A stretch of DNA of 45,610 nt, from contig JAUNDI010000019.1 in the NCBI GenBank assembly GCA_030526155.1, positions 1-45,610 of the forward strand, written 5' to 3'. The notes beneath the pieces were generated by a model that searched no databases, was not told the DNA's origin, and was given only the letters and a program-made list of their open reading frames with translations. A program made the position numbers and the translations under genes. This DNA comes from Bacteroidia bacterium (GTDB lineage Bacteria; Bacteroidota; Bacteroidia; Bacteroidales; Marinilabiliaceae). This document shows, one piece after another, positions 1 through 45,610 of this stretch. Position 1 is the first letter of the stretch; every line of letters begins with the position of its first letter.

Positions 1-31
1 TTGCAAAAAGCGATATCTACCATTATATTTG
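1..31 (+). promoter_or_regulatory. Bacteroidota-type promoter of the 39-aa small ORF
   Basis: A perfect -7 element TATATTTG lies at 24-31, with TTG at 1-3 giving a 20-base spacer. It ends 24 bases before the ATG at 56, the same spacing seen at the other promoters in this window. The window edge may cut the upstream part of the -33 box. Confidence 0.6.
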
Positions 32-55
32 CGTCAAACAACAACAGATAACAAC

Positions 56-175
56 ATGAATGATAAAAATTACACTCAAGAAGAGATTATGGCAATAGCT
101 ATGTTTCTCGGTGGTATTGGTTCAATAGTCATGACTCCACAAACTTCCACATCCACTGCTGTAAAGATAGGATAA
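56..175 (+). CDS. 39-aa small protein, unknown function
   Basis: This short frame (ATG 56, TAA 173-175) encodes 39 residues beginning MNDKNYTQEEIMAIAMFLGG and ending TAVKIG. The middle, about residues 11-26, is hydrophobic and glycine-containing, so it may associate with a membrane, but it is short for a transmembrane helix. The case for a real gene is positional: a consensus -7 element ends 24 bases before the ATG, matching the geometry at confirmed genes nearby. The next gene, the ClC channel, has its own promoter about 70 bases downstream, so this looks like a separate transcription unit. I do not recognise a family. It could also be the leader of a regulatory transcript. Confidence 0.45.
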   Translation: MNDKNYTQEEIMAIAMFLGGIGSIVMTPQTSTSTAVKIG

Positions 176-247
176 TAATAGAGACTTACAAGCCTTTAGT
201 TTAGCTTTTTTAACTATTTCCAATATGCCCTTTTTCGCGCTCTGACG

Positions 248-255
248 TATATTTG
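248..255 (+). promoter_or_regulatory. -7 promoter element of the ClC operon
   Basis: A perfect TATATTTG ends 23 bases before the ATG at 279. No clear TTTG -33 box is visible at the expected distance. A weak AAGC...GCTT hairpin followed by six Ts at about 199-213 may end the preceding small transcript. Confidence 0.55.
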
Positions 256-278
256 CGTATAGAAATAGGTAGCAAACG

Positions 279-2084
279 ATGAATCTAGTAGATAAACTTT
301 GTAAATTCTCACAGGACTCAGCAGAACGATTGACGGAGAGACAGATGACATGGCACGAAGGGCGATATTTCGTCATAGTGCTAAGTTTTTTCGTAGGACT
401 ATGTAGCGGTCTCGCCGCAGTAGTGCTTAAATATGCTATCAGCGTTGTAAAAGAGTTCGTAGTAGATAATTTTGCCTCACAAGATTACAATATTCTACTC
501 CTCATATCGCCAGCTATTGGTATCCTTATCTCGCTACTTTTAGTCAAATATGTAATAAAGGACAATCTTGGTCATGGTATAACCAAAATACTCCATGCAA
601 TATCTCAAAACGGTAGTTCTCTCAAGAAGCATCATAGCTATGCTAGTATCATTACTAGTTCGTTTACTATCGGATTCGGTGGTTCAGTAGGAGCAGAGGC
701 GCCTATCGCTCTCACAGGTGCTTGCTTGGGTTCTAACATTGGTAAATTCTTCCGCCTCGACTATAAGACCATTACCCTACTTATGGCATGTGGTGCTGCT
801 GGCGGTATCGCCGGTGTTTTCAAAGCGCCAATAGCTGGTATGATATTTACTCTTGAGATTCTAATGCTTAATATTACCTTAGCAAGCATTATACCTCTTC
901 TCGTGTCAGCTATTACCGCTACTAGCGTGACATTCTTTTTCCATGGTAAGAATGTAGAATTCTCATCAGAGTTGGCTACCTCCTTTACACTCCACGATAT
1001 ACCTTTCTATATACTATTTGGTATATTCACAGGTATCGTAGCTCTCACTTTCACTCGCTCTCTATGGTCGTTTGAAAAGAGGGTTGCCCTTGTAAAGAAC
1101 CCCTACCTTAAGTGGTTTGTAGGCTCCTTATTCCTAGGTTTACTCATATTTATATTCCCTCCTCTCTATGGTGAGGGATATGGCACAATAGAGAATCTTC
1201 TCTCGGGCGAGGTATGGAAAATCATTGAGGGCTCTCCTCTAGCTATGCTTGGCGATGGTAACGAACTATTACTCCTTACCCTATTCGCATTGGGTATCAT
1301 AATATGCAAGCCTTTCGCAACAGCTACAACTACTGGCTCAGGTGGTGTAGGCGGCACCTTCGCCCCTTCCCTATTCCTTGGTGGTGTATGCGGATTTTTC
1401 TTCGTATCTATTCTCCACTATATGGGAGCTGATAATCTCTCAATACCATGTTTTACTCTAGTGGGCATGGCAGGCGTAATGAGTGGCGTGATGCACGCTC
1501 CTCTTACATCAATATTCCTTATCGCCGAAATTACTAATGGGTACGAGCTCCTAGTGCCTTTGATGATAGTAGCTACCGTGTCTCACGTTACAATGTGCTA
1601 CTTCGAACCTAATAGCATATACACTAAGCCTTTGGCCGAAAAGGGCGAATTACTTACCCACGAGAGAGATAAGGCAGTACTCACATTGATGCATCTCGAC
1701 CGCGTAATAGAGACCGAATTTACTATAGTGCGCTCCGACCAAACTCTTGGTCAACTCGTAGCCGCTATATCTAAATCGTCTCGTAACCTGTTCCCTGTAG
1801 TCTCTCAAAAGGGCGAACTTATTGGCGTGGTTACTCTAAATGATATACGTAGCATAATGTTTAATCACGAAATGTATGATACAACATATGTAAGAGATAT
1901 CATGACTATCCCACCTGCGCTAATCCGCTCCGAGGAGACTATGGAAAGCGTAATGGATAAATTTGAGTCCACTGGAGCATGGAATCTACCAGTAGTTCAA
2001 GGTCATAAATATGTAGGCTTCGTCTCTAAGAGTAAGATATTCTCAGTATACAGACGAGTCCTATCCCACGTAAGTTATGAGTAG
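279..2084 (+). CDS. ClC family chloride channel or Cl-/H+ antiporter with CBS domains
   Basis: This is a polytopic inner-membrane protein of 601 residues. The ClC selectivity-filter motifs are visible: GSVGAEAP around residues 136-142, with E140 where the gating glutamate of the GxEGP motif sits, and GVGGTFAPSLFLGG around 355-368. Hydrophobic segments fill residues 30-450. The cytoplasmic C-terminus, about 465-597, carries a pair of CBS domains (FPVVSQKGELIGVVTLNDI and NLPVVQGHKYVGFVSKSK), which in this family bind adenine nucleotides and modulate transport. Family knowledge supports anion movement; channel versus antiporter cannot be decided here. It opens a plus-strand run and its last 8 bases overlap the next gene, so the two are likely coupled. 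Confidence 0.93.
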   Translation: MNLVDKLCKFSQDSAERLTERQMTWHEGRYFVIVLSFFVGLCSGLAAVVLKYAISVVKEFVVDNFASQDYNILLLISPAIGILISLLLVKYVIKDNLGHGITKILHAISQNGSSLKKHHSYASIITSSFTIGFGGSVGAEAPIALTGACLGSNIGKFFRLDYKTITLLMACGAAGGIAGVFKAPIAGMIFTLEILMLNITLASIIPLLVSAITATSVTFFFHGKNVEFSSELATSFTLHDIPFYILFGIFTGIVALTFTRSLWSFEKRVALVKNPYLKWFVGSLFLGLLIFIFPPLYGEGYGTIENLLSGEVWKIIEGSPLAMLGDGNELLLLTLFALGIIICKPFATATTTGSGGVGGTFAPSLFLGGVCGFFFVSILHYMGADNLSIPCFTLVGMAGVMSGVMHAPLTSIFLIAEITNGYELLVPLMIVATVSHVTMCYFEPNSIYTKPLAEKGELLTHERDKAVLTLMHLDRVIETEFTIVRSDQTLGQLVAAISKSSRNLFPVVSQKGELIGVVTLNDIRSIMFNHEMYDTTYVRDIMTIPPALIRSEETMESVMDKFESTGAWNLPVVQGHKYVGFVSKSKIFSVYRRVLSHVSYE

Positions 2085-3459
2085 AAATACACTATACAAA
2101 TACATATATCTTATACTCTCTCTTCTATACTTCGGCACGCTTCATTCTTTCGCCCAAGTGTGGAGGAGTTCGCTCTATACTCCAGAGGTAGAAACTGTAG
2201 TATATACCGACACTGCTCTTGTTTTCATGACCGACCTATCTCTCGATAGCGTATATCATAATACTATTACCCTTCAGGAGGAGTTCCGTAGAGCTTCTTC
2301 AGGCAACTATAATGTAGTGGCTATGGAACTTATGGTTGTTCCTCAACCGCTATCAATATCATACACCCCTACCAAGCCCTTAGAGGTTGAGGTAGACCAA
2401 CTACAACACTCTTTCTCCTCTCTAGAGGCTGGCGATTCTATCCGTAATTGGATAAATAACAATGCTCGTTCTTTGGCTTCTATCAGAGAAAAAACGGCGG
2501 CTAAGCGTGCCGATTTGGTCAAAATCAATTGGAGCGAAGTGCCAGAGCCTTGGAAGGATGTCCGCGAGGGCAAACGAATAGCAACAACAGATAACGACAA
2601 TAAATCGTTAGCTCAGATATTCAAAGAGGAGTTCCACCAAAGTGCCGATATGCGTTCCCTCCCTAAAGAAGAAAAGGGCCCATGGGTAATATCTGGCGAG
2701 GAGAATCTACAGATGTCTCAGTTCGCTCAAAAGAATTGGGCCAAGGGTGGCGATAATAGCTTCTCCCTCTCTAGCGATATGAGAGCTAAAGCTATCCTCA
2801 CAAAGGATAGACACTCTTTTGAAAACAATGGAGTCCATAAGGTAGGTATGACATATACCGACGATTTGGGTATCAGAGTATCTAATGACGCTCTTGAATT
2901 ATCTTCTAAGTATGGTTTCAAGGCAGTCAATAAATGGTACTACTCTTTCCAAACTACCCTAAAGACTCAGATGTTTCGTAACTACGCAAATAATGACAAG
3001 AATAAGGAGAACCTTAAGTCTACCCTATTCTCTCCAGCTTATATCCAACTGATTTTCGGTATGGATTATAAGGTTACTAACCTCAGTGTGCTCTTATCTC
3101 CATATACAGCGTCTATTACCATAGTCGCCGATACAGCACACATAAATCAGGAGAACTATGGTATCGCAAAGGATAAGCGTAGCTCATGGGTAAATGGTTT
3201 CTCTATCAATACCACATGGAAAAAGACTATTACATACGGCGTTACTTACTCCACAAAAATGGAGCTATTCTATGAATACTTCCGTAAAGATGGTCAAAAA
3301 AGATTCAACTGGGAGAATATCATAGATATGCAGATAAATAGATTCCTTACTACTCGCCTGCTTACTACTATGCGTTTCTTCGATAACGAGAAAATTAATG
3401 GCAAGGCAAAATTCCAGTTCAAAGAGAATTTTACCATCGCCTTCAAATATACTTTCTAA
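2077..3459 (+). CDS. DUF3078 outer-membrane-associated protein
   Basis: The 460-residue product starts with a signal peptide (hydrophobic YIYLILSLLYFGTLHSF, likely cut near FAQ). The C-terminal half has the DUF3078 pattern: AQKNWAKGGDNSFS around residue 212, followed by alternating amphipathic strands and a final aromatic-rich strand ending FAFKYTF-like (FTIAFKYTF). This suggests an outer-membrane beta-barrel or periplasmic beta protein. DUF3078 proteins are widespread in Bacteroidota and have no established function that I know of. The start overlaps the ClC stop by 8 bases (ATGAGTAG), which supports translational coupling and fixes the start. The next gene begins 12 bases after the stop. 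Confidence 0.85.
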   Translation: MSRNTLYKYIYLILSLLYFGTLHSFAQVWRSSLYTPEVETVVYTDTALVFMTDLSLDSVYHNTITLQEEFRRASSGNYNVVAMELMVVPQPLSISYTPTKPLEVEVDQLQHSFSSLEAGDSIRNWINNNARSLASIREKTAAKRADLVKINWSEVPEPWKDVREGKRIATTDNDNKSLAQIFKEEFHQSADMRSLPKEEKGPWVISGEENLQMSQFAQKNWAKGGDNSFSLSSDMRAKAILTKDRHSFENNGVHKVGMTYTDDLGIRVSNDALELSSKYGFKAVNKWYYSFQTTLKTQMFRNYANNDKNKENLKSTLFSPAYIQLIFGMDYKVTNLSVLLSPYTASITIVADTAHINQENYGIAKDKRSSWVNGFSINTTWKKTITYGVTYSTKMELFYEYFRKDGQKRFNWENIIDMQINRFLTTRLLTTMRFFDNEKINGKAKFQFKENFTIAFKYTF

Positions 3460-3471
3460 GATAATATTACC

Positions 3472-3993
3472 ATGAATATCGAATTCCTCACCGTAGCTCG
3501 TGAGTATTGCCTACTCGTCGAGAATTGCCCAAAATATACGCCAGCAGATTTCAAAAAGGTAGCGGCTCGTATGCTTGCTTATCTATATGTTCGCGCATCA
3601 GTACTCCCTGAAAATGGCGAAGAGCTTCTCGATGGCGACCTCATGGAGTCTGTCGACGAATTTGAATACCAATCTGTATGGTCTCAGATTTCTGAAAAGA
3701 TGGGCGACGATGATTCTTATATCAAGGTAGTAGACATACGCCGCGACGAGGAGGTAGCTCAAGGTTCTATTTCCGAAGATATGGCTGATATCTACCAAAG
3801 CCTCAAAAACTTCGTGGCTCGCTGCCAAATGAATATCGACGATATCACAAATGATGCACAGGTAGTAGTACAACGTGAGTTCGCCGACTATTGGGGCGCT
3901 TCACTTACTAACGCATTAATGGCTCTTCACGTAGCTAATACTCAACCATCTTCTGATTCTGAGGAGGATGATGTAGACCCTCAATTCAATTAA
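3472..3993 (+). CDS. DUF5063 domain protein
   Basis: The product is a 173-residue, soluble, acidic protein with no signal peptide or membrane segment. The helical pattern and the C-terminal block REFADYWGASLTNALMALH (about residues 137-155) match the DUF5063 family of Bacteroidota as I recall it. The tail is very acidic (SDSEEDDVDPQFN). It sits 12 bases after the DUF3078 gene and 7 bases before the UvrD-like helicase gene, so it is almost certainly in the same transcript. Function is unknown. Confidence 0.75.
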   Translation: MNIEFLTVAREYCLLVENCPKYTPADFKKVAARMLAYLYVRASVLPENGEELLDGDLMESVDEFEYQSVWSQISEKMGDDDSYIKVVDIRRDEEVAQGSISEDMADIYQSLKNFVARCQMNIDDITNDAQVVVQREFADYWGASLTNALMALHVANTQPSSDSEEDDVDPQFN

Positions 3994-4000
3994 TATCAGT

Positions 4001-6307
4001 ATGCCAGAATACTTAAATGGCCTAAATGAGGCTCAAAGAAATGCCGTACTGGCTACAGAGGGTCCTGTACAGGTAATCGCTGGCGCTGGTTCAGGTAAGA
4101 CTCGTGTGCTTACTATGCGAATAGCGCACCTACTTCAACAAGGCGTTAAGCCTTGGAATATCCTAGCTCTGACTTTTACTAATAAGGCTGCTCGCGAAAT
4201 GAAGGAGCGTATCGCTTCCATAGTAGGCCCAAACCTCGCTCAGCAGCTTTGGATGGGTACATTCCACTCTGTATTCGCTAAAATACTCCGTATGGAGGCT
4301 CAGCATATCGGCTTCAATTCGGATTTTACTATATATGATACCCCCGACACTAAGCAGACTCTCCACAAAATCATCAAGGAGCTTAACCTAGATAGCTCTG
4401 ATTATAAGGATTCTGCCGTGCTCAATGCAATATCAACAGCTAAAAACGATCTCGTATTCCCTAATCAGTATAGCTCTGTTGAGTCATACATCGCAAGGGA
4501 TAAAAATGGAGGTCGCGCTAAAATGGCCGAAGTATACTCTATGTACATGAATATGTGCCGACAATCTAATGCTATGGATTTCGACGACCTCCTCATGTAC
4601 ACTAATGTCCTCTTCAAAGAGCACCCCGAAATACTCGCTAAGTATCAAGATAAGTTCATATACACTCTAGTAGATGAGTATCAGGATACTAACCACGCGC
4701 AGTATAACATCGTTCGTCGCCTAGTAGAGAAATATAAGAATATATGCGTCGTGGGCGACGATGCCCAAAGTATCTATAGCTTCCGCGGTGCCCGAATAGA
4801 AAATATCCTCCGCTTCCGTAACGATTATCCTAATCATCAGATATTTAAACTTGAGCAGAATTATCGCTCTACTCAGATGATCGTCAACGCGGCCAACTCT
4901 CTCATTACCCATAATGTCTCACAAATCCCTAAGACTATCTTCTCTGAGGGTGATGAGGGCGAAAAACTTCGTATACATGCCTCGGATTCTGATAAGGAGC
5001 AGGCTGTCTCTATCGTCTCTAATATCATAGGTGGCATAAGACATGGTAATAATCGTCCGGCCGACTTCGCTATCCTTTACCGTAATCATGCCCAAACGCG
5101 CGAACTGGAGGAGTCGCTCCGTAAGGCAGGAATAGCTTATAAGATATTCGGTGGCATATCGTTCTACCAACGTGAGGAGATAAAGGATCTCTTGGCATAC
5201 TGCCGCCTTGCGGTTAACCCTCGCGACCACGCTGCTCTTCGCCGCGTATTCAATAAGCCTAAACGTGGCATAGGTGATACTACTCAGGATAAAATAGAGT
5301 CGTATGCTATGCGCTCTGGTATGCCTATGTGGGATGTGATATGTAGTACTCCTAATATGGACGTATGTGGCATATCTGGTCCTACCCAAAAGAAAATACA
5401 GGCGTTCGCAGCTATGATATGGAATGGCTACGAATTGTCTCGTAAAACAGATGCGCATACATTAATGCGTGCCTTGGCTGAAAAGAGTGGTATCCTCCAA
5501 GAGTTTATGTCTCACAAGGATGACCCAGATGTCAAGGATAAGCTAAATAACATATTCGAACTCCTAGATGGCGTTAGTCAGTTCGTATCTCAACAAAATG
5601 AGTCTAACGAATCTAATACCATGGATACTTACCTCCAGGAAATATCTCTCATGACTAGCGAGGATAAGGCTGATATGGATAAGAGCATAACGGATTTCGT
5701 ATCACTCATGACTATCCACGCTTCTAAAGGACTAGAGTTTAATAATGTCATAATATCTGGTATGGAGGACGAGAAGTTCCCGGGTCTCCAATCTACCATG
5801 AATGCTTCCGAACTCGAGGAGGAACGCCGTCTGTTCTACGTGGCTATTACTCGCGCTCGTAAGGAGGTGGATATATACTTCTCTCGCCGAATAGTGGTCT
5901 TTGGTCAGTTCAAGGATGGACACCCTAGCCGTTTCCTTAAGGATATAGATAGCGATTTCATTGATGACGCAGCCCTACACTCGCGTAGCCATATGGTGCC
6001 TTCGGGTTTTAGACGTCCTGAACCGCCTCGCCCTTCTCAGTCGGCTTTCCAATTTCCCAAGGCTACCCCAAGACCTGCCGCCTCTTCTGCTCCATCATTC
6101 CGTCCTGCCCCTAAGCCTTCTGCATCGGCATCGGCTGTCGCTACAACAATATATCACGTGGGCGAGCGTATAGTGCATGATACTTTCGGCCGCGGCGAGG
6201 TTATAGCTACTGAAGGACGCGGTCTCGATACTAAGCTTACCATCAAGTTCGACAATGGTGCCACTAAGCATCTTCTTCTTAAATTCGCTCGTATCCGTAA
6301 AATATAA
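4001..6307 (+). CDS. UvrD/PcrA-type ATP-dependent 3'-5' DNA helicase
   Basis: This 768-residue superfamily 1A helicase unwinds DNA during repair and at stalled replication forks. All core motifs are visible: Walker A GAGSGKT (28-34), motif II DEYQDT (225-230), motif III VVGDDAQSIYSFRGA, motif IV EQNYRST, motif V LMTIHASKGLEF and motif VI RRLFYVAITRAR. A low-complexity Pro/Ala/Ser linker (about 670-710) leads to a C-terminal Tudor-like domain (GERIVHDTFGRGEVIATEGR...), as in PcrA, where this domain contacts RNA polymerase. The stop codon shares one base with the next ATG (TAATG). Whether it should be named uvrD or pcrA cannot be decided from sequence alone. Confidence 0.95.
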   Translation: MPEYLNGLNEAQRNAVLATEGPVQVIAGAGSGKTRVLTMRIAHLLQQGVKPWNILALTFTNKAAREMKERIASIVGPNLAQQLWMGTFHSVFAKILRMEAQHIGFNSDFTIYDTPDTKQTLHKIIKELNLDSSDYKDSAVLNAISTAKNDLVFPNQYSSVESYIARDKNGGRAKMAEVYSMYMNMCRQSNAMDFDDLLMYTNVLFKEHPEILAKYQDKFIYTLVDEYQDTNHAQYNIVRRLVEKYKNICVVGDDAQSIYSFRGARIENILRFRNDYPNHQIFKLEQNYRSTQMIVNAANSLITHNVSQIPKTIFSEGDEGEKLRIHASDSDKEQAVSIVSNIIGGIRHGNNRPADFAILYRNHAQTRELEESLRKAGIAYKIFGGISFYQREEIKDLLAYCRLAVNPRDHAALRRVFNKPKRGIGDTTQDKIESYAMRSGMPMWDVICSTPNMDVCGISGPTQKKIQAFAAMIWNGYELSRKTDAHTLMRALAEKSGILQEFMSHKDDPDVKDKLNNIFELLDGVSQFVSQQNESNESNTMDTYLQEISLMTSEDKADMDKSITDFVSLMTIHASKGLEFNNVIISGMEDEKFPGLQSTMNASELEEERRLFYVAITRARKEVDIYFSRRIVVFGQFKDGHPSRFLKDIDSDFIDDAALHSRSHMVPSGFRRPEPPRPSQSAFQFPKATPRPAASSAPSFRPAPKPSASASAVATTIYHVGERIVHDTFGRGEVIATEGRGLDTKLTIKFDNGATKHLLLKFARIRKI

Positions 6308-6984
6308 TGGAGATATCACCTATAGCGTTTCTATCTTCTCCGCTGACTTCCAAATTCGGCGTCCCTAAGCAGAGCGGATTGGTATCTAGACTCATCTGTA
6401 AAATAGTCTTTGAGCCTTGCTATCGTAATGCCGATTACCTGCGTGGCATGGAGGGGTACGACTTCCTATGGCTCATATGGGGGTTCTCCGCTAATAAACA
6501 TAAGGCTAATAGCCCAGTAGTACGCCCCCCTGTCCTTGGTGGTAACGAGAAAATGGGGGTCTTTGCTACTCGTTCGCCTTTCCGACCTAATCCGTTAGCT
6601 CTCTCTTCCGTAAAAATCGAACATATCGACTACCAAGAGCCTGCTATATTCGTATCCGGGGCCGACCTTATGGATGGTACCCCAATATACGATATCAAGC
6701 CTTATCTGCCATTCACTGATGCTCACCCAGAGGCTCGTGGCGGTTTTAGCGCCGAAAGGGGTATAAAACGTCTAGAAGTATGCTTCGATTGCAACTGCCC
6801 TCCATCATTCTCTCCTGAAGAAATAGCTGTAATTAGTGATATCTTGTCGCACGACCCTCGCCCTCAATATATATCAGATTCCGCCGATAGAGTCTATGGT
6901 ATGCCATATAATAACTACGACATCCGTTTCTCTGTGTCTGAAAACACAATACATGTCGTGGAAATAGCTACCCTTAAGCACTAA
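6307..6984 (+). CDS. trmO: tRNA (N6-threonylcarbamoyladenosine37-N6)-methyltransferase TrmO
   Basis: The 225-residue protein is close to the usual length of TrmO (YaeB/TsaA). This is a beta-barrel SAM enzyme that methylates N6-threonylcarbamoyladenosine at position 37 of tRNA(Thr). Diagnostic blocks are the N-terminal SPLTSKFGVPKQSGL, EGYDFLWLIWGFS, the highly conserved GVFATRSPFRPNPLALSSV, and GADLMDGTPIYDIKPYLPF. The start overlaps the helicase stop by one base, so the genes are co-translated. About 195 bases of convergent intergenic DNA follow. Confidence 0.93.
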   Translation: MEISPIAFLSSPLTSKFGVPKQSGLVSRLICKIVFEPCYRNADYLRGMEGYDFLWLIWGFSANKHKANSPVVRPPVLGGNEKMGVFATRSPFRPNPLALSSVKIEHIDYQEPAIFVSGADLMDGTPIYDIKPYLPFTDAHPEARGGFSAERGIKRLEVCFDCNCPPSFSPEEIAVISDILSHDPRPQYISDSADRVYGMPYNNYDIRFSVSENTIHVVEIATLKH

Positions 6985-7116
6985 CTTTCTTTATCATTCG
7001 CTCCCTATAACCTCCCGCTCACCTCCCGCTAACCTCGCTATAACCAGGCTCAACAAATCGCAACTACAAAATCATTATCAATATCTAATCCTTTACTCTA
7101 AAACGTCTCCCCAACA
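6985..7116. other. convergent intergenic region with short direct repeats
   Basis: This is non-coding sequence between two convergent operons. Around 7011-7043 the motif ACCTCCCGCT recurs with small changes (CTCCCGCTCACCTCCCGCTA, then ACCTCGCT). No plus-strand terminator for the trmO transcript is evident before the hairpin at 7119-7150. Confidence 0.4.
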
Positions 7117-7118
7117 AA

Positions 7119-7150
7119 AATCCCCTAGCAATCTATATTGCTAAGGGATT
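7119..7150 (-). terminator. terminator of the acyl-CoA carboxylase operon
   Basis: The stem AATCCCCTAGCAAT / ATTGCTAAGGGATT has 14 positions with one mismatch and a 4-base loop. On the minus strand it is followed by a run of Ts (GGGATTTTTG). It lies 30 bases beyond the stop of the biotin carrier gene and could also stop the convergent trmO transcript. Confidence 0.8.
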
Positions 7151-7179
7151 ATATTACTCAACTGAATAGTATTACTATC

Positions 7180-7707
7180 CTACTGTCGCTTAATCTCAAC
7201 AAGAAGCTCGTCCTTACCTACGTTTGTAGCTTCTCTAGCCTTGACTACTGTCACAACACCGTTAATAGGCGCTGTAAGGGTATTCTGCATCTTCATAGCC
7301 TCTAATACCAAGATAGGGTCGCCTTGCTTAACCTCTTGACCTACCTTAACAGCTACCGATACTATCTTACCTGGCATTGGTGTTCTCACCTCTTCTGAGT
7401 CGCTTACTGGCTTGTTGGCTGCCAATATCTGACGACGCTTGAGCGAGAATGGTGTCTCAATAGTAAAGTTATATGATACACCATTTACCATCACCTCATA
7501 ATTATTCTGCTTCACAGAGACTATCTCTACTGGATATCTTACACCCTCACACGAGAAGAGTAATATACCATCAGCCTCTTCTATCATCTCTACCTTGAGT
7601 TTCTGACCCTTGGTGCTGAACTGATATTTATTGTCTACCTGAAACTCGTATGTCTCCTCATTAGGACCTACAGCTATCAGTGTTCTATTCTGTATATTGC
7701 TATTCAT
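7180..7707 (-). CDS. biotin carboxyl carrier protein of acyl-CoA carboxylase
   Basis: This 175-residue protein carries biotin between the carboxylase and carboxyltransferase active sites. The C-terminal biotinyl/lipoyl domain (about 105-175) contains the biotinylation motif EAMKMQ with the acceptor at K139, preceded by RTPMPGKIVSVAVKVGQEV. The N-terminal 100 residues are a less conserved beta-rich part that may dock to the complex. It starts 13 bases after the biotin carboxylase stop, as the last gene of the operon, and ends at the hairpin at 7119-7150. Confidence 0.92.
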   Translation of the reverse strand: MNSNIQNRTLIAVGPNEETYEFQVDNKYQFSTKGQKLKVEMIEEADGILLFSCEGVRYPVEIVSVKQNNYEVMVNGVSYNFTIETPFSLKRRQILAANKPVSDSEEVRTPMPGKIVSVAVKVGQEVKQGDPILVLEAMKMQNTLTAPINGVVTVVKAREATNVGKDELLVEIKRQ

Positions 7708-7720
7708 AATTCATGCCTAA

Positions 7721-9220
7721 TTACAAGTGACGAATGCGCTTCTGAAGTACCCATGGGTCCATACCTGCCTCTGGTGTATCCTCACCATCACCAATAAAGT
7801 CATTATCGTGATTGTAGGTAGATACAGCCAACAACGCTGCTATGAGGTCCTCATGTGGCTCTTTGTATATCAAGTTATCACCAAGTACCTTGTCTATAAA
7901 CGAGGTATTGAAGTCGCCTTTGCGGAATATCTCATTATGTAGCACCTGCTTGCAGAATGGAATAGTAGTCTTCACACCCATTACAGAGAAGTGCTGCAAG
8001 CTACGCAATGACAAATCAATAGCATCGTTTCTATCCTTACCATGTACAATAAGCTTGGCAATCATAGAATCAAAGAATGGTGTAATCTCTGTTCCTACTC
8101 TTACACCCGAATCAATTCTAATATTATTGTCTGATGGTAAGCGCAAATTTCTAATCAAACCAATAGATGGTGTAAAGCCACCTTGTACATCCTCTGCATT
8201 GATACGGCACTCAATTGCCCAACCGTTTAACTTGATGTCTTTCTGCTCTACTGGCAACTTCTCACCAGATGCTATCAAAAGCTGAAGCTCTACAAGGTTA
8301 AGACCGGTAATCATCTCCGTTACAGGATGCTCTACCTGAATACGGGTATTCATCTCCATAAAGTAGAAGTTACCTTGTGCGTCAAGAAGGAACTCTACAG
8401 TACCAAGGCTCTCATAACCCGCCTCTTTTGCAAGGTTAACCGCCGCTGTAGCCATCTTCTCTCGCATCTCTTCTGTCAATGCTGGAGATGGAGCCTCCTC
8501 CATAAGTTTCTGATGCTTACGCTGAATAGAGCACTCACGCTCACCAAGATGAACTACATTGCCATACTTATCAGCTACTATCTGAAACTCTATATGCTTT
8601 GGATTCTGAAGATACTTCTCAATAAATACTGTAGGGTCGTTGAATGCTGTTGTAGCCTCATCTGTACATAGCTTCCAGTTTCTCGCTACCTCATCCTCTT
8701 TCCAGCAGATACGCATACCACGACCACCACCTCCTGATGCCGCCTTGATAATTACTGGATAACCCATAGAGTTGGCTTGCTCTATAGCTGCCTCTGCTGT
8801 AGCTACACCACCTTTTGTGCCGCCAAGCATAGGTACTCCTGCTCGCATAGCTATCTCTTTGGCAATGATCTTATCTCCCATATCACGGATAATCTTTGGT
8901 GATGGACCAACAAAAATTACTCCGTTATCCTGACATGCCTGCGCAAAATCAGCATTCTCCGAAAGATATCCATAGCCTGGATGCATGGAGTCAATATGAT
9001 TGTCAACAGCAAGTTTTACCAAGTTTGGTATATCCAAAAACTCTGCTACCTTGCCGTCTGTCTCTGGAAAGTCTACTACCTCGTCTACCTTCGAGAGGTA
9101 TACTGCGTTAGGCTCTTTCTTCGTACGTATACCGTATGTCTTAATACCCATACGCTTGGCTGTACGCGCAATACGAATGGCTATCTCACCACGGTTTGCT
9201 ATCAAAATGGACTTTATCAT
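7721..9220 (-). CDS. biotin carboxylase subunit of acyl-CoA carboxylase
   Basis: The ATP-grasp enzyme carboxylates biotin on the carrier protein using ATP and bicarbonate. The 499-residue product starts with MIKSILIANRGEIAIRIART, and has the glycine-rich ATP loop AASGGGGRGMRI (about 160-171) and the active-site block MEMNTRIQVEHPVTE (about 290-304). It is about 50 residues longer than E. coli AccC at the C-terminus. It lies between the carboxyltransferase and carrier genes. The set fits propionyl- or acetyl-CoA carboxylase; substrate cannot be fixed by eye. Confidence 0.94.
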   Translation of the reverse strand: MIKSILIANRGEIAIRIARTAKRMGIKTYGIRTKKEPNAVYLSKVDEVVDFPETDGKVAEFLDIPNLVKLAVDNHIDSMHPGYGYLSENADFAQACQDNGVIFVGPSPKIIRDMGDKIIAKEIAMRAGVPMLGGTKGGVATAEAAIEQANSMGYPVIIKAASGGGGRGMRICWKEDEVARNWKLCTDEATTAFNDPTVFIEKYLQNPKHIEFQIVADKYGNVVHLGERECSIQRKHQKLMEEAPSPALTEEMREKMATAAVNLAKEAGYESLGTVEFLLDAQGNFYFMEMNTRIQVEHPVTEMITGLNLVELQLLIASGEKLPVEQKDIKLNGWAIECRINAEDVQGGFTPSIGLIRNLRLPSDNNIRIDSGVRVGTEITPFFDSMIAKLIVHGKDRNDAIDLSLRSLQHFSVMGVKTTIPFCKQVLHNEIFRKGDFNTSFIDKVLGDNLIYKEPHEDLIAALLAVSTYNHDNDFIGDGEDTPEAGMDPWVLQKRIRHL

Positions 9221-9262
9221 CTATTCTGTATATTTTTAGAAAGCTCTAATTTCTATTTCTTA

Positions 9263-10807
9263 CTACAATGGTGTATTACCATGCTTGCGTCTAGGAAGAC
9301 TTACAGATTTCTTGTCAAGGCTCTTCAAAAGTCTGCAAATCTTAACACGGGTCATCGCTGGGTCTATTACCTCATCCACAAAGCCTTTCTCGTCTGCTAT
9401 GTATGGGTTCGCTACCTCATCTCTATACTTAGCTACAAGCTCTTTCTTCAAGGCTACTGGATCCTCAGCCTCAGCAAGCTCTTTTCTGCAAAGAATAGCA
9501 ATAGCACCGTCTGGTCCCATTACGGCAATCTCTGCTGTTGGCCATGCAAAGGTATAGTCACCACCAATACCCTTTGAGTTCATAACGATATATGCTCCAC
9601 CGTACGACTTACGCAAAATAACAGTAATCTTTGGTACAGTAGCGCGTGTATAAGCGTAGAGAAGCTTCGCACCGTTTCTAATGATACCCTCGTGCTCTTG
9701 GTCTGTACCTGGCAAGAAGCCTGGAACATCCTCAAATGTTATAATTGGAATATTAAATGAGTCGCAGAAGTTGATAAATCTTGCTGCCTTTACACTCGAA
9801 TCAATGTCCAATGAGCCTGCCATTACCTTTGGCTGGTTAGCTACCACACCTATTGTGTAACCACCAATGCGCGAGAAGCCTACTACAATGTTCTCTGCAT
9901 AGTTCTCACTTACCTCAAAGAAACGTCCCTTGTCTACAACCAATCTAATAACGTCTCTTACGTCATATGGTTTATCAGGATCCTCTGGTACTATGTCTCT
10001 TAGACTCTCCTCTATTCTGTCTGTTGGGTCGTCTGTTGGAACAAATGGTGGGTTCTCAATATTGTTAGATGGTAAGAAGGTCAATAGTCTCTTAATACCA
10101 AGTATCAAGTTGGCATCGTCTGAATATACAAAGTTCGCAACGCCCGACTTAGTTGTGTGTACCTTAGCACCACCTAGTGTCTCTGGTGTCACATCCTCAT
10201 TGAGTACCTGACGTACAACGTCTGGTCCTGTCACAAACATATATGATGTGCCTTCTGTCATGAAGATGAAGTCTGTCAAGGCTGGAGAGTATACAGCACC
10301 ACCAGCAGCTGGACCCATAATCGCAGAAATCTGTGGTACTACACCCGATGCCAATACATTACGACGGAAAATATTAGCATAGCCGTTCAATGAGGCAACA
10401 CCCTCCTGAATACGTGCACCACCTGAATCTATAAGGGCAATAACAGGTAAACCTGTCTTGAGGGCCATATCTTGTACCTTGGTAATCTTTGCAGCATGTA
10501 CCGCACCAAGGGAACCACCCATTACATTGAAATCTTGAGAGTAAGCATAGGCTTGACGTCCATTGATTGTACCAAAGCCTGCTATTACACCATCGCCAAA
10601 AGAACTTGTAGTCTTACCAAATGTCGATCCACCTGCCGATGGTACAAAGGCGTCTATCTCTTCAAATGATCCCTCGTCAAATAGCATTATGATACGCTCA
10701 CGTGCAGTAAGCTTACCTCTATTGTGCTGCTTCTCATAGTACTTCTCGTCGTACTGCTCTGCAAGCTGCTTCTGACGAGCGAGGAATTTATCGTACGATA
10801 CTCCCAT
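9263..10807 (-). CDS. acyl-CoA carboxylase carboxyltransferase subunit (PccB/MmdA type)
   Basis: This 514-residue crotonase-fold carboxyltransferase moves CO2 from biotin to an acyl-CoA. Oxyanion-hole and CoA blocks are visible: DSGGARIQEGVASLNGYANI, GPAAGGAVYSPALTDFIFM, GGAKVHTTKSGVAN in the N-half, and RKSYGGAYIVMNSKGIGGD and PTAEIAVMGPDGA in the C-half. PccB, MmdA (methylmalonyl-CoA decarboxylase alpha) and AccD5-like proteins share these. The biotin carboxylase next door argues for an ATP-dependent carboxylase, most likely propionyl-CoA carboxylase making methylmalonyl-CoA. It is the first of the three genes; no consensus promoter is visible in the 56 bases upstream, so read-through from the transporter gene is possible. 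Confidence 0.93.
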   Translation of the reverse strand: MGVSYDKFLARQKQLAEQYDEKYYEKQHNRGKLTARERIIMLFDEGSFEEIDAFVPSAGGSTFGKTTSSFGDGVIAGFGTINGRQAYAYSQDFNVMGGSLGAVHAAKITKVQDMALKTGLPVIALIDSGGARIQEGVASLNGYANIFRRNVLASGVVPQISAIMGPAAGGAVYSPALTDFIFMTEGTSYMFVTGPDVVRQVLNEDVTPETLGGAKVHTTKSGVANFVYSDDANLILGIKRLLTFLPSNNIENPPFVPTDDPTDRIEESLRDIVPEDPDKPYDVRDVIRLVVDKGRFFEVSENYAENIVVGFSRIGGYTIGVVANQPKVMAGSLDIDSSVKAARFINFCDSFNIPIITFEDVPGFLPGTDQEHEGIIRNGAKLLYAYTRATVPKITVILRKSYGGAYIVMNSKGIGGDYTFAWPTAEIAVMGPDGAIAILCRKELAEAEDPVALKKELVAKYRDEVANPYIADEKGFVDEVIDPAMTRVKICRLLKSLDKKSVSLPRRKHGNTPL

Positions 10808-10863
10808 ATTATTTTACTTTTTCTCTAATTATTATCTATTTAAGTTAATGGTAATCGCAAACT

Positions 10864-12534
10864 CTAAAGCAGAATGAGTATTAGAGTCTGACCAAGTAGT
10901 ATACGCAAGAACATCGTCAAAGGATATACTGTAGCGTATGCCATCGATTGCGCATGGGTCTGACTAAGACTATTCGCATACTCTAATGCTGGTGGATCGG
11001 TCATACTACCTGCCAAAAATCCACATATCTTTAGATAGTTTACTTTACAAAGTCTAGCTATTGTGCCTACTATTAATAATGGAATAATAGTAATCATGGC
11101 TCCATACAATACCCACATATATCCTCCGTTGAGTATAGTGGCTACAAAGTTGCCTCCTGCTCCAAGTCCTACACAGGCCAAAAAGAGTGTTATGCCCATC
11201 TCTCTCAATACCATGTTGGCTCCTGAGTTCATATAGAAGGTCATGCTGCCTATACGGCCTTTGTTTCCTAATAGAATGGCTACCAAAAGCGGACCGCCTG
11301 CCAAACCTAACTTGGCTGGGGCTGGGAGTCCTGGTATGAAGAATGGTATAGCGCCTACCAATAATCCTAGGGCAATACCCATAAACATTGGTATGATATT
11401 TGGATGACTCCACTCTTTTATCGAGTCTCCAAGCTCTGCTTTGATTTCGTTCATCACAGCTCTCTTACCTACTACTCTCACCGCATCACCTACCTCAATG
11501 GTAGTTCTCTTCGTAGGTAACACCTCTGTACCTGCTCGGTAAATACGTGTAATATTAGCTGGATAACGTCTGTAAATACCCAACTGCTCTATAGTCTTTC
11601 CCGCTATCTTTGGATTGGTAATCATAAAGCGTTTCATTACCAAATCACCATCCACTTCGCGCTTCTGACCAACAGTGAGCTCTCCAAACTTTATCTTTAA
11701 GTCGTCAATATTATTCTCATTCGCAACACCATGTACTACATCCCCCTCTTCTATGGTCATCGTAGCCTCTGGTATCAAAAACTCGCCTTTCCTCTCAATT
11801 CTTGAGAATGCCAATTGTGTATCAGCAAAGTTCTGAACATACTCTATGGTCTTGCCAAATAGGTTCGGATTGGAAATCTTAACTACTACACTCTGTAGCC
11901 TGTTAGTACCACTTCCAAGTGCCTCATTATAGTCGTCTACCTCTTTAGATAGCTTTATTCTAAATATAGCTCTAATAACAAGCATCACAAGTATAATGCC
12001 TATTACACCTAATGGATATGCTACAGCATAACCTGTTCCTAAAAGACTTCCGTCAATTGGCTCTATCGGATTCGTAGCATTATAATCTGATACCACCTGC
12101 TTAGCTGCGCCTAATCCTGGCGTATTTGTCACAGCACCGCACATAATACCAGTTACTACAGCTGGATCAACACCAAATAGATAGTGTATGGCTATGGCTA
12201 TACCAAAGCCCATAACAACATTGGAAATCGCAAATACATTGAGTAACAGTCCGTCCGAACGGAAGGTACTGAAGAAACGCGGACCTACATCTATACCTAT
12301 AGCATACACAAATAGTATAAGTCCAAACTCTTGCGCAAAGTGTAGCATATCACCATTCACTTTCGCACCAAAATGTGCCAAGATAATGCCTGTAAATAGC
12401 ACTCCAGCAACGCCTAACTTAACCTTACCTATGCCCACTTTGCCTAATAGCATACCAATAAAACTGGCAAGGCATATGTATACAAGCGCCGTAGCTATAC
12501 CTGTACCTGAAAAGAGGTCAACTATAAAATCCAT
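10864..12534 (-). CDS. AspT/YidE/YbjL family transporter with two TrkA-C domains
   Basis: The 556-residue membrane protein has the architecture of the aspartate:alanine antiporter family: an N-terminal membrane block (residues 1-190), two RCK/TrkA-C ligand-binding domains in the central cytoplasmic loop (about 210-370, including FGKTIEYVQNF and IAGKTIEQLGIYRRYPANIT), and a second membrane block (385-556) with GGPLLVAILLGNKG and SMTDPPALEYAN. The pseudo-symmetric halves carry the motifs GAVTNTPGLGAA and GSMTDPPALEYA. The family exchanges carboxylates, but the substrate of this member is unknown. It has its own promoter at 12570-12577 and ends 56 bases before the carboxylase operon. Confidence 0.9.
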   Translation of the reverse strand: MDFIVDLFSGTGIATALVYICLASFIGMLLGKVGIGKVKLGVAGVLFTGIILAHFGAKVNGDMLHFAQEFGLILFVYAIGIDVGPRFFSTFRSDGLLLNVFAISNVVMGFGIAIAIHYLFGVDPAVVTGIMCGAVTNTPGLGAAKQVVSDYNATNPIEPIDGSLLGTGYAVAYPLGVIGIILVMLVIRAIFRIKLSKEVDDYNEALGSGTNRLQSVVVKISNPNLFGKTIEYVQNFADTQLAFSRIERKGEFLIPEATMTIEEGDVVHGVANENNIDDLKIKFGELTVGQKREVDGDLVMKRFMITNPKIAGKTIEQLGIYRRYPANITRIYRAGTEVLPTKRTTIEVGDAVRVVGKRAVMNEIKAELGDSIKEWSHPNIIPMFMGIALGLLVGAIPFFIPGLPAPAKLGLAGGPLLVAILLGNKGRIGSMTFYMNSGANMVLREMGITLFLACVGLGAGGNFVATILNGGYMWVLYGAMITIIPLLIVGTIARLCKVNYLKICGFLAGSMTDPPALEYANSLSQTHAQSMAYATVYPLTMFLRILLGQTLILILL

Positions 12535-12569
12535 TGTTTTTTAATACTGTTGCAATCTTTTTCGAATGG

Positions 12570-12577
12570 CAAAAGTA
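12570..12577 (-). promoter_or_regulatory. -7 promoter element of the AspT/YidE-type transporter gene
   Basis: On the minus strand TACTTTTG is a perfect TAnnTTTG element ending 35 bases before the ATG at 12534. The -33 region is degenerate. A small palindrome TACATGTA lies upstream at about 12590-12597. Confidence 0.5.
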
Positions 12578-12627
12578 CGAAAAAGAGATACATGTATGAC
12601 ATAAATAATGTTAATTCGCTCTGCGCG

Positions 12628-13101
12628 TTAGTCATGATGGTAGGGCTGCCCCTTCAAAATAGTATGTGCCCTATATAGCTGCTCCAGAAATATTAGGCGT
12701 ACCATCTGATGCGAAAATGTCATGGGAGATAGTGATATCTTATGGTTGGCTCTGTCATATACCGACTTATCAAATCCATAAGGACCTCCTATCAAAAATA
12801 CCAACCTACGCACTCCTCCAATAGCAGCATTATTTATATACTGCGAAAACTGCCTAGAGGTATACATCTTGCCATTCTCATCAAGCAATACCACCAAATC
12901 TGATGTCTGTATATTGGCTAGAAACATCTGTGCCTCGGCTGCTTTCTGCTGCTCTTGTGTCAAATTCTTGCTATTCTTCACATCTGGTATTACCTTAATA
13001 TCAAATGGCGTATAGTGTGGTATCCTCTTCGCATATACCTCCATACCCTCCTGAAGGTACTTGTCATCGGTCTTGCCGATCATCATTAATGTCGTTTGCA
13101 T
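12628..13101 (-). CDS. rlmH: 23S rRNA (pseudouridine1915-N3)-methyltransferase RlmH
   Basis: The 157-residue SPOUT-class methyltransferase has the typical RlmH length. Its trefoil-knot SAM-binding motifs are FLIGGPYGFDKSVYDRA (about 103-119) and the C-terminal SLSPMTFSHQMVRLIFLEQL, ending in the characteristic GQPYHHD. It methylates pseudouridine 1915 in helix 69 of 23S rRNA on assembled ribosomes. The gene stands between the transporter promoter and a repeat-bearing intergenic region; no consensus promoter is visible directly upstream. Confidence 0.96.
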   Translation of the reverse strand: MQTTLMMIGKTDDKYLQEGMEVYAKRIPHYTPFDIKVIPDVKNSKNLTQEQQKAAEAQMFLANIQTSDLVVLLDENGKMYTSRQFSQYINNAAIGGVRRLVFLIGGPYGFDKSVYDRANHKISLSPMTFSHQMVRLIFLEQLYRAHTILKGQPYHHD

Positions 13102-13158
13102 ATCTCACAATAATATAACCCCTATTAAACACCTCAATAAATAACGTTTGCTTTTTAG

Positions 13159-13299
13159 TTTTTTACGATGAAGAAGGGTGCTCTCCGTATGCTCACAATA
13201 ACTTTTTTACGATGAAAGAGGCTACAGCCGCTCCCCTCCCTAGCTCCATCTAGAATATCTAGGATATCTAGAACAACTACATTTTTTACGATGAAAGAG
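13159..13299. repeat. composite dispersed intergenic repeat, copy A
   Basis: Three heads related to TTTTTTACGATGAAGAAGG lie at 13159-13177, 13203-13221 and 13282-13299. Between the second and third is a tract of four CTAG units at 13240, 13250, 13259 and 13268, that is, a nearly 9-bp period. The head-to-tract offset is 37 bp, identical to copy B near 36065. The element lies between EamA and rlmH (both minus strand) and its heads read opposite to those genes. Confidence 0.75.
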
Positions 13300-13352
13300 C
13301 AACCATCCGCCCCCTATTCAACTATTGTCCTATATCCTCTCCCCATTATCCA

Positions 13353-14246
13353 TTATCCTTCATTCTTCCCTCGCTTATTACTAACCCACAATCCCAAAAG
13401 TATCAACGCCGATCCCAAAATAAACCATATCGTAATTACCTCTCCTAACACTATCGATGCAGCAACTATTGTAGCCATCGGATTCAAATAGACATAGTTC
13501 GTCGCCTCTATAGTACCTAGTCTGTGTATGCATACCGTCCAAAGTAAATAACAAGCAAAACTAGCTACTATAGATAGAAAGGCCAAATTTCCCCATACCA
13601 CTGGGTCAAAAAAGATATCTATACTGCTTGGTATCTCTTCTGAATGGAATATAAAGTAGAATAATATGGTTAGTACGCCATAGGCAAATACTTTACGCGT
13701 GATGAACAAACTTGAATACTTATGCCCTACCTTCTTTATTATTAATGAGTATACAGCCCAACAGATACAAGCCACAAAGGCTAACATATCTCCTACTGGA
13801 TTTAAGTTCAATACAAATCTTCCGTTGAGTACCACCACCGCCATACCCATAAAGGCTAATATCGTGCCAAACCACTGCTTCTTGCCTTGGTGCTCATGGG
13901 CAAACCATGCACATAGTATGGAGGCAAAGAGCGGACAAGAACATACTATCAGTGATGTATTGGTGGCTGTCGTATACTCTAAGGCCATATTCTCTGTCAA
14001 AAAGTACAAGCTACCTCCTGTAACGCCTAAGCCTATCATGGCCAACTCGTCTTTAAAACTCTTACTCCATAGTTGCTTGTGGGATATCGTCAGAATTAGT
14101 AAATAGGCAATGATAAATCTAATGGTAAAAATGACCGCTGGCGTAAGTCCTGCCAAAATGAGCATCTTTGTCGACACAAAGGTTGTACCCCAAAATATGA
14201 CTATTACTATAGCCAATAGGTGGTAATAGAAATTAGTTGATCGCAT
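13353..14246 (-). CDS. EamA/DMT family permease
   Basis: The 297-residue protein shows about ten hydrophobic helices arranged as two EamA repeats, starting with HLLAIVIVIFWGTTFVSTKM and repeating near residue 150 (LNPVGDMLAFVACICWAVYSL). The motifs FWGTTFV and CWAVYSL...K are typical of the RhaT/EamA drug/metabolite transporter superfamily. These proteins export or import small metabolites; the substrate cannot be predicted. The C-terminus ends in a short basic tail (NKRGKNEG). It is divergent from the RNA methyltransferase gene across about 95 bases. Confidence 0.88.
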   Translation of the reverse strand: MRSTNFYYHLLAIVIVIFWGTTFVSTKMLILAGLTPAVIFTIRFIIAYLLILTISHKQLWSKSFKDELAMIGLGVTGGSLYFLTENMALEYTTATNTSLIVCSCPLFASILCAWFAHEHQGKKQWFGTILAFMGMAVVVLNGRFVLNLNPVGDMLAFVACICWAVYSLIIKKVGHKYSSLFITRKVFAYGVLTILFYFIFHSEEIPSSIDIFFDPVVWGNLAFLSIVASFACYLLWTVCIHRLGTIEATNYVYLNPMATIVAASIVLGEVITIWFILGSALILLGLWVSNKRGKNEG

Positions 14247-14306
14247 ATGACTTATGTTGTCTAAATTAGTGCAACGAAGTTAGATATTTTTGTTGGATAT
14301 ATTGCG

Positions 14307-14314
14307 TATCTTTG
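14307..14314 (+). promoter_or_regulatory. -7 promoter element of the RNA uracil methyltransferase gene
   Basis: TATCTTTG matches TAnnTTTG perfectly and ends 27 bases before the ATG at 14342. A TTTTG at 14288-14292 lies closer (14 bases) than the usual -33 spacing. Confidence 0.55.
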
Positions 14315-14341
14315 CCTCCGTAAGATGGCTAATTTGTAACT

Positions 14342-15463
14342 ATGCTATACACTTTTTCAGAGGCTTTAGAGGCTTGCGGGTTTAATGACAAACTAAAATA
14401 CGACAAGGAGTTAGAGGTTAAGAATAACGCTATAGCTCTCTTCTTCGAAATGAATAAAATAATGGCTTGCCCTAAGGCTGTTATAGCTAGTCCTATGCCC
14501 CTAGGATATCGTACCACAACAAAACGAAGGGCTAAAATCGGTCGCAATGGCTTCTCTTTCGGCGTGGATGAGGCTCCTATTACTGAACCTCGCGAGCACC
14601 AGGAGATATACTCGCTCGTAGAACAAAAGCTACAGTCTCCTCCCTACCGCCCCCTAGCCGAGGCGCTTAATTGGGTCATCCTTCGTGGCTCATACACCAA
14701 TCGCACTATTATCTTTAATGTGCGCGAACTAAATGCACCTATCGTGCGCAAGCTTAAGCAAATGGCTGAGCACCTCCAACGTATGCCTAAGCCGGTGACT
14801 GCCGCTCACGTATATGTGGCTAAGTCGTCTGATTACTACCTCGAAATGGACCAGCCAACCGACTCCCTTTCGTTCAAACAGCTATATGGCCCAAAGGAGT
14901 TGGCTCTCAAATTAGATGGCTTCTCTCTGAAATATCCTGTTACTGGCTTTAGCCAAATAAATGAATCTCAAGTCAGAAATATGCTCAGCGCCGCTAAGTC
15001 TATGGCTAAGCTCGACGCTAACACTGATTTCATGGATCTCTACTGCGGTTATGGCCTATTTAGCTTCGGCATGGGCGAGGAGGCGCGCGAGGTATTGGGC
15101 GTAGAGTGGACGGGCGAGTCTATCGAGTGCGCCAAAAGAAGTGCTAATTTTCTAAAGCGTAACGCTCATTTCATAGCTGGTAGAATAGATAGTAACTTCA
15201 TAAATAAACTCCCTAAAGCTAAGGGTAACGAAGTAATCCTCCTAGACCCGCCTCGTAAGGGTACCCTCCCAGGGGTTATAGAGTCTCTTGCTAAAAGAAA
15301 GCCTCGCCGCGTCGTACACATCTTCTGCGGTACAGACGAAATACCTCGCTCCATAAAGGAGTGGGATAAATCAGGTTACAAAATAGAGGAGGTCCAACCT
15401 CTCGATATGTTCCCAAAGGTTAGACACATGGAGACGCTGATAAGTCTTGTCCCTAAGGCATAA
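14342..15463 (+). CDS. class I SAM-dependent RNA uracil-C5 methyltransferase (TrmA/RlmC/RlmD family)
   Basis: This 373-residue protein has the TrmA/RumA catalytic signature. The SAM motif is DLYCGYGLFSFGMG, followed by the substrate motif LLDPPRKG, the catalytic cysteine C329 in HIFCGTDE, and the C-terminal DMFPKVRHMETL containing the base-catalyst glutamate. Upstream, GFSQINESQVRNML is the usual Q-containing motif before the Rossmann domain. No N-terminal TRAM domain or iron-sulfur cysteine cluster is visible, so it resembles TrmA or short RlmC forms more than RlmD. Whether it modifies tRNA U54 or 23S rRNA cannot be told. Its stop lies only 15 bases from the stop of the convergent DUF389 gene. 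Confidence 0.87.
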   Translation: MLYTFSEALEACGFNDKLKYDKELEVKNNAIALFFEMNKIMACPKAVIASPMPLGYRTTTKRRAKIGRNGFSFGVDEAPITEPREHQEIYSLVEQKLQSPPYRPLAEALNWVILRGSYTNRTIIFNVRELNAPIVRKLKQMAEHLQRMPKPVTAAHVYVAKSSDYYLEMDQPTDSLSFKQLYGPKELALKLDGFSLKYPVTGFSQINESQVRNMLSAAKSMAKLDANTDFMDLYCGYGLFSFGMGEEAREVLGVEWTGESIECAKRSANFLKRNAHFIAGRIDSNFINKLPKAKGNEVILLDPPRKGTLPGVIESLAKRKPRRVVHIFCGTDEIPRSIKEWDKSGYKIEEVQPLDMFPKVRHMETLISLVPKA

Positions 15464-15478
15464 CTATCACTATCAGCC

Positions 15479-16645
15479 CTACTCTTCCTCCTCCACCATA
15501 TCATCATATTTGGATAGCTTTACCGATATGTAGTCTTGCAACTCAGATATAACATGCTTCAAACTGTCATTCTCTTGTTTGAGGCTCAATATCTGCTCTT
15601 GGTAGGCTTGTATCATGGTCTGTACTATAGTACCTGACACTTGAGCAATATCTGCCTCTTGGTTGGCACTGCCTTGTATTACCTTGAGTTTGCAATCACT
15701 GGGTATATTATAGGCTTTCATACACGCCGCTATAATATCTACCTTATGGTCATCTAATGGCTCTCCTAATAGAGCAACCTCTATATATCTATTACTATCG
15801 TTCTCTACATATTTGTAACTCATCAACTGGGTCTTCTCCATCTTGTCAAATTCCCCATGCACAAAGGCTCTCACATGGGCATCTCTCACATTGTCTTGTA
15901 TAATACCAACGGTCGTAAATATACTTGGCGTCAACACTATTATCATTATTGCTACAATCCAAGTCTTCTGTCTCCTCATCTGCCACTCGGCTTCTACCTT
16001 TGGTAGTTTGAGTATAAACACTCCAAGCCATGTCGCAAGTCCTATATATACCGCATTAATCACAAATAGATAAAACGCTCCTGCTAAAAAGTTCCACTGA
16101 AGCGTGGCTAATCCATATCCTGCCGTACATAACGGTGGCATCAAGGCTGTCGCAATAGCAACTCCTGGTAATATGTTGCCTTTCGACTTAGAACAAGTGG
16201 CTATTATCCCAGCAAATCCACCAAAGAAGGCTATCAACACATCATATATCGTAGGCTGTGTTCTAGCCAACAACTCACTCCTCGCATCGTTAATAGGCGA
16301 CAACAAAAAATATACACACGAAGTAATAAGCGCAAATATCGTAGCCACAATAAGGTTAATAGCACATCTTCTTATCAGTGGCATATCATGTATACCAAAA
16401 CCAAGACCTATACCCATTATAGGTCCCATAAGAGGAGAGATAAGCATGGCACCTATTATTACCGCAGTAGAGTTCATATTTAACCCTAACGAGGCTATAA
16501 ACACAGCACAAATAAGAATAAGAAGGTTCATACCCTTAAATTGCACCCCTTGTACTATGGCTCCCACAGCTTCTGTATTCTCTACCTTATCTTTATCTAG
16601 GTCAAAATACTCTCTTATCAATCTTCTTATCTGGAATATCAACAT
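15479..16645 (-). CDS. DUF389 family membrane protein
   Basis: I choose the start at 16645 (MLIFQIRRLIREYFDL, 388 residues). The longer frame to 16738 would run through a terminator hairpin and past the -7 element at 16681-16688. The membrane core has the DUF389 signature: LGLNMNSTAVIIGAMLISPL, MGPIMGIGLGFG and GVAIATALMPPLCTAGYGLA, about six or seven helices in total. A soluble region (about 250-330) follows, then a coiled-coil-like C-terminus (YQEQILSLKQENDSLKHV) ending in acidic residues. Function of the family is not established; transport is assumed. Confidence 0.88.
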   Translation of the reverse strand: MLIFQIRRLIREYFDLDKDKVENTEAVGAIVQGVQFKGMNLLILICAVFIASLGLNMNSTAVIIGAMLISPLMGPIMGIGLGFGIHDMPLIRRCAINLIVATIFALITSCVYFLLSPINDARSELLARTQPTIYDVLIAFFGGFAGIIATCSKSKGNILPGVAIATALMPPLCTAGYGLATLQWNFLAGAFYLFVINAVYIGLATWLGVFILKLPKVEAEWQMRRQKTWIVAIMIIVLTPSIFTTVGIIQDNVRDAHVRAFVHGEFDKMEKTQLMSYKYVENDSNRYIEVALLGEPLDDHKVDIIAACMKAYNIPSDCKLKVIQGSANQEADIAQVSGTIVQTMIQAYQEQILSLKQENDSLKHVISELQDYISVKLSKYDDMVEEEE

Positions 16646-16680
16646 ATAAATGGTCTTTGTTTGCGAGATTTCACATATTA

Positions 16681-16688
16681 CAAATATA
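16681..16688 (-). promoter_or_regulatory. -7 promoter element of the DUF389 gene
   Basis: TATATTTG on the minus strand ends 35 bases before the ATG at 16645, which supports that shorter start. It lies just downstream of the TonB-receptor terminator, so DUF389 is an independent unit. Confidence 0.55.
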
Positions 16689-16722
16689 CACTTTTTGAAA
16701 TATAAGCCCTCACTAAATGCAA

Positions 16723-16758
16723 AAAAGACGCAGCACATATCTCAGCGCTGCGTCTTTT
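16723..16758 (-). terminator. terminator of the TonB-dependent receptor gene
   Basis: A perfect 12-bp stem (AAAAGACGCAGC / GCTGCGTCTTTT) encloses a 12-base loop. It lies 25 bases past the receptor stop, and the minus strand continues into a T-run (six Ts counting the stem end). Confidence 0.85.
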
Positions 16759-16782
16759 CATATCTATTATTGCTCAGTTGTC

Positions 16783-19605
16783 TTAAAAACCGAAGTTCAC
16801 ACCAAATGCATATGTACCTCCAATAACATCAGAATAGATAAACTCTTTCTTCTCCGTATTGAAGAGGTTATGTGCATTCACAAATATCTCTACATCATGT
16901 ACTGGCTTATAGCCAATCTTCATATTTACTGTAGTACGATTACCTAACTCCTTTACACCAAATCCTGTCTTGTATGTTCTTCCTCCTACAAAGTTCGCAA
17001 AGGCAGATACTGTCAACTTATTGATTGGCTTATATATAAGGCCTACCATTCCATAAATATTAGGTGTAGCCTCATTCTCTACACCATCTTCTGTATTTGG
17101 CGCTTTGAAGTCTGTCGAACCGAAGAAGAAGTCGTCTCCTACGTGTTGTATATGGTGAGTCTGACCAAAGTTCATCATCTGCTCACCGTATGCAGGGTCT
17201 GTAAAGAATTTCATTACCGCCTCTTGGTCTGTCATACCTGGTGTAGCTACCTTCATAGCATCAATCTTTGTAAAGAAGTCTGCCATGATATTGCCGGATA
17301 GCAAATTAGCATATAACTCTTGTGTAGCAGCAGCAAGCTGTGATGCTACACCTACATTCTTATTATACTCATAGTAGTTGTCTACCTTTGTCTTCTGAAC
17401 GTTTAAGTTCAACTTGGCAATCAACTTCGACGAGATAATATAATCTATGTTCAATGACAACCCAAATTGCTTTGGCTCAAATGGTGTATTACAATACTTG
17501 AGGTATGTACGTGTCTCCATACCATTTTGGTATACATAACCTCCCATAGCACCGTTCGAATAAAGCGGATTACCATTCTCATCTTTCACATACCTAATAG
17601 CGCTAGTACAAGCTATCAAATCTGTTATCATATCTTTTGCCGAAATGGCAAACATAGATTGCATAGATCTTAGGAATCCATAGTCTTTAGACTTCGAATA
17701 GAATACCTCTGCATCAAGAAGAAGCTTATTAGTAGGCTTCCAACGATAACCTATCTCAAAGTTATCTATCTTCACAAGCTCCGCCTCTGGATCTCCTGTC
17801 ATATATATCTTAGCTGGCATCATATAGGTCTTATCCCACATAAAGTCAGCCGAGGTATTGATAAGGCATGCACTACGATTGGCACGACCATATACAAATC
17901 TCACAAAGTTGCGCTCGTTTATATTATAGTTGGCCGCAAACTGCCATGAGCTATTCCATTTATCTGGAATACGTGTCTTGTCCGATCTAAATGCACCTAT
18001 AAGTCTGAGGTCGCCTATCTTATAGTCAAGTCGCAAACTTGGTGCAATACTATATAAATGTGTCTCTGTATTGAAGAAGCCATACAAGCGGTCTGTCGTA
18101 TTCGCAGGTTTCTCACCTCGCCCCTCATAATGCCATCTATATGCTTCTGTGGCCGACATGCCGTTCTTTCTTAGCTCTTCTCTGTTGGCTTTGCCTTCGT
18201 TATCATATACAGGAAGATAATCCTCAAATTTCATCCACTCATAGAAAACACCTGGCTTAATAGCTAGGTCGCCAACTCTGATGGCATACTCTACATTGGC
18301 ATTGAACATCTGCTCCCATATCTTGAATCCCGCAAGTCCCTTAACGTAATCTTGCGAACCAACACTATAGCCTACATTAATATTGATATCTTTTACGCTA
18401 GAGTTAAGGTTTACATAGCCTTTCTTACTCTCTCGAACAGCAAGCGGAGTAACAAAATCTACTACTGTAGACACCAAGGCTGATGACTGATTATAACCGC
18501 CCGTAATATCAAAACGCACATCATTAGTTGGTACAAAGCTAATGTAACCATTAATGCCGTTGTTCCTGCGCGACTCATCTGGAGTAGCATACATCCTAGC
18601 AAAGTCTACAGCTGGCTCTGTTGTGTTACTGAAACTGCCGTTGCTTGATAAGTATGTACGATAGCGTCCCAAATCTGCCACTTCGTGCATCTCCTCGTCC
18701 ATCGCTCTTCTTATCTTGCCTTGCTCTATATAGGTATTTATCACACTCTCAGTTAGGCTCGTATTGCGTGTGGCCTCTAAAAGCGCATCGTCAATTACAT
18801 AATATCTTTCTCCAGTGGCTGGGGCAACTGGTATAATACTTGTCTCTCGTCCTCTACGGTGTGTATTAAATGTCAAACCGGTTGATAACTTACCGCCTAA
18901 CCATGTATTACGGAGTGCTACATCTCCTATTACACCGCTATTGTTTGCTATCTGTATATTTCCCGATACCACCTTTGACGACTCACTTGGCTTCTCTGTA
19001 ATAATATTGATAACACCAGTAACAGCATTAGCTCCATAAAGCGCACCACAAGCACCACGCACAACCTCAATTCTCTCAATATCCTCTATCGAGATAGGAA
19101 GAAGGTCCATCGTAATAGCCGCAATACCATAATTGTGCATAGGTCTGCCATCAATCATCAAAAGTGTATTGGCATTCTCAGTATACATAATGGAACTATT
19201 ATTTGGTATACTGTTCAATCCTCGCATCTGAATATCAAAGTTTCCTGGGGTCTTCTCTGTAACGATCATACCTGGAATAAGACGAAATGCCTCCTCAATA
19301 GAGAGAATGCCATATGTACGCATCTCATCCTTTGTAATTACTGTCGTCGAAAGAGGCGAGGTAAATGAATTCTCCTCAGCCTTTGATGCCGAGGAAACAT
19401 TCTTATTCATAATAAGCGAAAAGAGCTCATCAACACTCGACACTCCAAGTGTCTCTACAGCCTCCATAAGCTCCTCCAATGGAAGATCCGACAAGTCCTC
19501 AATGCTCATATTGAGAATCTGCTCCCTTGTTAGTTTCTGCTGTGCATCTACATTCACGCATAGTATAGCCACTAGCAAAAACGCGAAAATGTTCTTTAGT
19601 TTCAT
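16783..19605 (-). CDS. TonB-dependent outer-membrane receptor
   Basis: The 940-residue product has a signal peptide (IFAFLLVAILCVNVDAQ), an N-terminal extension with an acidic helical repeat (SIEDLSDLPLEELMEAVETL), the plug domain (about residues 80-215; TVITKDEMRTYGILSIEEAF, RMRGLNS-like QMRGLNSIPN, and the conserved VVRGACGALYGANAVTGVIN), and a long C-terminal beta-barrel. It ends in the aromatic strand GTYAFGVNFGF, as expected for outer-membrane insertion. There is no SusD partner and no carboxypeptidase-like N-terminal domain, so it is not a SusC-type glycan transporter. Ligand is unknown; siderophore, cobalamin or peptide are possible. Confidence 0.92.
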   Translation of the reverse strand: MKLKNIFAFLLVAILCVNVDAQQKLTREQILNMSIEDLSDLPLEELMEAVETLGVSSVDELFSLIMNKNVSSASKAEENSFTSPLSTTVITKDEMRTYGILSIEEAFRLIPGMIVTEKTPGNFDIQMRGLNSIPNNSSIMYTENANTLLMIDGRPMHNYGIAAITMDLLPISIEDIERIEVVRGACGALYGANAVTGVINIITEKPSESSKVVSGNIQIANNSGVIGDVALRNTWLGGKLSTGLTFNTHRRGRETSIIPVAPATGERYYVIDDALLEATRNTSLTESVINTYIEQGKIRRAMDEEMHEVADLGRYRTYLSSNGSFSNTTEPAVDFARMYATPDESRRNNGINGYISFVPTNDVRFDITGGYNQSSALVSTVVDFVTPLAVRESKKGYVNLNSSVKDININVGYSVGSQDYVKGLAGFKIWEQMFNANVEYAIRVGDLAIKPGVFYEWMKFEDYLPVYDNEGKANREELRKNGMSATEAYRWHYEGRGEKPANTTDRLYGFFNTETHLYSIAPSLRLDYKIGDLRLIGAFRSDKTRIPDKWNSSWQFAANYNINERNFVRFVYGRANRSACLINTSADFMWDKTYMMPAKIYMTGDPEAELVKIDNFEIGYRWKPTNKLLLDAEVFYSKSKDYGFLRSMQSMFAISAKDMITDLIACTSAIRYVKDENGNPLYSNGAMGGYVYQNGMETRTYLKYCNTPFEPKQFGLSLNIDYIISSKLIAKLNLNVQKTKVDNYYEYNKNVGVASQLAAATQELYANLLSGNIMADFFTKIDAMKVATPGMTDQEAVMKFFTDPAYGEQMMNFGQTHHIQHVGDDFFFGSTDFKAPNTEDGVENEATPNIYGMVGLIYKPINKLTVSAFANFVGGRTYKTGFGVKELGNRTTVNMKIGYKPVHDVEIFVNAHNLFNTEKKEFIYSDVIGGTYAFGVNFGF

Positions 19606-19904
19606 CTTTTATCAGTGTTTGTTCTATTGTTTTCCCTATCGCCATATCGCTATGACAATAGATAATATACATGAGATAATACTACTAATAACTGCTAAGT
19701 ATTACACGTCCCTACGCAAAAACTCTACTCTTTGTTCGTTAAAAATCTAAAATTCTCAATATTCACGTTATTGCTATAAGGGTTAATCATTCACCCTGAA
19801 AACCACAGAAAAATGCGTATGTAGCTTTAATTACTATAAAAATAAGACAAAATCTGAGTAATATATCGAATCTCAAATGGTAGTATATTTTCAACAATAT
19901 AATA
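19606..19904. other. AT-rich intergenic region upstream of the TonB receptor
   Basis: About 300 bases without a gene. I could not find a TAnnTTTG element at the usual distance from the receptor start, nor a clear hairpin. The leader of the receptor transcript must lie here and could be long; I saw no recognisable riboswitch. Confidence 0.4.
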
Positions 19905-20150
19905 TCAATGTAGTATAGTACTTAACATCTCGTTGAGCTTATCTTCTCGTATTACCTTGGGTTGCGCCTTGCCAGCAAGTATGAGTACCTTCTTCCCTTT
20001 ACGGTAAATATGCAACTGACGAGAGCGTACCACAGCAGTAAGCTCTTCGTCATTTTGCATAGCTTGCCATATCGGATAGTAGATACCGTCTGTCTCAAAC
20101 AACTTCTTCCGCAGATGCGAACACATATTTGTGGTATCTATAGTCATCAT
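19905..20150 (-). CDS. 81-aa conserved-looking hypothetical protein, possibly a truncated remnant
   Basis: The product starts MMTIDTTNMCSHLRKKLFET and contains the compact block GIYYPIWQAMQNDEEL followed by VRSRQLHIYRKGKKVLILAG. It ends abruptly at ...NEMLSTILH. The sequence reads like the N-terminal part of a longer soluble protein; after the TGA the same frame runs only 22 codons to a TAA with no obvious coding signature. It follows the flavin-reductase-like gene by 8 bases, so it is probably co-transcribed. No function can be assigned. Confidence 0.55.
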   Translation of the reverse strand: MMTIDTTNMCSHLRKKLFETDGIYYPIWQAMQNDEELTAVVRSRQLHIYRKGKKVLILAGKAQPKVIREDKLNEMLSTILH

Positions 20151-20158
20151 CTCCCTAC

Positions 20159-20665
20159 TTACTTCTCGTAAACAGTCTCTATCTCTACAACATACACATC
20201 ATGCATCCCACCATGTGCGCCATACCACCTCTCTACAAGCTCTTTGTCCAAGAAGTTAGCCTCTTCCATTGATGCCTTAAATAGCTTTTTACAGTCAAGC
20301 GTGAGGCGTGCTTGCTCAAATGTCATGGCTCCACTCTCTAAAGAAAGGGGAGTAAGCCCTGTCTCTGCAGCCTTATCTGTGTCTCTGCCACTCTTTGTGC
20401 CGCATAGCTGTAGGGCCGACCTATACTCTTCTGTATAGAATGATAGTGTAAGTCTATCGTTTTTCTCTATAAATTCGTGTGTATAGCGCTCTGGGCGAAC
20501 AAAGACAAAGGCTACAGCCTTGTTCCACAACCACCCTATACCGCCCCATGAGGCTGTCATGGTATTATAACTGTCTTTGCTACCTGCTGTTACTAGCATC
20601 CACTGCTTACCTATCAAATTTAGAGCATCTTCCTTGCTCAATACTTCGTATGTTGTCTTATTCAT
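20159..20665 (-). CDS. flavin reductase-like (FMN-binding split-barrel) protein
   Basis: I choose ATG 20665 (MNKTTYEVLSKEDALN, 168 residues). The upstream methionine at 20692 would place the start inside the pgm terminator hairpin. The protein has the flavin reductase/DIM6 split-barrel pattern: WMLVTAGSKDSYNTMTASWG, GWLWNKAVAFVFVRPERYTH, LTLSFYTEEYR and a C-terminal VYVVEIETVYEK. The TMTASWGG segment matches the flavin phosphate-binding loop of the family. It probably binds FMN and acts as an oxidoreductase, but the partner is unknown. It lies directly downstream of pgm, behind that gene's terminator. Confidence 0.8.
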   Translation of the reverse strand: MNKTTYEVLSKEDALNLIGKQWMLVTAGSKDSYNTMTASWGGIGWLWNKAVAFVFVRPERYTHEFIEKNDRLTLSFYTEEYRSALQLCGTKSGRDTDKAAETGLTPLSLESGAMTFEQARLTLDCKKLFKASMEEANFLDKELVERWYGAHGGMHDVYVVEIETVYEK

Positions 20666-20681
20666 AATCATATTATGTATA

Positions 20682-20714
20682 AATCCCCACAAGGCATTAT
20701 ACTTTGTGGGGATT
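20682..20714 (-). terminator. terminator of the glucokinase-phosphomutase operon
   Basis: A perfect 11-bp stem AATCCCCACAA / TTGTGGGGATT with an 11-base loop lies 23 bases after the pgm stop. The T-tail on the minus strand is short (TTTATAC), so it may be only partly efficient and allow read-through into the flavin-reductase-like gene. Confidence 0.7.
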
Positions 20715-20737
20715 ATTGATATTAAGTATTATATTAA

Positions 20738-22480
20738 TTATGCAATACCCAAATCCTTAGCAATATTGTCAACCTTAACGTCTGCTGCCGCTACCGCATT
20801 GAGGTAGTCTGCCGCATTGGCCATCTTGCCAGTAGCCTCCATGTAGAACTTAATCTTTGGCTCTGTACCTGATGGTCTAACGCTGACCTTAGTGCCGTCC
20901 TCACAATAGAATTGGAGTACGTTGCTTGTATCTGGCATGTCAAGTTTCTCTACCTTGCCTGTAATGAGGTCTTTAACCTCGAGCGACTTAAAGTCTTTCA
21001 TCTTGACAATCTTTGAGCCATCAAGGGTCTTTGGAGTATTGTTACGGTAATTCTCCATCATAGCCTTAATCTCGTCAGCACCCGACTTACCAGGTCTAAC
21101 TACATTAATAGTCTTATTGTATGAGAAACCATACTCCAAATATATCTCCATCAAAACCTCATAGAGTGTCTTGCCTTGGTCTTTAGCCCAAGCACAAATC
21201 TCAGCCAATAGCGAACATGCCGATACTGCATCTTTATCACGTACAAAGTCTTGTGCTAGGAAGCCATACGACTCCTCACCACCACCAATGTACTTCTGCT
21301 TGCCTTCGCTAATGCGTATCTCATTGGCAATCCACTTGAAGCCAGTGTAGCAATCGCGCATCTCTATCTTATTCTTCTCAGCAATAGCAGTAATCAACTC
21401 TGTCGTTACAATAGTCTTAACAATAAAGTCGTTTGGCTGCATCTTGCCTTGAGCAATACGATTCTTTATGATGTAGTAGAGGAAGAGCAAGCATGTCTGG
21501 TTACCATTGATTAATACCCACTCGCCCTTATCATCCTTACATGCCATACCTACACGGTCAGCATCTGGGTCTGATGCCATAACAATATCAGCATTAATCT
21601 CCTTGGCCAACTTAATAGCAAGTGTCAATGCCTCCGCATTCTCTGGGTTTGGCGATACTACTGTTGGGAAGTCACCGCTCTTTACCATCTGCTCTTTCAC
21701 ACAGTTGACATTTGTAAAGCCCCACTGCTTGAGCGAGCGTGGTATCATTGTCATACCTGTACCATGGATAGGTGTGTAGACAATACTAAGGTCTTTCTGA
21801 CGCTCTATAACGGCAGGGTCAATAGAGATAGTCTGAATCTCATCAAGGTATACCTTGTCTATCTCCTCACCAATGATTGTAATGAGATCTTTATTACCCT
21901 TGAACTGTATATCAGCATGAGATACTTTATTTACCTCAACAATAATACCTTTGTCATGTGGAGCCAATACCTGAGCGCCATCCTCCCAATATGCCTTGTA
22001 GCCATTGTACTCTCTTGGGTTGTGTGATGCTGTAATATTAACACCTGCCTGACACTTGAGATGTCTAATAGCAAATGATACCTCTGGTGTAGGACGCATA
22101 TCCTCAAAGAGGTATACCTTAATGCCGTTTGCCGAGAAGATGTCAGCTACCGTCTCTGCAAAAAGACGTGAGTTGTTACGGCAATCATGACCTACTACTA
22201 CAGAAATCTCCTTGCGATCCTTAAAGTTCATCTTAAGGTAATTAGCAAGGCCTTGTGTGGCAGCACCTACTGTGTAAATATTCATGCGGTTTGTACCAGC
22301 ACCCATGATACCACGAAGTCCACCTGTACCAAACTCCAATGTCTGATAGAATGCATCTATCAACGCAGTAGTGTCTTGATTCTCCAAAAGAGCCTTTACC
22401 TCTGCCTTGGTCTTTTCATCGTAGACTGGACCGTTTATCCACTCCTGTGCAGTGGCTCTTACTTGATCTATTAACTCCAT
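20738..22480 (-). CDS. phosphoglucomutase/phosphomannomutase (alpha-D-phosphohexomutase)
   Basis: The 580-residue enzyme interconverts hexose 1- and 6-phosphates through a phosphoserine. The four domains are represented by the active-site loop TASHNPREYNG with S152, the metal-binding loop DPDADR (304-309), the sugar-binding GGGEESYG and the phosphate-binding C-terminal RPSGTEPKIKFY. The length fits the long bacterial PgcA/ManB-type enzymes. It starts 31 bases after the ROK kinase stop. Kinase and mutase together convert glucose to glucose-1-phosphate for glycogen or cell-wall precursors. Confidence 0.94.
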   Translation of the reverse strand: MELIDQVRATAQEWINGPVYDEKTKAEVKALLENQDTTALIDAFYQTLEFGTGGLRGIMGAGTNRMNIYTVGAATQGLANYLKMNFKDRKEISVVVGHDCRNNSRLFAETVADIFSANGIKVYLFEDMRPTPEVSFAIRHLKCQAGVNITASHNPREYNGYKAYWEDGAQVLAPHDKGIIVEVNKVSHADIQFKGNKDLITIIGEEIDKVYLDEIQTISIDPAVIERQKDLSIVYTPIHGTGMTMIPRSLKQWGFTNVNCVKEQMVKSGDFPTVVSPNPENAEALTLAIKLAKEINADIVMASDPDADRVGMACKDDKGEWVLINGNQTCLLFLYYIIKNRIAQGKMQPNDFIVKTIVTTELITAIAEKNKIEMRDCYTGFKWIANEIRISEGKQKYIGGGEESYGFLAQDFVRDKDAVSACSLLAEICAWAKDQGKTLYEVLMEIYLEYGFSYNKTINVVRPGKSGADEIKAMMENYRNNTPKTLDGSKIVKMKDFKSLEVKDLITGKVEKLDMPDTSNVLQFYCEDGTKVSVRPSGTEPKIKFYMEATGKMANAADYLNAVAAADVKVDNIAKDLGIA

Positions 22481-22511
22481 ATCGTAAACTCTAATCTATT
22501 GTTGTTTGCTA

Positions 22512-23507
22512 TTATTTCTCAAGCTCTTTCCATACCAAAGCAGATGCACCTACAATGGCTGCATCACCAGCCTTCAACTGCGAAATGAGTATCTTCGCCT
22601 TTGGAGTGCCGTCCGAATTCTTAAATGTAGGTAACAAATACTTGCATAGCGCCTCCTTAAGTGGGTTCATCAAAAGATCACCTGCTGCTGTAGGACCGCC
22701 AAAGAGGAATACCGCCTCTGGTGCTGTGTGATGGATTGAATCTGCTATGCCGCGTGCAAGATAATCACCTGTCAACTTAAATGTCTCAAGTGCTACCTTG
22801 TCTCCCTTAGATGCTGCAATAGATACATCTTTTGCCTCCAACTCATTGTACGACTTATCTGCGAGCAACGAGTCTGTTGCATTGTAGTGCGCAAGAAGCT
22901 CAAAGGCTGTACGCTTAATACCACCTGCCGAGCAATATGCCTCAAGGTGCCCCTGTACACCACAACCACACATACGACCACCTGGTACAAGCATAGTATG
23001 TCCACACTCACCAGCAAAACCATCATGACCATAAAGCAAATCGCCATTACAGATAATGCCCGATCCAACTCCTGTACCAAGAGTATACATCACAAAATCT
23101 TTCATACCACGACCGCCGCCATAGATCATCTCACCAAGTGCTGCTGCATTCGCATCGTTTGTCAATGAGATATATTTCATCTCTGGCATAGCCTCTTTCA
23201 ACTTCGCTACCAATGGTACTACACCCTTGAATGCCAAGTTTGGAGCATGCTCTATAGTACCTTTGTGATAGTTAGCATTTGGTGCACCAATACCAATACC
23301 TAGTACCTCAGCATCTGGCTCGCCTTTCTTCAACTCCGCTACAAGCTCCGAAATTGTAGCCTTAATAGAAGCTACATACGCATCTACATCTCCATCCTTT
23401 GGTGTAGGTATGCTTGTCTTGTTGATTACTGTGCCATCTTGTGCCACTGTACCTATAGCAGTATTAGTACCGCCTATATCTATACCAAGAGAAATCTTTT
23501 TTGCCAT
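22512..23507 (-). CDS. ROK family glucokinase
   Basis: The 331-residue sugar kinase starts with the ATP-binding GIDIGGTNTAIGTV (about 8-21). It has the catalytic region SLTNDANAAALGE, and the ROK zinc motif CGHTMLVPGGRMCGCGVQGH with the required cysteines and histidine, followed by LEAYCS. No N-terminal helix-turn-helix is present, so it is an enzyme rather than a NagC-type repressor. It is expected to phosphorylate glucose at position 6. It leads the operon with pgm and is driven by the promoter at 23542-23574, divergent from the GH3 gene. Confidence 0.93.
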   Translation of the reverse strand: MAKKISLGIDIGGTNTAIGTVAQDGTVINKTSIPTPKDGDVDAYVASIKATISELVAELKKGEPDAEVLGIGIGAPNANYHKGTIEHAPNLAFKGVVPLVAKLKEAMPEMKYISLTNDANAAALGEMIYGGGRGMKDFVMYTLGTGVGSGIICNGDLLYGHDGFAGECGHTMLVPGGRMCGCGVQGHLEAYCSAGGIKRTAFELLAHYNATDSLLADKSYNELEAKDVSIAASKGDKVALETFKLTGDYLARGIADSIHHTAPEAVFLFGGPTAAGDLLMNPLKEALCKYLLPTFKNSDGTPKAKILISQLKAGDAAIVGASALVWKELEK

Positions 23508-23541
23508 ATTGTAATTTTATTTGATTAGATTGTTTAACTCA

Positions 23542-23574
23542 CAAAAATAACTAAAAAAGTGTTACATCTCAAAA
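23542..23574 (-). promoter_or_regulatory. promoter of the glucokinase-phosphomutase operon
   Basis: On the minus strand TTTTG (23570-23574) and TATTTTTG (23542-23549) are separated by 20 bases, a full match to the Bacteroidota -33/-7 pattern. The -7 element ends 34 bases before the ATG. Confidence 0.7.
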
Positions 23575-23632
23575 TCTAAGGCAGAAAATATATAATCCTT
23601 TATCATCTGTCCTCTGTCCATTATAATTTCTC

Positions 23633-23664
23633 TTTTGAGTTTTTGCGCAAAAACACTAACTTTA
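23633..23664 (+). promoter_or_regulatory. promoter of the GH3 glycosidase gene
   Basis: TTTTG (23633-23637) and TAACTTTA (23657-23664) are 19 bases apart; the -7 box departs from consensus at its last base. It ends 25 bases before the ATG. The divergent ROK promoter lies about 60 bases away, so the two units may share regulators. Confidence 0.6.
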
Positions 23665-23689
23665 CAACATAATTAACAATACGCATAAT

Positions 23690-26167
23690 ATGAAAAGTTT
23701 TCTATCGTCAGTAGCCTTAGTCACATTAGGGCTCTGCTCATGCACACAACAAAACAAGGTAGAGCCTGCTATCCCTCGCGATGCAGAGCTTGAGGCTAAG
23801 GTCGAAGCGCTCGTTAGTAAAATGACCCTCGATGAAAAAGTGGGCCAAATGCTTGAGCTTAATCTCGACGTCCTCGGTAAAACAGTTGTCGAAAATGCAA
23901 CTCTCAATCGTAATAAACTTAAGGTAGTCCTCTCTCAATTTGGTCGCTCCGATGCCGAAGTAGAGCAATTCCTTACCCAATCAGACGAGGAGATTATCGC
24001 AGCTCTTGGCTCTTATAATCTCGACATCTTCGATGGCACCCCTTCCCGTCGCTGGGAGTTGGACGAGGTTAAACTCGATACAACTATCGCTAAATATAAG
24101 GTAGGTTCTATCCTTAACGCTCCTGGTAAGGCTGTCTCTGTAGAGGATTGGCAAAAGTGGATTCGCCTCATCCAAGAGAAGTCTATGAATCATATTGGTA
24201 TCCCTGATATCTATGGTCTCGATAACAATCACGGCGTTACTTATGTACAGGCTGGTACTTTGTTCCCTCAGCCTATCAACCTAGCCGCATCTTTTAATAC
24301 TGACCTCGCAACAGAGATGGCTCAAATCACAGCATACGAGAGCCGCGCAGCTAACTGCCCTTGGGTATATAACCCTGTGGTCGACCTCGGTCGCGATCCT
24401 CGTTGGTCTCGTATCTGGGAGAGCTTCGGTGAGGATGCTACAGTAAACTCTAAAATGGTAGTGGCCGAGGTAAAAGGTTACCAAGGTGAGGATAACAACC
24501 ATATAGGTAAGTATGGCGTAGCTACTAGCGTAAAGCACTACTTCGGTTATGGTGCCCCTTTCTCTGGTAAGGATCGTACCCCTGCTTATATCGCTCCTAA
24601 TATGCTCCGCGAAAAGTATTTCGAGCCTTTCAAGGCTGCTATCCTCGCTGGTGCACAGACAGTAATGGTTAACTCTGCTAGTATCAATGGCGTACCTGTT
24701 CATGCCTCTTATGAATACCTCACTAAGTGGCTCAAAGAGGATCTTAACTGGGATGGCTTCATAGTTACCGACTGGGCTGATATCAACAATCTCTTCCAGC
24801 GCGAGAAGGTAGCAAAGGACAAGAAGGATGCTATCCGTATCGCTATCAACGCTGGTATCGATATGTCTATGGATCCTTATAGCACAGAATTCTGCGTTCT
24901 CCTCAAGGAACTCGTTAATGAGGGCGCTGTAAAGATGTCTCGTATCGACGACGCCGTTAAGCGTATCGTTCGCGTAAAATATCGTCTCGGTCTCTTCGAT
25001 GAGCCTAATACTGGCGGCGAGGGATACGAGAAGTATGGTTGCGAGGAGCACGCTCTTGCCGCTCTTAAGGCTGCCGAAGAGTCTGAAGTTCTTCTCAAAA
25101 ATGAGGGTGTACTCCCAATCGCCAAGGGTAAAAAGATTCTCGTCACTGGTCCTAATGCCAACCAAATGCGTTGCCTCAATGGCGGTTGGTCATACACCTG
25201 GCAGGGTTCTAATGCAGAGGATCTCTCTGAGAGCTACAACACTATCTTCGAGGCTCTATGTAATAAGTATGGCAAAAATAATGTCATCCTCGAGCAGGGG
25301 GTTACATATAATGAACAGGGTCAGTACTACGACGAGAATAAGCCAGAAATAGAAAAGGCTGTTCGCGCTGCCGCAAAGGCCGATATCATCATAGCTTGTA
25401 TCGGCGAGAATAGCTACTGCGAGACACCAGGTAACCTCAATGACCTTAATATCTCAGCTAACCAGAGTGACCTCGTTAAGGCTCTCGCTAAAACAGGTAA
25501 GCCTATTGTCCTCGTCCTCAATGAGGGTCGCCCTCGCCTAATCACTGATATCGAACCTCTCGCTAAGGCTGTCGTTCATATCTTCCTCCCAGGCAACTAT
25601 GGCGCAGATGCTCTAGCAAACCTCCTCGCAGGTGACGCTAACTTCTCAGCTAAGATGCCTTATACATATCCTCGCGAAATCAACTCTCTCAATACTTATG
25701 ATTACAAGGTAAGCGAGGAGGTAGGCACAATGTCAGGTGCATATAACTACGATGCTAAGGTATCTCTCCTCTGGCCTTTCGGTTATGGTCTTAGCTACAC
25801 CTCTTATGCTTACTCTAACCTTAAGGTGGACAAGTCCACTTTCGGCGTAAATGATATTATCAATATCTCAGTAGATGTTACTAATACCGGAAACGTAGCT
25901 GGCAAGGAGCCTGTACTCCTCTACACTAGCGACGTCGTTGCCTCTATCGTACCTGATAATAAGCGTTTGCGCGACTTCACTAAGGTTGCTCTTAACCCAG
26001 GTGAAACAAAGACTGTATCGTTCTCTCTCCCTGCTAAGAAGTTGGCATTCGTAAATAATGAGGGCAAGTGGACACTCGAGGCTGGTGAGTTCATCATCAA
26101 GATAGCTCAAGAGTCAGTTAGCGTAGAGTGTACAGACACAAAGATCTGGGACGAACCAAATATCTAA
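23690..26167 (+). CDS. glycoside hydrolase family 3 lipoprotein (beta-glucosidase-like)
   Basis: The 825-residue product begins with a lipoprotein signal (LVTLGLCSC, lipidated at C18), so it is probably anchored in the outer or inner membrane facing the periplasm. The GH3 (beta/alpha)8 barrel shows [18 protein letters not shown], the substrate-binding SVKHYFGYG, and the nucleophile D361 in GFIVTDWAD. The C-terminal sandwich domain follows, with [19 protein letters not shown] and [21 protein letters not shown] fibronectin-like domain (about 720-820) closes it. Exo-acting beta-glucosidase is the likely activity. The divergent glucokinase-phosphomutase operon fits use of released glucose. Confidence 0.93.
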
Positions 26168-26191
26168 CCTCATCCCAATCCCCCAAATATC

Positions 26192-26219
26192 AAGGCTCGC
26201 ACTTAGAGGTGCGAGCCTT
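26192..26219 (+). terminator. terminator of the GH3 gene
   Basis: A perfect 11-bp stem (AAGGCTCGCAC / GTGCGAGCCTT) with a 6-base loop is followed by TTTTATATT. It starts 25 bases after the stop codon. Confidence 0.88.
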
Positions 26220-26235
26220 TTTATATTCTCTATTC

Positions 26236-26256
26236 CTAGCTGTTCATCGTAAAAAA
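26236..26256. repeat. partial inverted copy of the composite intergenic repeat (copy C)
   Basis: On the minus strand TTTTTTACGATGAA matches the first 14 bases of the head repeat found at 13159 and 36065, and CTAG follows 4 bases later (CTAGGAATA on that strand). It is a single head with one CTAG unit. As with the other copies, the head reads opposite to the flanking genes. Confidence 0.5.
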
Positions 26257-26325
26257 CACTTATCCTTCACTGTAAATTCTCCTTTTTCACCCTCACTCAT
26301 CTCCTTTCTAAAAACGTAACCCCAT

Positions 26326-26343
26326 TGTAATATCCCTATTACA
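26326..26343. promoter_or_regulatory. inverted repeat upstream of ppk, possible operator
   Basis: TGTAAT and ATTACA form a perfect dyad around a 6-base centre, ending 20 bases upstream of the -7 element, over the -33 region. TTGTAA recurs 22 bases further on. A similar dyad lies in the MBL-hydrolase promoter. Confidence 0.4.
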
Positions 26344-26363
26344 CCCTTGTAACACTCCGCCAA

Positions 26364-26371
26364 TACCTTTG
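26364..26371 (+). promoter_or_regulatory. -7 promoter element of the ppk-ppx operon
   Basis: TACCTTTG is a perfect TAnnTTTG element ending 35 bases before the ATG at 26407. A good -33 box is not visible; the dyad at 26326-26343 occupies that region, which would suit an activator-dependent promoter. Confidence 0.55.
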
Positions 26372-26406
26372 CATCGTTTATTTAGAAGAAGAGCAAGAGG
26401 TATATT

Positions 26407-28458
26407 ATGACAAAAAACAACATTACAAAACATTACGTCGAGCGAGATGTAAGCTGGATGTATTTCAACCATCGTATATTGAATGAGGCAGGAAAAGATA
26501 ACGTTCCTCTACTCGAACGTCTCTCGTTCCTAGGCATATACTCAAACAATCTCGATGAATTTTTCCGCGTAAGAGTGGCATCTCTTAGTCGCACTGTCGA
26601 CAACTCTTCACTTGATAAGGCTACTAGCCACTCTCTCAAAAATTGCCTCAAAGCAATAAATCGCCTTAACGAAGAATATAGCAAGGAGTACGATGAGGCG
26701 TTGCACAAATTGCGCCACCTCCTCAAGGAAAAGGGCGTAGATCTAGTAGACGAACAAAATCTATCCGACGCCCAAAAACAGTTCTTAATAGATCTATTCT
26801 ACGACAAACTTAATGGGTTAGTAAATCCTATATGGCTCGCAAATATAGATGACATCTGTTCTCTCGAGGATAATAGCATCCACCTCCTAGTAGAAAAAAA
26901 GGAAATTCAAACCGGTAAGAGTAAGTATGCTATAGTAAAGGTACCTGACAAGCAGGTGGGCCGATGGATTACCCTCCCTTCCGACAATAATAGAAGCGTC
27001 ATAATATATCTTGACGACGTGGTGCGTTTCTGCCTTCCTCTCATTTTCCTCGGTTTCAAGGAGAGTTCTTATAAGGCCTACTCTTTCAAGTTTACTAAGG
27101 ATGCCGAGATGGAGATTGGTAATGACCAGGACTATAGTACCTTAGAAAGAATAGCAGTAGGAGTAGACAGCCGTAAGAAGGGCGATGCTGTTCGAGTGAT
27201 ATACGATAAGGCTATGCCTAAGCAGATGAAAAAGAAGATCATTGAGAGGTTAGGTATGACCGAATTGGATACGTCTCTTGCAGGTGGCCGTTACCAAAAC
27301 CACAAGGATCTCATGAGTTTCCCTTCTTGTGGTATGACCGACGAAAAATACGAAAAATGGGCACCTATCATGAAGCCTGTCTTCCTCCAACCCGAGAGTC
27401 TTCTAGATAGCATAAGGGAGCACGACCAGTTCATACACGTGCCTTATCACTCTTTCGATGGTTATATTCGTCTCCTACGCGAGGCGGCTATTAAACCAGA
27501 GGTAAAAAGTATCAAGACTACATTATATCGCCTTGCTAAGGACTCCAAGGTGGTTAAGGCCCTAATTTCTGCAGCACGTAATGGCAAAAAGGTTACTGCT
27601 GTAGTGGAGCTCTTGGCTCGTTTCGACGAGGAGAGTAACATCAAATGGAGTAAGCGCATGCAAAAGGAGGGCATAAATGTCATCTTCGGCGTCGAAGGTC
27701 TAAAGGTTCACTCAAAATTATTGCATATCGAGTCTACTAAGGGTAATATAGCATGTATCGGTACTGGCAATTTCCACGAGGGTAATGCCAAAGTATACAC
27801 GGATTATCTCATGATGACTTCGCGTAGTAAAATAGTCAATGAGGTGGCTAAGGTATTCGATTTCATTGATAAGCCGTATATCAAACCTCGTTTCTCTGAG
27901 TTGCTCGTCTCTCCAAGCGCCATGAAGACCCGAATCCTCAGAATGATAGATACCGAAATACGTTTCGCTAAGGCACATAAGGAGGCTTGGATAAAGATCA
28001 AGATTAACCATATCACAGATATGGATATGATAAACAAGCTCTATGAGGCTTCTCGTGCTGGAGTGAAAATAGATATCTTAGTGAGGGGCAATTGTAGCCT
28101 CATGACTGGCATTAAGGGTGTTTCTGACAATATCAGATGCGTGGGTATCATAGATAGATACCTCGAGCACTCTCGTATCTTGATATTCTGCAATGGCGGT
28201 CATAATAGGTTCTTTATCGGCTCGGCCGACTGGATGCCTCGTAACTTAGTAAATCGTGTCGAGGTTATGTCTCCTGTATACGACGAGGGTATGTGCGCCG
28301 ACCTTATGCGTACCATAGATTACGGTTTGGACGATACCTCAAATGGTCATATTGTCACTGGTACAGGGGCCGACCATCTACAAAAACCTCTGGACGAACA
28401 ATCCGCTTTTAGATCACAAGAAGAATTATACAAGTACTATAAAAATGAACAATCCTAA
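26407..28458 (+). CDS. ppk1: polyphosphate kinase 1
   Basis: The 683-residue enzyme polymerises the gamma-phosphate of ATP into polyphosphate and can run in reverse. The N-terminal domain has DVSWMYFNHRILNEA and YSNNLDEFFRVRVASL. The two phospholipase-D-like catalytic halves contain the autophosphorylated histidine H435 in LKVHSKLLHIES, and H588 in YLEHSRILIF. GTGNFHEGNAKVYTDY and IGSADWMPRNL are also conserved. Length is normal for PPK1. It overlaps the Ppx/GppA gene by 14 bases. Confidence 0.96.
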   Translation: MTKNNITKHYVERDVSWMYFNHRILNEAGKDNVPLLERLSFLGIYSNNLDEFFRVRVASLSRTVDNSSLDKATSHSLKNCLKAINRLNEEYSKEYDEALHKLRHLLKEKGVDLVDEQNLSDAQKQFLIDLFYDKLNGLVNPIWLANIDDICSLEDNSIHLLVEKKEIQTGKSKYAIVKVPDKQVGRWITLPSDNNRSVIIYLDDVVRFCLPLIFLGFKESSYKAYSFKFTKDAEMEIGNDQDYSTLERIAVGVDSRKKGDAVRVIYDKAMPKQMKKKIIERLGMTELDTSLAGGRYQNHKDLMSFPSCGMTDEKYEKWAPIMKPVFLQPESLLDSIREHDQFIHVPYHSFDGYIRLLREAAIKPEVKSIKTTLYRLAKDSKVVKALISAARNGKKVTAVVELLARFDEESNIKWSKRMQKEGINVIFGVEGLKVHSKLLHIESTKGNIACIGTGNFHEGNAKVYTDYLMMTSRSKIVNEVAKVFDFIDKPYIKPRFSELLVSPSAMKTRILRMIDTEIRFAKAHKEAWIKIKINHITDMDMINKLYEASRAGVKIDILVRGNCSLMTGIKGVSDNIRCVGIIDRYLEHSRILIFCNGGHNRFFIGSADWMPRNLVNRVEVMSPVYDEGMCADLMRTIDYGLDDTSNGHIVTGTGADHLQKPLDEQSAFRSQEELYKYYKNEQS

Positions 28459-29386
28459 TCCGACAGATGCCGATGCGGTCAACGTAGCAGCTATAGACAT
28501 TGGGTCTAACGCAGCTAGATTACTTATTAAGAGCATTAATATCAATAGCGAACAGGATATAGTGCCATCTAAGGAACTATTCCTACGAATACCTATAAGA
28601 CTAGGATTTGACGTATTCGAAACTGGTAAAATATCTCGCCTTAAGGCCGATAAGTTATATAGGACCATAAAGGCTTATAAGCAGCTCATGAAGCTATATA
28701 ACGTAGATATATACCGAGCTACCGCTACCTCGGCTATGCGCGACGCAGCTAATAGTCGTGAGATAATAGACCGAATAGCTAAACGTACAGGTATAAATAT
28801 CGAGGTAATATCGGGTAACGAGGAGTCACAAATAATATATGATAACCATATCCCACAACTCTCTAAGGATACCGACTACCTTTTCGTTGATGTAGGGGGC
28901 GGTAGTACTGAGGTTACTTTGGTATGCGGGGGCGAGAAGATATTCTCTAACTCTTATAACATAGGTACAATACGTCTTCTCAAATCTAAGGTCGACGAGG
29001 AGATAATAAAGGACCTCAAAGCTGATATCTCTTCTGCTACTGCCGATGTACCAGATATTACTATCGTTGGTAGTGGTGGCAATATCAATAAACTCTATAA
29101 ACTTACTCTCAATGGCCAAAAGGGTGATAGCGGTTTTACCGTAGAGGCTCTTCGCTCTATCTATAATACCCTTTCAGCCCTTGAAATCAACGAGCGAATA
29201 GAGAAGTTTAACCTCAAAACAGATAGAGCAGATGTTATCGTCCCAGCTGCTTATATCTTTTTGCTAATAGCTGACAGCATAGGTTGTAAACAGATAATAG
29301 TTCCGAATAGAGGTTTGGCCGATGGCATAATAGACCGTATGGCTCAAACCATAATCAAAAAGGGCAAAGTTAAGGTTTTACATTAA
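28445..29386 (+). CDS. Ppx/GppA family exopolyphosphatase
   Basis: I choose ATG 28445 (MNNPNPTDADAVNVAAIDIG, 313 residues). Upstream in-frame methionine 28343 would add residues that only mirror ppk coding sequence. The ASKHA-fold motifs are AAIDIGSNAARLL (phosphate 1), EVISGNEESQIIY and the phosphate-2 loop FVDVGGGSTEVTLV, then VGSGGNINKLYKL. At about 313 residues it is the short Ppx form, without the C-terminal HD domain. It hydrolyses polyphosphate or pppGpp. The 14-base overlap with ppk places synthesis and degradation under one promoter. Confidence 0.92.
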   Translation: MNNPNPTDADAVNVAAIDIGSNAARLLIKSININSEQDIVPSKELFLRIPIRLGFDVFETGKISRLKADKLYRTIKAYKQLMKLYNVDIYRATATSAMRDAANSREIIDRIAKRTGINIEVISGNEESQIIYDNHIPQLSKDTDYLFVDVGGGSTEVTLVCGGEKIFSNSYNIGTIRLLKSKVDEEIIKDLKADISSATADVPDITIVGSGGNINKLYKLTLNGQKGDSGFTVEALRSIYNTLSALEINERIEKFNLKTDRADVIVPAAYIFLLIADSIGCKQIIVPNRGLADGIIDRMAQTIIKKGKVKVLH

Positions 29387-29437
29387 GGTGTGTTCTATTC
29401 CTAACGAGGAGTGTGTATGCTCTTTTTGACTAAAAAG

Positions 29438-29472
29438 GAGGTGGGTCGCGTTTTGGTAACGCTCTCCACCTC
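29438..29472. terminator. bidirectional terminator between ppx and the NifX-like gene
   Basis: The outer stem GAGGTGG / CCACCTC encloses an internal loop and an inner stem GCGTT / AACGC. On the minus strand it is followed by CCTTTTTAG, so it should terminate the NifX-like transcript; it can also stop ppx. Confidence 0.75.
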
Positions 29473-29502
29473 ATATTATTTCTATATATCTATGTTAGTA
29501 TC

Positions 29503-29898
29503 TTACTTCAATGCCGACAAATCCACTTTTATCGTTGGCACTTCATGCGAATGACACTCATGATGGTCACAAACTTGCGGATTATCTCTTACCTCACCTA
29601 CCAAATATGCCCTCACTAACTGCTCCACATCTCCCTCACAGCCTTTAATTACCTCTATGCCACAACTACCAAGCTTATTGATAGCCCCTTGTCCTATATT
29701 ACCAGCCAACATCAAAGTAATACCCATCTCTTGCATCTCATATGCAATATTCGATTTGCATCCACACCCCTCGGGACTAGCTAGCTCCGTAGTACTCAAT
29801 ATCTGGTTATTACTATCTATCTCATAAATAGTATAATGGTCACAATGACCAAAATGATGGTCTACTACACCATCTCTTGTAGGTATCGCTATTTTCAT
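29503..29898 (-). CDS. NifB/NifX-type dinitrogenase iron-molybdenum cofactor family protein
   Basis: The 131-residue protein begins MKIAIPTRDGVVDHHFGHCD, typical of the small NifX/NafY/MTH1175-like family that binds iron-sulfur or iron-molybdenum cofactors. The core continues with YTIYEI, a cysteine-rich loop SPEGCGCKS, and LMLAGNIGQGAINKLGSCGIEVIKG. The C-terminus adds a His/Cys-rich tail CDHHECHSHEV, which could bind metal. No nif genes are in the window, and such proteins occur in many non-diazotrophic anaerobes, so a general metal or Fe-S role is more likely than nitrogen fixation. It starts 51 bases after the M48 peptidase stop. Confidence 0.85.
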   Translation of the reverse strand: MKIAIPTRDGVVDHHFGHCDHYTIYEIDSNNQILSTTELASPEGCGCKSNIAYEMQEMGITLMLAGNIGQGAINKLGSCGIEVIKGCEGDVEQLVRAYLVGEVRDNPQVCDHHECHSHEVPTIKVDLSALK

Positions 29899-29949
29899 AA
29901 CACGAATATACTAACATTTTTTCTCAATCAATCACCCTATCCCTCTCTC

Positions 29950-31170
29950 CTATACTATATCCTGCATCTTAGGCGAAAACTCATTCTGTACCTTAATAGC
30001 AAAGGCCTGCGCTATCTCAACCTCCGAAAAATGCAAATAATTTACACCAATATTAAACACCGTCTCAACCTCCGTCTTCTTAATCTTATGGTCCACAATG
30101 GCTAACGTAATTAGAAAATCCAATAGCGCTGGCCGCCTACTAGCATCCAACTCCATAATCTTCTTCGTTACCTCATCAAACTCTTTTACCAAATCAGTAC
30201 CCGAATTCACATACTCTTCCAAAAACTCTTTAGGGAACAACTGAAATGCCGATAGTTCCTCAATTATCACATTGTACTCATCTTCCGTTACCACATTATC
30301 AACATTGGCCATCAATAGTCCTGCCGCAGCCACAAACCTCGCTAAATAATAGTCTACCGGCGTAGATGGCATCTTTGCCAGTAAGTCTAATAGCTCGTTC
30401 ATCTTCTTCCCCGTATGCTTCCCTGCTATACTCGCCGCAAATAAATTGATGGCTTCTATCCTTATAGGATTCACCGGGTGGTCCTCAAAACTATTATACC
30501 CACTATCACTCTTAAAATACTCCAACCTCTCTTTATTACTCTCTATCAAGGTCTGAATATCCATATTTATCTGCTCCAAATTCAAACCTGTCGTAAGCTT
30601 GAAAAAGGCACTGACACACTGGTCTATATTCGGACATGCCAAAAATCCATACCTGTCTGCCTCTAATTCGGCTAACTGCGACCAAAGCTGTACCTTATAT
30701 TTTAAGGCTAATGGCATAATAGTCTCATCCGGGAAAACAAACGACACAAGGTTCTTCAACTCTGTATCCTCATTTATCAAATGTCCTATCTCATGTCCTA
30801 TCACAAATTTCAACTCTTCGTCATTCATCAACTGCAATAACCCCGAATTGACATTTACCACATCTGGCTCTCCTGCCCTATGGCTCTTTACTGTCCACGC
30901 ATTTATAGCTGTGTCACTAGTTATATAAAAGTCAACATCTCCCTCATAAGCCAACCTATCTTTTACCCCATAAAAGATATCATAATAATGGCTCATCAAT
31001 CGCTTATCAACCCTAAACGATTGTCCCTCAAGTGCATTCCTTAAATAATCTGGCTGATTGTATATATTGGCCATCTCCATAATGGCTGTTACCGATTCGC
31101 CTTGTAAGGCATCATATATCTTTTTCCGTAATGATGTCTCAATGGGTATCTTAATCTTTAATGTCTTCAT
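29950..31170 (-). CDS. M48-type zinc metallopeptidase with C-terminal TerB-like domain
   Basis: From ATG 31170 (MKTLKIKIPIETSLRKK) the protein has 406 residues. HEIGH at 126-130 and the downstream ELEADRYG, with the third ligand near E170, form the zinc site of M48-like peptidases. There are no transmembrane segments, unlike HtpX, so it is cytoplasmic. Residues about 270-390 (FVAAAGLLMANVDNVVTEDE, FLITLAIVDHKIKKTEVETV) resemble the TerB/tellurite-resistance-like helical domain with acidic metal-binding loops. An upstream in-frame ATG at 31212 is 33 bases nearer to the -7 element spacing seen elsewhere and is a possible alternative start. Substrate is unknown. Confidence 0.8.
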   Translation of the reverse strand: MKTLKIKIPIETSLRKKIYDALQGESVTAIMEMANIYNQPDYLRNALEGQSFRVDKRLMSHYYDIFYGVKDRLAYEGDVDFYITSDTAINAWTVKSHRAGEPDVVNVNSGLLQLMNDEELKFVIGHEIGHLINEDTELKNLVSFVFPDETIMPLALKYKVQLWSQLAELEADRYGFLACPNIDQCVSAFFKLTTGLNLEQINMDIQTLIESNKERLEYFKSDSGYNSFEDHPVNPIRIEAINLFAASIAGKHTGKKMNELLDLLAKMPSTPVDYYLARFVAAAGLLMANVDNVVTEDEYNVIIEELSAFQLFPKEFLEEYVNSGTDLVKEFDEVTKKIMELDASRRPALLDFLITLAIVDHKIKKTEVETVFNIGVNYLHFSEVEIAQAFAIKVQNEFSPKMQDIV

Positions 31171-31251
31171 AATTGTAATCGTTTTAAATTTCAATGGTAA
31201 TACACCTATCAACTATCGTGAATCATTATCAATCATAGGTTACGTTTCCCA

Positions 31252-31259
31252 CAAACATA
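31252..31259 (-). promoter_or_regulatory. -7 promoter element of the M48 peptidase gene
   Basis: TATGTTTG on the minus strand is a perfect TAnnTTTG element, with TTTTG 22 bases upstream. It leaves 39 bases to ATG 31212 or 81 bases to ATG 31170. Confidence 0.5.
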
Positions 31260-31303
31260 GAGTTACAAACAAACCGAAGTTCAAAATCCCCCTTGCAACA
31301 ACA

Positions 31304-31328
31304 AAAGGCGCCTCAACGAGACGCCTTT
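31304..31328 (-). terminator. terminator after the 184-aa hypothetical gene
   Basis: The stem AAAGGCGCCTC / GAGACGCCTTT has 11 positions with one mismatch and a 3-base loop, starting 4 bases from the stop codon. On the minus strand it is followed by TTTTGTTGTTG. It closes the four-gene operon that begins with the Rid-like gene. Confidence 0.75.
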
Positions 31329-31331
31329 ACT

Positions 31332-31886
31332 CTAATTCAATGTCATCGGTGTCATATGATACCCCATACGCCTTAGCTGTACCGCAGCTCCTGCCGTATA
31401 CAACTGATGTAATGTCCTCACATATGCATGAAAGGCTTCCGGCGTGCCATTCTCAAATCTCTCATGCATCAACATGCCATGGGCTTTCACTGCGACATCT
31501 CCTACCAATTGGGTTACCTTCTCTGCTTGCTTGCCTTTTACCTTCAATACCCTCTCACATATATACTCATCCATATAGTCATAACCCCTAGCATCTCTCA
31601 AAAACAAATACAAATCGTCCATCTTGGAATATTTCTCCCAATTCACATCCCATAGCTGGGCTACTGCCATGCCTACAAACATTATCCACCCTAACGAAAC
31701 CGATGGATATCCCTCAAACTCTCTTACTCCATCTGGTATGTACGACTGGCATATCTGCTCCCACTTGCCCTCTATATCGGGTGCATCTGGTCGCATCTCA
31801 TCTACCTCTCCCCTAGAAACCAAATATTCATGCAATACCGCTTCCAAGTTCTTTTCGTACTTATCTATATATTCCATATTTTCCAT
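31332..31886 (-). CDS. 184-aa hypothetical protein
   Basis: I do not recognise a named family. The product is soluble and mostly helical by composition, starting MENMEYIDKYEKNLEAVLHE, with a more hydrophobic middle SLGWIMFVGMAVAQLWDVNW (about 64-83), then RDARGYDYMDEYICERVLKV and a C-terminal AYVRTLHQLYTAGAAVQLRR. It lacks a signal peptide. It begins 31 bases after the CPA2 antiporter stop and ends at a terminator, so it is the last gene of a four-gene operon. A regulatory or accessory role to the transporter is only a guess. Confidence 0.75.
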   Translation of the reverse strand: MENMEYIDKYEKNLEAVLHEYLVSRGEVDEMRPDAPDIEGKWEQICQSYIPDGVREFEGYPSVSLGWIMFVGMAVAQLWDVNWEKYSKMDDLYLFLRDARGYDYMDEYICERVLKVKGKQAEKVTQLVGDVAVKAHGMLMHERFENGTPEAFHAYVRTLHQLYTAGAAVQLRRMGYHMTPMTLN

Positions 31887-31917
31887 ATATTCTATTTTAT
31901 TTTATACTTCTACCCTA

Positions 31918-33624
31918 CTATTCTTCTCCGCGCTCATTCAAATTATTCAAGAATATCTTCTCAAAATAGTCTGTCTTCTGTTTCATATCCTGAGTAAATA
32001 TCGCCCCAACAACTAATAGCGTCGAAATAAATAATATGACTGCTATAGACCACTGGAAGAATAGCCATACCGCAGACATGGCTAAATACAATGCCAACAT
32101 AAAGCGTATTAATACCGTAGCTACCAACTTTACCCTATGCAAGCCTCCTATTACCCATAGGGTTAAAAAGGCTACCGAGGTGTTCTGTGTCATTACTATG
32201 GCCCTCAAAAATGGCGCTATACATACCAATAGCGAGAAGGTACATATTATCTTTCCCCATAACCCCGGTATTATCTCATATACATATGGTGCTACCAACT
32301 CGGCTATTATAGTATTAGTAGCTACCACTACTATCGTATATATTACCACCTTTATACACATCCTCTTCAATAGGTAATGCCAATGTTGTGTCTCTCTAGT
32401 AGTCAATGGCGCCTCTTTGGGTGCAGTCAACTTCAATACACTACTTGGCATTATCTTGCAAGATAACTCGTAAGCCGGACCGGCTAGTCTTATCATATAA
32501 GGGGTAATAAAGGTCGTAATAACAGAAACCGCTACCACCACAGGGTATAGGAAATCTGATGTTACCCCCAACGAGGTGCCTAAACCTGCAATAATAAAGG
32601 CAAACTCACCTATCTGGGTCAACGAAAAACTACTCTGCAGAGCTACCTTCAACCCTTTGCCTGCCATAATAACACCTATCGTACCGAAGAAGAGCTGACC
32701 AACAACTATGCCGGTAATAATAACCAATATTGGTGCCCAATACTCTATTATCATCTGTGGGTCTACCATCATACCTACCGATACAAAGAATATCGCTCCA
32801 AATAAGTCTCTTACTGGTGATACTAACTTGTGTATCCTCTCGGCTTCAACTGTCTCAGCAAATATACTGCCCATAACAAAGGCACCAAAGGCTGGTGAAA
32901 AGCCTACCTGCGATGCCACAACTACCATCGTCAAACAGAGTCCTAAGGATACCACTAGCATAGTCTCATCGCTCAATAGTGGTCTTACCTTTCTTAATAG
33001 TGTTGGTATAACAAATATTCCTACTATAAACCATAATAATATGAAGAATACCATCTTGGATATCGACTCAAAGAGTTGCATGCCTTCTACATTGCCCGAA
33101 ACGGCTATCGTACTCAGTACAACCATCAATACAATGGCTATAATATCTTCTAATATCAATACAGATAATACCAACTGCGCAAAGGGTTGCTGCCTTAACC
33201 CCATATCTGTATAGGCTTTGAAAATAATGGTCGTACTGGACATGGCTACCATACCGCCTAAGAATAGGCAGTCCATTCTCGACCACCCACACATAGAGCC
33301 TACCGAGACTCCCACTACTATCATACCCATCACAATGGTCAATGCCGTAATAATAACGGCCGACCCCATCTTGAATATCTTCTTGAAGGAGAACTCTAAT
33401 CCTAAGGCAAATAACAAAAAGATTACGCCTATGTCCGACCACATCTTTACATTCTCATGGTCTATGACAGTGGGGGTTATGGATAAATGCGGACCAGCTA
33501 GTATTCCGGCTACTATATACCCCAATACCAAGGGCTGCTTCATCCACTTGAAGAGAAGCGTCATAGCACTGGCACACATGAGTATGAGCGCTAAATCCAT
33601 TATCATAGGTTCCAATTCGGACAT
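31918..33624 (-). CDS. CPA2-type cation:proton antiporter (KefB/Na+-H+ exchanger family)
   Basis: The 568-residue membrane protein has the CPA2 Na_H_Exchanger pattern: KQPLVLGYIVAGILAGPH, FLLFALGLEFSFKKI, the core acidic motif SVLILEDIIAIVLMV, FVMGSIFAETVEAERI and SLTQIGEFAFIIAGLG. About twelve core helices are followed by further hydrophobic segments (about 430-550), with no RCK/TrkA-N nucleotide-binding domain. It likely exchanges K+ or Na+ for protons at the inner membrane. It starts 55 bases after the MFS exporter stop. Confidence 0.9.
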   Translation of the reverse strand: MSELEPMIMDLALILMCASAMTLLFKWMKQPLVLGYIVAGILAGPHLSITPTVIDHENVKMWSDIGVIFLLFALGLEFSFKKIFKMGSAVIITALTIVMGMIVVGVSVGSMCGWSRMDCLFLGGMVAMSSTTIIFKAYTDMGLRQQPFAQLVLSVLILEDIIAIVLMVVLSTIAVSGNVEGMQLFESISKMVFFILLWFIVGIFVIPTLLRKVRPLLSDETMLVVSLGLCLTMVVVASQVGFSPAFGAFVMGSIFAETVEAERIHKLVSPVRDLFGAIFFVSVGMMVDPQMIIEYWAPILVIITGIVVGQLFFGTIGVIMAGKGLKVALQSSFSLTQIGEFAFIIAGLGTSLGVTSDFLYPVVVAVSVITTFITPYMIRLAGPAYELSCKIMPSSVLKLTAPKEAPLTTRETQHWHYLLKRMCIKVVIYTIVVVATNTIIAELVAPYVYEIIPGLWGKIICTFSLLVCIAPFLRAIVMTQNTSVAFLTLWVIGGLHRVKLVATVLIRFMLALYLAMSAVWLFFQWSIAVILFISTLLVVGAIFTQDMKQKTDYFEKIFLNNLNERGEE

Positions 33625-33679
33625 AATATGCTACTATTTATGGGTTATGCACATTAATACGAATGGAATCTATAATTTG

Positions 33680-34870
33680 TTATGACTTCTTTAATGTTGG
33701 TAATAGGGCTGCAACTAGACCTAAAAGTGGCATATACGCACAGAAATCATACACCTCTTTTAGCCCGTAAATATCTATATACTGACCTAATACCGCACTT
33801 GCTATACCTGCCACACCAAAGGCAAATCCATAAAACAAGCCTGATATCAAGCCTAATCTATATGGTAATAGCTCTTGCGCATATAACAATATGGCAGGAA
33901 AGGCTGATGACAACATAAATCCTGCACAGAAGGATAGTAATATCGTAGGCCACAATGATACATAGGGCATAAAGAGCGAAAAGGGTGCCGTGCCTAATAT
34001 GGATATCCATATCACATATTTTCTCCCTATCTTATCGCCTACAGGTCCCCCTACAAAGGTACCAATGGCTGTTGCCGCCAAAAAGGTAAATAGACATATC
34101 TGTGAGAATTGTACACTTACTCCAAATTGCTCTATCAAGTAAAAGGTATAGTAATTGGTCAAACTTGCCATGTATATATACTTGGAGAATATAAGTATAG
34201 TCAATACTACCAAGGCCCATATTGTCCCTCCCACCGATAATGGCCTCTCATTAGATACCGCCATCCTTATGTGGTCTCGCTTGGCTCTGGTTAAATAGTC
34301 TGCAAACCATTGACTCACTGGTCGCGCTACCATATAGGCCAAAACGGCAAATAATAAAAACCACAATATGCTGCTTCTGCCATTAGGGGCAACTATTATG
34401 GCTACCAAAAGCGGACCGAGCGAACTACCTATATTCCCTCCTACTTGAAATATAGCTTGGGCCAAACCTCTCTTGCCACCCGAAGCTAAGGATGCTATTC
34501 TAGATGCCTCTGGGTGTAATGTGGATGATCCTACTCCTATAATAAACACACTCGGCAACATCCAATAAATATTTGGAGATATGGCTAAACCTATAATGCC
34601 AATAGTGGTGAAGGTCGTAGCTACCCACAAGCTATTTGGCATCGGATGTCTATCAAAAAATAAACCTACAACGGGTTGAAATACTGATGCTGCTATCTGA
34701 TATACTAGGGTTATAAGCCCTATCTCAGCGAATGACATTCCTAATTCTGTCTTAATCACAGGATACGAGGCTGTCAAAACGGCCTGCAATAGGTCGTTCA
34801 AAAGGTGCGATGCTCCAAGACATAACAATATCCTAAGCATAGTACTAGAGTTTTTTCCTTGAGATTCCAT
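33680..34870 (-). CDS. MFS transporter, fosmidomycin-resistance (Fsr) type
   Basis: The 396-residue protein has twelve predicted helices and resembles the Fsr subgroup of the major facilitator superfamily: CLGASHLLNDLLQAVLTASY, QPVVGLFFDRHPMP, GSSTLHPEASRIASLASGGK and GLAQAIFQVGGNIGSSLGPL are characteristic blocks. The family exports fosmidomycin and other small compounds; the natural substrate is unknown. It lies 50 bases downstream of the Rid/chorismatase-like gene and 55 bases before the antiporter, in one minus-strand operon, so it could export a product made by the first gene. Confidence 0.9.
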   Translation of the reverse strand: MESQGKNSSTMLRILLCLGASHLLNDLLQAVLTASYPVIKTELGMSFAEIGLITLVYQIAASVFQPVVGLFFDRHPMPNSLWVATTFTTIGIIGLAISPNIYWMLPSVFIIGVGSSTLHPEASRIASLASGGKRGLAQAIFQVGGNIGSSLGPLLVAIIVAPNGRSSILWFLLFAVLAYMVARPVSQWFADYLTRAKRDHIRMAVSNERPLSVGGTIWALVVLTILIFSKYIYMASLTNYYTFYLIEQFGVSVQFSQICLFTFLAATAIGTFVGGPVGDKIGRKYVIWISILGTAPFSLFMPYVSLWPTILLSFCAGFMLSSAFPAILLYAQELLPYRLGLISGLFYGFAFGVAGIASAVLGQYIDIYGLKEVYDFCAYMPLLGLVAALLPTLKKS

Positions 34871-34920
34871 TAATATTTCTCTTTATTTTGGTCTGTTGTT
34901 GTCTATTTTCTATCACGCTC

Positions 34921-35982
34921 TTAGCGTATAGCTACACACTCTATCTCTACCAGCCACTTTGGCCTACATACCGGCGCATGTAATATCACAAAGGGTTTCT
35001 CATCGCCAAATCTCTCTGTCATAATATCTCGTACTACCGTATAATCTGCCGTATCTCTTAAATAAACTAAGAAATATTGTACATTATCAAATGTAGTATC
35101 TGCTTCCGATAGAAGTACTTCAATATTCTCTAATGCTCTGCCTGTCTGCGCTACCACATCTCCTTCATATAGTACCTCTCCTCTGTTGTCTATCGAGGCC
35201 GTACCCGAAATAAAGACTCTCCTAATCCCAGGATAATCTACATAAGTACCTCTCTCAAAGGCTACACCATACTCTGCAGTGCTGTTCAGATGGCTCTTTG
35301 CATACAAGAAGTGAATATCTGACGTAGGTACCCCTCCTACTGCATAAGCATCCATCTGTACCAACGAGTCTCTCCCTATGGAGTCTCCTCCTATTCCTGT
35401 AGAGGCTATAAAGTGAGTATCGGTGGTCAACCCCTCTTCCGCAAATTTCTCATTTCTCCCAACCACAACGCCTTGATAATTTCTATCTACATCATGAACA
35501 TAAAACCATGTCCTTACACAATTATCAAGCAGCGTAAGCCCTCTCTCTCTCAATCCGTCTATATATCTGTCAAAAATATCCCTAGTCTGTACCTTAGATG
35601 TCTCACCTCCAAAACGTACATTGGTCGTCCAATAGTGAACCACCTCCCCATCTTCTACAGCTATCGTATCGTCATCTAATCTCTTTATTATCACTCCTTG
35701 CATTATATATACTAAGGCCGATACTTTCGAACCGTCTAATGGCGATTGCCCCACTACACTCAACGCATACTCTGGCTGCTCTTTAGGCAAATACTGCAAC
35801 TGGTTATCTACATCCGACAAAAACAACCTCACAAACACAACAGATGAACGTGATAATTTCGACATCTGCGAAAGAACACGTATCTGCGAATATATCTCAT
35901 TAAATTGCTGCTGAACCGACAATGTAGTCGACGAAACGCGAAGAATATAATACTTATCACGTGAAGATATAGGGGTAGCCAT
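34921..35982 (-). CDS. two-domain Rid (YjgF) superfamily protein, chorismatase-like
   Basis: The 353-residue protein is far longer than single-domain RidA (about 130). The C-terminal half is a clear Rid domain: RVFISGTASIDNRGEVLYEG, DVVAQTGRALENIEVLLSEA and WLVEIECVAIR. The middle part has NCVRTWFYVHDVDRNY, VVVGRNEKFAEEGL and ASTGIGGDS. This order matches my recollection of FkbO/Hyg5/XanB2-type chorismatases (RTWNY, VGR, TGIG, FIS.TA.I, VEIE), which hydrolyse chorismate to hydroxybenzoates or a dihydrodiol. The family motif YGPRxPxFxRA is only partly kept (YGVAFERGTYV), so activity is uncertain. It opens an operon with two transporters and has a strong promoter. Confidence 0.75.
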   Translation of the reverse strand: MATPISSRDKYYILRVSSTTLSVQQQFNEIYSQIRVLSQMSKLSRSSVVFVRLFLSDVDNQLQYLPKEQPEYALSVVGQSPLDGSKVSALVYIMQGVIIKRLDDDTIAVEDGEVVHYWTTNVRFGGETSKVQTRDIFDRYIDGLRERGLTLLDNCVRTWFYVHDVDRNYQGVVVGRNEKFAEEGLTTDTHFIASTGIGGDSIGRDSLVQMDAYAVGGVPTSDIHFLYAKSHLNSTAEYGVAFERGTYVDYPGIRRVFISGTASIDNRGEVLYEGDVVAQTGRALENIEVLLSEADTTFDNVQYFLVYLRDTADYTVVRDIMTERFGDEKPFVILHAPVCRPKWLVEIECVAIR

Positions 35983-36013
35983 CTAATTCTCTGTTTTTCT
36001 TAAATTGCAACCG

Positions 36014-36046
36014 CAAATTTAACACGACTCTTTCACTCCACCAAAA
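36014..36046 (-). promoter_or_regulatory. promoter of the Rid-like/MFS/antiporter operon
   Basis: On the minus strand TTTTG (36042-36046) and TAAATTTG (36014-36021) are separated by exactly 20 bases. The -7 element ends 31 bases before the ATG at 35982. Repeat copy B starts 18 bases upstream. Confidence 0.7.
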
Positions 36047-36064
36047 CACCCCCCACAAAATACA

Positions 36065-36205
36065 TTTTTTACGATGAAGAAGGCACCTTCCTCAGTGCAC
36101 ACAACAACTTTTTTTACGATGAAGAAGGCAACTCCCGCTCTTCTCTCTAGCATTATCTAGCCCCTCTAGAACAACTAGAATAACTAGAATAACTAGTCCA
36201 ACTAA
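36065..36205. repeat. composite dispersed intergenic repeat, copy B
   Basis: Two heads TTTTTTACGATGAAGAAGG lie at 36065-36083 and 36110-36128 (45 bp apart). From 36147 six CTAG units follow at 36147, 36157, 36166, 36175, 36184 and 36193, a 9-bp tandem array with consensus CTAGAATAA. The 37-bp offset from second head to first CTAG and the joined string TCTAGAACAACTA are identical in copy A. The element fills the gap between the MBL hydrolase and Rid-like genes. Confidence 0.8.
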
Positions 36206-36213
36206 ACTACCAA

Positions 36214-36855
36214 TCAAAAACTCCTCCCCAAAACCCAACCTCTCTCCCTACCAATAGTAGTATCCAACCCATGCCCCGGCAAAACCTGCGTATCATCAGG
36301 CAACCTCATAAGCTGATTCCTTAACGAATCCCACAACTGCGCTTCACCGCCTCCAGGAAAATCAGTTCTTCCCATCGACCCAGCAAATAGAGCATCACCC
36401 GTAAACACCATCTTCTCATCCGGCAAATAATAAGCTAATCCTCCAGCCGAATGCCCAGGCACATCAAGTACCAATACCCTCAAGTCTCCAAATGTCAATT
36501 CATCACCGCCCTTAATATAATCTGTTACTTCAAATGAGTCCGGCTCAGGAATACGCCACGAATCACACAAGTGACTATTCATAAACATATACTGCTCCTC
36601 CAATTTATGAGCATACACTCTCGCTTTATACCTATCCACCAAATGGGCAACTCCAAATATATGGTCCAAATGAGAATGTGTCAACAACACCACCACATCC
36701 TTCACCGATAACGAATCAATATACTCGTCCAAACACTTTCTCTCTTTCTCAGAAAAAGCCCCTGGGTCAACAACTACTGCAATATCGCTATTTGAATCAG
36801 CTAAAACATATGTCGACTCAGCTAACATATTAAATTGAAAAATTCTTACTTGCAT
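36214..36855 (-). CDS. metallo-beta-lactamase-fold hydrolase (glyoxalase II-like)
   Basis: The 213-residue protein has the full binuclear metal site of the fold: THSHLDH (H60, H62, D64, H65), the third histidine in DVPGHSAGGLAYYL, the bridging aspartate in FTGDALFAGSMGRTDFPGG, and the last histidine in VLPGHGLDTTIGRER. This resembles the glyoxalase II/YcbL subgroup, which hydrolyses thioesters such as S-lactoylglutathione. The C-terminus is short, lacking the full glyoxalase II helical domain, so YcbL-like is the better guess. It is monocistronic, with a dyad in its promoter spacer. Confidence 0.9.
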   Translation of the reverse strand: MQVRIFQFNMLAESTYVLADSNSDIAVVVDPGAFSEKERKCLDEYIDSLSVKDVVVLLTHSHLDHIFGVAHLVDRYKARVYAHKLEEQYMFMNSHLCDSWRIPEPDSFEVTDYIKGGDELTFGDLRVLVLDVPGHSAGGLAYYLPDEKMVFTGDALFAGSMGRTDFPGGGEAQLWDSLRNQLMRLPDDTQVLPGHGLDTTIGRERGWVLGRSF

Positions 36856-36891
36856 AGGTAACTATTCATGTTATATTTCGTATCATCGCGA

Positions 36892-36921
36892 CAAAGATAA
36901 TGTAATGCACACACATTACAA
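36892..36921 (-). promoter_or_regulatory. promoter of the MBL hydrolase with an inverted repeat in the spacer
   Basis: On the minus strand TTG (36919-36921), a 19-base spacer and TATCTTTG (36892-36899) form a promoter; the -7 box ends 36 bases before the ATG. A perfect dyad TGTAATG-cacaca-CATTACA (36901-36920) fills the spacer, an ideal repressor position, and lies between divergent genes. Confidence 0.6.
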
Positions 36922-36972
36922 CGTTATCTCGTATTAAATAGACCAACATATCAACAGAAAGTATATTTTTAG

Positions 36973-37194
36973 ATGAACTCTAAAAAACTGACATATTATA
37001 ACCCATCAATAAATATCGTAGATATCGATTTCCAAGTAGTATGCATTGGAGACTCGCTTGGTGATAAATCCGAGGGCGACTATAAAAAGCCTTCAGGAGA
37101 AGGTAGTACCGATGATGATTTCGTCGATTTCCCTAGTGGCTATAATTCATTAAACAAAAGCAAATCAATAGCCCCAGACCATATAGAATTCTAA
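36973..37194 (+). CDS. 73-aa small hypothetical protein of a Bacteroidales-type family
   Basis: The product starts MNSKKLTYYNPSINIVDIDF, then VVCIGDS, followed by a hydrophilic Gly/Ser/Asp-rich tail (GDKSEGDYKKPSGEGSTDDD). The layout (basic start, [YK]PS, V.I.....C.S, acidic Gly-rich tail) recalls the numerous small proteins of unknown function in Bacteroides and Prevotella genomes. There is no cleavable signal peptide. No TAnnTTTG element is found at the usual distance, so the promoter is unclear; it may be read from the region of the divergent MBL promoter. A clear terminator follows. Confidence 0.65.
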   Translation: MNSKKLTYYNPSINIVDIDFQVVCIGDSLGDKSEGDYKKPSGEGSTDDDFVDFPSGYNSLNKSKSIAPDHIEF

Positions 37195-37210
37195 TTTCAT
37201 ACCCAATATC

Positions 37211-37242
37211 AGCGACGCGAAAATATCACGTCGCTTATTTTT
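37211..37242 (+). terminator. terminator of the 73-aa gene
   Basis: The stem AGCGACG / CGTCGCT (37211-37217, 37229-37235) has an 11-base loop and is followed by TATTTTTTAT. It separates the small gene from the ssb operon and supports the small ORF being transcribed. Confidence 0.8.
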
Positions 37243-37247
37243 TATAC

Positions 37248-37282
37248 TTTGCTTGGCAATTTAGATTATTTTACTAATTTCG
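37248..37282 (+). promoter_or_regulatory. promoter of the ssb-gldED-...-metY operon
   Basis: TTTGC (37248-37252) and TAATTTCG (37275-37282) are 22 bases apart; the -7 box differs from consensus at one base. It ends 34 bases before the ssb ATG and lies immediately behind the preceding terminator. Confidence 0.55.
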
Positions 37283-37316
37283 CACTTACAAAAGGTTTAT
37301 CAAACATAAATCAAGT

Positions 37317-37781
37317 ATGTCAATAAATAAAGTTATACTCTTAGGGAATGTCGGTAAAGAGCCTGACATCAGGTATTTCGAGCAAAATCGTGGCGTAGCA
37401 AACTTTACTCTTGCTACCACAGAACGCGCACACACAGGTCGTAACGATCAACAAATTCCAGAACGCACAGAATGGCATAATATTGTTGTAAGAGGCGGTC
37501 TCGTTCAGGTCGTTGAGAGATTCGTTCATAAGGGCTCTAAACTATATCTTGAGGGAAAAATTCGTACTCGCTCTTATGTCGACCGCGAGGGTAGAGATCG
37601 TTTCGTTACCGAAATAGTAGTGGACGTTCTTGAAATCCTCTCTCGCCGCGATGGAGGTAACAATAACCATAATGCCGAATACCAAAACCAGGCATACGAG
37701 GGTCTAGGCGAACCTAACTATAGTGGCGACAACCCCGATTCTTTAGGCGACGACTTCCTAGATACTAACTCTCCGTTCTAA
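37317..37781 (+). CDS. ssb: single-stranded DNA-binding protein
   Basis: The 154-residue protein has the SSB OB-fold: MSINKVILLGNVGKEPDIRY, NFTLATTERA, TEWHNIVVRGGLVQVVERFV and GSKLYLEGKIRTRSYVDREG. A disordered Asn/Gly-rich linker leads to an acidic tip ending in SPF, the usual partner-docking tail of SSB, which recruits repair and replication proteins. The ssb-gldE-gldD order is the one known from Flavobacterium. The next ORF starts 33 bases downstream. Confidence 0.95.
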   Translation: MSINKVILLGNVGKEPDIRYFEQNRGVANFTLATTERAHTGRNDQQIPERTEWHNIVVRGGLVQVVERFVHKGSKLYLEGKIRTRSYVDREGRDRFVTEIVVDVLEILSRRDGGNNNHNAEYQNQAYEGLGEPNYSGDNPDSLGDDFLDTNSPF

Positions 37782-37814
37782 GTCGACGCTATTGCTAACT
37801 AAGAAGCATATTTA

Positions 37815-39710
37815 ATGGATTCAGACTTATACCATAGTATTACGACCGGCTTGAGTGCAATAAACATTCAGCCGGTCCAATTTTCAACAATTATCCAAGG
37901 CATACTACTTATAGTATTGCTCTTCTTTAGTGCCCTCATCTCAGGTAGTGAAGTGGCTTACTTCTCCTTGACTCCTAGCGAATGCCAGGAGATGGAGTCT
38001 AATGGAAAACAAAATTCTAAACTAGCACTCAAACTCCTTCGAGACCCAAAGAGACTTCTAGCAACAATTCTTATCGGCAACAATTTCGTAAATGTCGCCA
38101 TAATCATGTTGTCAGCTTTTCTTAGCGCTGAGGTTATCGACTTCGGCTCTTCCACAGTCCTTAAATTCATATTCGAAACCATAATAATTACTACCCTCAT
38201 CCTCTTCTTCGGTGAGGTAATGCCTAAAATATTCGCAAAGCAGTACCGAATGAGGTTCGCTCAATGGATGGCTTACCCACTACAGGTAATGAGTACTATA
38301 TTCCGCCCATTCAGCTTGATGCTCATGAAGTCTACTAACGTAGTAAACGAAAAACTTTCAAAGCGCCAGAATTCTAACTTCTCCCTAGACGACCTCCAAG
38401 AGGCCATCGACCTCACAAGTAATGGTATCCGCGAGGAGAAGGATATGCTGGAGAGCATTGTGAAGTTCTCAAACCTTACTGCTATAGATATCATGACGCC
38501 TCGTATGGATGTCGTCGCCGTAGATATATCTGAGTCTTTTAGCGAAGTACTAGATACCGTCATCGAAAGCGGATACTCTCGTATACCCGTATACGACGAA
38601 CGCCCCGACGAAATAAAGGGTATCTTATATGTCAAGGATCTCCTCCCTCATATCGAGGAGAAAAACAATACAGACTTCGACTGGCAATCACTCCTGCGTA
38701 ATGCATACTACGTCCCAGAAAACAAAAAGACTAACGACCTCCTAGCCGAATTCCAATCTTCTAAAAACCATATGGCTATAGTGGTCGACGAATATGGCGG
38801 CATGCAGGGTATCGTTACCTTAGAGGATATCCTCGAGGAAATCGTAGGCGAAATAAGCGACGAAATGGATACCGACGAAGCTAAACTTTGGCACAAACTA
38901 TCCGACGGCTCAATAATATTTGAAGGCAAGATATCGCTAAACGATTTCTTCAAGGTAACTAATATCGACGAAGACGAACTAGACGAAAAACGTGGCGACG
39001 CAGAAACATTAGCCGGGTTCCTCCTAGAAATTAATGGCCTAATCCCTCAGAAAAAAGATATTATCCGATACAAAGAGCATATCTTTGAAATAATTTCAGC
39101 CGACATAAGAAGAATAAAAAAGGTGAAATACCATAGCATAAAAAATATCATAGTTCTCATCTTTTGCTCCCTACTCTTTGTTGGGTGTAGAGATAGCTAC
39201 GTACCTAAGCCTCATGGATACTTTAGAATAGACCTTCCTGAGCATCAATATTCTAACTTCGATAGCCTCGCTCTACCTTTCACTTTCGATAAGTCTGATT
39301 ACGCAGTAGTATCACCCGACAAAAAAAGCGTAGAGGGCGAACATTGGATTAATATCTCTTATCCTCAGTGGAACTGCAAAATACACGTTACTTATCGCAA
39401 CATTCGTGGTATCGTCGAACAAGCACTGGAGGATAACCGTAAATTGGCATATAAACATACCGTTAAGGCAGATGCTATCGGCGAGGAGTACTACGACGAC
39501 GCTGAGCATGGCCTATATGGCGCTCTTTATCTCATCAAGGGTAACGCCGCTACCCCACTCCAATTCGCTATTACAGATAGTACCGCTAATCTTTTCCGCG
39601 GCTCTGTATATTTTTGGGGTAGACCTAACCAAGATAGCCTCGCTCCCGTAGTGAACTATATCGAAAAGGATGTTACCAAACTTATCGAGTCTTTCCGTTT
39701 CAGAAACTAA
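37815..39710 (+). CDS. GldE-GldD in one reading frame (CNNM/CorC-type membrane protein + lipoprotein)
   Basis: The 631-codon frame has no stop between two normally separate genes. Residues 1-436 are GldE: DUF21/CNNM membrane domain (IIQGILLIVLLFFSALISG), CBS pair (DIMTPRMDVVAVDI, IVVDEYGGMQGIVTLEDILE) and CorC_HlyC domain, ending at the usual RRIKKVK. Then comes an apparent lipoprotein signal (from GTG 39123: VKYHSIKNIIVLIFCSLLFV, then GC458) and GldD (YVPKPHGYFRIDLPEHQYSN...). GldE/GldD are needed for gliding and T9SS function in Flavobacterium. Either a fusion is made, perhaps cut by signal peptidase II at C458, or GldD starts at the internal GTG. One change (TAC to TAA/TAG, codon 439) would separate them. 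Confidence 0.88.
   Translation: MDSDLYHSITTGLSAINIQPVQFSTIIQGILLIVLLFFSALISGSEVAYFSLTPSECQEMESNGKQNSKLALKLLRDPKRLLATILIGNNFVNVAIIMLSAFLSAEVIDFGSSTVLKFIFETIIITTLILFFGEVMPKIFAKQYRMRFAQWMAYPLQVMSTIFRPFSLMLMKSTNVVNEKLSKRQNSNFSLDDLQEAIDLTSNGIREEKDMLESIVKFSNLTAIDIMTPRMDVVAVDISESFSEVLDTVIESGYSRIPVYDERPDEIKGILYVKDLLPHIEEKNNTDFDWQSLLRNAYYVPENKKTNDLLAEFQSSKNHMAIVVDEYGGMQGIVTLEDILEEIVGEISDEMDTDEAKLWHKLSDGSIIFEGKISLNDFFKVTNIDEDELDEKRGDAETLAGFLLEINGLIPQKKDIIRYKEHIFEIISADIRRIKKVKYHSIKNIIVLIFCSLLFVGCRDSYVPKPHGYFRIDLPEHQYSNFDSLALPFTFDKSDYAVVSPDKKSVEGEHWINISYPQWNCKIHVTYRNIRGIVEQALEDNRKLAYKHTVKADAIGEEYYDDAEHGLYGALYLIKGNAATPLQFAITDSTANLFRGSVYFWGRPNQDSLAPVVNYIEKDVTKLIESFRFRN
39123..39710 (+). CDS. gldD: GldD lipoprotein, possible internal start inside the gldE frame
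   Basis: This is an alternative reading of the 3' part of the 631-codon ORF. GTG 39123 gives a 195-residue protein whose first 22 residues form a complete lipoprotein signal (basic K/H start, hydrophobic core, lipobox FVGC). It then continues with the GldD motif YVPKPHGYFRIDLPEHQYSN and a typical GldD body (HWINISYPQWNCKIHVTYRN). Upstream of the GTG there is an A/G-rich stretch (AAGAAGAATAAAAAAG) that could serve as a weak ribosome-binding region. Two genes overlapping at this point would be the ancestral state. Confidence 0.5.
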   Translation: MKYHSIKNIIVLIFCSLLFVGCRDSYVPKPHGYFRIDLPEHQYSNFDSLALPFTFDKSDYAVVSPDKKSVEGEHWINISYPQWNCKIHVTYRNIRGIVEQALEDNRKLAYKHTVKADAIGEEYYDDAEHGLYGALYLIKGNAATPLQFAITDSTANLFRGSVYFWGRPNQDSLAPVVNYIEKDVTKLIESFRFRN

Positions 39711-39722
39711 ATTAAGTAAGGA

Positions 39723-40340
39723 ATGCTCTTCAAAAAATTCTACGATAAGAGTGCCACAATGGGCATTTGGCAAATGACCGAATCTTTGGCCGAATTAGAG
39801 GCTATGTATACGGTCACAGATGACGAACGCCCTGTATATGACGGCTTCCGAAACGATAGACGACGTAAGGAGTGGCTGACCGTCCGTATCCTCTTGCGCG
39901 AACTCGTAGGTAAGGATGTCGAAATATGCTATAGAGATACCGGCAAGCCATACCTTAAGGATTCTTCTTACTGTATCAGCATTACTCATACCATAGGTTA
40001 CGTAGGTATCAGACTCGCTGCTCACCCCGTTGCTCTAGATATGGAGTATAAGGCCGATAGAGTCTTTCGCATCATAGATAGATTCGTCAACGAAAAGGAG
40101 ATGAAATATATCGACGAACGGGATAAGGTAAGCTCCGCTCTAGTACTATGGAGCGCCAAGGAAACACTCTTCAAATTGTTCGATTTCCAAGAGGTCGACT
40201 TCAAGGAGCATCTCTTTATAAGTAAAATGCATTGGGGAGCTAAGGGCCATTTCCGAGGTTCTGTCAATAAGGATGGCTTTAGGGCCGACGTGAAACTTAG
40301 TTTCGCCGTGTATGGCGACCTTATCTTGGTATATTGTTAA
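39723..40340 (+). CDS. 4'-phosphopantetheinyl transferase (Sfp/AcpT-like)
   Basis: The 205-residue enzyme transfers phosphopantetheine from CoA to carrier proteins. The family motifs are in order: CISITHTIGYVGI (residues about 82-94), the metal motif VALDMEYK and WSAKETLFKLF. The N-terminal MTESLAELEAMYTVTDDE is typical of Bacteroidota members. The ATG at 39723 keeps the full N-terminal strand; an internal ATG at 39759 would remove it. It begins 12 bases after gldD. It could serve fatty-acid ACP or a secondary pathway. Confidence 0.88.
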   Translation: MLFKKFYDKSATMGIWQMTESLAELEAMYTVTDDERPVYDGFRNDRRRKEWLTVRILLRELVGKDVEICYRDTGKPYLKDSSYCISITHTIGYVGIRLAAHPVALDMEYKADRVFRIIDRFVNEKEMKYIDERDKVSSALVLWSAKETLFKLFDFQEVDFKEHLFISKMHWGAKGHFRGSVNKDGFRADVKLSFAVYGDLILVYC

Positions 40341-40351
40341 GCATAATCTGA

Positions 40352-41086
40352 ATGACTAATATTTATAACGACATAATATATCCAGCTTACCAAAGTGGGA
40401 AACATCTCTTTGCTATGCTTATCGACCCCGATAAGTGCTCAGAGGAACGTATGTCAGCTATCAAAAATGCTATGGCTGAATATACCCCAGATCTTATTCT
40501 TATCGGTGGCTCACTTGTCATGAATAGTACCTCAGATGCCGTGCTAACATGCCAAAAGTTCTTCCCCAAAACGCATACTATCTTGTTCCCTGGGGACGAC
40601 TCCCAACTGACCCCTATCGCAGATGCTATAATGGTACTATCTCTCATCTCTGGTCGAAACCCTGAGTACCTTATCGGACAACATGTTCGCGCTAGCGTCA
40701 AAATAAAGAAGATGGGGCTCCAAACCATCCCTACAGGATACATACTAATAGATGGAGGACGAACCACAGCTGTCCAATACATAAGCAACTCAATGCCCAT
40801 CCCAAGCGATAAAATAGAAATCGCCGTTGCTACAGCTCTTGCTTCCGAACAGCTAGGTCACAAAATGGTATACCTCGAGGCTGGTAGCGGCGCCTCAAAT
40901 CACGTCCCTACAGATATGATACGAGCAGTTCGCCAATCTATAAATATCCCTCTAATAGTGGGTGGCGGCCTCAAAAACGCAAACGATATTAAAGAGGTGT
41001 TCAACGCCGGCGCAAACATAGTAGTCGTCGGTTCTGCAATAGAACATAATCCCGAAATGGCAAAAACTCTTTGTACCCAATATTAA
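40352..41086 (+). CDS. geranylgeranylglyceryl phosphate synthase family protein (PcrB-like)
   Basis: The 244-residue TIM-barrel enzyme joins a polyprenyl diphosphate to glycerol-1-phosphate, forming an ether lipid. Motifs seen: HLFAMLIDPDKCSEERM, LILIGGSLVMNSTSDAV, ILFPGDDSQLTPIADAIMVL, TIPTGYILIDGG, YLEAGSGASNHVP and the phosphate-binding IVGGGLKNANDIKEVFNAG with VVVGSAIEHNP. This matches the group II GGGPS proteins described from Bacteroidota as well as Archaea. The chain length used and the fate of the product in bacteria are not settled. It lies 11 bases after the PPTase gene. Confidence 0.9.
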   Translation: MTNIYNDIIYPAYQSGKHLFAMLIDPDKCSEERMSAIKNAMAEYTPDLILIGGSLVMNSTSDAVLTCQKFFPKTHTILFPGDDSQLTPIADAIMVLSLISGRNPEYLIGQHVRASVKIKKMGLQTIPTGYILIDGGRTTAVQYISNSMPIPSDKIEIAVATALASEQLGHKMVYLEAGSGASNHVPTDMIRAVRQSINIPLIVGGGLKNANDIKEVFNAGANIVVVGSAIEHNPEMAKTLCTQY

Positions 41087-41108
41087 TTCTAACAGACAAG
41101 ATAATAAT

Positions 41109-41846
41109 ATGACTAGAAATCTAGTAATAATACCAACATACAACGAGAAGGAGAATATTACTTCTATCATTAACGCTGTATACTCTCTTCCCGAGGATAT
41201 AGACATCCTTATCATTGATGATGGCTCACCTGATGGAACAGCCGATATCGTGTCTGACTTAATGAAAATGTACACCGATTGCCTTTTCATGATTAAGCGT
41301 GAGGGTAAACTCGGACTGGGTACCGCATATATTACTGGCTTCAAATGGGCTCTCGAACACGGATATGAATACATATTCGAAATGGATGCCGATTTCTCAC
41401 ACCCACCTAAGGACCTAATCCGTCTTCTTGAAGCTTGTAAGGACGAAGGTTTCGATATGGCTATAGGCTCTAGATATATCTCTGGCGTAAATGTCGTAAA
41501 CTGGCCTATCGGTCGAGTTCTTATGTCTTACTACGCTTCCGTATACGTACGCCTCATTACCGGAATGAAGATCATGGATACCACAGCTGGGTTCGCTTGC
41601 TACTCGGCTAATGTTCTACGTTCTATCGGCCTCGATAAAATACGCCTAAAGGGTTATGGCTTCCAAATCGAAATGAAATTCCGTACCTGGAAATACGGCT
41701 TCAAAATAAAGGAGGTACCTATCATCTTCACAGACCGCAAACAGGGCGTAAGCAAAATGAGTGGTGGTATATTCAACGAGGCTGTATGGGGCGTAATAGG
41801 CCTACGCCTTAGAAGCCTATTTACCAACTGGAAGAAAAAGAACTAA
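41109..41846 (+). CDS. GT2 family glycosyltransferase, polyprenol monophosphomannose synthase-like
   Basis: The 245-residue cytoplasmic-face enzyme has the GT-A fold of dolichol/polyprenol-phosphate mannose synthases: NLVIIPTYNEKENITSIINA, the nucleotide site DILIIDDGSPDGTADIV, LGTAYITGFKWALEHGYEY, the metal-binding IFEMDADFSHPP and GSRYISGVNVVNWPIGR. MDTTAGFACYSANVLRSIGL and VPIIFTDRKQGVSKM complete the domain. No C-terminal membrane region is seen. It probably makes a lipid-linked sugar donor for glycan or O-glycosylation. The next gene starts 2 bases after the stop. Confidence 0.9.
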   Translation: MTRNLVIIPTYNEKENITSIINAVYSLPEDIDILIIDDGSPDGTADIVSDLMKMYTDCLFMIKREGKLGLGTAYITGFKWALEHGYEYIFEMDADFSHPPKDLIRLLEACKDEGFDMAIGSRYISGVNVVNWPIGRVLMSYYASVYVRLITGMKIMDTTAGFACYSANVLRSIGLDKIRLKGYGFQIEMKFRTWKYGFKIKEVPIIFTDRKQGVSKMSGGIFNEAVWGVIGLRLRSLFTNWKKKN

Positions 41847-41848
41847 GC

Positions 41849-43177
41849 ATGAAACTGATAAAAAACGCTACAATAGTCAACGAGGGTACAAGCAAAGTAG
41901 GCTCTGTACTTATCAATAATAATGGCTTAATCGAAAAAATCATTTGGGGTAAATCTGATAAAACCGAATACGACGAGATAGACGCAGACGGCCTCCTCCT
42001 TATCCCTGGCGTAATAGACGACCAAGTCCATTTCCGTGAGCCTGGTCTTACTCATAAGGCTGACATAGAAAGCGAATCTCATGCCGCCGTAGCTGGTGGC
42101 GTTACATCTTTTATGGAGATGCCTAATACTAAACCAGCAACCACTTCCGTCGAGGCTCTCAACTGGAAGGACGACCGCGCTGCTGAGGTATCTTCAGCCA
42201 ACTACTCGTTCTGGATCGGCGCTACAAATGATAATCTCGATGTCATTAAAAGTATCGACTATAAGAGTGTATGCGGCATAAAGCTTTTTATGGGCTCATC
42301 AACAGGGAATATGCTCGTAGATAATGAGGAGGCTCTTAACCGCCTCTTCGCCGAGGCTCCATGCTTGATAGCTACCCACTGCGAGGACGAGGAAACAGTA
42401 AAGGCTAATATGGCTCTATATCGCGAAAAGTATGGCGAGAATGTCCCAATGAAGTGCCACGCCGAAATACGCTCTGCCGAAGCTTGCTATAAGTCTTCTG
42501 CTAAGGCTGCCGAATTGGCTCGTAAAAACAATGCACGTCTTCATATCCTCCACCTATCGTCGGCTCAAGAGATAGATCTTCTAGATGACGGGCCTCTCTC
42601 CTCTCGTAAAATAACAGGCGAAGTATGCGTCCACCATCTTTGGTTCTCCGATGAGGATTACGACAAACTTGGCTCTCGCATCAAATGGAATCCTTCTATC
42701 AAATCTTCAAAGGATAGAGACGCCCTCAGAACTGCCGTAAAATCTGGTCGTATCGCTGTCGTAGCTACAGATCACGCTCCTCACACAAAAGAGGAAAAGG
42801 CTCAACCTTATTTCTCTTGTCCTAGCGGCGGACCATTCGTGCAGTTCTCTCTGCCTACAATGCTAACTTTGGCTAACCAAGGTCACTGGAGCATAGAGAC
42901 TGTTGTCGACCAAATGTGTCACCGCCCAGCTGAATTGTTCAATATCTCTAAACGAGGTTATATTCGCGAGGGCTACTACGCCGATCTCGTACTGCTTAAA
43001 AAGGAGCCTATGACAATAAATCAGGCTATCATACAAAGCAAATGTCAATGGAGCCCTCTTGAGGGGACTACGCTCGACTATACGGTAGCACAAACATTCG
43101 TAAACGGACAGTCTGTCTTTGCCAATGGTAAGGTAAATTCTGCTGTCCGCGGCATGAGACTTGAGTTTGAAAGATAA
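41849..43177 (+). CDS. pyrC: dihydroorotase
   Basis: The 442-residue amidohydrolase cyclises carbamoyl aspartate in pyrimidine synthesis. Metal and substrate motifs: GVIDDQVHFREPGLTHKADI, GIKLFMGSSTGNML (bridging lysine), IATHCEDEE, RLHILHLSSAQEID and VATDHAPHTKEEKA. The first histidine of the usual HxH pair is a glutamine here (DDQVHFR), with H61 kept. The enzyme follows the glycosyltransferase by 2 bases and precedes the amidase by 3, so its expression is tied to envelope genes. Confidence 0.93.
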   Translation: MKLIKNATIVNEGTSKVGSVLINNNGLIEKIIWGKSDKTEYDEIDADGLLLIPGVIDDQVHFREPGLTHKADIESESHAAVAGGVTSFMEMPNTKPATTSVEALNWKDDRAAEVSSANYSFWIGATNDNLDVIKSIDYKSVCGIKLFMGSSTGNMLVDNEEALNRLFAEAPCLIATHCEDEETVKANMALYREKYGENVPMKCHAEIRSAEACYKSSAKAAELARKNNARLHILHLSSAQEIDLLDDGPLSSRKITGEVCVHHLWFSDEDYDKLGSRIKWNPSIKSSKDRDALRTAVKSGRIAVVATDHAPHTKEEKAQPYFSCPSGGPFVQFSLPTMLTLANQGHWSIETVVDQMCHRPAELFNISKRGYIREGYYADLVLLKKEPMTINQAIIQSKCQWSPLEGTTLDYTVAQTFVNGQSVFANGKVNSAVRGMRLEFER

Positions 43178-43180
43178 ATC

Positions 43181-44164
43181 GTGAGGCCAAACATACTAAA
43201 ATACATACTTTCCATCTTTTGTGCCCTTGTGGGTAGCGTCAGCTATGCTCAGGTGGCTAAGACCGACCAGCCTCAAGCTGGCGAAGGTCTAGGTAAGTTC
43301 CTCCTTCGTAATGGTTATAATATTGCCGAGTATCAAAAGGAGTTCATCGAACTTAATAAAGCTAAACTAGGTAAGGATAACCAACTGAAGTTGGGCGTAT
43401 CTTACTCTTTCCCTCCTAAAAGGGATAATGTAAAGGTAGAACCTCTTCTAGGTCAGAAGTACCAAAATGTGAAAATCCTATCGCACGAACTTAAGGGGGC
43501 TACATACTATCTCGTTAGCGGTCACGGTGGACCTGATCCTGGTGCTATGGGTAAACTCCGTGGTAACGATTTGTGCGAGGACGAATATGCTTATGATATT
43601 ACCCTACGCTTGGCTCGCCAACTTCTCCAGCGCGACGCAAATGTTCACATAATAATCCAAGACCCTAACGATGGCATCCGCGATACAGGTATCCTTAAGC
43701 TAGATGAGGACGAGACTTGCGAGGGCGAAACAATACCGCTCGATCAAGTAAAGCGACTCCGCCAACGTGTAAAAGCTATCAATAAGCACTACAAGAAGGA
43801 ACGTAATGGCTATTGCCGCGCCGTTTTTATTCACCTCGATAGCCGTAGCCAAGATAAACGTATAGATATTTTCTTATACCACTACACCAAAAGCGTAATG
43901 GGCGAACGTCTTGCTAATAAAATGCGCGATAAATTCGAGGCTAAATACAAACAGCATCAACCTAACCGCGGTTTCACTGGTACCGTATCCGAACGCGGCT
44001 TATATGTCCTCAAGGAGTCAAACCCTCCTTGCGTATTCCTCGAATTGGGTAACATCCAAAACGAATTGGACCAAACGCGTTTTACTATAGTGGATAACCG
44101 TGAGGCTCTCGCTAAATGGATGGCCGAGGCTATCGTGGAAGACTACACAACAAATAAGAAATAA
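43181..44164 (+). CDS. N-acetylmuramoyl-L-alanine amidase (Amidase_3), GTG start
   Basis: The 327-residue product starts at GTG 43181, 3 bases after the dihydroorotase stop, followed by a signal peptide (ILSIFCALVGSVSYAQ). The zinc-amidase domain (about 105-322) shows the ligand blocks VSGHGGPDPGAMG, LCEDEYAYDITLRLARQLL and AVFIHLDSRS, then FLELGNIQNELDQT with the catalytic glutamate. The RGLYVLKESNPPCVFLELGN block is typical of AmiA/B/C-like enzymes. It should cleave peptidoglycan stem peptides in the periplasm, acting in cell division. Confidence 0.9.
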   Translation: MRPNILKYILSIFCALVGSVSYAQVAKTDQPQAGEGLGKFLLRNGYNIAEYQKEFIELNKAKLGKDNQLKLGVSYSFPPKRDNVKVEPLLGQKYQNVKILSHELKGATYYLVSGHGGPDPGAMGKLRGNDLCEDEYAYDITLRLARQLLQRDANVHIIIQDPNDGIRDTGILKLDEDETCEGETIPLDQVKRLRQRVKAINKHYKKERNGYCRAVFIHLDSRSQDKRIDIFLYHYTKSVMGERLANKMRDKFEAKYKQHQPNRGFTGTVSERGLYVLKESNPPCVFLELGNIQNELDQTRFTIVDNREALAKWMAEAIVEDYTTNKK

Positions 44165-44186
44165 TAAACTTATAACACATAGCACA

Positions 44187-45476
44187 ATGGAAAAGCAAAA
44201 CAAAATGAACCTGGGCACTGTATGTATCCAAGGGGGATGGAAGGCTAAAAAGGGCGAGTCCCAAGTATTGCCTATCTACCAGTCTACCACTTTTAAGTAC
44301 GAGACTTCCGACCAAATGGCTCGTCTTTTCGACCTCGAGGATGAGGGTTATTTCTATACACGCCTTGCTAACCCTACTAATGATGCAGTAGCTAAAAAAA
44401 TAGCTAAACTCGAGGGGGGCGTGGCTGCTATATGCACATCTTCTGGTCAGGCCGCTTCCATGTATGCTATCCTCAATATTTGTGGCGCAGGCGACCATAT
44501 CGTCTCTTCTTGTAATATATATGGTGGTACTTTTAACCTCTTCGGTGTTACTCTTCCTAAACTTGGAATCGAGTGCACTTTTATAGATTCTGATGCTTCT
44601 GAGGAGGAGATACAAAAGGCTTTCCGCCCAAATACTAAGGCTCTCTTCGGCGAGACTATATCTAACCCTGGCCTCGCTGTCCTCGATATCGAGAAGTTCG
44701 CTAACATCGCTCACAAAAATGGTGTGCCTCTTATCATAGATAATACTTTCGCTACTCCTATCAACTGCCGTCCTTTCGAGTGGGGTGCTGATATCGTTAC
44801 TCACTCTACCACTAAGTATATGGATGGTCACGCTACTCAAGTAGGTGGCGTTATCGTGGATTCGGGCAACTTCGACTGGATGGCTCACAAGGATAAATTC
44901 CCTGGTCTTACTTCTCCAGACGACTCTTACCATGGTATCATCTATGCCGAGAAGTTCGGTAAAATGGCATACATTACTAAGGCAACAGCACAACTCATGC
45001 GCGATATGGGTAGCATCCCTTCGCCTTTCAATTGTTTCCTTCTCAACCTCGGTCTAGAAACTCTCCACCTTCGCGTGCCTCGCCACTGCGAAAATGCGCT
45101 CAAGGTTGCTAAATTCTTGCATGACGACCCTCGTATCGCATGGGTCAACTACTGCGGTCTAGAAGATAATAAGTACTACGCTCTCGCCCAGAAGTATCTC
45201 CCTAATGGCTCTTGCGGCGTTATATCTTTCGGCCTCAAGGGTGGTCGCGAAGAGAGTATTAAATTTATGGACAACCTCGACTTCATCTCTATCGTAACTC
45301 ACGTGGCTGATGCTCGTACTTGCGTTCTCCATCCTGCTAGCCATACTCATCGCCAACTTTCTGATGAACAACTCCGCGAGGCTGGTATCGCTCCTGACCT
45401 CATCCGCCTATCCGTAGGTATCGAGGATGTGGAGGATATCATCAATGATATCAAACAGGCTCTCGATAAGCAGTAA
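44187..45476 (+). CDS. O-acetylhomoserine sulfhydrylase / Cys-Met metabolism PLP enzyme
   Basis: I choose ATG 44187 (MEKQNKMNLGTVCIQGGWKA, 429 residues), 22 bases after the amidase stop; the longer frame starts inside the amidase. PLP motifs are RLANPTNDAVAKKIAKLEGG, SSGQAASMYAIL, LFGETISNPGL, IIDNTFATPI and the Schiff-base lysine K210 in HSTTKYMDGHATQVGG. MetY-like length (about 430, longer than MetB or methionine gamma-lyase) and C-terminal HPASHTHRQLSDEQ followed by RLSVGIEDVEDI favour O-acetylhomoserine sulfhydrylase. It is the last gene of the operon. Confidence 0.9.
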   Translation: MEKQNKMNLGTVCIQGGWKAKKGESQVLPIYQSTTFKYETSDQMARLFDLEDEGYFYTRLANPTNDAVAKKIAKLEGGVAAICTSSGQAASMYAILNICGAGDHIVSSCNIYGGTFNLFGVTLPKLGIECTFIDSDASEEEIQKAFRPNTKALFGETISNPGLAVLDIEKFANIAHKNGVPLIIDNTFATPINCRPFEWGADIVTHSTTKYMDGHATQVGGVIVDSGNFDWMAHKDKFPGLTSPDDSYHGIIYAEKFGKMAYITKATAQLMRDMGSIPSPFNCFLLNLGLETLHLRVPRHCENALKVAKFLHDDPRIAWVNYCGLEDNKYYALAQKYLPNGSCGVISFGLKGGREESIKFMDNLDFISIVTHVADARTCVLHPASHTHRQLSDEQLREAGIAPDLIRLSVGIEDVEDIINDIKQALDKQ

Positions 45477-45495
45477 ATATATACTACTTAATAAA

Positions 45496-45541
45496 AGGAG
45501 GTAAATGTCTCAACAGATGCATTTACCTCCTCTCTTTTTAT
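45496..45541 (+). terminator. terminator of the ssb-...-metY operon
   Basis: A perfect 12-bp stem (AGGAGGTAAATG / CATTTACCTCCT) encloses a 12-base loop and is followed by CTCTTTTTATC. It lies 19 bases after the stop of the last gene. The remaining 70 bases of the window hold no recognisable gene. Confidence 0.9.
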
Positions 45542-45610
45542 CAAAACTCTACTAATAATTATTGCTGTCCGCTAAACTTTTTTAGACCAGCATAAAAATA
45601 GGCTGAATCT

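Follow-up and report, generated by a model that had tools for sequence, protein, structure and literature searches.

The locus considered here raises the question whether gldE and gldD, whose products belong to gliding and type 9 secretion and which are separate, adjacent genes in Bacteroidota (GldD of F. johnsoniae: Fjoh_1540), have become a single gene and, if so, how a GldD lipoprotein could be obtained from the joint product. In the analyzed stretch of DNA (hereafter the window: 45,610 nucleotides of a Bacteroidia bacterium, contig JAUNDI010000019.1), GldE and GldD are both encoded in full by one forward-strand frame of 631 codons plus TAA (37815..39710; ATG at 37815, TAA ending at 39710), with zero stops between the two parts. 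Families, gene order, orientation and signal type are those of the separate genes; the locus differs from them by its one frame, the missing stop and the lack of a separate GldD start shared among the fused copies.

Domain organization of the fused frame

The GldE profile TIGR03520 covered residues 32-440 (516.8 bits, cut-off 376.05; model positions 1-406 of 408) and the GldD profile TIGR03512 residues 450-629 (211.2 bits, cut-off 120; model positions 2-181 of 182); the fused chain also matched PF25593 (GldD_lipo; 203.7 bits, cut-off 27) and, each above its Pfam cut-off, CNNM, CBS and CorC_HlyC. Together with the stop-free frame in four species (see below), these matches bear out the original prediction of one continuous gldE-gldD frame with an embedded lipoprotein signal.

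The GldE part contains the CNNM transmembrane domain (37902..38420, + strand; residues 30-202; PF01595), hydropathy indicating hydrophobic segments near residues 29-43, 85-108 and 118-132, and ends with a CorC_HlyC domain (38895..39128, +; residues 361-438; PF03471) that is predicted to be cytoplasmic; in the CorC/CNNM family, GldE-type proteins have a cytoplasmic C-terminal end. The CorC/CNNM magnesium transporters of known structure (PDB 7m1u, 4hg0) match the GldE part by sequence; these PDB matches stop with GldE, and no solved chain matching residues 450-631 was found. The junction codons 429-443 (39099..39143, +) comprise the end of GldE and the positively charged n-region of an internal signal; they are followed by the hydrophobic stretch of this signal (39144..39185, +; residues 444-457), by Cys458 as predicted lipidation and cleavage site (39186..39188, +) and by the GldD domain (39192..39701, +; residues 460-629), predicted to be periplasmic and modeled with a pLDDT of 85.5. 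The whole-chain AlphaFold model shows a helix at residues 442-452 and low confidence at 450-469; its pTM of 0.34 is such that neither a domain arrangement nor a GldE-GldD interface can be taken from it. The predicted fold of mature GldD (39186-39707) resembles the Mog1/PsbP family, including the cyanobacterial PsbP homologue CyanoP.

Conservation of the open junction

The collection searched holds 15 genomes of the genus and 71 of the family (G000 denotes the genome of the window). When the locus was aligned with its relatives, a check that the original prediction had named, the frame proved to be open at the junction in G065, G066 and G067 as well: among the matches listed, four of the 15 genus genomes are stop-free across it, ten have GldE and GldD as separate matches, and in G056 just a distant CBS protein was matched; family-wide, the matches listed show both parts free of stops in four of the 71 genomes. 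The three other fused genomes are horse-faeces metagenome-assembled genomes (MAGs; 'Bacteroidales bacterium isolate Horse_feces' 89-91: JAKSLE010000002.1, JAKSLD010000005.1, JAKSLC010000026.1) with 83-89% protein identity; G065, G066 and the in-frame part of G067 also pass the TIGR03520 cut-off. A distant relative (L035, 31%) was found alongside these three close fused loci. The match in G067 (L005) is 17 bases shorter than that of the window and loses the frame near gldE codon 60, which makes a full-length G067 chain doubtful as assembled; the break, either an error of assembly or a lesion of recent date, leaves the junction and GldD of G067 intact.

Synonymous differences among the four fused copies are near saturation (pooled pS 0.82 for GldE and 0.77 for GldD; pN 0.083 and 0.067, respectively). 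Codons 429-443, free of stops in all four, show a pooled pS of 0.721 and a pN of 0.070 (pN/pS about 0.10), so that the junction evolves like the flanking coding sequence; at the protein level it is kept as RRIKKVKYHS[I/A]K. The hydrophobic stretch of codons 444-457 is relaxed (pN/pS 0.71), Cys458 being kept nevertheless. In a neutral simulation, rough because a star tree with G000 as ancestor was used, six codons remained stop-free in four lineages in 26-43% of the runs. An open frame by chance alone is thus weak evidence, and the argument rests on protein conservation: at least five of the six residues were kept, with no stop, in 1 of 20,000 runs at 20% change per base and in zero runs at 30% and 45%. 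The gldE-gldD frame is accordingly a genuine, conserved gene fusion.

Position of the seam and possible starts of GldD

Codon 439 is TAC, one base from a stop, as the original prediction had it; the relatives, however, do not support reading this codon as a near-stop. In the 16 split relatives read, an amino acid takes the place of Tyr439 (15 with Phe, Tyr or Leu, one with Met). Their GldE stop is reached 3-13 codons further on, and the closest gldD ATG either overlaps this stop or is at most 10 bases away from it; Tyr439 is therefore unlike a former stop. The sister of the fused clade, G060, has a GldE ending in RRIKKIRFTHNDK, with gldD beginning just downstream in another frame. The tail and lipobox pattern scans missed loci that did not fit the patterns, some of which were read individually.

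The GTG at 39123..39125 (+) is indeed codon 437, where a stand-alone GldD had been thought able to begin, but it is not conserved as a start: the codon is GTG in G000 and G067, GTA in G066 and GTT in G065. It sits in the usual GldE tail, with Val (as in Val437) or Ile there in most relatives read. A scan for starts was offered 44 loci, of which 41 were parsed (37 split, four fused; L065, L066 and L069 fell outside the pattern). An ATG is present 13-36 codons before the lipobox Cys in 34 of the 37 split loci versus none of the four fused ones; the three remaining split loci have one GTG (G012), one TTG and no start codon in this range, respectively. Among the fused loci, the Cys is preceded by a GTG at a distance of 21 codons in G000 and G067 and of 31 codons in G066, ATG, GTG and TTG are all absent from the range in G065, and no internal start 13-36 codons before the Cys is common to all four. 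As the GTG at 39123 is unconserved and ATG is absent in all four, translation in the fused clade probably yields GldD as the C-terminal portion of the GldE chain. A single GldD was found in the window genome, which is 91% complete.

The internal lipoprotein signal

In G000 the internal signal consists of the basic stretch RRIKKVKYHSIK, the hydrophobic stretch and Cys458, a pattern kept in all four fused copies. The mean hydropathy of the hydrophobic segment is 2.61 in G000 (residues 444-458), 2.47 in G066 and 2.22 in G065, and the residue preceding the Cys is Gly, Gly, Ser and Ser in the four species. The features of a lipoprotein precursor, i.e. a basic n-region, a hydrophobic stretch and a Cys preceded by a small residue, are hence present, except that the signal is not N-terminal and follows a GldE of about 440 residues. 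According to PMC8048626, the consensus lipobox has [LV] at position -3, variant lipoboxes being noted there as well. Leu or Val is missing at this position in the four fused species (F, M, T, M) and likewise in 21 of the 37 split loci; since the deviation is common in the latter too, it leaves the odds of lipidation unmoved. The presence of the Cys in all parsed split relatives is by construction, as the locus pattern itself demands it.

Origin of the fusion and search for further cases

In a GldE tree of 19 rows (midpoint root for drawing only; the G067 row is partial), the four fused rows lie together on one side of a 96/95 branch, adjoining G060. This grouping suggests one event: the fusion probably arose once, in a small Bacteroidales clade. 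The picture is that of fused operon neighbors, with the joint gene in one lineage, separate neighbors in its sisters and both partners kept.

Among the matches listed from 393 genomes of the order and 395 of the phylum, no other certain fusion was found, only the frame of the window being stop-free over both parts. At many other loci of the order and phylum, among the matches listed, the two genes share a frame that is interrupted by one to four stops within the match, which makes stop loss an easy route to fusion. A search with the GldD model detected GldD in 126 of 149 order genomes, and frames of more than 300 codons in G000 and G104 alone. The 654-codon frame of G104 is apparently spurious: its 5' part looks like a non-coding frame of GC-rich DNA, and GldE lies on another contig. 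Fifteen loci with long or unclear frames were read, 14 of them without a fusion: no stop-free frame with both proteins is present in G004, G317, G138, G158, G234, G384, G335, G449, G047, G794, G611, G583, G494 or G194. The fifteenth, on contig C15 of G285 (L047, another family), was left uncounted, as it reads through only at a junction codon with an undetermined base (N); it is a possible second GldE-GldD read-through. Titles and the beginnings of abstracts revealed no publication on a fusion of GldE with GldD or on a polyprotein processed by signal peptidase II.

Proposed processing of the fused chain

From the sequence features described above, the most probable course of events (about 65% in our estimate) is that the fused chain is translated, exported via its internal signal, lipidated at Cys458 and cut by signal peptidase II. 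A single GldE-GldD chain would be synthesized, and the GldE membrane domain would insert with the CBS and CorC domains remaining cytoplasmic. The basic stretch and the hydrophobic stretch would then act as internal signal and send GldD to the periplasm; such an order, basic before hydrophobic, agrees with an inside-to-outside crossing. Lgt would lipidate Cys458 and signal peptidase II would cut before it, the order of action that PMC8048626 describes for Lgt and Lsp at the lipobox Cys. The predicted products are a GldE with a short, membrane-embedded C-terminal tail and an ordinary GldD lipoprotein of 174 residues. LspA (signal peptidase II) is encoded in the window genome (G000:C44), and all four species retain the Cys and, ahead of it, a Gly or Ser although the hydrophobic stretch varies freely, which is consistent with cleavage; on the other side, the four genomes probably represent one event, and three of them are MAGs whose isolate names run consecutively. 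That this chain is moreover the sole source of GldD, an internal lipobox being the point at which signal peptidase II separates the lipoprotein and the polytopic membrane protein, seems slightly better than an even bet.

Alternatively, the chain could be exported and stay uncut, an internal transmembrane helix then holding GldD to GldE in the inner membrane. Such a helix could be formed by the hydrophobic stretch (compare the AlphaFold helix at 442-452), the persistence of the fusion in every one of the four clade genomes would suit a permanent link, and the -3 residue of the lipobox is non-standard in each of them; this outcome is nevertheless unlikely, as the retention of Cys458 and its small preceding residue is hard to explain if no lipidation takes place, and the genome possesses LspA. 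Still less probable is that GldD arises mainly by separate internal initiation, the open frame being an incidental loss of a stop: the GTG codons of G000, G067 and G066 and the split relative G012, which has a GTG and no ATG in the range, would speak for it, whereas G065 offers no start in the range, codon 437 is not a start in G065 and G066, and the junction codons show a protein-coding pattern of substitution.

An assembly or sequencing artefact that removed a stop codon might be suspected, given that at least three of the four fused genomes are MAGs and that separate GldE and GldD prevail among the matches listed for the genus; this explanation is hardly credible, since four separate species genomes, widely divergent at synonymous sites, all lack a stop at the junction and thereby already contradict it.

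Known systems and functional implications

A comparable arrangement is found in FbcH, the cytochrome b/c1 precursor of Bradyrhizobium, in which a single chain supplies a polytopic membrane protein together with an exported partner, the two being separated by a cut at an internal signal. In FbcH the partner is a cytochrome and the cut is made by signal peptidase I; the chain of the window differs by its predicted lipoprotein signal and would be a substrate of signal peptidase II instead. If it is cut at the internal lipobox, it would represent a natural polyprotein, and an enzyme of lipoprotein maturation would act as polyprotein processor. Production as one chain would entail equal synthesis of the CorC-like GldE and the type 9 secretion lipoprotein GldD, and the kept fusion is natural evidence that both work together at the inner membrane. 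The genome encodes GldL, SprA and 10 matches to C-terminal sorting domains (nine over the cut-off), which makes it likely that type 9 secretion is in use. To our knowledge, the role of GldE is unsettled. GldD is stated in PMC9127263 to be required for the stability of GldJ and GldK; in PMC5714932, GldE is described as seemingly absent in two Flavobacterium species, and gldB is stated to take over the role of gldE in gliding in F. johnsoniae (Hunnicutt and McBride 2001, as cited there).

Gene neighborhood

The fused gene is preceded by ssb (37317..37781, +; TIGR00621) and followed by a 4'-phosphopantetheinyl transferase-like gene (39723..40340, +; PF01648); a geranylgeranylglyceryl phosphate synthase gene also lies downstream. 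Between a metallo-beta-lactamase-fold gene and ssb, a 73-codon open reading frame with no Pfam match is present (36973-37194, +). According to the frames read, ssb is located upstream of gldE in G004 and G067 too.
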